In this document: positions 1 through 43,411 of the stretch, piece after piece
How positions within the stretch are numbered: position 1 is the stretch's first letter
Layout of the letters: each line of letters opens with the position of its first letter
From: Oscillospiraceae bacterium
GTDB taxonomy: Bacteria > Bacillota > Clostridia > Oscillospirales > Oscillospiraceae
Reading direction: 5' to 3'
NCBI GenBank assembly: GCA_902765595.1
Contig: CACXAQ010000009.1
Span: 1 to 43,411 of the forward strand
DNA length: 43,411 bases
Position numbers and translations under genes: made by a program
The notes under the pieces: generated by a model
The model's database searches: none
Told to the model about the DNA's origin: nothing
What the model saw: the letters and a program-made list of their open reading frames with translations, nothing else

Positions 1-98
<98 letters not shown>

Positions 99-131
99 AG
101 AGCCGCTCAATGGAGCGGCTCTGATTTTTTA
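99..131 (+). terminator. Rho-independent terminator of the rRNA operon
   Basis: A perfect 10-bp stem (AGAGCCGCTC / GAGCGGCTCT) with a 4-nt loop, followed by GA and six T residues, directly after the 5S rRNA. Confidence 0.93.
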
Positions 132-151
132 TTCCTTCTGCCCAGTTGCGG

Positions 152-181
152 TTGACTAATTGCGGGCTGTTCGGGTATAGT
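152..181 (+). promoter_or_regulatory. Sigma-A-type promoter for rubrerythrin
   Basis: TTGACT at 152-157 and TATAGT at 176-181 with an 18-bp spacer, 36 bp before the start codon. Nothing resembling a PerR box was recognised by eye. Confidence 0.6.
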
Positions 182-217
182 ATTCCTGTTAAATCCATTT
201 TTAGGAGGAATGCAGCT

Positions 218-757
218 ATGGCGAACAAGTATGCAGGCACCAAGACCGAGAAAAACCTGTGGGACGCTTTTGCGGGCGAATCCCAGGCGCGCAATAAGTA
301 CACGTACTTTGCTTCCGTGGCCAAGAAGGCGGGCTATGAACAGATCGCGGAGATCTTCCTGAAGACCGCTGACAACGAGAAAGAGCATGCCAAGCTCTGG
401 TTCAAGGAACTGGGCGAGCTGGGCACCGTGGAGGAGAACCTGCTCCACGCCGCCGAGGGCGAGAACTTCGAGTGGACCGACATGTACGAGCGCATGGCGA
501 AGGAAGCCGAGGAAGAGGGCTTCCCGGAGCTGGCCGCCAAGTTCCGCGGCGTCGGCGCCATTGAGAAGCACCATGAGGAGCGCTACCGCAAGCTCCTGGA
601 GAACGTGGAGACCAAGACCCAGTTCGAGAAGAGCGGCGTCGTTGTGTGGGAGTGCCGCAACTGCGGCCATCTGGTGGTGGGCACCACACCCCCCGAGACC
701 TGCCCCGTCTGCAACCACCCCCAGGCTTATTTTGAGGTCCGGAAAGAGAACTATTGA
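218..757 (+). CDS. rbr: Rubrerythrin (diiron peroxidase)
   Basis: A 179-residue cytoplasmic non-haem iron protein that reduces hydrogen peroxide to water in anaerobes, with electrons from NADH through rubredoxin-type carriers. The N-terminal ferritin-like four-helix bundle supplies the diiron ligands: E21, the E54-x2-H57 motif, and E116-x2-H119. The C-terminal rubredoxin-like domain has C146-x2-C149 and C162-x2-C165 for the [Fe(SCys)4] centre. The domain order is that of classical rubrerythrin, not reverse rubrerythrin. The start at 218 follows AGGAGG by 9 nt; an upstream in-frame ATG at 146 lies before the promoter and is rejected. The gene appears monocistronic, between a promoter and a terminator. 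Confidence 0.95.
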
Positions 758-769
758 GAAATAACCATA

Positions 770-804
770 AAAAATACCGGCTTTTTGAAAAGCCGGTATT
801 TTTT
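770..804 (+). terminator. Terminator after rubrerythrin
   Basis: AAATACCGGCTTTT and its complement form a long stem with an A-tract on the 5' side and a T-tract on the 3' side. It ends rubrerythrin transcription before the Cys-rich gene at 859. Confidence 0.88.
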
Positions 805-858
805 ATGGAACAAATCCCTTGCGAGAACCGTCTATTTCCCATTAAGGGAGGTGTTCCT

Positions 859-1311
859 ATGTTGGGAAAACAGAAATGCCGTATTTTGAAGGAGATCCGG
901 CAGCGGATCGCCGATGAGAACGACATCCCCTATGTGACAAGAGAATGCAGCTTCCAAGGCGCGTGCAAAGGCACCTGCCCCCGCTGCGAGAGCGAACTGC
1001 GCTACCTGGAGCAGCAGCTGGCCCTGCGCCAGAGCCTGGGGAAACGGGTGGCTGTGACGGCCCTCTGCGCATCGATGGCCCTGGCCGGCGCAAGCTGCGG
1101 CCCCGAAAAGAACGGCGGGGAACCCACCGATCTTGCCGGCATGGCGGAACCCTGCGAGACGCCGGAGCCGCTGGAGGGGGAGATCGCATGCGTGACGCCC
1201 GAGCCGGATGAGCCGCTGGCGGGCGAGCCCGCGCCGGAGGAGTTCGAGCTGGAGGGCGACGTGGCCTGGATCCCGGAGGATGAGGCCGCCCCTGAGAACG
1301 GAAATGGCTGA
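859..1311 (+). CDS. Small Cys-rich, membrane-anchored protein coupled to a radical SAM enzyme (function unknown)
   Basis: A 150-residue protein of unnamed family. Residues 1-55 are a basic helical domain with a tight Cys motif, C30-x5-C36-x3-C40-x2-C43, inside a G-x-C-x-G-T-C-P-x-C signature; C36-C40-C43 has the same CX3CX2C spacing as a radical SAM cluster, but there is no TIM barrel. A hydrophobic stretch at about 62-80 ending in a Cys (C80) could be a membrane anchor or a weak lipobox. The tail from about 83 on is acidic and Pro/Glu-rich, ending ENGNG. The start at 859 follows AAGGGAGGTG. Its stop overlaps the radical SAM start by 8 nt, so the two are translationally coupled, and it may be substrate or partner of that enzyme. 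From memory, similar C-G-C-GTCP-C proteins occur in gut Clostridia and Bacteroidetes. Function is inferred from context only. Confidence 0.72.
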   Translation: MLGKQKCRILKEIRQRIADENDIPYVTRECSFQGACKGTCPRCESELRYLEQQLALRQSLGKRVAVTALCASMALAGASCGPEKNGGEPTDLAGMAEPCETPEPLEGEIACVTPEPDEPLAGEPAPEEFELEGDVAWIPEDEAAPENGNG

Positions 1312-1942
1312 GCCCCGTTATCCCCTGCTGTCTCTGTCCCGACTGCGGATGGAGATCGACGGCCCCGGCGTCACGACGCTGGTGGCCGGGGCGGGCTGTC
1401 CTCTGCACTGCCGCTGGTGCATCAACAAGACGCTTCTGCGGGACGCGCCTGCGGAGCAGGTGAGCGCGGGGGAGCTGACTGAGCGGCTGCGTGTGGACGA
1501 CCTGTATTTCCGGGCCACCGGGGGCGGCGTCTGCTTCGGCGGCGGCGAGGCGCTGCTGCACGCGGCCTTTCTCCGCCGCTTCCGCGCCGTCTGTCCAAGC
1601 GAGTGGAGAATCTATGCAGAGACCAGCCTGCAGGTCTCCCCGGAACTGCTGCGCCTCAGCTTCGGCGCGGTGGACGCGTATATCGTGGACTGCAAGGACA
1701 TGGACCGGGAGATCTACCGGCGATACACCGGCGGAGACGGGGCGCTGATGGAGGAGAATCTGCGTGCGCTGCTGGATGCGGTCGGCCCGGATCGGGTGCT
1801 GGTCCGGGTACCGCTGATCCCAGGCTACAACAGCATGGAGGATCAGCAGCGGAGCGTGGAGAAGTTGGAGCGTATGGGCGTGCGGCGGATCGATCGTTTT
1901 TCCTATCTGGTACGGGATAACCAGGAAGAAGCACTCCTGTAG
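1304..1942 (+). CDS. Radical SAM protein, short activating-enzyme-like
   Basis: A 212-residue radical SAM enzyme. The [4Fe-4S]/SAM motif is C32-x3-C36-x2-C39, with the aromatic residue W38 before the last Cys, and a GGE-type motif occurs in FGGGEALL about 50 residues later. The order and spacing resemble glycyl-radical-enzyme activases (PflA/NrdG type), but it is shorter than PflA (~245), there is no inserted ferredoxin domain, and no glycyl radical enzyme lies nearby. The start at 1304 overlaps the end of the upstream Cys-rich gene by 8 nt, so that small protein is the obvious candidate substrate or accessory. Alternative: an orphan activase acting on a distant glycyl radical enzyme. Family call firm, substrate unknown. 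Confidence 0.85.
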   Translation: MAEPRYPLLSLSRLRMEIDGPGVTTLVAGAGCPLHCRWCINKTLLRDAPAEQVSAGELTERLRVDDLYFRATGGGVCFGGGEALLHAAFLRRFRAVCPSEWRIYAETSLQVSPELLRLSFGAVDAYIVDCKDMDREIYRRYTGGDGALMEENLRALLDAVGPDRVLVRVPLIPGYNSMEDQQRSVEKLERMGVRRIDRFSYLVRDNQEEALL

Positions 1943-1950
1943 CGGCATGG

Positions 1951-1982
1951 AAAGGCCCGGAGACGAAAATCTCCGGGCTTTT
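1951..1982 (+). terminator. Terminator of the Cys-rich/radical SAM operon
   Basis: AAAGGCCCGGAGA and TCTCCGGGCTTTT form a 13-bp stem around a 6-nt loop, 8 nt after the radical SAM stop codon. Confidence 0.9.
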
Positions 1983-2005
1983 CCTGCACTTCCGGCAGGT
2001 TTTTC

Positions 2006-2034
2006 TTGCGCAGAACAGCGGAAACCACTATAAT
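2006..2034 (+). promoter_or_regulatory. Promoter of aqpZ
   Basis: TTGCGC at 2006-2011, 17-bp spacer, TATAAT at 2029-2034; the aquaporin start is 40 bp downstream. Confidence 0.65.
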
Positions 2035-2074
2035 AAAAGCACCGGAAACGGAATATGAGAACGGAGGGCGATTT

Positions 2075-2761
2075 ATGAAAAAGTACATTGCGGAACTGAT
2101 CGGCACCTGCACGCTGGTGACGCTGGGCTGCGGCACGGCGATGCTGGTGGGCTGCGACGCGGCAAACGGCAGCGGCTACCTGCTGACGGCTCTGGCCTTC
2201 GGCCTGGTCATCGTGGGCATGGCCTATTGCGTGGGCAATATCTCCGGCTGCCACATCAACCCTGCGGTATCCCTGGGCGTTTTGATGAGCGGCGGTATGA
2301 CCGCCAAGGACTTTGTGGGCTATGTGATCGCCCAGTGCCTGGGAGCGCTGGCCGGCGCGGGCATCCTGGCGCTGATCTTCAAGCTGGGCGGCGTCACGGA
2401 TATGACCGGCGGCTTCGGCTCCAACGGTCTGGCCGGCGTGAACGGCAGCGCCATCGCGGGCCTGCTGGTGGAGATCGTGCTGACCTTTGTCTTCGTGCTG
2501 ACCATCCTGGGCGTGACCTCCAAGAAGGCCGGCCACGGCTCCTTCGGCGGCCTGATCATTGGCCTTACCCTGGTCCTGGTGCACATCCTGGGCATCGGCC
2601 TCACCGGCACCTCGGTGAACCCGGCCCGTTCCTTTGGCCCGGCCCTGGTGGCGGCCCTCACCGGCAACGGCGCACCGCTGGCCTGCCTCTGGGTCTTCAT
2701 CGTCGGCCCCTTCGTGGGCGCCGCCCTGGCTGCCCTGACCTACAAGGCCCTGGAGAAGTAA
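2075..2761 (+). CDS. aqpZ: Aquaporin Z-type water channel (MIP family)
   Basis: A 228-residue integral membrane protein with six transmembrane helices and two half-helix NPA loops: N62-P-A64 and N182-P-A184. The constriction residues read as F42, H170 and R185, the set of water-selective AqpZ rather than of glycerol facilitators, which carry a larger loop and an Asp after the second NPA. The role is therefore osmotic water flow across the cell membrane. The start at 2075 follows a GGAGGG site by 7 nt. The gene is monocistronic between its own promoter and a bidirectional terminator. Length is normal for the family. Confidence 0.94.
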   Translation: MKKYIAELIGTCTLVTLGCGTAMLVGCDAANGSGYLLTALAFGLVIVGMAYCVGNISGCHINPAVSLGVLMSGGMTAKDFVGYVIAQCLGALAGAGILALIFKLGGVTDMTGGFGSNGLAGVNGSAIAGLLVEIVLTFVFVLTILGVTSKKAGHGSFGGLIIGLTLVLVHILGIGLTGTSVNPARSFGPALVAALTGNGAPLACLWVFIVGPFVGAALAALTYKALEK

Positions 2762-2777
2762 AAACAGCAGAAGCATG

Positions 2778-2818
2778 AAAAAGAGCCACCGGAGGTTTTC
2801 CCTCCGGTGGCTCTTTTT
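2778..2818. terminator. Bidirectional terminator between aqpZ and the lspA operon
   Basis: A long perfect stem (AAAAAGAGCCACCGGAGG with its complement) around a 5-nt loop. It has a T-tract in both directions and lies between two converging genes. Confidence 0.9.
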
Positions 2819-2829
2819 GGCGTTTTCGA

Positions 2830-3033
2830 TCATTTTTTCCGGTGCTTTTTCGCGTAAGAAAACATCCAGATCACGATGACCACCAGCGCCAGGATCAGCA
2901 GGATCCCCAGGATGGTGTTGAACAGGCCGCCCACCACGGCAGCTGCGCCGGAAATGAGCTTCAGGGCCAGGACGATGACGCCGACGATGATGGCCAGGCC
3001 CAAGACCAGGCCGCCGATTTTTTTCAGATCCAT
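2830..3033 (-). CDS. Small two-helix membrane protein, hypothetical
   Basis: A 67-residue protein with a short Lys start, a hydrophobic helix at about 7-30, a Gly/Ala-rich turn, a second helix at about 38-58, and a basic tail rich in Lys/His/Arg. The positive tail suggests both ends are cytoplasmic. It is preceded by AAGGAGAA and lies 12 bp after the rluD stop, so it is the last gene of lspA-rluD. I recognise no family and assign no function. Confidence 0.75.
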   Translation of the reverse strand: MDLKKIGGLVLGLAIIVGVIVLALKLISGAAAVVGGLFNTILGILLILALVVIVIWMFSYAKKHRKK

Positions 3034-3045
3034 GATTCCTTCTCC

Positions 3046-3969
3046 TTATACTTCAGGTCCCAGTTTTGACAATACGTCTTGAAAATACGCCGGCAGCGGC
3101 GTTTCCAGATGCACCGGCTCTCCGGTGCGGGGATGGATGAATTTCAGCTCCCGTGCATGGAGGCACTGGCCCTCCAGCCCTTTCTCCGGAGAGGGCGCGC
3201 CGTAGGTGAAATCCCCCAGCAGGGGATGGCCCAGGCTCGCCATGTGGACCCGGATCTGGTGGGTTCGCCCGGTCTCCAGACGGCAGCGGATGTGGGTGTA
3301 GCCCCGGTAGCGGGCCAGCACCTCCCAATGGGTCACGGCGGGGCGACTGTTCTTATCGGTCACGGCCATGCGCTTGCGGTCCGTGGGGTGGCGGCCGATG
3401 GGCCGGTCCACGGTGCCGGTATCCTCCCGCAGATTACCTCGGACCACCGCCTCATAGACCCGGGAGAGGCTCCGATCCGCCAGCTGCGCGGACAGGGCCT
3501 GGTGGGCAAAGTCGTTCTTGGCCACGATCAGCAGGCCGGAGGTGTCCTTGTCGATCCGGTGGACGATGCCGGGCCGCTTCTCTCCGCCGATGCCGGAGAG
3601 GCTGTCCCCGCAGTGGTAGAGCAGGGCGTTCACCAGGGTGCCGTCCGGGTGTCCCGGCGCCGGGTGCACCACCATGCCGCGGGGCTTGTTGACCACGACC
3701 ACGTCCCCATCCTCGTAGACCACGTCCAGGGGAATATCCTGGGCGATCAGCGGAACGTCTTCCGCCATTTCCGGCAGGGAGACCAGAAAGCGATCTCCGG
3801 CGGCGCACTTATAATTCTTTTTGACCGGCGCATCCCGCAGCAGGACCCGTCCCTCCTCCAGCAGCCGCTGGGCGGCGCTGCGGGAGAGTTCCGGTAGAAT
3901 ACGCGCAAGGAGAGCGTCGATTCGCTCGCCGCTCTCCTCTGCTGTGATTTGAAGAAGATCTTCTTCCAT
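3046..3969 (-). CDS. rluD: 23S rRNA-type pseudouridine synthase, RluD/RluA family
   Basis: A 307-residue enzyme that isomerises uridine to pseudouridine in structured RNA. Residues ~12-60 form an S4 RNA-binding domain; the catalytic domain contains HRIDKDTSGLL, where the Asp after HRI is the nucleophile, and later motifs such as GRTHQIRVHM and HPLLGD. Length and domain order match RluD, whose usual targets are U1911/1915/1917 of 23S rRNA helix 69, but the position modified cannot be read from sequence. It starts 3 nt after the lspA stop, the standard Firmicute lspA-rluD pair. Confidence 0.92.
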   Translation of the reverse strand: MEEDLLQITAEESGERIDALLARILPELSRSAAQRLLEEGRVLLRDAPVKKNYKCAAGDRFLVSLPEMAEDVPLIAQDIPLDVVYEDGDVVVVNKPRGMVVHPAPGHPDGTLVNALLYHCGDSLSGIGGEKRPGIVHRIDKDTSGLLIVAKNDFAHQALSAQLADRSLSRVYEAVVRGNLREDTGTVDRPIGRHPTDRKRMAVTDKNSRPAVTHWEVLARYRGYTHIRCRLETGRTHQIRVHMASLGHPLLGDFTYGAPSPEKGLEGQCLHARELKFIHPRTGEPVHLETPLPAYFQDVLSKLGPEV

Positions 3970-3972
3970 TGT

Positions 3973-5007
3973 TTACTTGAACTCTGCCAGAATATCGTCC
4001 AGATCAAAGGAGGTCTCGGCCTCCACAGGCTTGGCAGCGGGCCGCTGTACGGGCTTGGGCTGCACGGGCGCGGGGGCGGGAGCCGCCGGACGGGGGCTCT
4101 GGGGCGCGGTGTTTACGACCGTTGCGGCAGGGCGGAATGCAGTGGGGCTTGCCGCAGGCTGCTGTGCAGCGTTGGCGCGCTCCCACTCGGCAAAGGGATC
4201 AGCCGGGTTGTAGGCGGGATTCTGGACCGTCGCGGCAGGCTTGGGCTGCACGGGCGCGGCTTCCACCGCGGGCTGAGCCGCCGCTTCCTGACGGGCGCGC
4301 TGATCGGCCTTGTACTGCTCATACTCCTCGTCATAACGGGCCTGGCGGGCTTTGCGGCTGTTGCGGGCGGGCTTGGCGGGCTTCTCTTCTTCCAGTTCCT
4401 CTTCCTCGTCCTCATCCTCGTCCCGTGCGGCCTTGCGGGCCTTGCGGCCGCGCTTGGGCTTGCGCACTTCTTCCTCCTCGGGCTCCTCTTCTTCCTCGTC
4501 CTCGGAGAACTCATCCGCGGTGTCGTCGCCGCTGTCAGACTTGCCAAAGAGGATGGCGAAGATAAACACCACCAGGAAGATCGTGATGACGATGTCGGCC
4601 AGGTTGAAGACCGGAAACCACTTGGCAAAGTCAAACTGGAACATATCCACCACGTGGCCGTCGCCCACGGGGCTGAAGATGTTGATGAGCCGGTCGATGG
4701 CATTGGACACGCCGCCTGCTGCCACCAGCACGATGCTCCACCGGGCGGTAGGGCCGGAGATGAACTTCGTGGCCAGCGCGATGATCACCAGCAGGAGGAA
4801 GACGCCCGCGGCAATGACAAACCACATGGCGGCGTTCTGCCCGCTGAGGAAGCCAAAGGGACCGCCGGTGTTTTCCACGTACCTCAGATTGAGGAAGCCG
4901 GGAATGAGCTGGATCCCCTCGGCGGGAATGTTGCCTTGGGTCGATACGTACAGCTTGATCCACTGGTCCGCGATGACGACCAGGATCGCGATGATCGCAT
5001 ACAGCAT
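3973..5007 (-). CDS. lspA: Lipoprotein signal peptidase (signal peptidase II) with long charged C-terminal extension
   Basis: Residues 1-155 are a normal LspA: four membrane helices and the catalytic aspartates D105 (SNAIDR) and D138 (FNLAD). It cleaves prolipoprotein signal peptides at the lipobox Cys after diacylglyceryl transfer. The usual N-x-G-A-A-F motif is NTGGPF here, a mild variation. LspA normally ends near residue 160, but this protein goes on to 344. The extra ~188 residues are an acidic Glu/Asp run, basic Lys/Arg patches, a Pro/Ala/Gln-rich linker and a terminal amphipathic peptide, SFDLDDILAEF. The tail would be cytoplasmic and disordered. The start at 5007 follows GGAGA. The enzyme call is firm; the tail's role is unknown. 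Confidence 0.93.
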   Translation of the reverse strand: MLYAIIAILVVIADQWIKLYVSTQGNIPAEGIQLIPGFLNLRYVENTGGPFGFLSGQNAAMWFVIAAGVFLLLVIIALATKFISGPTARWSIVLVAAGGVSNAIDRLINIFSPVGDGHVVDMFQFDFAKWFPVFNLADIVITIFLVVFIFAILFGKSDSGDDTADEFSEDEEEEEPEEEEVRKPKRGRKARKAARDEDEDEEEELEEEKPAKPARNSRKARQARYDEEYEQYKADQRARQEAAAQPAVEAAPVQPKPAATVQNPAYNPADPFAEWERANAAQQPAASPTAFRPAATVVNTAPQSPRPAAPAPAPVQPKPVQRPAAKPVEAETSFDLDDILAEFK

Positions 5008-5078
5008 ATCTTTCTCCTATCTGCCGCAAAGGAGGCGCGGCGTGCTGTGTTGAGCGCAGATTATAAAGACTCTTATCT

Positions 5079-5107
5079 ATTGTACCCTATTTTTCAGAGT
5101 TTTGCAA
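5079..5107 (-). promoter_or_regulatory. Promoter of the lspA-rluD operon
   Basis: On the minus strand TTGCAA (5107-5102) and TACAAT (5084-5079) are separated by exactly 17 bp. The -35 box overlaps the end of ileS, so lspA can be transcribed independently of ileS. Confidence 0.65.
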
Positions 5108-7889
5108 CTACTCTTGCGCAGCGCGGGCAAAGTTCTGTGACAGGATCCGCCTCCAGCGAGTGCTTCCAGCAGCGCGGGCACTTGGTCCCCGGGGCTTCCA
5201 CCACGGAAATGTGCAGGCCGGGGTTCCTGGCGCCGCTGCCGGCCACCGCGTCGGGGGCGTCCTCACCGTCCACCAGGCAGCGGGAGACGATCAGCAGGTC
5301 GCTGAGGTCCATGTCGGAGACGGCGTCCAGCAGCTCCCTGCTCTCCGCGTCGTCGGCGCGCAGGGTGACGGCGGCCTCCAGAGGCTTGCCGATGCGCTTG
5401 TCGTTGCGGGCGCTCTCCAGCACGATGTTCACATCGCCGCGCAGGGAGATGAGCTTCTCCCACTTGGCCATGGTCTCGGCGGGCAGGGCGTAGTCTGCGA
5501 AGGGCGCGTTCATGACGTTGAGCACCACGTTGCGCCTGTCGTCGCCGCTGCGGTGAGGCATGGCCTGCCAGATCTCGTCGCAGGTGAAGGCGAGGATGGG
5601 GGCGAACATTTTGGTCATGCTGTCCAGGATCAGGTACAGGGCGGTCTGGGCGCTGCGGCGCTTGAGCCCGTCCTTCTCCTCGCAGTAGAGCCGGTCCTTG
5701 ATGATGTCCAGGTAGAAGCTGGAGAGCTCCACCACGCAGAAATCGTTGATGGCGTGGGAGACCACGTGGAACTCATAGTTCCGATAAGCCTCGGCCACCT
5801 TTTCGATCAGCTCGTTGAGCTTGGTGACGGCCCAGCGGTCCAGCTCCAGCATGTCGGCGGGGGCCACCAGACTGTCAGCGTCAAAGCCGTCCAGATTGCC
5901 CAGGCAGTAGCGGGCGGTGTTGCGGAACTTCAGGTAGCTCTGGCTGAGCTGCTTGAAGATCTCCTTGGAGCAGCGCACGTCCACATGGTAGTCGGCGGAG
6001 CCGGCCCAGAGGCGGATCATATCCGCGCCGAAGTCCCGGATCAGGTCGGCGGGGTCGATGCCGTTGCCCAGGGACTTGTGCATGGCCTTGCCCTCGCCGT
6101 CCACGGTCCAGCCGTGGGTCAGGCATTCCCGGTAAGGCGCGCCCTTGCCCAGAGCGCCCACGGCCACCAGCAGGGAAGACTGGAACCAGCCGCGATACTG
6201 GTCGCCGCCCTCCATGTACATGTCGCAGGGCCAGAAGCCCTGATCCCGCTGCATGGCGGCGTAATGGGTGGAGCCGGAGTCAAACCAGCCGTCCAGGGTG
6301 TTGGTCTCTTTGGTGAAGTGCCTGCCGCCGCAGTGGGGGCAAACAAAGCCCTCCGGCAGCAGCTGCTCGGCCTCCCGGTCGAACCAGGCGTTGCTGCCTT
6401 CCTTCTCGAAGATGGAGGCGACGGATTCGATGCTCTCCTCCGTGCAGACGGGCTTTCCGCAATCCTCGCAGTAGAACACGGGGATGGGCAGGCCCCAGCG
6501 GCGCTGGCGGGAAATGCACCAGTCGCTGCGCTCGCGGATCATGGCGGCCATCCGGTCCTTGCCCCAGGCGGGGAGCCAGCGCACGTCCTCGCAGGCGCGC
6601 ACGGCCTCCTCCTTGAAGGAGTCCACGGAGCAGAACCACTGAGGCGTGGCCCGGAAGATGATGGGGCTCTTGCAGCGCCAGCAGTGGGGATAGCTGTGGA
6701 TGATCTGCTCGGAAGCGAAGAGAGCGCCGCTCTCTTTCATATCGGCCAGGATGACGGCGTTGGATTCCTCGGTGCGCAGGCCCGCGTACTTGCCGGCGTA
6801 GTCGGTGTGGCGGCCCTGATCGTCCACGGGCACCACCATCTCGGTGCCGTAGCGCATGCAGGTCTGGTAGTCGTCCGCGCCGAAGCCGGGGGCGGTGTGG
6901 ACGCAGCCGGTGCCGGAATCCATGGTGACGTAGTCGGCGTTCATCAGCAGGCTGGTCTTGTCCAGGAAGGGGTGCCGGGCCAGCATGTACTCGAAGAAGC
7001 GGCCCGGGTGGGTCTCCAGGATGTCAAAGCTCTCAAAGCCGCCGGCGGCCATGACCTTCTGGGCCAGGGGCTCCGCCAGGATGTACATCTCCCCGTTGGG
7101 GGCCTTGACGATGGCATAGCTCTCGTCCGGGTGGAGGGAGATGCCGATGTTGCCGGGCAGGGTCCAGATGGTGGTGGTCCAGATCAGGAAGAAGAGCCTG
7201 GAGTGATCCAGATGGCCCAGCTTGCCCTGGTCGTCCGCCAGGGGGAACTTCACGTAGACGGTGGTGCAGGGGTCGTCCTGATACTCGATCTCGGCCTCAG
7301 CAAGGGCGGTCTCGTCCTTGGGGCACCAGTAGACCGGCTTCAGGCCCTTATAGATATGGCCGTTGCGGTACATCTTGCCGAAGATGCGGACCTCGTCGGC
7401 CTCAAAGCCCTTCGACATGGTGCGGTAGGGGTGATCCCAGTCGCCCACGATGCCCAGGCGCATAAAGCCCTCCCGCTGCTTCTGCACGTATTTCTCGGCA
7501 TAAGCCTGGCAGGCGGAGCGGAAATCGGCCACGGACATGGCCTTGTGGTTGAGCTTCTGCTCCTTGATGATGGCGCTCTCGATGGGCATGCCGTGGTTAT
7601 CCCAGCCGGGGATATAGGGGGTGTAGTAGCCCCGCATGGCGTAGGAACGGACGATAAAGTCCTTGATGGCCTTGTTGAGCGCGTGGCCCATGTGGATATT
7701 GCCGTTGGAGAAGGGAGGCCCGTCGTGCAGGGAGAAGCGGGGGTGGCCCTCGTTCTTCTTCAGCATCTCATGGTAAAGGTCCATCTCTTCCCATTTCTTC
7801 AGCATCTCCGGCTCCCGCTTGGGCAGGCCCGCGCGCATGGGAAAATCGGTTTTCGGCAGGTTCAAAGTGGCGTTGAAATCCTGTGACAT
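5094..7889 (-). CDS. ileS: Isoleucyl-tRNA synthetase
   Basis: A 931-residue class I aminoacyl-tRNA synthetase that charges tRNA-Ile. The HIGH motif is HMGH (66-69) and the KMSKS loop reads KAMHKS near residue 600. The CP1 editing domain lies between them. The C-terminal zinc finger (C904, C907, C921, C924) marks the bacterial IleS type with the zinc domain, usually mupirocin-sensitive. The start at 7889 follows AGGAG; an upstream in-frame start at 7991 has no ribosome site. No T-box leader was found: only 160 nt separate it from divIVA and the conserved T-box core sequence is absent. It lies downstream of divIVA as in many Firmicutes. Confidence 0.96.
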   Translation of the reverse strand: MSQDFNATLNLPKTDFPMRAGLPKREPEMLKKWEEMDLYHEMLKKNEGHPRFSLHDGPPFSNGNIHMGHALNKAIKDFIVRSYAMRGYYTPYIPGWDNHGMPIESAIIKEQKLNHKAMSVADFRSACQAYAEKYVQKQREGFMRLGIVGDWDHPYRTMSKGFEADEVRIFGKMYRNGHIYKGLKPVYWCPKDETALAEAEIEYQDDPCTTVYVKFPLADDQGKLGHLDHSRLFFLIWTTTIWTLPGNIGISLHPDESYAIVKAPNGEMYILAEPLAQKVMAAGGFESFDILETHPGRFFEYMLARHPFLDKTSLLMNADYVTMDSGTGCVHTAPGFGADDYQTCMRYGTEMVVPVDDQGRHTDYAGKYAGLRTEESNAVILADMKESGALFASEQIIHSYPHCWRCKSPIIFRATPQWFCSVDSFKEEAVRACEDVRWLPAWGKDRMAAMIRERSDWCISRQRRWGLPIPVFYCEDCGKPVCTEESIESVASIFEKEGSNAWFDREAEQLLPEGFVCPHCGGRHFTKETNTLDGWFDSGSTHYAAMQRDQGFWPCDMYMEGGDQYRGWFQSSLLVAVGALGKGAPYRECLTHGWTVDGEGKAMHKSLGNGIDPADLIRDFGADMIRLWAGSADYHVDVRCSKEIFKQLSQSYLKFRNTARYCLGNLDGFDADSLVAPADMLELDRWAVTKLNELIEKVAEAYRNYEFHVVSHAINDFCVVELSSFYLDIIKDRLYCEEKDGLKRRSAQTALYLILDSMTKMFAPILAFTCDEIWQAMPHRSGDDRRNVVLNVMNAPFADYALPAETMAKWEKLISLRGDVNIVLESARNDKRIGKPLEAAVTLRADDAESRELLDAVSDMDLSDLLIVSRCLVDGEDAPDAVAGSGARNPGLHISVVEAPGTKCPRCWKHSLEADPVTELCPRCARVVAKL

Positions 7890-7918
7890 AGAGGTTTTTC
7901 TCCTGTGAAATAGAGTGC

Positions 7919-7946
7919 TTTTTCGGGAGCAAAGCTCCCCGAAAAA
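7919..7946 (-). terminator. Terminator or attenuator hairpin between divIVA and ileS
   Basis: TTTTTCGGGAGC and GCTCCCCGAAAAA form a stem with an A-tract and T-tract on its sides, 30 nt before ileS. A second GC-rich hairpin lies at 7955-7981. It could end divIVA transcripts or attenuate ileS; no T-box antiterminator is visible. Confidence 0.6.
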
Positions 7947-8048
7947 CGGAATCAAGGGGCGCGCGCTGCTGCGCCCGCCCCGAGAATCCACATAGGGTCC
8001 GATATGCGATCTGCCAGGACAGGGATCAGACCCCGCCCCGGAAGGAAA

Positions 8049-8651
8049 TCACATGTTGAAGGTCTGGGTGCTGTCCAGGCCCAGGTGAGCGGCCACGTTT
8101 TCCACCGCGTTCAGGTCGAAGTCGAAAGCGGGCTCCGCCTGGGGCTGCTCCTCGACGACGACGGGGGCTTCCTCCGCGGGGGCCTCTTCCTGCGCGGGGA
8201 CGTAATCGGCGGCGATGGTGTCCAGCTTGCGGAGCTGATCGCCGCAGAGGCTGCGGACAGAGTCAAAGTACTTGGCAGTGGCGGCCTGGGCGTCAGCCAG
8301 ACGGCGCTTCTGGATCTCGGTCTCCTCCTCGATGGAGCCGATGCGGGCCTTGACCTGACGCTCGGCGTCGGCGATCATGGCGGCGGCGCGGTCCTTGGCT
8401 TCCTTCTCGATCTGAACGGCCAGCTTCTGCGCGGACAGCAGCGCCAGATTCAGGGCCTCCTCATTGCCGCGGTACTCCTCGATCTTGTCGACCAGGACCT
8501 TCATCTTGGCCTTCAGAACCGCGTTCTCCTTCTGGGAAGCGGCGACCTCTTCGGCCAGCTGATCCAAAAAATCGTCAACGGAGGCGGGCTCATAGCCGTT
8601 GATGCGGGCCCGTTCAAAGGTTCTTTCGCGAATGTCCTGCGCAGTAATCAT
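8049..8651 (-). CDS. divIVA: DivIVA-domain cell division/polarity protein
   Basis: A 200-residue coiled-coil protein. The N-terminal DivIVA signature (ITAQDIRERTFERARINGYE, followed by SVDDFLDQL) binds curved membrane at division septa and poles. The middle (~40-135) is a long Lys/Glu/Ala coiled coil that oligomerises the protein, and the tail is acidic and Pro-rich. In Firmicutes it marks septa for cell wall and division proteins. Upstream in-frame starts at 8663 (GTG) and 8657 (ATG) overlap or crowd the ribosome site AAAGGTGG; the ATG at 8651 sits 8 nt from it and gives the family-standard N-terminus. It follows sepF by 44 nt. Confidence 0.9.
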   Translation of the reverse strand: MITAQDIRERTFERARINGYEPASVDDFLDQLAEEVAASQKENAVLKAKMKVLVDKIEEYRGNEEALNLALLSAQKLAVQIEKEAKDRAAAMIADAERQVKARIGSIEEETEIQKRRLADAQAATAKYFDSVRSLCGDQLRKLDTIAADYVPAQEEAPAEEAPVVVEEQPQAEPAFDFDLNAVENVAAHLGLDSTQTFNM

Positions 8652-8695
8652 ATCCATATCCACCTTTCAAATGAATAGTCTTTCTTGTTTGGGGT

Positions 8696-9244
8696 TTATA
8701 AATATTGGCCGTCGGTCTCCGCCTGATCGGGCGCGGCGCCGAGAAGGTCAACATTTTCCGGAGAGATAAAATAGGTCTTTGCCGAGATGGGAGTGATCTT
8801 CCCCTGCAGGGCAAAGGTGATGCCGGACATGAAGTCCAGCAGACGGCGGGCGCTGTCCGTGGGGACGCCGTCCAGCGTCATGACCAGGGAGTGATCGGCC
8901 ATCAGATGATTGACCAGATCCCCGGCCTCCTCAAAGGTCTTGGGGTTAAAAAGAATGACTTTCGTCTCGTTTCCGCCCACGTCCACCACGCGCTCCCGCG
9001 CGGGCTTGCGGACCTTGCGGCCGAGACCGCCGAACAGACCGCCCTCCGCACTCTCGCGGGCGGGCTGTTTTTCTTCCGCGGGCTCAAGCTTTCCCGCGGG
9101 CTCGCTGCCGAATACGCTTTCAAATTCCTTCTGGGCGGCGCTGGGTGCGGGTGCGTCCCGCAGACTGCTGTCGGCGCCCTCAAAGAAATCGTTGTCGTCA
9201 TCATAGGGCTGGGTCAGTTTTCGCAGTTCGTCCATGAAACCCAT
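8696..9244 (-). CDS. sepF: Cell division protein SepF (FtsZ-ring anchor)
   Basis: A 182-residue protein. The N-terminus MGFMDELRKLTQPYD is the amphipathic membrane-binding helix of SepF; an acidic linker follows, and the C-terminal ~90 residues are the SepF core that binds the FtsZ tail and polymerises into rings. It tethers the Z-ring to the membrane alongside or instead of FtsA. The linker is longer and more charged than in Bacillus. It lies between yggS and divIVA. The ylmG and ylmH genes that often sit between sepF and divIVA in Firmicutes are absent. Confidence 0.93.
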   Translation of the reverse strand: MGFMDELRKLTQPYDDDNDFFEGADSSLRDAPAPSAAQKEFESVFGSEPAGKLEPAEEKQPARESAEGGLFGGLGRKVRKPARERVVDVGGNETKVILFNPKTFEEAGDLVNHLMADHSLVMTLDGVPTDSARRLLDFMSGITFALQGKITPISAKTYFISPENVDLLGAAPDQAETDGQYL

Positions 9245-9268
9245 GGTATTTCCTCCAGTGTGCGTTGC

Positions 9269-9979
9269 TCAGGGGACCCTTGGCGCGCCGTAATTGCGCG
9301 GGCCGAAGATGCGGCTACCCACCCGGACCAGATTGGCCCCGCAGGCAATGGCCTCGGCATAATCGCCGGACATCCCCATGGACAGAAAATCCATAGATAC
9401 ATTATCGTATTTTTTTTCGCTATTGTCAATAAAAAGCTGCTTCATTCGGAGAAAAAAAGGTCGATTCTCTTCCGGCGCGGAGCAGACCGGCGGGATCGCC
9501 ATCAATCCCCGGACCCGGAGCCCGGGAAGATGGGAAGCGGCCTCCAGCGCCGCAGGGATCTCCTCCGGGGCAAAGCCGGACTTGGAGGCCTCGGCGCCGA
9601 TGTTGACCTCCAGCAGCACGTCCTGGGTGAGGCCCCGGGAGGCGGCAGTCCGGGAGATCGTCTCCAGCAGCGGCAGACTGTCCACCCCGTGGATCAGCTC
9701 CGCCAGGCCCACCACCTGCTTGACCTTGTTTTTCTGCAAATGGCCGATAAAGTGCAGCGGCACGCCGTCATAGGCGCCTTGCTTCTGCTTTTCCAGCATT
9801 TCCTGCACCCGGTTTTCCCCGCACAGGTCTACCCCGGCGCGGATGGCCTCCCGCACCCGGTCCGCGTCGTTCATCTTGGTGGCGGCCAGCAGCAGGATCT
9901 CCTTCGGGTCCCGGCCGGCCTCCCGGGCTGCCCGGTCCATAACTTCCCGCACGGCGGCGACGTTTTCGGCAATGTTCAT
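9269..9979 (-). CDS. yggS: YggS/YlmE-family PLP homeostasis protein
   Basis: A 236-residue single-domain fold-type III PLP-binding protein (PLPBP). The PLP lysine is K35 in LAATKMN; the later phosphate-binding segment includes FLSMGMSGDY and VGSRIFG. It has no known catalytic activity and buffers cytoplasmic pyridoxal phosphate; loss disturbs vitamin B6 and amino-acid pools in other bacteria. The ATG at 9979 sits 6 nt after GAGGTG; the in-frame GTG at 9988 overlaps that site. It is the conserved upstream neighbour of sepF. Confidence 0.93.
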   Translation of the reverse strand: MNIAENVAAVREVMDRAAREAGRDPKEILLLAATKMNDADRVREAIRAGVDLCGENRVQEMLEKQKQGAYDGVPLHFIGHLQKNKVKQVVGLAELIHGVDSLPLLETISRTAASRGLTQDVLLEVNIGAEASKSGFAPEEIPAALEAASHLPGLRVRGLMAIPPVCSAPEENRPFFLRMKQLFIDNSEKKYDNVSMDFLSMGMSGDYAEAIACGANLVRVGSRIFGPRNYGAPRVP

Positions 9980-10036
9980 GGTCTGCACCTCTGTCTGTCT
10001 TTTGATCCTGCGCTTCCCACCGGGGGCGCTGCCGCT

Positions 10037-10120
10037 CTACAAAAACACGGCGGCGGCGAGCCAGGCGCAGGCCGCCAGGAACAGCGCCGCCGCGATCAGG
10101 TCACGAAAGGGATCAGCCAT
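10037..10120 (-). CDS. Predicted 27-residue membrane peptide overlapping the end of hfq
   Basis: An ATG at 10120 opens a 27-codon frame that overlaps the hfq stop codon by 8 nt and ends at a TAG at 10037-10039. GGAG lies 4 nt before the start, inside the last hfq codons, as expected for translational coupling. The peptide begins MADPFRD and is otherwise almost entirely Ala/Leu/Phe/Val with one Cys and one Trp: a single membrane helix. It lies in the 133-nt gap between hfq and yggS. Too short for family assignment; called from start context, overlap and composition. Confidence 0.5.
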
Positions 10121-10340
10121 CGCTCTCCATGGTCAGGGGCCGGGGCGGAACGATGGTGGAAATGGCGTGCTTGTAGATGAGCTGCTGCTTGCCTTCGGAG
10201 TCCAGGATCACCGTGAAGCCGTCAAAACCCTTGACCACGCCGTGAAGTTGAAAGCCGTTCATCAGAAACATGGTCACGGTCAGGCGGTCCTTCCGGGCCT
10301 GGTTGAGAAACGCGTCCTGTAGATTTTGTGTCTTTTGCAT
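10113..10340 (-). CDS. hfq: RNA chaperone Hfq
   Basis: A 75-residue Sm-like protein that forms a hexameric ring and promotes base pairing of small RNAs with mRNAs. The Sm1 motif includes [19 protein letters not shown] and the Sm2 motif is the KHAIST segment. Length equals the Hfq core without the long tail of enterobacteria. AAGGAGC precedes the start. It lies downstream of miaA, the order conserved in many bacteria, with a 90-nt gap that may hold a separate promoter. Confidence 0.95.
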
Positions 10341-10430
10341 GAGATCTGCTCCTTTTTATGTAGTTGTCCGCAGTCTGCGGCCAACTCATCATAAACCGAA
10401 GCAAAGGGGGAATTTTGTCGAAATCGGGGG

Positions 10431-11360
10431 CTACAGCCACTTTTCCAGCTCGCCCAGCGCCCGGTCGAAACGGGGCTCCCGCTCCCAGCGGATCCACCGG
10501 GCCTCCCGGTTCCTGCCGAACCAGGTGAGCTGGCGCTTGGCATAGCGGCGGCTGTTGAGCTGGATCCTCTCCACAGCCTCCTGCCGGGAGATGCTCCCCT
10601 CCAGGGCCTGCACGGCCTCCTTGTAGCCGATGGCCTGCATGGCAGTGCAGGCGGGGGAAAGCCCCTCCTTCAGCAGGGCCTCCACCTCGTCAAAGAGCCC
10701 GGCGTCTACCATCTGCTCCACTCGCCGGTCGATGCGGGCATAGAGATCCGCCCGGTCGGCAAAGCTCAGGACGATGGTTTTGGCCTGATAGCGGGGCGGC
10801 AGAGCCTGGGTCTCCCGGTCGTGCTGGGTGATGGTCTTGCCGGTGAGTTGGTAGATCTCCATGGCCCGGACGATGCGCCGCCGGTCCCCGGGGTGGAGCT
10901 TTGCCGCCCGCTCCGGGTCAAAGGCACGGAGCCTTTCCAGCATTGCCTCCCCGCCCAGGCGCTCATAATCCGCTTCCAGCCGGAGGCGCAGGGCGTCGTC
11001 CCCCTCCTGCCGCCCGGCGAAATCCCGCCCGGCCAGGAGCGAGTCGATATAGAGCCCGGTGCCGCCCACGATGACGGGGATCTTCCCCCGGGCCAGCAGC
11101 CCGTCGCAGACGGCGGAGGCCTCCTGCACGTAGCGGGAGACGGAATAGTCCTCCCAGGGCTCACACACGTCCAGCATGTGGTGGGGGACCCGGGCCCGCT
11201 CCTCCGCCGTCGCCTTGGCGGTGCCGATGTCCATGCGGCGGTAGACCTGCATGGAATCGGCGGAGACGATCTCCCCGCCCAGGCGCAGGGCAAGCTCGAT
11301 GCCCAGGGCCGTTTTGCCCGTGGCGGTGGGCCCGCAGACCACGATGACCTTGTTCTTCAT
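10431..11360 (-). CDS. miaA: tRNA dimethylallyltransferase MiaA
   Basis: A 309-residue enzyme that adds a dimethylallyl group to N6 of adenosine 37 in tRNAs reading UNN codons. The P-loop GPTATGKT is at 10-17; the following SADSMQVYR and the GGTGLY motif are diagnostic. The product is the substrate of MiaB, encoded divergently at 13353, so this locus holds both steps of ms2i6A37 formation. Its start overlaps the mutL stop by 4 nt (ATGA), so mutL and miaA are coupled. Confidence 0.95.
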   Translation of the reverse strand: MKNKVIVVCGPTATGKTALGIELALRLGGEIVSADSMQVYRRMDIGTAKATAEERARVPHHMLDVCEPWEDYSVSRYVQEASAVCDGLLARGKIPVIVGGTGLYIDSLLAGRDFAGRQEGDDALRLRLEADYERLGGEAMLERLRAFDPERAAKLHPGDRRRIVRAMEIYQLTGKTITQHDRETQALPPRYQAKTIVLSFADRADLYARIDRRVEQMVDAGLFDEVEALLKEGLSPACTAMQAIGYKEAVQALEGSISRQEAVERIQLNSRRYAKRQLTWFGRNREARWIRWEREPRFDRALGELEKWL

Positions 11361-13234
11361 ACGATCCTCTTGAACATCTTGTCCAGATCCTTCCGGGTCA
11401 ATACCGCCGAGACGGGCCGCCCGTGGGGGCAGTATTTCACCCGCCCGCTGAGCACCTCCTCCACGATCCGCTCCAGCTCCGCCCGGCCGGTGTCCCAGCC
11501 GGCCTTGATGGCGGCCTTGCAGGCCACGGTGTGCAGGATCTCGTCCCGGGCGCTCTGGGGGTCCGGGGCTTTGCCCCGGCGCAGCTTCTCCAGGATCTCC
11601 TCCACGGCGGGGACGCCGTCCGAGGGGAGCATGTCCGCCGGGACGGCCCGGAGGATGTATTCCCGCTGGCCGAAGGGCTCGATCTCAAAGCCAAGCTCCC
11701 GCAGCAGACTGTCGTACTGCTCCAGCAGCTCCCCGTCTCCCGGGTCGGGCCGGAGGGTCACCGGGGCCAGCAGGGTCTGGGACATGATCGTCCGATCCTG
11801 GGCCTTGAGCCGGTCGAAGTTCATCCGCTCGTGGGCTGCGTGTTTATCGATCAGCAACAGCTGATCCCCTACCTCCACCAGGATGTAGGTTTTCATGGCC
11901 TCCCCCAGTATCTTGTGGTCGGGAATGCGCGGGCTTTCAACATTTTGAACAGACTTTTCCACAGAAGGGGTCGGCGCAGGGGGCTCGAAGCCGGTCGGGA
12001 CCGGGGGCTTTTCCACGGGTCCCGTCGGTTTCGCGTCGGCGTACAGATCCAGCCTTGTCTGGATCGGCATCTCCGGCGCCCGCAGGGTCATGCCGCCGCC
12101 GAAGGGCGGCTCCGGTCTGGGGGCGGGCCGGGGCGAGGCGGGGGCGGCCTGGGCCGCCCGGTACTGCTCCGCGCTCATGCTGCGGAAAAAGTCCTGCCGG
12201 GGGGCCTCCGTCCTGCGGACGGGGGCGGCTTCTCTCCCGCTCCGGTCCTCTCCCTGCAGGGCGGCCAGTACCGTGTGGTACACCAAGTCGAAGACCCGCT
12301 TTTCGTAGGAGAATTTCACCTCGGTCTTGGCGGGGTGGACGTTCACGTCCACGCTGCCCAGGCTCAAGTCCAGATACAGCGCGCAGGCGGGGTAGCGCCC
12401 GGTGAGCAGCGTGTTTTTATAGGCCTGCTCCAGGGCGGCCTGCAGCAGCTGGGACTTGATGAAGCGGCCGTTGCAGTAGAAGAACTGGGCGGCCCGGTTG
12501 CCCCGCCCCGCCGAGGGGGAGGACACGAAGCCGGAGACCGTCATCCCCTCGTCCTCGCCCCGGCAGGGCAGCAGCGTGGAGGCCAGCTCCCGGCCCAGCA
12601 GGGAATAGACGCAGGAGTCCTGCCGCCCGTCGCCGGGGGAGAAAAACTCCTCGCTGCCGTCCCGGATCATGCGCACGGAGACCTCCGGTCTCCCCAGGGC
12701 GCAGCGCAGCGCCGCCTGCACGCAGGCAGAGGCCTCGCTGCGGTCGGATTTCAGAAATTTCAGCCGGGCGGGGGTGTTATAGAACAGATCCCGCACCACC
12801 AGGGTGGTGCCCTCCGGGCAGCCGGCGGGGCCCATCTCCTGGATGTCCCCGGCGGTCAGCGTCACCAGGGTGCCCTCCCGGTCGCCCCGGCGGCGGGTTG
12901 TCAGCTCAATGTGGGAAACCGCCGAGATGGCGGCCAGAGCCTCGCCCCGGAAGCCCATGGTGCCGATGGCCTCCAGGCCCCGCTCGTCCCGGAGCTTGGA
13001 GGTGGCGTGGCGCAGGAAGGCCACGCCCGCGTCCTCCGGCGCCATGCCGCAGCCGTCGTCGGTGACGCGGATATAGGGGACCCCGCCGCCGCGGATCTCC
13101 ACGGTGAGGTTCCTCGCCCCGGCGTCAAAGGAGTTTTCCATCAGCTCCTTGACGACGGAGGCGGGCCGCTCCACCACTTCGCCGGCGGCGATCAGATCGG
13201 CCACATGGGGGTCGAGAATTTGGATCACAGGCAT
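11357..13234 (-). CDS. mutL: DNA mismatch repair protein MutL
   Basis: A 624-residue mismatch repair ATPase. The N-terminal GHKL domain shows ENSFDAGA, DDGCGM and GFRGEAL. A Pro-rich linker (about 340-430) joins the C-terminal dimerisation/endonuclease domain, which carries DKHAAHERMNFD (the DQHA-x2-E-x4-E site with conservative changes), ACKAAIKAG and CPHGRP, so this MutL should be a nicking endonuclease as in other non-MutH bacteria. The start at 13234 lies 9 nt from GGAG; a longer in-frame start at 13300 is unsupported. It is divergent from miaB, and mutS lies 2 kb away on the other strand, so both mismatch repair genes flank miaB. Confidence 0.95.
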   Translation of the reverse strand: MPVIQILDPHVADLIAAGEVVERPASVVKELMENSFDAGARNLTVEIRGGGVPYIRVTDDGCGMAPEDAGVAFLRHATSKLRDERGLEAIGTMGFRGEALAAISAVSHIELTTRRRGDREGTLVTLTAGDIQEMGPAGCPEGTTLVVRDLFYNTPARLKFLKSDRSEASACVQAALRCALGRPEVSVRMIRDGSEEFFSPGDGRQDSCVYSLLGRELASTLLPCRGEDEGMTVSGFVSSPSAGRGNRAAQFFYCNGRFIKSQLLQAALEQAYKNTLLTGRYPACALYLDLSLGSVDVNVHPAKTEVKFSYEKRVFDLVYHTVLAALQGEDRSGREAAPVRRTEAPRQDFFRSMSAEQYRAAQAAPASPRPAPRPEPPFGGGMTLRAPEMPIQTRLDLYADAKPTGPVEKPPVPTGFEPPAPTPSVEKSVQNVESPRIPDHKILGEAMKTYILVEVGDQLLLIDKHAAHERMNFDRLKAQDRTIMSQTLLAPVTLRPDPGDGELLEQYDSLLRELGFEIEPFGQREYILRAVPADMLPSDGVPAVEEILEKLRRGKAPDPQSARDEILHTVACKAAIKAGWDTGRAELERIVEEVLSGRVKYCPHGRPVSAVLTRKDLDKMFKRIV

Positions 13235-13270
13235 ACGATCAACTCCGATTGTTTTCGCTTTCTGACAATC

Positions 13271-13317
13271 ATTATACCTGATTTGAGTTGAAACTTCCAT
13301 AGTTTTTGTGTTAGAAT
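13271..13317. promoter_or_regulatory. Divergent promoters of mutL and miaB
   Basis: Plus strand: TTGAAA (13288-13293), 18-bp spacer, TAGAAT (13312-13317) with an extended TG one base upstream; this would drive miaB. Minus strand: TATAAT (13276-13271) for mutL, with no clear -35 hexamer. Confidence 0.6.
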
Positions 13318-13352
13318 ACTATGAATATTTATGTGTACAGAGGAAGCGGATT

Positions 13353-14774
13353 ATGAGCTATATCAGAAAAGAGATCGCCCCCGAAGAGATCGCCCGGCAG
13401 GAGGAGATCTGCCATCGGCTCTTCGACCGGGTCACAGCCGACGGGCAGCGGCCCCTGGCCATGGTGGACACCTACGGCTGCCAGCAGAACGAGGCCGACA
13501 GCGAAAAGCTGCGGGGCTACCTGGCGGAGATGGGCTACGGCTTTACCCAGGATGAGTTCCAGGCGGACGTGATCGTGGTGAACACCTGCGCCGTGCGGGA
13601 GCACGCGGAGATGCGGGTCTTCGGCAACGTGGGCGCCTTGAATCACAGCAAGAAGGCCAGGCCCAGCCAGATCATCGCCGTCTGCGGCTGCATGGTGCAG
13701 CAGCCCCACATCGCCGAGAAGATCAAAAAGTCCTATCCCATCGTGGATCTGGTCTTCGGGCCCCACGAGCTCTGGCGTTTCCCGGAGCTGCTGGAGCGGG
13801 CCATGAACGGCAAAAAGAGGGTCTTCGCCACCGAGAAGAGCGACGGCGCCGTGGCCGAGGGCATCCCCCAGCGGCGGGACGGGTCCGTCAAGGCCTGGCT
13901 CTCCATCATGTACGGCTGCAACAACTTCTGCACCTACTGCATCGTGCCCTACGTCCGGGGCCGGGAGCGTTCCCGAAAGCCGGAGGACGTGGTACGGGAG
14001 GCCAGGGAACTGATCGAGGCCGGGTATAAGGACATCACCCTTCTGGGCCAGAACGTGAATTCCTACGGAAAGGACCTTGGCACGGGGGTGGACTTTGCCG
14101 ATCTCATCCGCATGGTGGACGCCATCCCGGGGGACTATGTCCTCCGCTTCATGACCAGCCATCCCAAGGACGCCACGGAAAAGCTCTTCCGCACCATGGC
14201 GGAGAGCGCCCATTGCGCCCACCAGCTCCATCTGCCCGTCCAGTCCGGCAACGACCGGGTGCTCCGGGCCATGAACCGCAGCTACACCCGGCAGAAGTAC
14301 CTGGACCAGGTTGCCCTGGCCCGGCAGTATATGCCGGATCTGGTGCTGACCACGGACATCATCGTGGGCTTCCCCGGGGAGACGGAGGAGGAGTTTCAGG
14401 ACACCCTCTCTCTCTGCGAAGAAGTGCGCTACGACGCCATGTTCACCTTCATCTACTCCAAGCGGGTGGGCACCCCCGCCGCCTCCATGCCGGACCCCTA
14501 CACCCGGGCCGACAAGCAGAAGCACTTTGACGCGCTCACGGAGCTGAGTAACCGCATCTCCGGCGAGAAGCACCGGGAATACGAGGGCAAGACCCTCCGG
14601 GTGCTCATCGACGGGGAGACCGGCCGGGAGGAGTACAACCTCTCCAGCCGCACCGGCGGCGGCAGGCTGGTGCACCTGAAGGGCGACCCCGCCCTGATCG
14701 GGCAGTTTGCTGACGTGAGGATCACCGCCTCCAACACCTGGGCGCTCTATGGAGAAATTCGGAATGCGGAATGA
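13353..14774 (+). CDS. miaB: tRNA-2-methylthio-N6-dimethylallyladenosine synthase MiaB
   Basis: A 473-residue radical SAM methylthiotransferase that converts i6A37 to ms2i6A37 in tRNA. The N-terminal UPF0004 domain binds the auxiliary cluster with Cys residues in TYGCQQNE, NTCAVRE and CGCMVQ; the radical SAM motif is C-N-N-F-C-T-Y-C; a TRAM domain ends the protein. The start at 13353 follows GAGGAAG. The last residues (EIRNAE) and stop codon are encoded by a heptamer repeat array that also begins the next cassette, so the natural C-terminus appears to have been replaced by inserted sequence. Confidence 0.94.
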   Translation: MSYIRKEIAPEEIARQEEICHRLFDRVTADGQRPLAMVDTYGCQQNEADSEKLRGYLAEMGYGFTQDEFQADVIVVNTCAVREHAEMRVFGNVGALNHSKKARPSQIIAVCGCMVQQPHIAEKIKKSYPIVDLVFGPHELWRFPELLERAMNGKKRVFATEKSDGAVAEGIPQRRDGSVKAWLSIMYGCNNFCTYCIVPYVRGRERSRKPEDVVREARELIEAGYKDITLLGQNVNSYGKDLGTGVDFADLIRMVDAIPGDYVLRFMTSHPKDATEKLFRTMAESAHCAHQLHLPVQSGNDRVLRAMNRSYTRQKYLDQVALARQYMPDLVLTTDIIVGFPGETEEEFQDTLSLCEEVRYDAMFTFIYSKRVGTPAASMPDPYTRADKQKHFDALTELSNRISGEKHREYEGKTLRVLIDGETGREEYNLSSRTGGGRLVHLKGDPALIGQFADVRITASNTWALYGEIRNAE

Positions 14775-14791
14775 AGAATTCGGAATGGAAA
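14757..14791 (+). repeat. Heptamer repeat array, left flank of four-helix-bundle cassette
   Basis: Five successive 7-nt units: ATTCGGA, ATGCGGA, ATGAAGA, ATTCGGA, ATGGAAA. The array supplies the miaB stop codon and the start region of the next gene. It is the inverted counterpart of the array at 15194-15228. Confidence 0.8.
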
Positions 14792-15162
14792 AGAAAAAGA
14801 GCGGCCCAAACGCGATAGCGGAGAAAAGCAAGCGATTTGCTCTTAGGATCATCCGGCTTTATCGGTTCCTGACAGAAGAAAAGCACGAATTCGTGCTGGC
14901 AAAACAGCTTCTGCGGAGCGGGACCAGTATCGGCGCTAATATCCGAGAGGCTTTAAGAGGGCAGTCCCGTGCGGATTTTTATGCAAAGCTTTCCATATCG
15001 CTGAAAGAGGCAGAGGAAACGCTGTATTGGTTGGAGCTGCTGAACGAAAGCGGCTATTTGGACAAGGCTGGGTTCGAGAGCATATGTGAGGATTGCCAAG
15101 AACTGATCCGCCTGTTGGTTTCCATTACGAAAACGCTTCGGAACAGCACAAAAGACAGATAA
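14785..15162 (+). CDS. Four-helix-bundle protein (23S rRNA intervening-sequence protein family)
   Basis: 125 residues from the ATG at 14785, or 137 from 14749; the first ~12 residues of the longer form are just translated heptamer repeats. The family core is visible: helix 1 with ARRIIRLYR-like spacing (ALRIIRLYRF), then LAKQLLRSGTSIGANIREAL, which is the hallmark of the S23/IVP family (TIGR02436), then SLKEAEETLYWLELL. Members form pentameric four-helix barrels; relatives occur in 23S rRNA intervening sequences and as Avd in diversity-generating retroelements. No function is proven. Here it is a lone cassette between inverted heptamer arrays, wedged between miaB and mutS, with lower GC than both neighbours. 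The start codon is uncertain. Confidence 0.85.
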   Translation: MEKKKSGPNAIAEKSKRFALRIIRLYRFLTEEKHEFVLAKQLLRSGTSIGANIREALRGQSRADFYAKLSISLKEAEETLYWLELLNESGYLDKAGFESICEDCQELIRLLVSITKTLRNSTKDR

Positions 15163-15193
15163 AAAGGAGGAGGAATCCGCGGTCGGTTCGGAT

Positions 15194-15228
15194 GAATTCC
15201 GAATTCCGAAATCCGAATTCCAAATTAT
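15194..15228 (-). repeat. Heptamer repeat array, right flank of four-helix-bundle cassette
   Basis: Units GAATTCC, GAATTCC, GAAATCC, GAATTCC, AAATTAT in direct succession; on the minus strand they read as CGGAATT-type units like those at 14757. The array ends 2 nt before the mutS start codon. Confidence 0.8.
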
Positions 15229-15229
15229 C

Positions 15230-17830
15230 ATGGCTGAACTAACGCCCATGAAAAAGCAATACAACGAGATCAAGCAGCAATACCCGGACTGCCTGCTCTT
15301 TTTCCGCCTGGGCGATTTTTATGAGATGTTCGACGACGACGCCAAGCTCGCCTCCCGGGAGCTGGACCTGGCCCTGACCACCCGGGACCGGAACGTGGAG
15401 GACCCGGAGCTGCGCACGCCCATGTGCGGCGTGCCCTATCACAGCGCCGAGAGCTACATCGCCCGGCTCATCGCCAAGGGCTACAAGGTGGCCATCTGCG
15501 AGCAGACCGAGGACCCGGCCCTGGCCAAGGGCCTGGTCTCCCGGGACGTGATCCGCATCATCACTCCCGGCACCGTCACCGAGAGCTCCATGCTGGAGGA
15601 AAACCGCAGCAACTACATCTGCGCGGTGGAGCTTGCCGGGAGCCGGGGCGGCGTGGCCTTCTGCGACGTGTCCACCGGCGAATTCTGCTGCGCCGCCTTT
15701 GAAAACGACGCCGTGAGCCACATCCTCAACGAGCTGGGCCGCTTTGCCCCCCGGGAGGCGCTGCTCTCCCACGGCGCCCTGGCGGAGCGGGCCATCGGGG
15801 ACTTCCTGCGCCAGAAGCTCAACGCCATGCTGGAGCCGCCCCGGAACCTGTTCGAGTACCTGCCCGCTGCCGCCGCCGTGTGCGAGCGCTTCGGCTACGC
15901 GGACGTGGACCAGGCGGGCCTGGGCGAGCAGAGCGAGGCGGTGTGTGCCGCCGGCGCCCTGCTGCGCTACATCATCGAGACCCAGAAGTTTGATCTCAGC
16001 CACATCAGCCGTCTGGACGTGTATTCCGGCGGGCGCTACATGGAGCTGGACTGGGCCACCCGCCGGAGCCTGGAGCTGACCGAAGCCCTGCGCAGCGGGG
16101 AGAAGCGGGGGAGTCTGCTGTGGGTGCTGGACAAGACCAAAACCCCCATGGGCGGACGGCTCCTGCGGGCCTGGGTGGAGCGGCCGCTGCTGTCGGTGCT
16201 GGCCATCAAGCGGCGCCACGCCGCCGTGGGCGAGCTGGTCAAAGATCACGTCACCCGGGGTGAAGTGATGCTGAGCCTGCGGGAGATCCACGATATCCAG
16301 CGGCTGGTGGGCCGCTGCGTTTACGGCACCGCCGGCGGGCGGGACCTGCGGGAGCTCTGCAACTGCGCGGCGGTACTGCCCCGGCTGCGGGAGCTGCTGG
16401 CGGGCTTCACCAGCAAGGAGCTGCGGGAGATCGCCGCCATGGACGCCCTGGAGGACATCCGCGCCGCCATCGACCGGGCCGTGTGCGACGATCCTCCCTT
16501 CTCCGTGCGGGAGGGCGGCATCCTGCGGGAGGGCTATTCCGAGGAGCTGGACCGGCTGCGGCGGCTGAGGGACCACGGGTCCCAGGCCATCGCCGAGCTG
16601 GAGAGCCGGGAGCGGGAGCGCACCGGCATCAAAAAGCTGAAGGTGGGCTACAACCGGGTCTTCGGCTATTACATCGACATTCCCCGCTCCGCGGGAGACG
16701 TGGCGGTCCCGGAGGATTACATCCGCAAGCAGACCCTGGTCTCCAACGAGCGCTACTTCACCCCGGAGCTGAAGGACCTGGAAAACGCCCTGGTCTCCGC
16801 CCGGGAGCGGATCAACGAGCTGGAGTACGAGTACTTCAACGACCTGCGCCAGCAGGTGGCCGCCCAGGTGGACCGGATCCAGGCCACGGCCGACGCGGTG
16901 GCGGCCCTGGACGCGTACTGCTCCCTGGCGGAAGTGGCGGTGCGCAACAACTACGTCTGCCCGGAGATGGACGCTTCCCGGGCGCTGCGCATCACGGAGG
17001 GCCGTCACCCGGTGGTGGAGCAGACCCTGAAGGACGTGCTCTTTGTCCCCAACGACACCTTCCTCAACGACGGCGAGGACCGGGTTGCCATCGTCACCGG
17101 CCCCAACATGGCCGGCAAATCCACCTATATGCGCCAGACCGCGCTGATCGTCCTCATGGCCCAGATGGGCTCCTTCGTCCCGGCCAAAAGCGCCGAGATC
17201 GGGGTGGTAGACCGGGTCTTCACCCGCATCGGCGCCTCCGACGACCTGGCCTCCGGCCAGTCCACCTTCATGGTGGAGATGAACGAAATGGCGGGCATCC
17301 TGCGCCACGCCACCCCCGCGTCCCTGCTGATCCTGGACGAGATCGGCCGGGGCACCTCCACCTTTGACGGCATGGCCATCGCCCGGGCGGTGCTGGAATA
17401 CTGCGCCGACAAGCGGAAGCTGGGGGCCAAGACCATGTTCGCCACCCACTACCACGAGCTCTCCGCCCTGGAGGGGGAGGTGAGCGGGGTGCGCAACTAC
17501 AACATCACCGCCAAGAAGCAGAAGGGCGAGCTGGTCTTCCTGCGGAAGATCGTCCGCGGCGCCGCCGACGACAGCTACGGCATCGAGGTGGCAAAGCTGG
17601 CCGGCCTGCCGGAGGGCGTGATCCAGAAGGCCAAGGGCTATCTGAAGGAGCTGGAGACCGAGGGCATCTCCCGGCCCGCGCCGAGCTTTGAGGAGGAGGA
17701 TCAGATCAGCCTCTCCGACATGGCGGCCGACGAACTGCGCCAGAGCCTGCGGGATCTGGACCTGAACACCCTGACCCCCATCGAGGCCATGAATCTGCTC
17801 TATGAGCTGCAGCGGAAAGCGAGGGCGTGA
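15230..17830 (+). CDS. mutS: DNA mismatch repair protein MutS
   Basis: An 866-residue mismatch-recognition ATPase. The N-terminal mismatch-binding domain has the F-x-E intercalating motif (GDFYEMF); the connector, lever and clamp domains follow; the C-terminal ABC ATPase has Walker A GPNMAGKST near 624-632, the DEIGRGTST Walker B/D-loop and the THYHEL switch. The C-terminal tail matches MutS1. It loads MutL, encoded nearby. MAELTPM is the family-standard start, but no Shine-Dalgarno precedes it: the heptamer array abuts the ATG, and the nearest AGGAGGAGG lies ~55 nt upstream, past the array. The cassette insertion may have cut mutS from its ribosome site. Confidence 0.96.
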   Translation: MAELTPMKKQYNEIKQQYPDCLLFFRLGDFYEMFDDDAKLASRELDLALTTRDRNVEDPELRTPMCGVPYHSAESYIARLIAKGYKVAICEQTEDPALAKGLVSRDVIRIITPGTVTESSMLEENRSNYICAVELAGSRGGVAFCDVSTGEFCCAAFENDAVSHILNELGRFAPREALLSHGALAERAIGDFLRQKLNAMLEPPRNLFEYLPAAAAVCERFGYADVDQAGLGEQSEAVCAAGALLRYIIETQKFDLSHISRLDVYSGGRYMELDWATRRSLELTEALRSGEKRGSLLWVLDKTKTPMGGRLLRAWVERPLLSVLAIKRRHAAVGELVKDHVTRGEVMLSLREIHDIQRLVGRCVYGTAGGRDLRELCNCAAVLPRLRELLAGFTSKELREIAAMDALEDIRAAIDRAVCDDPPFSVREGGILREGYSEELDRLRRLRDHGSQAIAELESRERERTGIKKLKVGYNRVFGYYIDIPRSAGDVAVPEDYIRKQTLVSNERYFTPELKDLENALVSARERINELEYEYFNDLRQQVAAQVDRIQATADAVAALDAYCSLAEVAVRNNYVCPEMDASRALRITEGRHPVVEQTLKDVLFVPNDTFLNDGEDRVAIVTGPNMAGKSTYMRQTALIVLMAQMGSFVPAKSAEIGVVDRVFTRIGASDDLASGQSTFMVEMNEMAGILRHATPASLLILDEIGRGTSTFDGMAIARAVLEYCADKRKLGAKTMFATHYHELSALEGEVSGVRNYNITAKKQKGELVFLRKIVRGAADDSYGIEVAKLAGLPEGVIQKAKGYLKELETEGISRPAPSFEEEDQISLSDMAADELRQSLRDLDLNTLTPIEAMNLLYELQRKARA

Positions 17831-18531
17831 TGAACGAGAAACAACAGCCCGCCCTCAGCGCCATGAGCCGCTGGGAGACGGCTGCGGCCCTCTGCTGGAT
17901 CCCGATACATGTGGTGGGCCTGCCGCTGCTGCTGGCATATCTGCGCCCCGGGATCAGCGCCGCGGACCTGAATTTCTGGGTCTACGTCATCGGCACGGCG
18001 TACCTGGGCTCGTTCTGCATCCGCTTCCTGCGCCGGGACTTTGACCCCCTCTGCGATAATCTCCCCCGGATCCTGATCCAGATCCTGGTCTTTTACGGCT
18101 ATATGCTCCTGGGCAATCTCCTGGTGGGCGGGCTGCTGAACCTGGTCCTTCCGGGGCAGAACCCCAACAACCAGGCCGTCGCGGATCTGGCGGCGGAGGC
18201 GGGAGGAAAGATCACCGTCATGACGGTGATCCTGGCGCCGGTCCTGGAGGAGCTGATGTTCCGGGCGGGGCTCTTCGGCCTGCTCCGCCGCTATAACCGG
18301 GTGCTGGCCTACGCGGTGGTCATCCTGGCCTTCGCGGCCTACCATGTGTGGGCCTACGCCCTGGCGGAGCCCCTCTACTGGCTGTTCATGCTGCAGTATG
18401 TGCCCGTCACCTTCCTGCTCTGCCGGCTCTATGAGAAGACCGGCACCATCTGGAGCAGCATCCTGCTGCACATCCTGGTGAACGCCGTCTCCCTGTGGGC
18501 GCTGTCGACGCTGAGAGGGCTGGGCTTATGA
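17830..18531 (+). CDS. CPBP-family intramembrane metalloprotease
   Basis: A 233-residue multi-pass membrane protein of the CAAX protease and bacteriocin-processing (Abi/PF02517) family. The motifs are LEELMFR (general base plus metal ligands), AYHVWAY and a late LLHILVNA His/Asn, each within predicted membrane helices. Such proteins cleave membrane peptides or act as self-immunity factors; no substrate lies nearby. The ATG at 17830 overlaps the last base of the mutS stop, and its own stop overlaps trmO by 4 nt, so all three are coupled. Confidence 0.88.
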   Translation: MNEKQQPALSAMSRWETAAALCWIPIHVVGLPLLLAYLRPGISAADLNFWVYVIGTAYLGSFCIRFLRRDFDPLCDNLPRILIQILVFYGYMLLGNLLVGGLLNLVLPGQNPNNQAVADLAAEAGGKITVMTVILAPVLEELMFRAGLFGLLRRYNRVLAYAVVILAFAAYHVWAYALAEPLYWLFMLQYVPVTFLLCRLYEKTGTIWSSILLHILVNAVSLWALSTLRGLGL

Positions 18532-19205
18532 GCGAGTATGCCATTCGGCCCATCGCCCATATCCGCTGCGATCTGAAGGAAAAATTCGGCGTGCCCCGGC
18601 AGGCCGGGATCGTGGAGGCTTTGGAGGGACGCATCGTTTTCGAGCCGGAATTTAGGGACCCGGAGGCCCTGCGGGGCATGGAGGGCTTCAGCCACCTGTG
18701 GCTGATCTGGCAGTTTTCCGAGGCGGTCCGACAGGACTGGTCGCCCACCGTGCGCCCGCCCCGGCTGGGCGGGAACACGCGCCTGGGCGTCTTCGCCACC
18801 CGCTCGCCCTTCCGGCCCAACGCCCTGGGCCTGAGCTGCGTGCGGCTCCTGGGCCTGGAGCGGGATGGGGAGCTGGGGACGGTGCTGCGGGTCGGCGGCG
18901 CCGACCTGATGGACGGCACCCCCATCTACGACATCAAGCCCTATGTGCCCTATGCCGACAGCCATCCCGATGCCCTGGCGGGCTTCGCCCCGGACGCCGG
19001 GAAGAGCCTGGAGGTGGATTTCCCGCAGCCGCTTCTGGAGCGGGTCCCGCCGGAAAAGCGGGAGGGACTCCTGGGCGTGCTGGCAAGAGACCCCCGACCC
19101 CGGTATCAGAACGACCCGGAAAGGCTGTACGGTCTGCGCTTTGGGGAGCAGAACGTAAAATTCACCGTGGACGGGGACTGCCTCACGGTGAGAGAAGTGG
19201 AATAA
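18528..19205 (+). CDS. trmO: tRNA (t6A37)-N6-methyltransferase TrmO (TsaA-like)
   Basis: A 225-residue SAM-dependent methyltransferase of the single-sheet beta-barrel TsaA/UPF0066 family. Visible motifs: IAHIRCDLKEKFGVPRQ, HLWLIWQF, TRSPFRPNALGLS and DGTPIYDIKPYVPY, which form the SAM and tRNA site. The E. coli protein methylates N6 of threonylcarbamoyladenosine 37 of tRNA-Thr (m6t6A). The C-terminal extension fits the bacterial form. The ATGA overlap with the CPBP gene indicates one operon, so a second tRNA position-37 enzyme shares this transcript with miaB upstream. Confidence 0.92.
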   Translation: MSEYAIRPIAHIRCDLKEKFGVPRQAGIVEALEGRIVFEPEFRDPEALRGMEGFSHLWLIWQFSEAVRQDWSPTVRPPRLGGNTRLGVFATRSPFRPNALGLSCVRLLGLERDGELGTVLRVGGADLMDGTPIYDIKPYVPYADSHPDALAGFAPDAGKSLEVDFPQPLLERVPPEKREGLLGVLARDPRPRYQNDPERLYGLRFGEQNVKFTVDGDCLTVREVE

Positions 19206-19526
19206 AAAGCTCTCAGCACACCTAAGGGCGCCCTCACACAAGGAAGACGACAGGTTTTGAGCGGTTCTTTTCCGCTCATCCTGCATAGAAAAAAACCGGA
19301 AATACGACAGTATTCCCGGTTTTTTCTATTTTGCCTGAGCGAAAAAGCTCTCACTCAAAACTGCTTTGCACGCAAAAAGAGAGATTTTTGTGTCGGGCAA
19401 GGCGAAAAGCGCAGGAATCCTGGATATGGATTTCGAGCATTTTCAACACAGCCCGGCGCGAAAAGATCCTTTTTGCGCTGCCGTATCCTTATGTGAGTGC
19501 GCCCAAGGGTGTGCCGAGAGCTTTTT
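19204..19526. mobile_element. MITE-like element with ~43-bp imperfect terminal inverted repeats; non-coding stretch 19206-19537
   Basis: The ends are an imperfect inverted repeat: 19204-19246 (beginning AAAAAGCTCTCAGCACACC) pairs with 19484-19526 (complement beginning AAAAAGCTCTCGGCACACC) with only a few mismatches. A shorter copy of the tip (AAAAAGCTCTCACTC) lies inside near 19345. The interior has a terminator-like hairpin at 19288-19326 (ACCGG...CCGGT with T-run) and a GCGC-AAAAG stem near 19458-19480. No credible ORF is present. The element sits between the convergent trmO and threonine aldolase genes and may serve both as terminator. No clear target duplication was seen. Confidence 0.65.
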
Positions 19527-19537
19527 GGTCAAAGAAA

Positions 19538-20563
19538 TCACAGCAGCCGGAGCAGGGTGTCGATGTCCTCTGGCCGGGTGGCCCAGCTGGTGACGAAGCG
19601 GACGGCGGTGCGCCCATCGGGGAGAGGCGCCCAGGTCTCAAAGGCGGCGTGCTGCCTCAGGTGCCGCAGCTGCTCCTCCGTCAGGATCACGAACTGCTGG
19701 TTGGTGGGAGAGTCGGCAAAGAGGGGATAGCCCTTTTCCACAAAGCCCGCTTTCAGGCGCATGGCCAGGTCGATGGCGCGGCGGCCGATCTCCCAATAGA
19801 GCCCGTCGGTAAAGAGCGCGTCGAACTGGACCCCCAGGAGCCGCCCCTTGGCCACCATGGCGCCCTGCTGCTTGACCATGGTGGCAAAATGGGCGGGCAT
19901 GCCGCCCCGAGGGAAGACCAGCGCCTCGCCGCAGAGGGCGCCCACCTTGGTGCCGCCCACATAGAACACGTCGCAGCGATCCGCCAGCTCCGGCAGCGTC
20001 ATGTCGCATGCGGGGCTCATGAGCCCGTAGCCCAGCCGGGCCCCGTCGATAAAGAGCTTCATCCCGAAGTCCCCGCAGACCCGGTGCAGCTCCTCCAGCT
20101 CGGCCTTGGTGTAGAGGGTGCCCAGCTCCGTGGGCTGGGAGATGTACACCATGCCGGGGAAGGGCATGTGCTCGTGGGTCTCGTCGGCGTAGAAGCCGCG
20201 GCAGTAGTCCGCAACCGTCCCGGCGGAGAGCTTGCCGTCCCGCCCGGGCAGGGCGATGACCTTGTGGCCGCTGTATTCGATGGCGCCGGCCTCGTGGACG
20301 CCGATGTGGCCCGTGTCCGCGGCGATCACCGCCTGCCAGCGCTGCAGCAGGGTGGAGATGACCGTGAGATTGGCCTGGGTGCCGCCGGTGAGGAAATAGA
20401 CCTCCGCATCCGGCGCGCCGCATTCGGCCCGCAGCTTCTCCCGGGCCGAGGCGGTAAAGCAGTCGTCCCCGTAGCCGGGCTGGGAGATCAGGTTGGTCTC
20501 CGCCAGGCGCTCCAGGATCCTGGGGTGGGCCCCTTCGGTATAGTCGCTCAGAAAGTACAGCAT
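19538..20563 (-). CDS. Threonine aldolase / beta-eliminating lyase family PLP enzyme
   Basis: A 341-residue fold-type I PLP enzyme. FLTGGTQANL, FIDGARLGYG (Asp pairing with the PLP nitrogen) and VGGTKVGAL (Schiff-base Lys) match low-specificity L-threonine aldolases, which split threonine or allo-threonine to glycine and acetaldehyde. Substrate range is not readable. GGAGG precedes the start; it follows the PdxR-like regulator by 19 nt on the same strand, so a PLP-dependent enzyme shares a transcript with the PLP-sensing regulator. Confidence 0.9.
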   Translation of the reverse strand: MLYFLSDYTEGAHPRILERLAETNLISQPGYGDDCFTASAREKLRAECGAPDAEVYFLTGGTQANLTVISTLLQRWQAVIAADTGHIGVHEAGAIEYSGHKVIALPGRDGKLSAGTVADYCRGFYADETHEHMPFPGMVYISQPTELGTLYTKAELEELHRVCGDFGMKLFIDGARLGYGLMSPACDMTLPELADRCDVFYVGGTKVGALCGEALVFPRGGMPAHFATMVKQQGAMVAKGRLLGVQFDALFTDGLYWEIGRRAIDLAMRLKAGFVEKGYPLFADSPTNQQFVILTEEQLRHLRQHAAFETWAPLPDGRTAVRFVTSWATRPEDIDTLLRLL

Positions 20564-20582
20564 GACGATCCCTCCAATAGAT

Positions 20583-21659
20583 TCAAAGGCTTTGTTTCAG
20601 CAGGGCTCTGCGCCTGCGGCTGATGGTGCGTTCCATGTGGCCGGCGTTGATGAATTCTGCCAGCACCAGCTGGTCAAAGACCGGCACGGTGCAGGAATAA
20701 AAGTCCAGCCTTTCCCGGTAAGCCGGCAGCATCCCCTCCGGCAGCACCAGAAAGCCGGTGCGCACCGAGGGGGCCAGGAGCTTGGAAAAGGTGTTCAGGT
20801 AGATGACCCGTTCGGGGGCCAGGGAAAAGATGGTCTCAATCCGGCGGGTGGGAGAGGCGAACTCCGCGTCGTAGTCGTCCTCCACGATGACGCTGTCATG
20901 GGCCCGGGCCCAGGCCGCGTACTCGTGGCGCTTGGCGGCGGTGGCGGTGACGCCGCTGGGGTAGCTGTGGAAGGGGGTCACGTGCAGCACCCCCGCATCG
21001 CAGGCGGCAAGGGCGCCGCTCCCGATGCCGTCCTCCCCCATGGGCAGGGCCAGGCAGCGGGCACCGTTGGCCTCATAGACCCGGCGGATCTGCTCGTAGC
21101 AGGGGTCCTCCAGGGCGAAGGGCCGGGCACGGCCCAGCAGCTGCACCAGCAGGCCGTAGAGATACTCCGCCCCGGAGCCGATGACGATCTGATCCGGGGA
21201 GACGGCCAGCCCCCGGCTGCGGCCCAGGTAGGCGGCCAGCGCCTCACGCAGGGGGAGGCAGCCGTTGCTGGGGCAGCGGTCCAGGATCCGCCGGTCATAG
21301 TCGGCCAGCACTGCGCGCATGGTGCGGGCCCAGAGGGAGAAGGGGAAGTCCGCCGGGGCGCTCTCCGTCAGGCTCATGTCCTCCAGCCGCGCACGCTTCG
21401 GCGGCGTACCCGCCCGCCCGCCGCCGAAGCACACATAGGTGCCGCTGCGGGGCCGCGCTTCGGCGTAGCCCTCGTCGCATAAAAGCGCCAGGGCGTGCTC
21501 CACGGTGATCACGCTCAGCCCCAGCTCCTCCGCCAGCTGCCGCTTGGAGGGAAGCCTCGTCCCCAGAGGCAGCAGACCCGAGACGATGTCCTCCCGCAGC
21601 TGCCGGTAGAGCTGCATATAGGCGCTCTCTTTCGCTTGCCTGTCGATCGTATATTTCAT
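20583..21659 (-). CDS. pdxR: MocR/PdxR-type transcriptional regulator (GntR HTH plus aminotransferase fold)
   Basis: A 358-residue MocR-subfamily regulator. Residues ~5-75 form a GntR winged helix (RLPSKRQLAEELGLSVITVE); the rest is a fold-type I aminotransferase domain that binds PLP as effector rather than doing catalysis (the VEDDYDAEF and RVIYLNTFSKLLAPSVR segments, with the Lys in FSK). PdxR proteins activate vitamin B6 genes when PLP is low. The divergent pyridoxamine kinase 94 bp away supports that role. The start at 21659 (MKYTID) is the family-typical N-terminus; the longer frame to 21698 is not supported. Confidence 0.85.
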   Translation of the reverse strand: MKYTIDRQAKESAYMQLYRQLREDIVSGLLPLGTRLPSKRQLAEELGLSVITVEHALALLCDEGYAEARPRSGTYVCFGGGRAGTPPKRARLEDMSLTESAPADFPFSLWARTMRAVLADYDRRILDRCPSNGCLPLREALAAYLGRSRGLAVSPDQIVIGSGAEYLYGLLVQLLGRARPFALEDPCYEQIRRVYEANGARCLALPMGEDGIGSGALAACDAGVLHVTPFHSYPSGVTATAAKRHEYAAWARAHDSVIVEDDYDAEFASPTRRIETIFSLAPERVIYLNTFSKLLAPSVRTGFLVLPEGMLPAYRERLDFYSCTVPVFDQLVLAEFINAGHMERTISRRRRALLKQSL

Positions 21660-21682
21660 ATCTGGTCTTATATTATTATCAC

Positions 21683-21720
21683 AAACTGGCAATACCAATA
21701 TGGTCAGTTTTTATTATAAT
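21683..21720. promoter_or_regulatory. Divergent pdxR/pdxY control region with candidate PdxR operator
   Basis: An inverted repeat runs from AAACTG (21683-21688) to CAGTTT (21705-21710), with further matches inside. TATAAT at 21715-21720 serves the kinase, but its -35 position lies in the dyad and does not resemble TTGACA, as expected for an activator-dependent promoter. Confidence 0.5.
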
Positions 21721-21753
21721 AGAGAAGAACAAAAAGTCAAGGAGGCCTTTTCC

Positions 21754-22587
21754 GTGTCTTATCATAAAATCTTGACCATCCAGGACATCTCCTGCGTGGG
21801 CCAGTGCTCGCTGACGGTGGCCCTGCCCATCCTCTCCGCCGCCGGCCAGGAGACCTGCATCCTGCCCTCCGCCGTGCTCTCCACCCACACCGCGGGCTTT
21901 TCCGGCTACACTGTCCGGGATCTGACCGAGGACATCCCCGCCATCACGGATCACTGGGAGAAGGAGCAGATCCGCTTTGACGCGGTCTACACCGGCTACC
22001 TGGGCAGCACCGAGCAGATCGGCTATGTGCAAGACATCATCCGCCGCCTCTCCGCACCCGGGGGCCTTGCCATCGTGGACCCTGCCATGGCGGACAACGG
22101 CAGGCTGTACCCCGCCTTCGACGGGGCCTATGTGGAGGCCATGAAGGAGCTGGCCTTCTCCGCGGACATCATCCTGCCCAATATCACCGAGGCCTGCTTC
22201 CTCACGGGGATGGAGTATCGGGAACAGTATGACGAGGCCTATATCGCCCAGATTCTGGACCGGCTCACCGCCGCCGGGGCGAAGACCGTTGTCCTCACGG
22301 GCGTGGGCTACCGGGAGGGCCGCACCGGCGTTCTGGTGCAGGAGGGCGGTCAGCGCCGCTATTATGAGCACCGGCGCATCGCCAAGGGCAGCCACGGCAC
22401 CGGCGACGTGTACGCCGCGGCCTTCGTGGGGGCCCTGCTGAACGGGCGGGACGCCTATGACGCGGCGGTCATCGCGGCGGACTACACGGTGCTGTGCATC
22501 GAGAGGACCCAGGGCGATGCGGACCACTGGTACGGCGTGAAGTTCGAGGTGGCCCTGCCGGAATATCTCCGTATGCTGGGGCTGTGA
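21754..22587 (+). CDS. pdxY: Pyridoxamine/pyridoxal kinase (PdxY-type)
   Basis: A 277-residue ribokinase-fold enzyme that phosphorylates pyridoxal, pyridoxamine or pyridoxine with ATP to salvage vitamin B6. Signatures are the N-terminal ILTIQDISCVGQCSLT substrate site, LPNITEA, and the C-terminal GSHGTGDVYAAAF motif with the catalytic Asp in GTGD. Translation most likely starts at a GTG (21754), 6 nt after AAGGAGG; an upstream in-frame codon at 21700 lies in the promoter. Expression is probably under the divergent PdxR. Confidence 0.92.
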   Translation: MSYHKILTIQDISCVGQCSLTVALPILSAAGQETCILPSAVLSTHTAGFSGYTVRDLTEDIPAITDHWEKEQIRFDAVYTGYLGSTEQIGYVQDIIRRLSAPGGLAIVDPAMADNGRLYPAFDGAYVEAMKELAFSADIILPNITEACFLTGMEYREQYDEAYIAQILDRLTAAGAKTVVLTGVGYREGRTGVLVQEGGQRRYYEHRRIAKGSHGTGDVYAAAFVGALLNGRDAYDAAVIAADYTVLCIERTQGDADHWYGVKFEVALPEYLRMLGL

Positions 22588-22592
22588 AACAA

Positions 22593-22613
22593 ATTCTGAA
22601 TGCGGAATTGAAG
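22593..22613 (+). repeat. Solo heptamer repeat remnant
   Basis: ATTCTGA, ATGCGGA, ATTGAAG: three units like those flanking the four-helix-bundle cassette at 14757, here 5 nt after the pdxY stop and without the gene. Confidence 0.55.
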
Positions 22614-22621
22614 AAGCGATG

Positions 22622-22770
22622 GGGCTGCTGCAAAATGCAATGCCACCTGTCATTCCGAACCAGTGACCGAGTCACTGGTGTGGGAATCCGTACTCTTTTC
22701 TGAAAAAACGGATTGCCACGGCTCTTTACAGCGCCTCGCAATGACAGATCTGGGTATTTTGCAACAGCCC
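22622..22770. mobile_element. Palindromic MITE-like repeat (149 bp)
   Basis: Ends GGGCTGCTGCAAAAT (22622-22636) and ATTTTGCAACAGCCC (22756-22770) are inverted repeats with 14 of 15 matches. Nested inside are CTGTCATT/AATGACAG, AATCCGT/ACGGATT and a perfect ACCAGTGAC/GTCACTGGT hairpin, so the whole unit folds on itself. It is non-coding, between pdxY and the rny terminator. Confidence 0.65.
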
Positions 22771-22799
22771 TGCTTCTCATCTACGCGAGACGCGAAACG

Positions 22800-22836
22800 A
22801 AAAACCCCTGAAAACCACAGGTTTTCAGGGGTTTTT
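22800..22836 (-). terminator. Terminator of rny
   Basis: A perfect 17-bp stem with a 3-nt loop (AAAAACCCCTGAAAACC and complement), 9 nt after the rny stop on the minus strand. It has T-tracts in both directions. Confidence 0.92.
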
Positions 22837-22845
22837 GTCTTTTGC

Positions 22846-24393
22846 TTACTTGGCGTAGTCGACCGCCTTGGTCTCCCGCAGGACGTGGACCTTGATCTGA
22901 CCGGGGTAGGTGAGCTCCTCCTCGATCTTCTTGGCGATGTCCCGGGCCAGCAGGACCATCTGATCCTCGCTGACCTCCTCGGGCTTGACCATGATGCGGA
23001 TCTCACGGCCGGCCTGGATGGCGTAGGAGCTGGAGATGCCGGGGAAGCTCTTGGAGACCTCCTCCAGCTTTTCCAGACGCTTGACGTAGTTCTCGATGTT
23101 CTCACGCCGGGCGCCGGGGCGGGAGGCGGAGATGGCGTCGGCCGCCTGGACCAGGCAGGCCACCACCGAGTGGCACTCCACGTCGCCGTGGTGGGCCTCG
23201 ATGGCGTGGATGACGGCGTCGGATTCCTTGTACTTGCGGGCCAGGTCCACACCGATGGTCACGTGGCTGCCCTCCACCTCGTGGTCGATGGCCTTGCCGA
23301 TATCGTGCAGCAGGCCCGCCCGCTTGGCGGTATTCACGTCCACGCCCAGCTCGGCGGCCATGAGGCCGGCGATGTGGGCCACCTCGATGGAGTGGTTCAG
23401 CACGTTCTGGCCGTAGCTGGTGCGGTAGCGCATGCGGCCCAGGAGCTTGATGAGCTCGGGGTTCAGACCGTGGATATTGGTCTCGAACACGGCGCGCTCG
23501 CCCTCGGCCTTGATGGTGGCGTTGACCTCGCGCTGGGCCTTGGCGACCATTTCCTCGATGCGGGCCGGGTGGATGCGCCCATCCTGGATCAGCTTCTCCA
23601 GGGCCAGGCGGGCCACCTCGCGGCGGACCGGGTCAAAGCTGGAGACGGTGATGGCCTCGGGGGTGTCGTCGATGATCAGGTCGCAGCCGGTGAGGGTCTC
23701 GATGCTGCGGATGTTGCGGCCTTCGCGGCCGATGATGCGGCCCTTCATCTCGTCGTTGGGGAGAGGGACGACGGAGACGGTGATCTCGCTGGTGTGGTCG
23801 GCGGCGCAGCGCTGGATGGCGGTGGCGATGATCTCGCGGGCGCGGTCGTCGGCCTCGTCCTTGAACTGGGCCTCGATCTCCTTGATCTTCATGGCCATCT
23901 CGTGGGTCACATCGTCCTTGACGTTGGCGATGATGTAGGCCTTGGCCTCCTCCACGGAGAAGCCGGAGATCTTTTCCAGCATTTCCAGCTGGCTCTTTTT
24001 GACCAGGGCCACTTCCGTCTGCTGGGCTTCCACGGCCGCGATCTTGTTGGACAGGGTCTCGCTCTTTTTCTCCAGGGCGTCGGTCTTGCGGTCCAGGGTC
24101 TCCTCCTTCTGCTGAAGGCGGCGTTCCTGCTTCTGCACCTCGCTGCGGCGCTGCTTTTCTTCCCGCTCGTACTCGGAGCGGCGTCTGTGTATTTCTTCCT
24201 TTGCCTCTACGAGAGCTTCTCTCTTCTTGCTCTCGGCACTTTTAATGGCGTCGTTCAGGATCTGACGGGCCTCTTCCTCGGCGTTGGCGATATTGCGCTC
24301 GGCGTTCTTTTCCCGCAGGATGAAAAACGCTGCAGCGGCGCCCGCACCGACGGCCAGCCCGATCAGGAGCCATAAATACCATAGTGAAGACAT
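22846..24393 (-). CDS. rny: Ribonuclease Y
   Basis: A 515-residue membrane-anchored endoribonuclease that starts bulk mRNA decay in Firmicutes. Residues ~3-25 are a single membrane helix, ~30-190 a charged coiled coil, ~200-270 a KH RNA-binding domain ([13 protein letters not shown]), and ~330-430 an HD domain with HSIEVAH and [12 protein letters not shown], the metal site. The ATG at 24393 is chosen because the in-frame ATG at 24414 overlaps the GGAGGTG ribosome site; spacing from that site is somewhat long (12 nt). Confidence 0.95.
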
Positions 24394-24584
24394 CGTAAGT
24401 AAACACACCTCCATTCTTTCAGAATTTTGCGGTGGTTTAGCTTCGTCATTATTTGGGAAGCGCGCCGAAACCTCTGCGCCTCCCTTTTAAAATCTAAAGC
24501 AAGACGGACCATCAAGCGCATCCGTCGGAGTTGAAACGAATATCAAAAGAAGCCTCCCCAGACTCCTTTCAATTTATCCGATTC

Positions 24585-24613
24585 ATTTTAGCCCGTCTTG
24601 GGTGTTATGTCAA
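24585..24613 (-). promoter_or_regulatory. Promoter of rny
   Basis: Minus strand TTGACA (24613-24608), 17-bp spacer, TAAAAT (24590-24585): a near-consensus sigma-A promoter giving a ~180-nt leader. Confidence 0.75.
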
Positions 24614-24820
24614 GCGGAAAATACCTGTTCCTTGTAAACAGGCTTTTTTCTTGGGAGAACACAGAGATTGAATCCATGAAGAACTATTTGGCGGGCGCAA
24701 AAAACGTTTCCACAACCAACAAAACGGCGAATCGAATCGCATGGAATAGCCTATTACGCCGATTAACACAGAGAAAAAAGGCATTTGTTTATATTCTATT
24801 CTAAGAAAAAAGAATAATAG

Positions 24821-24849
24821 TTGCACATACTATTAATTTTTGTTATAAT
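24821..24849 (+). promoter_or_regulatory. Promoter of the DUF4041/T5orf172 gene
   Basis: TTGCAC (24821-24826), 17-bp spacer, TATAAT (24844-24849) with an extended TG at 24841-24842; a strong promoter that belongs to the AT-rich island. Confidence 0.7.
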
Positions 24850-24911
24850 GATTGATGTGTTATATATGACAAAAAACAAGTAGTAGTTGATAATACAAAC
24901 AGGAGGAAACC

Positions 24912-26426
24912 ATGCTGATTTTTGCTATTCTTGCGGTAGTGTTCTTTGCTCTTTGGATATTGGAGAAGCGGAGACACAAAAAAGAGGCTAGTGCGCTCCA
25001 AGAAAAACTACAATCATCTGAAAGCGTTGTAGAACGATTAATCCGGTACCAAGGCATTCCTGACGCTGAATCTTATACTACGAAGCTAATTAGTGATGCA
25101 AAAGCCGAATCTGTACGCATTAAGTCAGAAGCGGATGCTTATTCTGGCCGAGTGAGACATGATGCCGATGAAAAAATGCAATTTGCCAGCTCCGAGTCTC
25201 GAAAAATAATTGATGCAGCAAAGGAGAAAGCAACCGAGATAGCAGGCTCTGCTATAGCAGACAAAGAAAAAGCGGCAGAGTATAAGGCAGCGGCTGCCGC
25301 AATGCAGCGTAAAATAGAGGGATACGGCGATGAATGGCTGAAACCGACGTACTCGCTTCTAGATGATCTTGCGGAAGAAGTTGGCTACGACCAAGCGGGT
25401 ATTGAATTAAAGAAAGCTCGTCTTCATTCTGCCGAAATGGTTAAAAACCATCTGGCAGCGACTTGCAGCTATGTAGAGAATAACCGCAGAGAAACTGCCA
25501 TTGCTTTTGTAATTGATGCCTTTAATGGCAAAGTCGATTCCATTCTTTCGAAGGTCAAACACGACAACTTTGGAAAACTGGAGCAACAAATCAAAGATGC
25601 TTTCAGTTTAGTAAACTATAATGGCGCAGCCTTTAGAAGCGCAAGAATTACCGATCAATATCTTGAAAGCCGTCTGCAAGAGCTTCACTGGGCCGTTGTA
25701 GCTCAAGAATTGAAGCGCCGCGAGCAGGAGCAGCAACGTCTTGTTCGCGAACAGATGAGAGAAGAAGAACGCGCTCGAAGAGAATACGAAAAGGCAATTA
25801 AGGAAGCTGCGAAAGAAGAAGCCATGCTAAACAAAGCGATGGACAAAGCTCGCACTATGCTTGAGAAAGCAAATGAGAAAGAAAGGGCAAAATATGAAGC
25901 TCAGCTTGCTGATTTAGAAATTAAGCTGAAAGAGGCAGAGGAGCGCAGTCAAAGAACCAAATCTATGGCCGAGCAGACAAAGCATGGAAATGTATATGTG
26001 ATTTCCAACATAGGCTCATTTGGAGAAAACATATACAAAGTCGGCATGACCCGTCGCCTTAATCCTTTGGACAGGGTTCGCGAACTCGGCGATGCGTCTG
26101 TCCCCTTTCCTTTTGACGTACATGCAATTATTGAGAGTGACGATGCCCCCGCGCTAGAAACAGCCTTACACAAAGATTTGGCCTTGATGCAAGTCAATAA
26201 AGTGAATCCGCGCAAGGAGTTTTTCCGAGTGTCACTCTCAAGCATTAAATCTCTTGTTGAAAAACGTGGGCTTCAAGCAGTATGGACACTTGTGGCAGAA
26301 GCTGCAGAATACAGAGAGTCCCTTGCGATAGAAGAACAACTAAAAACCGATCCTGAAGCTCGTGAAAAATGGGAATCTTTTGCTCAAAGCATCGCTAGCG
26401 ATGACAACGACGATGACGAGGAATAA
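24912..26426 (+). CDS. Membrane-anchored coiled-coil protein with DUF4041 and T5orf172/GIY-YIG-like domains
   Basis: 504 residues. Residues 2-17 are a hydrophobic anchor; ~25-130 Lys/Glu/Ala helices; ~130-245 matches what I know of DUF4041; ~250-350 is a highly charged coiled coil; ~355-450 is a T5orf172/MUG113 domain (GNVYVISNIGSFGENIYKVG, then MTRRL and the ALETALHK segment), a GIY-YIG-related nuclease fold. The tail is Asp/Glu-rich. Similar proteins occur in phages, prophages and mobile islands; the role is unknown, with nucleic acid binding or cleavage and phage defence as possibilities. Codon use is AT-rich, unlike both neighbours, and the gene has its own promoter, AGGAGG site and terminator. 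It looks horizontally acquired. Confidence 0.82.
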   Translation: MLIFAILAVVFFALWILEKRRHKKEASALQEKLQSSESVVERLIRYQGIPDAESYTTKLISDAKAESVRIKSEADAYSGRVRHDADEKMQFASSESRKIIDAAKEKATEIAGSAIADKEKAAEYKAAAAAMQRKIEGYGDEWLKPTYSLLDDLAEEVGYDQAGIELKKARLHSAEMVKNHLAATCSYVENNRRETAIAFVIDAFNGKVDSILSKVKHDNFGKLEQQIKDAFSLVNYNGAAFRSARITDQYLESRLQELHWAVVAQELKRREQEQQRLVREQMREEERARREYEKAIKEAAKEEAMLNKAMDKARTMLEKANEKERAKYEAQLADLEIKLKEAEERSQRTKSMAEQTKHGNVYVISNIGSFGENIYKVGMTRRLNPLDRVRELGDASVPFPFDVHAIIESDDAPALETALHKDLALMQVNKVNPRKEFFRVSLSSIKSLVEKRGLQAVWTLVAEAAEYRESLAIEEQLKTDPEAREKWESFAQSIASDDNDDDEE

Positions 26427-26508
26427 CACGGCAGCGTCAATAGTAGACAACGTGGTGGATCGTAGCAACTCTACTTGCATAATTTGTTTATAATGAAAGA
26501 GCCTTTGG

Positions 26509-26536
26509 ACGGCGGCGCAGATTGCGCCGCCGTTTC
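26509..26536 (+). terminator. Terminator downstream of the island gene
   Basis: A perfect 10-bp GC stem ACGGCGGCGC / GCGCCGCCGT followed by TTCTTG, about 80 nt after the stop codon. The rest of 26427-26624 shows nothing further that I can support. Confidence 0.7.
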
Positions 26537-26624
26537 TTGAGATATTTCAGCCTTCCTAGGCGAACGTTTTTCGGGAGATGCCTATCATGTTAAGAGGATC
26601 CGTTCCGCTTTTGCTATCCCTGGT

Positions 26625-28904
26625 CTATGCCTCTCCGGCCCGCTGCACCTCCAGGGCCACGGCTCCGCCCCGGAGCAGAGCCCGGATCGTGTCGCCCGCC
26701 CGGGCCCGGCCCGAGAGCAGCAGCTCCGAGGCCGCGTCTTCGATGCGGCTCTGAAGCGTGCGGCGCAGGGGGCGGGCGCCGAATTTTTCGTCGTAGCCCT
26801 CCCGGGCCAGGAAGCGCAGGGTCTCCTCCGGCACCTCCAGGCTAAGCCCCAGAGAGAGGAAGCGGGCGCGCAGCTCCTCCACCAGATTCCGGGTGATCTG
26901 CACCACGTCCTCCTGCCCCAGGCGGTGGAAGACGATGGTCTCGTCCACCCGGTTGAGAAATTCCGGCCGGAAGGTGGCCCGCAGCTCCTCCATCACCTGG
27001 CGGCGCATCTCCGCCTCGCCGCCTTCGTCCCCCGCGGCAAAGCCCAGGGGGTTCTTCCCCTCGCTGATGGTCTTGGCCCCAACGTTTGAAGTCATGACGA
27101 TCACCGTGTTGCGGAAGTCTACCTTCCGCCCGGCGGAGTCGGTCAGATGTCCGTCGTCCAGGATCTGCAGCAGCAGGCTCCACACGTCCTCGTGGGCCTT
27201 CTCGATCTCGTCGAAGAGCACCACGGACCAGGGCTTGCGCCGGACCTTTTCGGTGAGCTGGCCCCCGTCCTCATAGCCCACGTAGCCCGGGGGCGAGCCG
27301 ATCAGGCGGCTGACGGAGTGCTTTTCCATGTATTCGGACATGTCGATGCGGATCATGGCGCTCTCGTCCCGGAAGACGGCGGCGGCCAGAGCCCGGCAGA
27401 GCTCGGTCTTGCCCACGCCCGTGGGTCCCAGGAAGAGGAAGCTGCCCACCGGGCGGCGGGGGTCCCGCAGACCCACCCGGCTGCGGCGGATGGCCCGGGC
27501 CACGGCGGAGACCGCCTCGTCCTGGCCGATGATCCGTTTTTGGAGCCGGGTCTCCAGATCCCGCAGCTGCTCCGCCTCGTCCTCATTGAGCCCCGTCACG
27601 GGCACCCCGGTCCAGAGGGAGACCACCTGGGCCACCTCCGCCGCGCCCACCGCCTGGATCCGGCCCAGGCCCGAAACGTGCACGCCCGCCGCCGCCTCGT
27701 CCAGCAGGTCGATGGCCTTGTCGGGGAGGAAGCGGTCGTTGATATAGCGCACGGAGAGGGCCCAGGCCGCCTCCAGCGCCTCGTCGGAAATGTCCACGCC
27801 GTGGTGCTGCTCCAGGGCCGGGCGGAGGCTCCGGAGCATGGCGAGGGTCTGCTCCTTCCCCGGCTCCGCCACGGTGACCGGCTGAAAGCGCCGCTCCAGA
27901 GCGGCGTCCTTTTCGATGTGGCGGCGGTACTCCTCGGGGGTGGTGGCGCCGATGATCTGCACCTCGCCCCGGCCCAGGGCGGGCTTGAGGATGTTGGCCG
28001 CGTCGATGGCGCCCTCGGCGCTGCCCGCGCCGATGATGGTGTGCAGCTCGTCGATGAAAAGGATCACGTCCCCGGCTCGCTTCACGTCCCGCAGGACGGA
28101 CTTGACCCGCTCTTCAAAATCGCCCCGGTACTTGGTCCCGGCCAGGAGCGCCGGGATGTCCAGGGAGACGATGCGCTTTTTCCGCAGCTCCTCCGGCGCG
28201 TCGCCCCGGGCCACCCGCAGGGCCAGACCCTCGGCCACGGCGGTCTTGCCCACGCCGGGCTCCCCTACGAGAACGGGGTTGTTCTTGCTGCGCCGGGACA
28301 GGATCTGCACCGCCCGGCGGATCTCCTCCCCCCGGCTCACCACCGGGTCCAGCCGCCCGGCGGCGGCCATGGCGGTCAGGTCCCGGCTGTACTGGTCCAG
28401 CACCCGGGTCTCCGTCCGCCGGACCGTGCCCCGGGCCGCGCCCAGCTCCGGCCGGCTGCCGGAGCTGGGGCTGCCGAAGATGGCCACCACGTCGGTGTAG
28501 ATCTCGTTCAGATCCGCCCCCAGGTAGCGCAGGACCTGGGCGCCGCCGCAGTCCGGCTGCCGCAGCACGCCCACCAGCAGATGCTCCGTGCCGATAAAGC
28601 CCTGGCGCAGATGCTCCGCCTCCAAAGCGGCGGTCTCCACGGCCTGTCGGGCGTTGCGGCTCAGCCCCAGGACAGTGCCGCCGACGGCGCCCTCGCCGTT
28701 CAGGCGCAGCACCGCCTGCCGCAGCAGCGGCAGCTCCAGATCCCGCCGCAGCAGGATCCGCGCGCCCAGGCCCTCGCTCTCCATCAGGATCCCCAGCAGC
28801 AGATGCTCGGTCCCCACATAGCTGTGGCCCAGCTCCCGGGCGGAGAGCCTTGCGTTCTCGATGGCGGTCTCGGCCCGCTGGGAAAATTTCTCGTTGCTCT
28901 TCAT
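26625..28904 (-). CDS. clpC: ClpC-type AAA+ unfoldase lacking the middle (M) domain
   Basis: 759 residues. Residues 1-145 are the Clp N double repeat (HSYVGTEHLLLG and GFIGTEHLLVG); D1 has Walker A GEPGVGKT (214-221) and DELHT; D2 has GPTGVGKT (~493-500), MSEYMEKHSVSRLIGSPPGY and arginine fingers. NPLGF provides the loop that docks on ClpP, so this should be a ClpCP protease ATPase. ClpC usually has a ~50-80 residue coiled-coil M domain with a UVR-like motif after D1. Here only ~17 residues separate LLDEAAA (401-407) from EVAQVVSLWTGVPV (423-), so the adaptor-binding and self-inhibiting M domain is gone. The start at 28904 lies 6 nt after AAGGAGG. No ctsR/mcsAB genes are adjacent. Confidence 0.93.
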   Translation of the reverse strand: MKSNEKFSQRAETAIENARLSARELGHSYVGTEHLLLGILMESEGLGARILLRRDLELPLLRQAVLRLNGEGAVGGTVLGLSRNARQAVETAALEAEHLRQGFIGTEHLLVGVLRQPDCGGAQVLRYLGADLNEIYTDVVAIFGSPSSGSRPELGAARGTVRRTETRVLDQYSRDLTAMAAAGRLDPVVSRGEEIRRAVQILSRRSKNNPVLVGEPGVGKTAVAEGLALRVARGDAPEELRKKRIVSLDIPALLAGTKYRGDFEERVKSVLRDVKRAGDVILFIDELHTIIGAGSAEGAIDAANILKPALGRGEVQIIGATTPEEYRRHIEKDAALERRFQPVTVAEPGKEQTLAMLRSLRPALEQHHGVDISDEALEAAWALSVRYINDRFLPDKAIDLLDEAAAGVHVSGLGRIQAVGAAEVAQVVSLWTGVPVTGLNEDEAEQLRDLETRLQKRIIGQDEAVSAVARAIRRSRVGLRDPRRPVGSFLFLGPTGVGKTELCRALAAAVFRDESAMIRIDMSEYMEKHSVSRLIGSPPGYVGYEDGGQLTEKVRRKPWSVVLFDEIEKAHEDVWSLLLQILDDGHLTDSAGRKVDFRNTVIVMTSNVGAKTISEGKNPLGFAAGDEGGEAEMRRQVMEELRATFRPEFLNRVDETIVFHRLGQEDVVQITRNLVEELRARFLSLGLSLEVPEETLRFLAREGYDEKFGARPLRRTLQSRIEDAASELLLSGRARAGDTIRALLRGGAVALEVQRAGEA

Positions 28905-28921
28905 CATGCGCCTCCTTCGGA

Positions 28922-28945
28922 GCCGAACGCCCATGGGCGTTCGGC
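28922..28945. promoter_or_regulatory. Perfect 24-bp palindrome before clpC
   Basis: GCCGAACGCCCA followed by its exact complement, immediately upstream of the clpC ribosome site. It could be a repressor operator or an mRNA hairpin next to the Shine-Dalgarno. A weak minus-strand promoter (TTGTTA at 29031-29026, GATAAT at 29007-29002, 18-bp spacer) lies upstream, so the palindrome is within the leader. Confidence 0.55.
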
Positions 28946-29050
28946 TTCCATTATCCCGCCTGCGGCCCGCCGATTGCGGCGAAAAGCGCGGCACGGAGGA
29001 AATTATCTCCACATTTTTTTGCTTTTAACAATCTGGTCAAAAAGTGCCTA

Positions 29051-29078
29051 TTGATTTTTGCAAAAGATGTGCTACAAT
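29051..29078 (+). promoter_or_regulatory. Promoter of the ferredoxin gene
   Basis: TTGATT (29051-29056), 16-bp spacer, TACAAT (29073-29078) with extended TG at 29070-29071. Confidence 0.6.
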
Positions 29079-29133
29079 GAGGCCACAAGTGGCCCGAAAA
29101 GGGTCAAATCCATACAAAAATGGAGGGAATTCC

Positions 29134-29304
29134 ATGCCTTACGTGATTTCTGACGAGTGCCTGTCCTGCGGCTCCTGCGCTGCTCAGTGCCCTGCCGAGG
29201 CCATTGATATGGGCGACCTGCACTACGAGATCGATCCCGACAAGTGCCTGGAGTGCGGCGCCTGCGCTGCCCAGTGCCCTGCCGAGGCTATCGAGTTGGC
29301 CTAA
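29134..29304 (+). CDS. 2[4Fe-4S] ferredoxin
   Basis: 56 residues with two CxxCxxCxxxCP motifs (CLSCGSCAAQCP near 9-20 and CLECGACAAQCP near 38-49), each binding one [4Fe-4S] cluster by three local Cys and one from the other motif. This is the clostridial-type low-potential electron carrier for pyruvate:ferredoxin oxidoreductase, hydrogenase and similar enzymes. The start follows GGAGGG; there is a dedicated promoter and terminator, so it is monocistronic and probably highly expressed. Confidence 0.96.
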   Translation: MPYVISDECLSCGSCAAQCPAEAIDMGDLHYEIDPDKCLECGACAAQCPAEAIELA

Positions 29305-29318
29305 GACCGGAAACATAC

Positions 29319-29350
29319 AAAAAGAGCTGAGCGAAAGCTCAGCTCTTTTT
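29319..29350 (+). terminator. Terminator of the ferredoxin gene
   Basis: AAAAAGAGCTGAGC and its complement around GAAA, ending in TTTTT, 15 nt after the stop codon. Confidence 0.92.
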
Positions 29351-29357
29351 GTATTAG

Positions 29358-29712
29358 TCAATTGCGAAACTCGTTTCGCAATTGAGGACTCGCGCTCACG
29401 TCAGAAGAAGCTCGCACCGCTCCGTTTCCGTCGGGAGTGACGAAAACTACGCTTTGCTCCCGCCTTCTTCCTTCCAAAATCAAAGCATTGCTTTGATTTT
29501 GAGAGGAAAACGGAAGGAACGGATATGGAGCTTTCGCCCAAAGCGGAAGCGGAATGAAGTGAGTTTCGTTTGACGACGGCGCGAGGGCTCGCTTGGCTCG
29601 CCTCAGGGTGTTTTTGAGGCGGCAAAGCTGCCTCAAAAACGATTGAAAGGCCCTTCGGAGCACTGAACCCAGTTTGCTTGCGACCTTCGTAATCGGCCGC
29701 TTTTTGTATTAG
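29358..29712. mobile_element. 355-bp palindrome-rich insertion flanked by 13-bp direct repeats
   Basis: CTTTTTGTATTAG occurs at 29345-29357 and again at 29700-29712. Removing 29358-29712 would join the ferredoxin terminator directly to the ribosome site of the next gene, so the intervening 355 bp look inserted. The interior is non-coding and full of hairpins: a perfect 12-bp stem at 29358-29385, a perfect 13-bp stem around one base at 29475-29501 (CAAAATCAAAGCA), and a stem at 29610-29640 (GTTTTTGAGGC/GCCTCAAAAAC). No long terminal inverted repeats were found, so it may be a structured repeat unit rather than a classic MITE. Confidence 0.6.
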
Positions 29713-29725
29713 GGGAGGGGAAACG

Positions 29726-30439
29726 ATGGCGGAATTCAACGCGCTTTGGTCCGGCGGCCCGGTCTTTGCCCAGGCGGCTCACGCGCCGCTGTGCACGGAC
29801 AGCATCCTTCTGGCGGACTTTGTCCGGCCGGAGCGGGCAGCCCGGGGCGTCGACCTGGGCTGCGGGTCCGGGATCCTGGCCCTGCTGCTGCTCCATCGGG
29901 CCCGGGCGCTCCGGATGACCGGCCTGGAGCTTTTGCCAGAGGCGGCGGAGCTTGCGCGGGAAAACCTGGCCCGCAACGGCCTGGAGAAGCGCAGCGAGAT
30001 CCTTTGCGGGGACATCCGGGCGCACCGGGCGCTGTTTCCCGCGGGCGGCTTCGACCTGGCGGTGGCGAACCCGCCCTATTTTCCCGTGGAGCGGGGGGCC
30101 CTCTCTCCGGACCCGGATCGGGCCGCGGCCAGAGGGGAGCTCACCTGCAGTCTGGAAGAGCTGTGCGCCGCGGCGCAGTGGCTCCTGCGCACCGGGGGCA
30201 GCTTCTGCCTGGTCCACAAGCCGGAGCGGCTCGCGGAGGTCTTCGTCTCCATGAGCGGCCATGGCCTGGAGCCCAAGCGCCTGCGCCTGGTCTGTCCCCG
30301 GGAGGGGACAGCGCCCAGCCTGGTGCTGATCGAGGGCCGCCGGGGCGGGAAGCCGGGGCTGAGGATCGAGCCGCCCCTGGTCCTGACGGACCCGGAGGGC
30401 GCCGAGAGCGGTGAGATCAAACGGATCTATCACAGATGA
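29726..30439 (+). CDS. tRNA1(Val) (adenine37-N6)-methyltransferase-like protein (TrmN6/YfiC family)
   Basis: A 237-residue SAM-dependent methyltransferase. Motif I is VDLGCGSGIL (~43-52), the acidic end of beta-2 is GLEL, and the catalytic motif is NPPY (~114-117), typical of N6-adenine and other amino methylases. The N-terminal CTDSILLADF segment is typical of TrmN6, which methylates A37 of one valine tRNA in E. coli; Firmicute relatives are not all tested. GGGGAGGGG precedes the ATG. It converges on the HAD gene with a shared terminator. Confidence 0.85.
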   Translation: MAEFNALWSGGPVFAQAAHAPLCTDSILLADFVRPERAARGVDLGCGSGILALLLLHRARALRMTGLELLPEAAELARENLARNGLEKRSEILCGDIRAHRALFPAGGFDLAVANPPYFPVERGALSPDPDRAAARGELTCSLEELCAAAQWLLRTGGSFCLVHKPERLAEVFVSMSGHGLEPKRLRLVCPREGTAPSLVLIEGRRGGKPGLRIEPPLVLTDPEGAESGEIKRIYHR

Positions 30440-30477
30440 AACAGCCGTGAGGGCCTGAACCTCACGGCTGTTCTTTC
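30440..30477. terminator. Bidirectional terminator between the methylase and HAD genes
   Basis: ACAGCCGTGAG / CTCACGGCTGT, an 11-bp stem with T-rich sequence after it, between two converging genes; its end touches the HAD stop codon. Confidence 0.85.
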
Positions 30478-31201
30478 ATTTCAGGATTTTAGAGAGCTTT
30501 CGCAGGTCCATTCCCTCCTGGTCATAACCCGACCGGATTTCCCGGGGGGAGATGCCCGAGCGGATCACCCAGGCGTTCATCCCCACGGCCCGGGCGCCCT
30601 GCCCGTCGCAGACCGGGTCGTTTCCGATCATCAGGCAGCGCTCCGGCGCCAGCCCCTCCCGCTCCAGGGCCAGGCGATAAAAGCGGGGGTCTGGCTTCTT
30701 GAAGCCCGCCTCGGAGGAGATGTAGATCCCGTCAAAGCAGTCTGTCAGGCCCAGGGCGTCCAGCTCCGGCCGGGTAAAAAGGCTCTGGGCGTTGGAGAGC
30801 AGGATCACCTTTCCCCTGGCCCGCAGGGCCGTCAGCAGCTCCCTTGCCCCGGCGTAGAGCCGCAGGTGGGTGGTGGAGGTCCGGCGGAAGAGCAGGGCCG
30901 TCTCCCGGATCAGAGCCGGGTCCACCGCCGCGCCCTTGTCCGCGTAGAGCTTGGAGAACACCGGGCCCAGGTCGATCTCCGGGCAGGCGCCGGGGCCCCC
31001 CCGGTCCCGCTTCCGCAGGACGGCCTCCGCCTCGGAAACGGCCCGCAGGTAAGCGGCCTTCAGCTCTCCCGGCGCATAGGGCGCGCCGTGAGCAGCAGCA
31101 AAACCAGCCAGGCTCTTCCAGAGCGATGGCTGGTTTTCGTCCGTATGAATGTCCGCAAGGGTCCCGTACAAGTCCCAGAAATACGCGTCGAAGCGGCTCA
31201 T
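30476..31201 (-). CDS. HAD-superfamily hydrolase (subfamily IA)
   Basis: 241 residues with the HAD order: motif I WDLYGTL (~9-15) with the nucleophile Asp, an alpha-helical cap (~20-110), motif II LLSNAQ, motif III Lys in FKKPDP, and motif IV MIGNDPVCD. The second Asp of the usual D-x-D-G-T is Tyr here (D-L-Y-G-T), as in L-2-haloacid dehalogenases, instead of the general acid of phosphatases. Substrate is unknown. Its start overlaps the stop of the upstream AbrB-type gene by 4 nt. Confidence 0.88.
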   Translation of the reverse strand: MSRFDAYFWDLYGTLADIHTDENQPSLWKSLAGFAAAHGAPYAPGELKAAYLRAVSEAEAVLRKRDRGGPGACPEIDLGPVFSKLYADKGAAVDPALIRETALLFRRTSTTHLRLYAGARELLTALRARGKVILLSNAQSLFTRPELDALGLTDCFDGIYISSEAGFKKPDPRFYRLALEREGLAPERCLMIGNDPVCDGQGARAVGMNAWVIRSGISPREIRSGYDQEGMDLRKLSKILK

Positions 31202-31443
31202 GCCCGGGCGTGAAGCTTGGCGGCGCAGTCGGCGCAGACGTTGCGGCCCTTGTAGCTGATCAGGTCCCGGGTGCTGTCGCAGAAGATGCAGCTCATCTGA
31301 TACTTGCGAAGAATAATGCTGTCATCCTCCACATATATCTCTAACGCGTCTTTTTCCTCAATGTCCAGCGTGCGGCGCAGCTCGATGGGAAGTACGACCC
31401 GCCCCAACTCGTCGACTTTTCTGACGATTCCGGTTGATTTCAT
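31198..31443 (-). CDS. AbrB/MazE/SpoVT-family regulator with C-terminal zinc-ribbon-like motif
   Basis: 81 residues. Residues 1-48 are a swapped-hairpin AbrB DNA-binding domain (GIVRKVDELGRVVLPIELRR, then IEEKDALEIYV). Residues ~50-76 hold C-x2-C (SCIFC) and C-x2-C (VCADC), which could bind zinc. The fusion is seen in other Clostridia AbrB-like regulators from memory. GAAAGGAG precedes the start and the HAD gene follows with ATGA overlap. It is divergent from spmA and may regulate that side. Targets are unknown. Confidence 0.88.
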   Translation of the reverse strand: MKSTGIVRKVDELGRVVLPIELRRTLDIEEKDALEIYVEDDSIILRKYQMSCIFCDSTRDLISYKGRNVCADCAAKLHARA

Positions 31444-31497
31444 GGCGAGCTCCTTTCGTGGGTTTTATAGAAATGCTGTTCCGAGTTATTTTTATAC

Positions 31498-31526
31498 AGT
31501 ATACACATTTTCGACGGTTCCATCAA
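31498..31526 (-). promoter_or_regulatory. Promoter of the AbrB-type regulator/HAD operon
   Basis: Minus strand TTGATG (31526-31521), 17-bp spacer, TATACT (31503-31498). Confidence 0.65.
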
Positions 31527-31584
31527 CTGATATTTTAGAAAACCCGTGAATTTACGAACTTTTTGGAAAAAAGAAGGAGATTTT

Positions 31585-32157
31585 ATGCTGCTTGGGATCC
31601 TGATCACGGCGCTCTATCTGCTCTGCATCCTGCTGGCCCCCCTGACCGGCTCCGCCGAGGCCGCCGGAAACGCGGTCATGGAAGGGGCCCAGGCCGCCAT
31701 TCCCTTTGTGCTGAGCATCGCCGGCGGCATTTGCCTTTGGAGCGGGGTGCTGGAGCTGCTGGAGCGCTGCGGCGCGTCGGCGGCCCTGGCGGGCAGACTG
31801 CAGCCGCTGCTGCGCCGGCTCTATCCCCGCAGCGCCCGGGAGGAGGAGATCCTCTCCGCCTTGACGGAAAACCTGAGCGCCAATCTCCTGGGGCTGGGAA
31901 ACGCCGCCACCCCCGCCGGCATCCGGGCGGCCAAGGGCATGGCGGCGCTGGGGGAGCCGGCCCGGGACGAGCTGTGCACCCTGGTGGTGCTCAACACCGC
32001 CTCCCTGCAGCTGCTGCCCGCCATGATCGCCTCCATCCGCGCGGCGGCGGGGGCTGCCTCCGCCTTTGACATCCTGCCGGCGGTGTGGCTCTCCTCCGCC
32101 GTTTCCGTGAGCTGCGGGCTGCTGGCGGCGGCCCTGTTTCGACGGCTGTGGAGATGA
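31585..32157 (+). CDS. spmA: Spore maturation protein A
   Basis: A 190-residue membrane protein of the SpmA/nucleoside-recognition (Gate) family with a long N-terminal hydrophobic segment, the central LTENLSANLLGLGNAATPAG signature and C-terminal helices. SpmA and SpmB act in the mother cell to dehydrate the spore core and help heat resistance. AAGAAGGAG precedes the ATG at 31585; the longer frame from 31546 starts with GTG upstream of that site and is rejected. Its stop overlaps spmB by 4 nt. Confidence 0.92.
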   Translation: MLLGILITALYLLCILLAPLTGSAEAAGNAVMEGAQAAIPFVLSIAGGICLWSGVLELLERCGASAALAGRLQPLLRRLYPRSAREEEILSALTENLSANLLGLGNAATPAGIRAAKGMAALGEPARDELCTLVVLNTASLQLLPAMIASIRAAAGAASAFDILPAVWLSSAVSVSCGLLAAALFRRLWR

Positions 32158-32675
32158 AGAGCCTGGGCGCGCTGACCGCGCCCCTTCTCATCTGCAGCGC
32201 CATGCTGGCCGCCGCCCTGCGGGGGGTGGACGTGTATGACGCCCTGCTCACCGGAGCCCGGCGGGGGATGAAGACCGCCGTGGAAATCCTCCCGGCCCTG
32301 CTGGTGCTGTACCCGCTGATCTATTTGCTGCGCGCCTCCGGCCTGCTGGAGCTGCTGGGGCAGTGTCTTTCTCCGCTGCTGCAGGCCCTGGGCGTTCCGG
32401 AGGAGACGGCGCCGCTGATGCTCCTGCGGCCCATCTCCGGCAGCGGGGCGCTGTCGGTGGCCTCGGACATTATCTCCCGCGCCGGGCCGGACTCCCTGGC
32501 CGGGCGCACGGCGGCGGTGATGTTGGGCTCCAGCGAGACCACCTTCTATGTGGCGGCGGTGTATCTCTCTGCGGCCGGCGTCAAAAACAGCCGCTGGGCC
32601 ATCCCGGCGGCCCTCTGCGCGGATCTGGCCTGCTTTCTCTCTTCCGCCTGGGTCTGCCGCCTGCTCTGGGGGTGA
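32154..32675 (+). CDS. spmB: Spore maturation protein B
   Basis: A 173-residue partner of SpmA with the same Gate-domain architecture; the conserved RPISGSGALS and GSSETTFYV segments are diagnostic. The ATGA overlap with spmA shows strict coupling. Together with the sigG fragment downstream, it shows that the organism belongs to a spore-forming lineage. Confidence 0.93.
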   Translation: MKSLGALTAPLLICSAMLAAALRGVDVYDALLTGARRGMKTAVEILPALLVLYPLIYLLRASGLLELLGQCLSPLLQALGVPEETAPLMLLRPISGSGALSVASDIISRAGPDSLAGRTAAVMLGSSETTFYVAAVYLSAAGVKNSRWAIPAALCADLACFLSSAWVCRLLWG

Positions 32676-32700
32676 CAAGGGGCGGGATCTGTGCTAAAAT
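32672..32700 (+). promoter_or_regulatory. Promoter of the YitT-family gene
   Basis: GTGACA (32672-32677), overlapping the spmB stop, 17-bp spacer, TAAAAT (32695-32700) with extended TG. Confidence 0.55.
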
Positions 32701-32714
32701 GGCGCGAGAACACC

Positions 32715-32790
32715 AGGGCAACACCGCATGATTCGGCAAGAGCACAATTTTTCCGGAAGATGCCGAAGGCGGGTCGTGCGGTGTTGCCCT
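32715..32790. repeat. 76-bp interrupted palindrome in the yitT leader
   Basis: AGGGCAACACCGCA (32715-32728) and TGCGGTGTTGCCCT (32777-32790) are perfect 14-bp inverted arms, with GCCGAA/TTCGGC inside. The right arm ends at the AGAGGAG ribosome site of the next gene, so folding could influence translation. It could also be a dispersed palindromic repeat. Confidence 0.65.
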
Positions 32791-32806
32791 AGAGGAGAAT
32801 TGCGCC

Positions 32807-33682
32807 ATGAAGAAGATCCTGGGCCCCAAGGGTTGGGGCGGCTTTTTGCTGGACCTGCTGTTTTTACTGATCGGGACGGCCCTGGTGGGCCTTGCCATCG
32901 CCATTTTTACCGTGCCGAACGACATTGCCCCCGGCGGGGTCTCGGGCCTTGCCACGGCTCTGGCCCGCCTGACGCCCCATGTCAGCGTGGGCGCCTGGGC
33001 GCTGATTTTGAACGTGCCCCTGCTGCTGGCCTGCTGGCGGCGGATGGGCCTGCGCCCGCTGGCGCTGACCCTGCTGGCAACGCTGCTGCTCTCCGGCTGC
33101 ATCGACCTGGCCTCCGCCCTGCTGCCCGGCTATACCAACAACCCCTTGCTGGCCGCGGTGGCCGGCGGCGCCATCAGCGGTCTCGGTATCGGCCTTCTGT
33201 TCCTGCGGGGCATCAGCACCGGCGGCACGGACCTGGCGGCCCTGCTGCTGAAGCGCTGGCTGCCCAACGTCCCCTCCGGCACCATGCTGCTGGCGGTGGA
33301 CGGGCTGGTGGTGGCCATCGCCGTGCTGGTGTTTAGGGACATCGAGGTGGCGCTCTATTCCACCATTGCCATCGTGGTCTCCTCCAAGGTCATCGACGCC
33401 ATGGCCCAGGGCGTGGATTACGCCAAGGTGATCTATACCGTCACGGATAAGGGGGAAGAGGTGGCCCGGGCGCTGAACGAGCAGACCATCCGGGGCACTA
33501 CGGTGCTGCCCGCCCGGGGCGGCTGGACCGGCAACGAGAAGGAAGTGGTCATCACCGTGACCCGCCGCAACGTCCTGGCCCAGACGCTGCGCATCATCAA
33601 GCAGACGGACCCGGCCTCCTTTACCTATGTGACCGACTCTACCGAGGTCCACGGCGAGGGCTTCAAACTGGACCTGGAATAA
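32807..33682 (+). CDS. YitT-family membrane protein (DUF161 + DUF2179)
   Basis: 291 residues. The N-terminal ~200 residues hold five or six membrane helices with the Gly-rich family signatures IAPGGVSGLA and GISTGGTDL. The C-terminal ~80 residues are the soluble DUF2179 domain, a ferredoxin-like alpha/beta fold (the VIYTVTDKGEEV start through the ITVTRRN segment). Function is unsettled; paralogues are common in Firmicutes, and in B. subtilis some are linked to spores. Its position next to spmAB fits but does not prove a sporulation link. Confidence 0.88.
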   Translation: MKKILGPKGWGGFLLDLLFLLIGTALVGLAIAIFTVPNDIAPGGVSGLATALARLTPHVSVGAWALILNVPLLLACWRRMGLRPLALTLLATLLLSGCIDLASALLPGYTNNPLLAAVAGGAISGLGIGLLFLRGISTGGTDLAALLLKRWLPNVPSGTMLLAVDGLVVAIAVLVFRDIEVALYSTIAIVVSSKVIDAMAQGVDYAKVIYTVTDKGEEVARALNEQTIRGTTVLPARGGWTGNEKEVVITVTRRNVLAQTLRIIKQTDPASFTYVTDSTEVHGEGFKLDLE

Positions 33683-33701
33683 CACTGCCGATAGAATAAT
33701 T

Positions 33702-33742
33702 GCAGCCGGCCCGGACAGGATCTGCCCGGGCCGGCTGCTTTT
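33702..33742. terminator. Terminator between the YitT gene and the sigG fragment
   Basis: A 13-bp GC-rich stem GCAGCCGGCCCGG with complement, followed by four T residues; it serves the YitT gene and, on the other strand, sits just after the sigG stop codon. Confidence 0.85.
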
Positions 33743-33756
33743 CGGAAACGGAAAAA

Positions 33757-34251
33757 CTATTGTGCGGTGATGTTTTTCTTGATCTGGCGGATGGCGTTCT
33801 TCTCCAGCCGGGAGACCTGGGCCTGGGAGATCCCCACGGCCTTGGCCACCTCCATCTGGGTGCGCCCGTCGTAAAAGCGCAGGGCCAGGATCCGCTTCTC
33901 CCGGGCCGTCAGGCGGCGCACGGCGTCGGCCAGGGCGATCTGCTCCAGCCAGTGCTCGTCGGTGTTGCGGGTGTCGCCGATCTGGTCCATGACGGTGACG
34001 CTCTCGCCCGCGTCGCTGTATACCGGCTCGTAGAGGCTAACCGGGTCGCAGATGGCCTCCAGGGCGAAGACCACCTCCTGCCGGGGAATGTCCAGGGCTT
34101 TCGCGATGGTCTCCACGTCCGGCTCCTTGCCGTTTTGAAGGCTCAGCTTTTCCTTCACCTGCAGGACCTTGTAGGCGGTGTCCCGCATGGAGCGGGAGAC
34201 CCGCACGGCGCTGTGGTCCCGCAGGAAACGCCGCAGCTCCCCGGCGATCAT
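33757..34251 (-). pseudogene. sigG: 3' fragment of sigma-G gene, interrupted by an integrated element
   Basis: The 164-residue frame aligns from memory with the last ~165 of ~260 residues of forespore sigma factor sigma-G: the region 2.4 segment RRFLRDHSAVRVSRSMRD, region 3, and the region 4 helix-turn-helix (GRTQMEVAKAVGISQAQVSR). Missing are region 1.2 to most of 2.3. Homology begins at V-P-M-I (Val codon at 34257-34255); further upstream the frame reads unrelated residues and meets a stop codon. No ribosome site precedes the ATG at 34251, so it cannot make working sigma-G as it stands. The adjacent recombinase suggests that excision would restore the gene, as with B. subtilis sigK. It could instead be a dead remnant if an intact sigG exists elsewhere. 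Confidence 0.9.
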
Positions 34252-34252
34252 G

Positions 34253-34291
34253 GGAACGATTATCGGATGGAGAGAAGATTGTAAACGTTCC
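34253..34291. promoter_or_regulatory. Candidate attachment site at the sigG/element junction
   Basis: An inverted pair GGAACG (34253-34258) and CGTTCC (34286-34291) spans the point where sigG homology stops and ends 10 nt before the recombinase stop codon. Serine recombinase att sites are ~40-60 bp imperfect dyads, so size and place fit. The exact crossover should lie at or near GTTCCCATGAT (34247-34257), the last sequence encoding sigma-G residues. Confidence 0.5.
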
Positions 34292-34300
34292 GAAAATCAA

Positions 34301-35881
34301 TCATTCTGGATCAATTTCGGTATTTTTCAGATACTTTCTGAGCTGCAGCTTCACGTCGATGCTGCCGTCCTTGTAGATGATCACCCGGTCGATGAGCTGC
34401 TGGCAGGTGCTCTGCCGCTGCACGTCGTTCATCTCCGGCCAGGTCGACTGCAGGGTGCGGAGGATGCCCTTGATCTTCTGCTTTTTCCTCTCGATGGTGG
34501 AATAGCGCTCCTCCTCGCGGATCTGCGCCTCGATGTTCCGGACGCGCTGCCTGGCATCGAGGATCTTTTCGCTGAGCACGTCGTCGGTCTCGTCCTCGTC
34601 TTCGAAATCGTAGAGACGGCTCAGGCGCTTGCGCGCCGCAGCCAGCTCCTTTTGCAGCACGGCGATGTTGTCGACGCTGTTTTCCGTCTTCCGCGTGTCG
34701 GGCTGCCCCAGGTATTTCAGCCGGAACAGCTCGTCGATGACGGCCTGCTCCACGTCCTTGCACCAGAAGCGTTCGCTGTCGCAGCTGTCGGCCTTGCCGA
34801 AGCGGGCGTTGCTGGATTCCTGCGAGCTGTAGCAGACCAGCTTATGCCCCTTGTCGCCCCATTTCTGATAGCGCATCTTCGCGCCGCATTCCCCGCAGTA
34901 CACGAGCCCCGAGAGCAGATAGTTGGAGGCCGTTCGGTTGACGCTGCGGCGCTGTATCTCCTCCTGCGCCTCCTGCCAGGTCTCCAGGGAGATGATGGCT
35001 TCGTGATTGCCCTCGTACTCCTCACCGTTGAAGATGATGCAGCCGGTGAGGGACTTGCGCATCAGGATCTGACGGATCGCCTGGTCGCCGCTGAAATGAA
35101 AGCGCTCCGCGATCTTCTGCGGCGGCATCTTTTCTTCGATATACAGGCGGAAGATCTCCCGCACGACCTCCGCTTCCTCGGGCACGACCTCCAGCGAGGA
35201 GGTCTCCTTGTTGTAGCGGTAGCCGAAGGGCGCGTTGCCGCCGCCCATCCACTTGCCGGAGGCCACCCGCGCCTGCCGCCCGCGCTTGAGCTTTTCCACG
35301 ATCTGGTCGCGGTCGAACTCCGCCAGCGTGGCGAAGAGCATCAGCAGGAACTTGCCCTGCGGGTTGTCCTTGTCGATCCGGCAGTAGTTTTCCGCCACGG
35401 AGACGAAGTTGATGTCCTCCCGGTTGCGGTTGACGGCGCTGTTCTTGCTGTCCTTCGCGGCGACGATGTAGTCCTGGATGAACTGCAGCGTGCCCAGCAG
35501 GGAGCGGCCCAGACGGTCGATGCGCGCCACCACCAGGGAGTTGACGCGGATGTGCGATTTCCCGGTGTTGAAGTCCGTGATCGCGCCCATGATCTCCTGC
35601 AGGGCGGGGCGCTCCATATTGGTGCCGGTATAGCCGTCGTCGATGAACAGCACCAGGTTTTTATAGCCGTTGGCCGTGCACCAGCGGACGATATCGGCCT
35701 CCTGGATATCCAGTCCGAAGCCGAGATCCGCCTGTCGGTCGGTGGATACGCGGAGGTAGCCCACGTTGATGAGGAAGTTGTCGTCCTCGTCCAGCTCCAC
35801 CGCCTCGTCGATAACGATCTTCATGTTGTGCTTGAGATCCAGTATGTTTTTCAGGTGATAGGTTCTCTCTGTCTTTTTCAT
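34301..35881 (-). CDS. Large serine recombinase (site-specific integrase/excisionase)
   Basis: 526 residues. The N-terminal resolvase domain has catalytic S46 in VGYLRVSTDRQ and the conserved VARIDRLGRS segment. The middle is a recombinase domain (PFGYRYN), followed by a zinc ribbon with CGECG near 325 and a second Cys pair, then a C-terminal coiled coil (~370-480) that controls direction in this class. It cuts and joins attP/attB or attL/attR with no DNA homology needed. It is the relative of SpoIVCA, which excises skin from sigK. It reads in the same direction as sigG and ends ~50 nt from it. The start at 35881 follows AAGGAAGGTG. Host-encoded versus phage origin is not decidable. Confidence 0.94.
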   Translation of the reverse strand: MKKTERTYHLKNILDLKHNMKIVIDEAVELDEDDNFLINVGYLRVSTDRQADLGFGLDIQEADIVRWCTANGYKNLVLFIDDGYTGTNMERPALQEIMGAITDFNTGKSHIRVNSLVVARIDRLGRSLLGTLQFIQDYIVAAKDSKNSAVNRNREDINFVSVAENYCRIDKDNPQGKFLLMLFATLAEFDRDQIVEKLKRGRQARVASGKWMGGGNAPFGYRYNKETSSLEVVPEEAEVVREIFRLYIEEKMPPQKIAERFHFSGDQAIRQILMRKSLTGCIIFNGEEYEGNHEAIISLETWQEAQEEIQRRSVNRTASNYLLSGLVYCGECGAKMRYQKWGDKGHKLVCYSSQESSNARFGKADSCDSERFWCKDVEQAVIDELFRLKYLGQPDTRKTENSVDNIAVLQKELAAARKRLSRLYDFEDEDETDDVLSEKILDARQRVRNIEAQIREEERYSTIERKKQKIKGILRTLQSTWPEMNDVQRQSTCQQLIDRVIIYKDGSIDVKLQLRKYLKNTEIDPE

Positions 35882-35903
35882 AAGTACACCTTCCTTGGTT
35901 CAT

Positions 35904-35932
35904 AGAATAGCATAGTTTTTCTCTGTCCGCAA
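35904..35932 (-). promoter_or_regulatory. Promoter of the serine recombinase
   Basis: Minus strand TTGCGG (35932-35927), 17-bp spacer, TATTCT (35909-35904) with TG one base upstream. It resembles sigma-A, not the sigma-E consensus of spoIVCA, so sporulation control is not evident from the promoter. Confidence 0.55.
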
Positions 35933-35980
35933 TAAATCTGCGTTTTTTCTCGCAAGAACTGCGAAATATAGGAATGGCGA

Positions 35981-36016
35981 AAAACGGTATGGGTCGTGAC
36001 CGGCTCATACCGTTTT
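35981..36016 (-). terminator. Terminator of the 102-residue element gene
   Basis: AAAACGGTATG / CATACCGTTTT stem with a GC-rich loop; on the minus strand it follows the small gene at 36028 and ends in a T-run before the recombinase promoter. Confidence 0.75.
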
Positions 36017-36027
36017 CGCTTTTCTTT

Positions 36028-36336
36028 TCACAGCACCGGCTCTCTATGGCGGGGTCTCTTGGGCGGGGGCATCGCGTCCCGCTGTTTCACGAGCTCCTGG
36101 TTCCTCTCCAGCTTTTTGAGCACCGAGGGCTTCCCCGCCGCGGGAGGCTCGTCCGGCTCATCATCGAGCTCGTCGTCCAGCGCGTCCTGCTCGGCCCTCG
36201 TCAGCGGACGACGCTCATTGCGCTCGTAGATCTCATTCACGATCCTGTCCACGTCGGGGCAGTTGATCCGGATCTTGTCGTAATCGGACGGGTCGATCAG
36301 CTCGTCGCCGAGAAACAGTCTTACCTTAAATTCCAT
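36028..36336 (-). CDS. Hypothetical acidic element protein
   Basis: 102 residues: a short beta-like start (EFKVRLFLGDELI), a helix, an acidic Asp/Glu stretch (~50-66), then a Pro/Lys/Arg-rich tail. I recognise no family. No good ribosome site precedes the ATG at 36336, so the start is uncertain. A terminator directly downstream supports a real transcript. It lies between recombinase and relaxase, a common place for excision or mobilisation accessory genes, but that is only a guess. Confidence 0.55.
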   Translation of the reverse strand: MEFKVRLFLGDELIDPSDYDKIRINCPDVDRIVNEIYERNERRPLTRAEQDALDDELDDEPDEPPAAGKPSVLKKLERNQELVKQRDAMPPPKRPRHREPVL

Positions 36337-36553
36337 ATACAGGGTAACCGCTGATCAAATGCCACTTCGGCGCTTTGTGGTCTTTTTCCGCCATGATTTT
36401 GTCTCGAAATCTTGAAATACACAAAGTATGTCTGCGATTTCTCGCCTTCATCCTGACGAAAAAATCCTCACAAATCACTCTCGTGGATTCAATCATCGTT
36501 TACCTCAACCCCTCCTTCCTTATTTGAAATTGTTGCCGATTCGGGCAAAAAGT

Positions 36554-36578
36554 AATCCCCCGCCGGGCGGCGGGGGAT
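36554..36578 (-). terminator. Terminator of the relaxase gene
   Basis: ATCCCCCGCCG and complement on the minus strand, followed by a T-rich stretch. The rest of 36337-36598 shows no gene I can support. Confidence 0.75.
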
Positions 36579-36598
36579 CGTGGTGACCGGTATTCTTT

Positions 36599-37585
36599 TC
36601 ATAAACTCAGCTCCTTCTTTTTCTGCGGATCGGGCACCCCGCGCAGCAGCTCCGGCGCGTACTGGCTGACCCGGCGGTACAGGTTCTGGTAATCCGCCTC
36701 CAGCTGCTTGGCCGTCAGCCGCTCGGTCAGCTTCTTCTCCTTGACCTGTTTGCTGAGGTCTGCCTTGTCGGCCTCCAGCTTGCCCACCCGGTCTGTCAGG
36801 CTTGCGTTCTCCTTCTGCAATTCCCGGTAGGCCTTCTCGTAGCCGCTCAGCGTCTCCTTGAATTTGGTCAGCTTGGGGAAGAGCTTTTTCAGCCGCTTCC
36901 GAATCTCTTCGATATTCTTCTTAGCGGTGAAGGCGTTGGTCTCGTCCATGATCGCCAGCATGCCGCGCAGCTGCTTGTCCAGGTGCTCGGCTTCCTTGAA
37001 GAGCCGCGGCGGGATATGGGTGCGGCCGGTGATGCTGGCGCTCTTGCCCCGCTCCAGATCCGGGTACTTCTCCGCCATGTGCTGCCAGAAGCCGTCCTGC
37101 CACTCCGTCAGCTTTTTCTTGTTGCCCACGATCTCCTTGGCGCTCAGCCGCCCGTCCTCCGTGATCGGGACAAAAGAAACGTGCATATGGGGCGTCTTCT
37201 CGTCCATATGCACGACGGCGGATATGAAGTTTTCCGGGGCGATCCGGCCTTGCAGGAAGCCCAGCGCGTGCTCGAAGTAGGCGCGAACTTCTTCCCGCTT
37301 CTTTCCCTCGAAGAATTCAGGGCTTGCGGTGATGAGCGTCTCCACCACCCGGACGCTGTTGGAGCAGACGCGTGGGCACTGGCACTCCTTGATCCGCGCC
37401 TCCGCCTGGGTGCGGTACTTGTCCCGCGGCTCGACCAGGTGGAAGTTGAATTTGCTGCGGCTCAGATCCACATCGGGATTACTGGCGTAGGTCTCCTTGG
37501 TGCGCTCGTTGTGAGCCTCGATGTTGCTGATCTCAGGCCCCTTGTACTTGGCGAAGCGGAGGATGCCGTATTGTGCCGTTGCCAT
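36599..37585 (-). CDS. mobV: MobV-family relaxase (plasmid mobilisation / Pre)
   Basis: 328 residues. Motif I holds HNER (H25), and the metal site motif III is H126-x-DE-x2-P-H133-x-H135, matching the MobV class (pMV158 MobM), where a His rather than Tyr is the nucleophile. Residues ~220-310 form a Lys/Glu-rich coiled coil. It nicks one strand at oriT so that the element can be mobilised by another conjugative system. The start at 37585 follows AAGGAGG, after a rejected earlier in-frame start at 37612. No oriT like that of pMV158 was recognised. Its first base overlaps the stop of the next gene upstream. Confidence 0.92.
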   Translation of the reverse strand: MATAQYGILRFAKYKGPEISNIEAHNERTKETYASNPDVDLSRSKFNFHLVEPRDKYRTQAEARIKECQCPRVCSNSVRVVETLITASPEFFEGKKREEVRAYFEHALGFLQGRIAPENFISAVVHMDEKTPHMHVSFVPITEDGRLSAKEIVGNKKKLTEWQDGFWQHMAEKYPDLERGKSASITGRTHIPPRLFKEAEHLDKQLRGMLAIMDETNAFTAKKNIEEIRKRLKKLFPKLTKFKETLSGYEKAYRELQKENASLTDRVGKLEADKADLSKQVKEKKLTERLTAKQLEADYQNLYRRVSQYAPELLRGVPDPQKKKELSL

Positions 37586-37815
37586 CAGCGCCTCCTTTTC
37601 TGCTTCCGCCACACGATGTTGTAACCAAGCACGGAGGCAAACTCCACGGCCTCGCGGTAGCTGAAGGAACCTCGCCGGAGCTTCTCGGAGAAGGAGACAA
37701 TGGAATCAGTCCAACCATACTGTTCGCGCAAACGCTCCAGCACGATCGTATCCGTAAGACTGCCGCGCAAAATCTGCTTAGAGAAATCATTGATGATTTT
37801 CTTGGAATTTTTCAT
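37585..37815 (-). CDS. Small HTH-like element protein
   Basis: 76 residues with a basic C-terminus. The GWTDSIVSFSEKLRRGSFSY segment, followed by REAVEFASVLGYNIVW, resembles a helix-turn-helix of the type that senses DNA in small element regulators (similar to DUF6471-like proteins from memory). GAGG precedes the start. It overlaps mobV by 1 nt, so it is cotranscribed and may regulate it or help at oriT. Function not assigned. Confidence 0.65.
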   Translation of the reverse strand: MKNSKKIINDFSKQILRGSLTDTIVLERLREQYGWTDSIVSFSEKLRRGSFSYREAVEFASVLGYNIVWRKQKRRR

Positions 37816-37859
37816 TTTCTTATCCTCATTTCTTTTTTGATGTTGATTTGAAATTCTCC

Positions 37860-37871
37860 GTACGTTCGTAC
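37860..37871. repeat. GTACGTTCGTAC palindrome-like motif
   Basis: One of three copies of a GTACGNNCGTAC/GTACGNACGTAC motif (others at 39835 and 40065). It lies next to the D5 helicase stop codon. Confidence 0.6.
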
Positions 37872-37872
37872 G

Positions 37873-39168
37873 TCATGGGATCAGCGCGTAGATGCCCACA
37901 TAGCCCCGGACGCGGCGGCCGTTGACATAGAGGTTGTTGGTGCTCTCCAGTCGATACTCCGGCGCAAGCGCGGCCATCTGATCCAGAAAGCTCTTCTTGG
38001 CCAGCGGGAAGTAGGCGTTTTCCTCGCACCACAGGACATACAACTCGTACAGGCGTTGGGATGTGATATCGTAATCCGCCTTGAAGCCGATGTAGCCCTC
38101 GGATTTGAGAAACTCCGTCACGTTATTCCCCTCGGACACGCTCTCCCGCATGTTCTCCCGGCTGCGCTCGCTGAGCGTGAAGCGAAAGTCGTTGGCCATC
38201 AGCCGCCTCAGCCCCGCCAGCGCCCAGAGAAAGATGCTGTCGATCTCGGCGATCAGCTTTTCGGACAGGAAAGGATCGTCCACCCGGTCGACGGGCTTGT
38301 CCTTCACCGTCAGAATGATCTGACGGCGGAAGAAGCCGACGCTGCGATCATAGCGGGATTTCAGCGCCCCATTGCCAAAGCCGATGAAGCGCACATACAT
38401 GGTGCCCTGGTAGCTCTGCTTGCCCTTCTTCTCCAGATCCATGGGCAGCTCCGCCGTGATCAGGGTTTTCAGGATGTTCGTATCCGGCAGCGCCTCCATC
38501 TTCATATCGTCGTCCACCATCAGCAGCCCGTACTCCAGATCCGCGCGGGCAAAGGGGCTGGTCTCCACCTTGGCGATGCTGCCGGAATACATGTTGATGC
38601 CCAGCAGCGCCGACAGCACGATCCCAACGCGGGACTTGCCTTCGCCGCCCTTGCCCACCAGCATCAGCATTTTCTGGGCCTTGGTGCTGGGGATCAGACA
38701 GTAGCCCATGAACTCCTGCAGGGTCAGAATGTCTTCCGGGATCAGCAGTTCCTCAAGAAAGCGCAGCCAGCGCTCCGGCCTTGGCGCGTCCGGGTCATAG
38801 CGTACCGGCAGCCGGTTCAGACAGAAGTCCTTGCTTTCCTCAAAGCGGCCGTCCAGGAACAGCGTGCCGTTGGCCACGTGGATGCGGTCGTGGTAGATGG
38901 GCAGCGGCGGGGAGAAGCACTCCGAACGCAGGGCCTCCAGCAGGTTGTTGACCTTCTTGGAGACGCCGGTGCGCACATAGGGCTTGATCATCTGGTAGAT
39001 CTCGCTCTTCAAGCTGCCCTCGTCCGTGACCTTGCCGTCCCGGGTAAAGAAGGTCTCATGGATGCAGAGCATCGGATGGCTCTCCCGAAAGCTCTCACAG
39101 AAGCCCACCTCGTCGATCTTCCCGTTCCCGTCCAGCCAGATCGGCGCAGGCTCAGAAGATGTCGTCAT
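37873..39168 (-). CDS. D5/P4-family primase-helicase (phage/plasmid replication)
   Basis: 431 residues. The SF3/D5-type helicase core has Walker A GKGGEGKSRVG (~173-183), Walker B LLMVDDD and a following sensor; the N-terminal D5_N segment (~100-160) and a C-terminal winged-helix-like region are present. The archaeo-eukaryotic primase domain of P4 alpha is lacking; the primase-type zinc domain is a separate gene next door. It unwinds the element's DNA during replication. Its start overlaps the CHC2 gene by 17 nt, with AAGGAGGTGATC 5 nt upstream, an ideal ribosome site. Confidence 0.9.
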   Translation of the reverse strand: MTTSSEPAPIWLDGNGKIDEVGFCESFRESHPMLCIHETFFTRDGKVTDEGSLKSEIYQMIKPYVRTGVSKKVNNLLEALRSECFSPPLPIYHDRIHVANGTLFLDGRFEESKDFCLNRLPVRYDPDAPRPERWLRFLEELLIPEDILTLQEFMGYCLIPSTKAQKMLMLVGKGGEGKSRVGIVLSALLGINMYSGSIAKVETSPFARADLEYGLLMVDDDMKMEALPDTNILKTLITAELPMDLEKKGKQSYQGTMYVRFIGFGNGALKSRYDRSVGFFRRQIILTVKDKPVDRVDDPFLSEKLIAEIDSIFLWALAGLRRLMANDFRFTLSERSRENMRESVSEGNNVTEFLKSEGYIGFKADYDITSQRLYELYVLWCEENAYFPLAKKSFLDQMAALAPEYRLESTNNLYVNGRRVRGYVGIYALIP

Positions 39169-39724
39169 ACGCGATCACCTCCTTCTGCAAAACGCGCTCG
39201 TAGTGATCCAGCACGCCGCCGGTCAGGTAGGCGATCTCGTCCGACTTCTGCTGCTCTGTACCCCCGGAAAGCAAATCTGCCAGACCTACGATAAAATCGT
39301 ACATCTGGCAGTTGCGTGCATATTCCGTTGTGATGGGATCGTCCATGGTCTGCGGCGCGGTCAATCGTTTTTGCCGGTGGAGCCGAACCTCCATCTGCAG
39401 CAGCACATCATGACAGCGCTGGGCCGGATCGGGCGGCTTGGGCGGTGCGGGCGAGGCCGGTAGCTCGACTCCGTTCCCGAAGTCCTTGACCAGCTTTTCC
39501 GCCGCTTCCGGCAGAGACAGGTTGAAGAACTTGGCGGTGAAGTCGATCACGTCTCCGTCCTCTCCGCAGCCGAAGCAGTGAAACCGATCGTCCAGCTTCA
39601 TGCTGGGATTGTGATCGTCATGGAAGGGGCACAAGGCCATCCCATGACTGTTTACTGTCAGCCCATAGTGTTCCGCCGCCTCGCGGGCTGTGACGAGGCT
39701 TTTGACGCTTTTGAAATCAATCAT
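39152..39724 (-). CDS. CHC2 zinc-finger primase-like protein
   Basis: 190 residues. The N-terminal ~85 residues are a CHC2 zinc finger with C32-x2-H35 and C50-x2-C53, as in DnaG, preceded by a short helix-turn-helix-like stretch (VTAREAAEHYGL). A Pro-rich linker and an unassigned helical domain follow; the TOPRIM catalytic domain of DnaG is missing. It probably recognises template DNA and hands it to the D5 helicase encoded by the overlapping next gene. AAGGAGG lies 8 nt before the ATG. Confidence 0.9.
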   Translation of the reverse strand: MIDFKSVKSLVTAREAAEHYGLTVNSHGMALCPFHDDHNPSMKLDDRFHCFGCGEDGDVIDFTAKFFNLSLPEAAEKLVKDFGNGVELPASPAPPKPPDPAQRCHDVLLQMEVRLHRQKRLTAPQTMDDPITTEYARNCQMYDFIVGLADLLSGGTEQQKSDEIAYLTGGVLDHYERVLQKEVIAYDDIF

Positions 39725-39834
39725 TTTAATAGCCTCCTTTTTTCTGTTCTCGGAAAAGTGAGAGCAGTTATTTAAAAACGGGATTTCTCACTTTTCCGGT
39801 TTGGAGGCAGGCAAGAAAAAAGGACCTGAACCCT

Positions 39835-39846
39835 GTACGCACGTAC
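39835..39846. repeat. GTACGCACGTAC motif (copy 2)
   Basis: Lies at the tip of a minus-strand hairpin whose arms are GGACTTGAA/TTCAGGTCC with a following T-run. Confidence 0.6.
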
Positions 39847-39989
39847 AGATCGATTCAAGTCCTTTTCGATTATTCCAGTTGTGGCCCGCTTACACCTCCC
39901 TTCGCGCGGGCGGAAAAGAATTTGGCTTTTGCCTGTTTCCGCCCAATTATACGAAAAAAACCTTCACGGGAAGCTGAAATCGACACTTC

Positions 39990-40034
39990 TGCATTTTTGC
40001 AAGCGGGGGTTTGCCTAAGATTGCATTTTTGCAA
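39990..40034 (+). repeat. TGCATTTTTGCAA direct repeats
   Basis: Two identical 13-bp copies with start points 32 bp apart, about three helical turns; each is itself nearly palindromic (TGCA...TGCA). Candidate operator or iteron pair. Confidence 0.6.
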
Positions 40035-40064
40035 TTTCGGGCATAAAAAAACCGGAGCCACCGT

Positions 40065-40076
40065 GTACGAACGTAC
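40065..40076. repeat. GTACGAACGTAC motif (copy 3)
   Basis: Exact complement of the 37860 copy, at the apex of a second minus-strand hairpin (AATCCGG/CCGG with a TTTTTTT tail). Confidence 0.6.
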
Positions 40077-40101
40077 GGATGATTCCGGATTGCATGTCGT
40101 G

Positions 40102-40130
40102 TTGCCAATAAGCAAATCCTGGTGTATTAT
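40102..40130 (+). promoter_or_regulatory. Promoter of the nucleotidyltransferase/DUF6602 pair
   Basis: TTGCCA (40102-40107), 17-bp spacer, TATTAT (40125-40130). Confidence 0.55.
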
Positions 40131-40169
40131 AAATTAAAGCACCTAAACAGCGGGAAAGAAGGGATTAAT

Positions 40170-40934
40170 ATGACCGCAGATGAGTATATTTTGATGATAG
40201 TAAAAAAACATAGGTTGCCAAACGAGATTGATTATACTACGCAGTATAGAGTTATCCAGCCGCTAAAAAGCATCATTTACACATGGGCAGGGAGTTCATT
40301 ATGTGATATTAAGATATCCGGCTCCCGCGCAAAAGGAACTGCTATTGACCTCTGTTCGGATTTAGATTTATTCATTTCATTATCCTCGTCAACCCAACTT
40401 CCGCTTAAGCAAATATATGATAGTTTATATAACCATGTGTGTAGACAAGGCATTCCGGCTAGACAGCAAAATGTTTCGATCGGCGTAACATATGCAGGCA
40501 GTAAAGTTGATTTGGTTCCAGCGAGAAGAGAAGGACAGTACGGAAATGATCACAGCCTTTATCGTAGGAAAACAAACTCATGGACCAAAACAAATATAGA
40601 CAAACATATTAGCTTAGTCAAAGATTCAGGTCGAACAACCGAAATAACTGCTCTGAAAATCTGGAGAGAAAACCACAATTTGGATTTTCCATCTATTTAT
40701 CTTGAGATGTTTGCAATAGATGCATTACGCGGGAGAAGCCTTTCGGCACCGGCCAGCAATTTCATTTATTTGTTGAATTGTATTTCAGAACAATTATCAA
40801 CTAAAGTAATACTCGACCCGGCAAATACGAACAACGTTTTATCCGGTGAACTGACTGGGCAAGAAAAAGCTAGAGTTGCCACGCAAGCCAAAGCAAGTAT
40901 ATCCGAAGCTTATTGGTCAAGCATCATTTGGTGA
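40170..40934 (+). CDS. CD-NTase-like nucleotidyltransferase (candidate defence signal synthase)
   Basis: 254 residues, AT-rich. The Pol-beta-type active site is G51-S52 and S-D64-L-D66, with a third acidic residue D114 in KVDLVPARR. The C-terminal half has the OAS/CD-NTase-type helix pattern (ALKIWRENH, then FPSIYLEMFAIDAL). CD-NTases make cyclic or linear oligonucleotide signals in CBASS; alternative homes are other nucleotidyltransferase defence or toxin families. The start at 40170 follows GAAGGG; the first in-frame codon, at 40122, overlaps the -10 box. It is followed after 9 nt by a DUF6602 PD-(D/E)XK-like gene and then a terminator, so the two form an operon. The reaction product is unknown. 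Confidence 0.8.
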   Translation: MTADEYILMIVKKHRLPNEIDYTTQYRVIQPLKSIIYTWAGSSLCDIKISGSRAKGTAIDLCSDLDLFISLSSSTQLPLKQIYDSLYNHVCRQGIPARQQNVSIGVTYAGSKVDLVPARREGQYGNDHSLYRRKTNSWTKTNIDKHISLVKDSGRTTEITALKIWRENHNLDFPSIYLEMFAIDALRGRSLSAPASNFIYLLNCISEQLSTKVILDPANTNNVLSGELTGQEKARVATQAKASISEAYWSSIIW

Positions 40935-40943
40935 GGGATTATT

Positions 40944-41681
40944 ATGAATCAAATTGACATGCTTGGATTGTTCAAAAGTCTACAAGAAGAGATGCGAGCA
41001 AAACTCGAACTGGGTCGCGCCATGATCCCGCACAACGGGGAAATGGGTGCCGCCGCAGAGGATAGCTGGCGAGAGTGGCTGAGAAAATATTTGCCGAAAA
41101 GATATAAGGTTGATAAAGCCTTTGTCGTTGACTCTAACGGGAATTGTAGTGACCAAATTGATATTGTAATTTACGATAGTCAGTATTCATATTTTTTGTT
41201 TAACCATGAACAGGTGCTATATATCCCTGCCGAAAGTGTATATGCTGTGATCGAGTGCAAACAGACGCTGAATAAGCAGAACCTTCAATATGCAGGAGAA
41301 AAAGCGGCAAGTGTTCGTGCACTTTATCGGACATCAAACAATATTCCTTTTGCCACGGGAGTGTATAATCCCAAGCCATTACATACAATCCTCGCAGGAA
41401 TAATTGTAATAGAGTCTGAATGGAAAGACCCATTGGGAGATACCTTCAAAAGCAACATGAAACTCCTTAGCGAGGATTGTAGATTGGATTTCGGATGTGC
41501 AATTAAGCAAGGATCGTTTTGGGCAGAATGGGACCCAAGTCTTTCTATAAAGAAAAGCGCAAAAGATGAAGCATTGCTCTTTTTCTTTTTGCAATTACTT
41601 ATGAAATTGCAGATGATCGGAACTGTCCCGGCAATAGACATTGGTAAGTATGCCAAAGTGCTTCAATCGTTTGAGACGTAA
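40944..41681 (+). CDS. DUF6602-domain protein, PD-(D/E)XK nuclease-like
   Basis: 245 residues. Residues ~30-110 match the DUF6602 pattern I know: GEMGAAAEDSWREWL, then YKVDKAFVVDSNG, QIDIVIYD (D73) and AESVYAVIECK (E104, K106). The D...E-x-K spacing is that of PD-(D/E)XK nucleases. The C-terminal ~130 residues are unassigned. If active it would cut nucleic acid and could be the effector of a system triggered by the nucleotidyltransferase upstream. No known CBASS effector domain such as SAVED is visible. Base composition equals the upstream gene and differs from the rest of the element, so both arrived together. Confidence 0.8.
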   Translation: MNQIDMLGLFKSLQEEMRAKLELGRAMIPHNGEMGAAAEDSWREWLRKYLPKRYKVDKAFVVDSNGNCSDQIDIVIYDSQYSYFLFNHEQVLYIPAESVYAVIECKQTLNKQNLQYAGEKAASVRALYRTSNNIPFATGVYNPKPLHTILAGIIVIESEWKDPLGDTFKSNMKLLSEDCRLDFGCAIKQGSFWAEWDPSLSIKKSAKDEALLFFFLQLLMKLQMIGTVPAIDIGKYAKVLQSFET

Positions 41682-41692
41682 GATAAATAAAT

Positions 41693-41737
41693 AGCAAGGC
41701 TCGGATCAATAGAAATTGACTTGAGCCTTGCTTTTTT
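41693..41737 (+). terminator. Terminator of the two-gene AT-rich module
   Basis: GCAAGGCTC / GAGCCTTGC stem around a 20-nt loop, followed by six T residues. Confidence 0.85.
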
Positions 41738-41855
41738 GTAAGGAATTGTACGAAAGCTCATCAAACTTGGAGCACCGCAAAGAAGAGTCCGTTTTTTGGG
41801 ACACCTTCTGTGAGATAATGGTAGCATCCCAGAGTATGAAAAGGAGGTGCTGCAC

Positions 41856-42689
41856 ATGGCAGAGAAGGTATTTTTGCCTGGTGGGATCAAGGAGCGACTG
41901 GAGGATCTTCGCAACCGACGTAAGCTCACATTGAAAGATGTCTCGGAGAAAACCGGTATCGACTATTCCACACTCAGCCGGATCGAGAACGGGAATGTGA
42001 AAAAGGTCGGGGATGACGCGTTGCTGAAGCTCGCCCGTTTCTTCGGCGTGTCTACAGACTTTTTGCTCGGCATCACCGACGTGCCCGACAAGAAAAACTA
42101 TACAATTGAAGAGTTGTGTCTGACACCCGACTCCGCGCGAAATCTTTACAGCGGTGCGGTGGACAGCCGCGTGATCAATCTGCTGCTGGAGCACCCGGAT
42201 TTCGGCACACTGACAAACCGCATTGCCGATTATCTGGACGACAGGATGGCTGCGGGGATCGCCGCACAGAACCAGCTTTACGATTCTGTCAGCGACCTGA
42301 TGATGCGGATCGGAAAAGAGGAAAAAGCACTCCGTCAGGCAGCGACCACACAGGTCAAGGAAGCGAAGGCTCTGCGTCGGAAGCTCTATGCGGACGAACT
42401 CGCGCAAATTGAAACCTTGTTTAAGTCGATTCTTTCCTCCATCAAAAAAGAGCATCCGACTGGCAAGCCGGAGGCGGCGAAAGCTATGACAAAAGATGCT
42501 TTTGATAAAATGCGGTCTGAGCTGACGAAGGGCGGCGCGGCTGCTGAAATCCTGAAGGTTCAGCCGGAGCAGATCACCGCGTATCTGGCGGAAAGCATGT
42601 CGGTTATGGACGGTGTAAGCGAAGAAATGAAGGAGAATCTCTCCCGGTCGCTTCTGCCGTTTTTTAAGAAACCGGGCAAGTCGGGATGA
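41856..42689 (+). CDS. XRE-family transcriptional regulator
   Basis: 277 residues. Residues ~9-67 are a cro/C1 helix-turn-helix (LTLKDVSEKTGIDYSTLSRI, then the FFGVSTDFLLG end). The remaining ~200 residues are helical and Lys/Ala/Glu-rich with no domain I recognise. AAGGAGGTG precedes the ATG at 41856. It overlaps a sigma-70-like gene by 4 nt (ATGA), so repressor and sigma-like protein are coupled, and it probably controls genes of this element. Confidence 0.88.
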   Translation: MAEKVFLPGGIKERLEDLRNRRKLTLKDVSEKTGIDYSTLSRIENGNVKKVGDDALLKLARFFGVSTDFLLGITDVPDKKNYTIEELCLTPDSARNLYSGAVDSRVINLLLEHPDFGTLTNRIADYLDDRMAAGIAAQNQLYDSVSDLMMRIGKEEKALRQAATTQVKEAKALRRKLYADELAQIETLFKSILSSIKKEHPTGKPEAAKAMTKDAFDKMRSELTKGGAAAEILKVQPEQITAYLAESMSVMDGVSEEMKENLSRSLLPFFKKPGKSG

Positions 42690-43411
42690 GCAAAACATAC
42701 GAGAAAAGCAACGAGGCCCTGGCCATCCTCGCCCAGTGCGGCTGCGAGGTCGTGAAAGAAAAGGCCCGCGATCTTTTGCTCCGGCGCAACGAGGGCCTGA
42801 TCTACGACAAGGCGCTTACATACTGGAACTATGTGATCGGTTCCGACATTGATCGCTCACTCACGCTGGACGATCTGGTTCAGCTCGGCCGCATCAAGTT
42901 TTGCGAAGCGCTCGCTGCGTTTGATCCGCTGCGCGGGACAAAGCTGACCACGTTCATGACGGCAGTGCTGAACAATTTTATGATCGACACCATCCGCCCG
43001 GGACTGAAAGAGAAGGAAGCGATCGGCGGTGAGTTTCATTGGTTGGATCATTATGAGGGCTCCGAGGATCAGCTCACTTTTTTAGAAAAGTACATCAACC
43101 CGTATGAGAAAAAGCCGGAGCCGAACTTGCTGGAGAAAGAGCATCGGCGAGAAGTTTTCGATTCGCTGGATGGCTGCGCACCGCGGGAGAAAACATTTCT
43201 GGCCTATCGCTTTGGCTATCCCGCAGACGATGAGAGGACGAAGAAAGAAACGCGGGAGCACTTCGGCCTCAGCGAAACCAGAGCCGAAGACTTGGAGCAG
43301 CAGTCCTGCACACATTTCAAAAAGAACTACATCGAGATCCAGCGCAAAACCGAGGAATCGCTAAAGCCGGAAGAACACGCTTATGTTCCTTCCTGCGTTG
43401 CGCCTCGGACC
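42686..43411 (+). CDS. Sigma-70-like protein encoded on the element (partial, cut by window end)
   Basis: An open frame of 242 codons with no stop before the edge. Residues ~33-105 resemble sigma region 2 (LTLDDLVQLGRIKFCEALAA, then the TFMTAVLNNFMIDTIRP segment), and ~158-215 resemble region 4 (REKTFLAYRFGY, then a helix-turn-helix-like KKETREHFGLSETRAEDLEQ). The middle contains a HWLDHYEGSEDQ spacer. It starts in the XRE stop codon (ATGA). It may direct RNA polymerase to element promoters. The region 2 match is clearer than region 4. No C-terminus is seen, so length and family rank are open. Confidence 0.75.
   Translation, partial: MSKTYEKSNEALAILAQCGCEVVKEKARDLLLRRNEGLIYDKALTYWNYVIGSDIDRSLTLDDLVQLGRIKFCEALAAFDPLRGTKLTTFMTAVLNNFMIDTIRPGLKEKEAIGGEFHWLDHYEGSEDQLTFLEKYINPYEKKPEPNLLEKEHRREVFDSLDGCAPREKTFLAYRFGYPADDERTKKETREHFGLSETRAEDLEQQSCTHFKKNYIEIQRKTEESLKPEEHAYVPSCVAPRT

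Follow-up and report, generated by a model that had tools for sequence, protein, structure and literature searches.

The sporulation genes described as hosts of intervening elements are sigK, spsM, spoVFB, spoVR, gerE and yabG, the last four being split by vfbin, vrin, gin and yin, respectively (PMC4191935, PMC5595907, PMC10747680, in the text available from each). In the available part of PMC4191935 the excision of such elements is confined to the mother cell, which agrees with what the original prediction for the present locus had stated about skin, and owing to this confinement the elements are not lost from the spores. In Clostridioides difficile the large serine recombinase (LSR) of skin is driven constitutively by sigma-A, and a small factor provides the cell-type control (PMC5025042, in part). 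In SPbeta, the prophage that interrupts spsM, the genes of the constitutive LSR (sprA) and of the directionality factor (sprB) are located at opposite prophage ends and flank attP on the circle, and sprB is driven by sporulation sigma factors (PMC8270828, partial text). Sigma-G is active in the forespore (PMC4191935 and PMC5025042, in the parts available); excision confined to the mother cell is therefore expected to fail for an element in sigG.

The element described here splits sigG, an unusual target, since the cell that requires this gene is the one from which the next generation arises. To our knowledge, it would be the first intervening element in a forespore gene. It resembles skin in sigK of Bacillus subtilis and C. 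difficile, in that an LSR element splits the gene of a late sporulation sigma factor with in-frame rejoining, but has another site and another LSR, recurs across families and in both orientations, and lies in a gene of the forespore, the cell that passes its genome on; its excision is predicted from the sequence. The fdxN element is a developmentally excised element of cyanobacteria, and its recombinase XisF is the best-scoring curated model for the LSR of the present element, though far under the cut-off (3e-33, 115 bits vs. a cut-off of 375). Heterocysts are terminal cells, whereas forespores are not.

The elements vfbin, vrin, gin and yin likewise interrupt sporulation genes, but wherever the available texts name a cell it is the mother cell, and each is described there from one strain, whereas one LSR family is found repeatedly at sigG across an order. 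No report of an intervening element in sigG (spoIIIG) was found among open-licence PMC papers, and the original prediction likewise knew of no established case; the available text of PMC8270828 mentions SigG only as the regulator of sspC. A family that targets sigG breaks the mother-cell rule, either by excision in the inherited cell or by holding the sporulation of the host hostage, and both readings matter for the control of sporulation and transmission in gut commensals. In addition, the LSR family and its attachment site provide a further compact recombination system.

The interrupted sigG gene in the window

The window spans all 43,411 bp of contig C9, which belongs to a 2.14 Mb assembly in 61 contigs (84% complete), and its right end falls inside the element. 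The 3' part of sigG (33757..34257, minus strand) consists of 166 codons and the stop codon (33757-33759). As predicted, this sigma-G homologue begins at V-P-M-I inside region 2; the start, V-P-M-I-A-G-E, corresponds to residue 94 of an intact congener, and the first 93 residues are missing. The break is located in the conserved FSTY-VPM stretch. The best curated families for the remaining part are both SigG (NF006071, 6e-74; TIGR02850, 2e-71), with the alignment covering positions 92-254 of TIGR02850. The attachment-site core GTTCC (34253..34257, minus strand) is common to the end of the N half in relatives. Adjacent to it is the element-side arm CCATCCGATAATC (34258..34270, minus strand), an inverted repeat of GATTATGGGATGG at the opposite element end of relatives.

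The gene of the LSR, a predicted integrase/excisionase of 526 aa (34301..35881, minus strand), is separated from the break by 43 bp, measured from its stop codon, and runs in the same orientation as the sigG part. The protein has a Resolvase domain with the conserved serine motif, a Recombinase domain and a zinc ribbon (Zn_ribbon_recom). The motif V44-S45-T46 is invariant across the six LSRs aligned, and its serine is presumably the conserved serine of the catalytic domain of LSRs. Mobile genes come next: a Mob_Pre relaxase (36599..37612, domain match 8e-51), a D5_N/DUF5906 primase-helicase-like protein (37873..39168, domain match) and a CHC2 zinc-finger protein of the primase type (39152..39724, domain match), all on the minus strand. 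The arrangement foretold for the region beyond the break was thus found. The relaxase is one mark of a mobilisable element or ICE; no conjugation apparatus was seen among the 10 window genes scanned, the element being incomplete in the window.

The genes beyond these lie on the plus strand. The cargo comprises a SMODS-like nucleotidyltransferase (40122..40934, match below the curated cut-off) and an adjoining DUF6602 protein (40944..41681, domain match), which are possibly a defence pair (40122-41681). An HTH_3 regulator (41847..42689, domain match) and a sigma-70 region-2 protein (42686..43411), cut by the contig end, follow.

Genes like sigF and sigK are present in the same assembly. A second, intact sigG elsewhere in the genome, which would have spoken for a degraded copy, was looked for together with the N half, and neither was found in this 84%-complete assembly. 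The left end of the window copy is thus unseen, and the expectation of an N half at the other end of the element is borne out in relatives, in three of them on one contig with the C half, but not in the genome of origin.

Split sigG genes, attachment site and recombinase family

Relatives were surveyed by a first scan of 60, then by genus-wide scans of 102 genomes, after which the junctions were read. Some sigG was detected in 73 of the 102 genus genomes at the thresholds used. The gene is split in 19 and not split in 54, the latter including G025, G031, G431 and G461, in which contig ends cut it. The partial genes of these four and of G464-C27 were not counted as splits, since they end at contig ends. 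Both halves are present in 14 genus genomes (G017, G018, G027, G032, G441, G445, G456, G463, G469, G476, G478, G481, G490 and G491), the C half alone in four (G000, which is the window, G005, G007 and G479), and the N half alone in one (G019). All the carriers encountered are metagenome-assembled.

In G018, G456 and SUG784, the last from outside the genus, both halves are found on one contig and strand, separated by 22.7, 17.4 and 3.8 kb, respectively. Here, as in skin, co-oriented halves of a sporulation gene flank the element; the window copy shows the side of the C half only. Further skin-like features are the element's own recombinase at its end, the shared core and the exact in-frame rejoining. 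In 14/14 genus genomes with both halves, the joined halves are uninterrupted and free of internal stops. Together with the shared core, this supports the prediction that excision restores TY(G/A)-VPMIAGEL. The split is not due to chance, for the break, the core and the LSR are all found again in relatives.

In the genus, copies in forward orientation read TAYGGN-GTTCCA-(G/A)CG.TTA..GGATGG on the N side and mostly CCATCCGATAWTC-GTTCC(C/G)-ATGAT on the C side. On the N side, taken over all copies, the valine codon varies as it does in the hosts (GTT, GTG, GTA); on the C side it depends on the element, being GTT in the forward copies of the genus and ATT in others. In those forward copies, CC is followed by A on the N side and by a variable base on the C side. 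Judging by which flanking bases derive from the host and which from the element, the crossover most likely takes place at the CC of the conserved proline codon. The two element ends are inverted repeats of each other around a centre of 14 nt. Excision between the end sites would rejoin GTN-CC|N-ATG and restore sigG exactly. In the inverted copy of G456, the central dinucleotide read by eye from the LSR side is GG, not CC, which fits the reversed insertion of that copy.

When genome contigs were searched with an alignment of six LSRs, 23 LSR loci with identities of 38-99% were obtained. In 22 of them, the LSR end is no more than 2 kb away from a sigG half that has its break at the same codons; the remaining one (L053, in G441) is cut by a contig end, and the same contig carries the N half. 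The distance from the LSR end to the sigG half is 54-76 bp in two measured loci, 0.8 kb in SIG466, and 1.8-1.9 kb in four loci of the RGIG6303 group (an ATPase gene lies between in L068). Since 22 of the 23 loci lie at sigG and the last is cut there, the LSR family is, judged by its positions, dedicated to a single site, namely the codons for V-P-M in sigG region 2. In 394 genomes of the order, among the candidates listed (three per genome), only the genome of the window and G374 match the LSR at 1e-100, and the LSR of G374 also sits at sigG. The LSR of G032 looks frameshifted.

A 62.6 kb IMG/VR viral record encodes an LSR with 61% identity and ends in the codons IPMIIGEIRR, which read as the start of a sigG C half, this being a short match (tblastn E 0.52). 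Annotated phage records contain only LSRs below 60% identity, the 15 listed matches ranging from 26 to 34%. The circle junction (attP) was not found as an exact pattern in viral contigs, nor with up to three mismatches in the 102 genus genomes, the patterns being modelled on genus copies only.

Directionality candidates and promoters

Two conserved genes accompany the LSR. The end gene, opposite the LSR, encodes a protein that in complete copies is 101-192 aa long and shows weak similarity to HNH_repeat (7/8 members, best 2e-6). Its start is 45-211 bp away from the core in SUG784 and in the 14 forward copies of the genus in which the N side is assembled, and it adjoins the sigG C half in the inverted copy of G456 and in G180, G374 and G398. 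The gene has a ribosome-binding-site-like sequence, and in most copies less than 50 bp separate it from the core, a space too short for a promoter of its own; in the forward copies it would thus be read from sigG. Order-wide the end gene was found in 4/394 genomes, the fourth (G084) carrying a partial copy away from sigG. At the sensitivity used, searches of viral contigs and of phage and plasmid records detected no relatives; none was found in the 62.6 kb IMG/VR record either, and a PDB profile search with the family gave nothing credible (best E 0.61). A PHROG match (phrog_22655, function unknown, 6/8 members, best 3e-4) was set aside as weak and uninformative, and a single-sequence structure was discarded for its pLDDT of 42. 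Two genomes with intact sigG also have end-gene relatives: a partial one ~15 kb from sigG in G034, and broken ones on another contig in G460 (loci L130 and L132).

The second candidate is a small ORF upstream of the LSR. In the window it encodes an acidic protein of 102 aa (36028..36336, minus strand), and its relatives (42-102 aa, or 128 in a frameshifted copy) occur in 25/25 elements examined, a count that includes the model seeds (window, SIG636/G374, RGIG8669) and SIG466, with a weak match that lies on the opposite strand. In G481 the ORF is apparently frameshifted. It matches DUF3801 only weakly (2/11, best 0.002) and no PHROG below 0.07, and no named family of known function was matched by either candidate. 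In the 3.8 kb element of SUG784 the end gene, a prepilin-like gene, the small ORF and the LSR are the only recognisable genes.

The directionality factor could be either the end gene or the small ORF. The presence of the small ORF by every LSR examined, along with the inverted copies, makes the end gene less favoured as the sole candidate. The layout of SPbeta, as far as the available text of PMC8270828 describes it, favours the end gene again, for in the sigG element the LSR and the end gene likewise occupy opposite ends. The differences are that spsM is a mother-cell gene, that the end gene is HNH-repeat-like and apparently has no promoter of its own, and that the cargo of most sigG elements is not visibly phage.

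Upstream of sigG there is a motif, GTATC or GCATG followed by GGGAAATA(A/C)T(A/G), which we take, by its likeness to the consensus, to be a sigma-F-type promoter. It occurs in 24/27 sequences vs. 5/5400 shuffles, the pattern having been written after the sequences were seen. All the split N halves of the genus (15/15) and the intact genes (7/7) have it, as do G037 and SUG784, while it was not found before sigG in SIG466, RGIG8954 and SIG636. In 14/14 genus forward copies with the N side assembled, the end gene follows this promoter. In the inverted copies (G456, G180, G374 and G398; by the position of the LSR also SIG466 and RGIG8954) it does not. The four inverted rows do not group in the LSR tree; its forks are weakly supported, and a single origin is possible. 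The LSR genes have sigma-A-like sites, with a mean score of 9.4 of 13 vs. 6.8 (sd 2.3) in shuffles, and a score of at least 10 in 9/24 genes vs. 2.5% of shuffles. The site of the window copy (TTGCGG - 17 nt - TATTCT; 35904..35932, minus strand) is a consensus match only, with a weak score of 8.

In several genus genomes, e.g. G463 and G478, the sigG leader can form a hairpin just 5' of the start codon (CACCACTC...GAGTGGTG, then T-rich), which possibly damps the translation of sigG.

Probable reversible excision and alternative readings

The split genes were compared with intact ones for signs of decay. The pN/pS ratio of the C half is 0.256 in 18 split genomes vs. 0.243 in 7 intact ones, and that of the N half 0.208 in 14 split vs. 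0.206 in 7 intact; the constraint on the halves may partly predate recent insertions. SpoVAC/AE, targets of sigma-G, are present in 19/19 split, 54/54 not split and 6/29 genomes without detected sigG, and SASP in 16/19, 47/54 and 6/29, respectively. The split genomes differ from those without sigG at P = 2e-8 for SpoVAC/AE and 2e-5 for SASP, in a comparison that ignores relatedness and completeness. Broken frames, relaxed constraint and loss of the target regulon, the marks of a pseudogene, were thus not observed in the split sigG, and the dead-gene alternative raised by the original prediction is weakened by the preserved frames, promoter and regulon.

On these grounds the locus probably harbors a reversible intervening element that splits sigG, sporulation being completable only after the element leaves. 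In vegetative cells the LSR, expressed from its sigma-A-like promoter, would hold the element integrated. A directionality factor, either the HNH-repeat-like protein of the end gene or the product of the small ORF, would trigger excision, and only cells whose sigG has been freed of the element would finish sporulation. This excision may be developmental. In the forward copies the sigma-F-type promoter of sigG would transcribe the end gene, leading to excision in the forespore. Since in these copies the HNH-repeat-like gene lies behind this promoter, the very signal that calls for sigG may set off excision in the forespore, which we consider quite possible, if a little short of an even chance. 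A constitutive LSR combined with a forespore trigger would be the simplest developmental reading for the forward copies, in likeness to the skin element of C. difficile and to SPbeta as far as described.

Excision may instead be random or linked to mobilisation, with only element-freed cells completing sporulation, as in a hostage situation similar to active lysogeny. Because the developmental reading leaves the inverted copies uncovered, such non-developmental excision at the population level is nearly as likely, although taken by itself it is less than probable. It predicts the same anatomy, and is consistent with the relaxase and primase-helicase-like genes of the window copy, with the viral record that has the same LSR type at an apparent sigG, and with the inverted copies, which have no promoter coupling. 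It also agrees with horizontal spread: between close carriers, synonymous differences are much fewer in the LSR than in the host sigG (e.g. 0.14 vs. 0.42 for the sigG C half between G000 and G469), and the element therefore spreads between species, many insertions being possibly young. The position of the end gene behind the conserved forespore-type promoter of sigG in every genus forward copy with the N side assembled argues against it, as does the retention of a 3.8 kb element with no recognisable mobility genes. The likeness to sigK drawn in the original prediction accordingly stands in one part, the precise splitting of sigG by a recombinase element; developmental excision is weakened by the lack of an excised form in the searches above, by the horizontal movement and by the inverted copies.

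The developmental reading can be extended to the fate of the element, which would persist in the spore in circular form and insert again once the spore has germinated. The complete germ-line rearrangement, in which sigma-F makes the trigger, the element is excised in the forespore, carried as a circle in the spore and re-inserted, and sigma-G is gated in each generation, is a tentative proposal that we regard as rather doubtful.

A sterile insertion, in which sigG is inactivated and the carriers are losing sporulation, is unlikely. Site targeting alone would explain the recurrence at sigG, and recent spread the intact halves. Of the 102 genus genomes, 29 have no detected sigG, 23 of these also lacking a SpoVA match, which suggests that sporulation has been lost at times within the genus. 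Nevertheless, the split genomes retain SpoVA and SASP like the unsplit ones, and within the genus neither of the two frames nor the promoter is damaged.

That the two halves act as a two-polypeptide sigma factor is very improbable: both look constrained, but the break lies inside the FSTY-VPM stretch, the first ATG in the window C half has no visible ribosome-binding site in front of it, and the tails of the N halves are element sequence that differs between copies. An assembly chimera, conceivable as all the carriers encountered are metagenome-assembled, is refuted for the family: identical junctions occur in numerous independent assemblies, including ones from goat, roe deer, water deer and sheep gut, and the halves are on one contig in three cases. 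Its probability is negligible.

The elements of G456 (L108, 7997-17755) and G018 (L029/L030) contain, by eye, restriction-modification-like and large ATPase-like genes. They differ from the window copy in cargo and agree with it in the end modules.

In G037, a member of another family, sigG is also in two parts (L033, 8059-8550; L034, 6524-6826), which have an 11 bp common core, CCGATGATTAT. This genome was left out of the split count, as neither an LSR nor an end gene is found at its junctions. Next to its halves are genes of chromosomal appearance, nth-like on one side and germination-receptor-like on the other, and a serine recombinase gene lies ~3 kb from the C half. The split in G037 is perhaps a chromosomal rearrangement through the same site.
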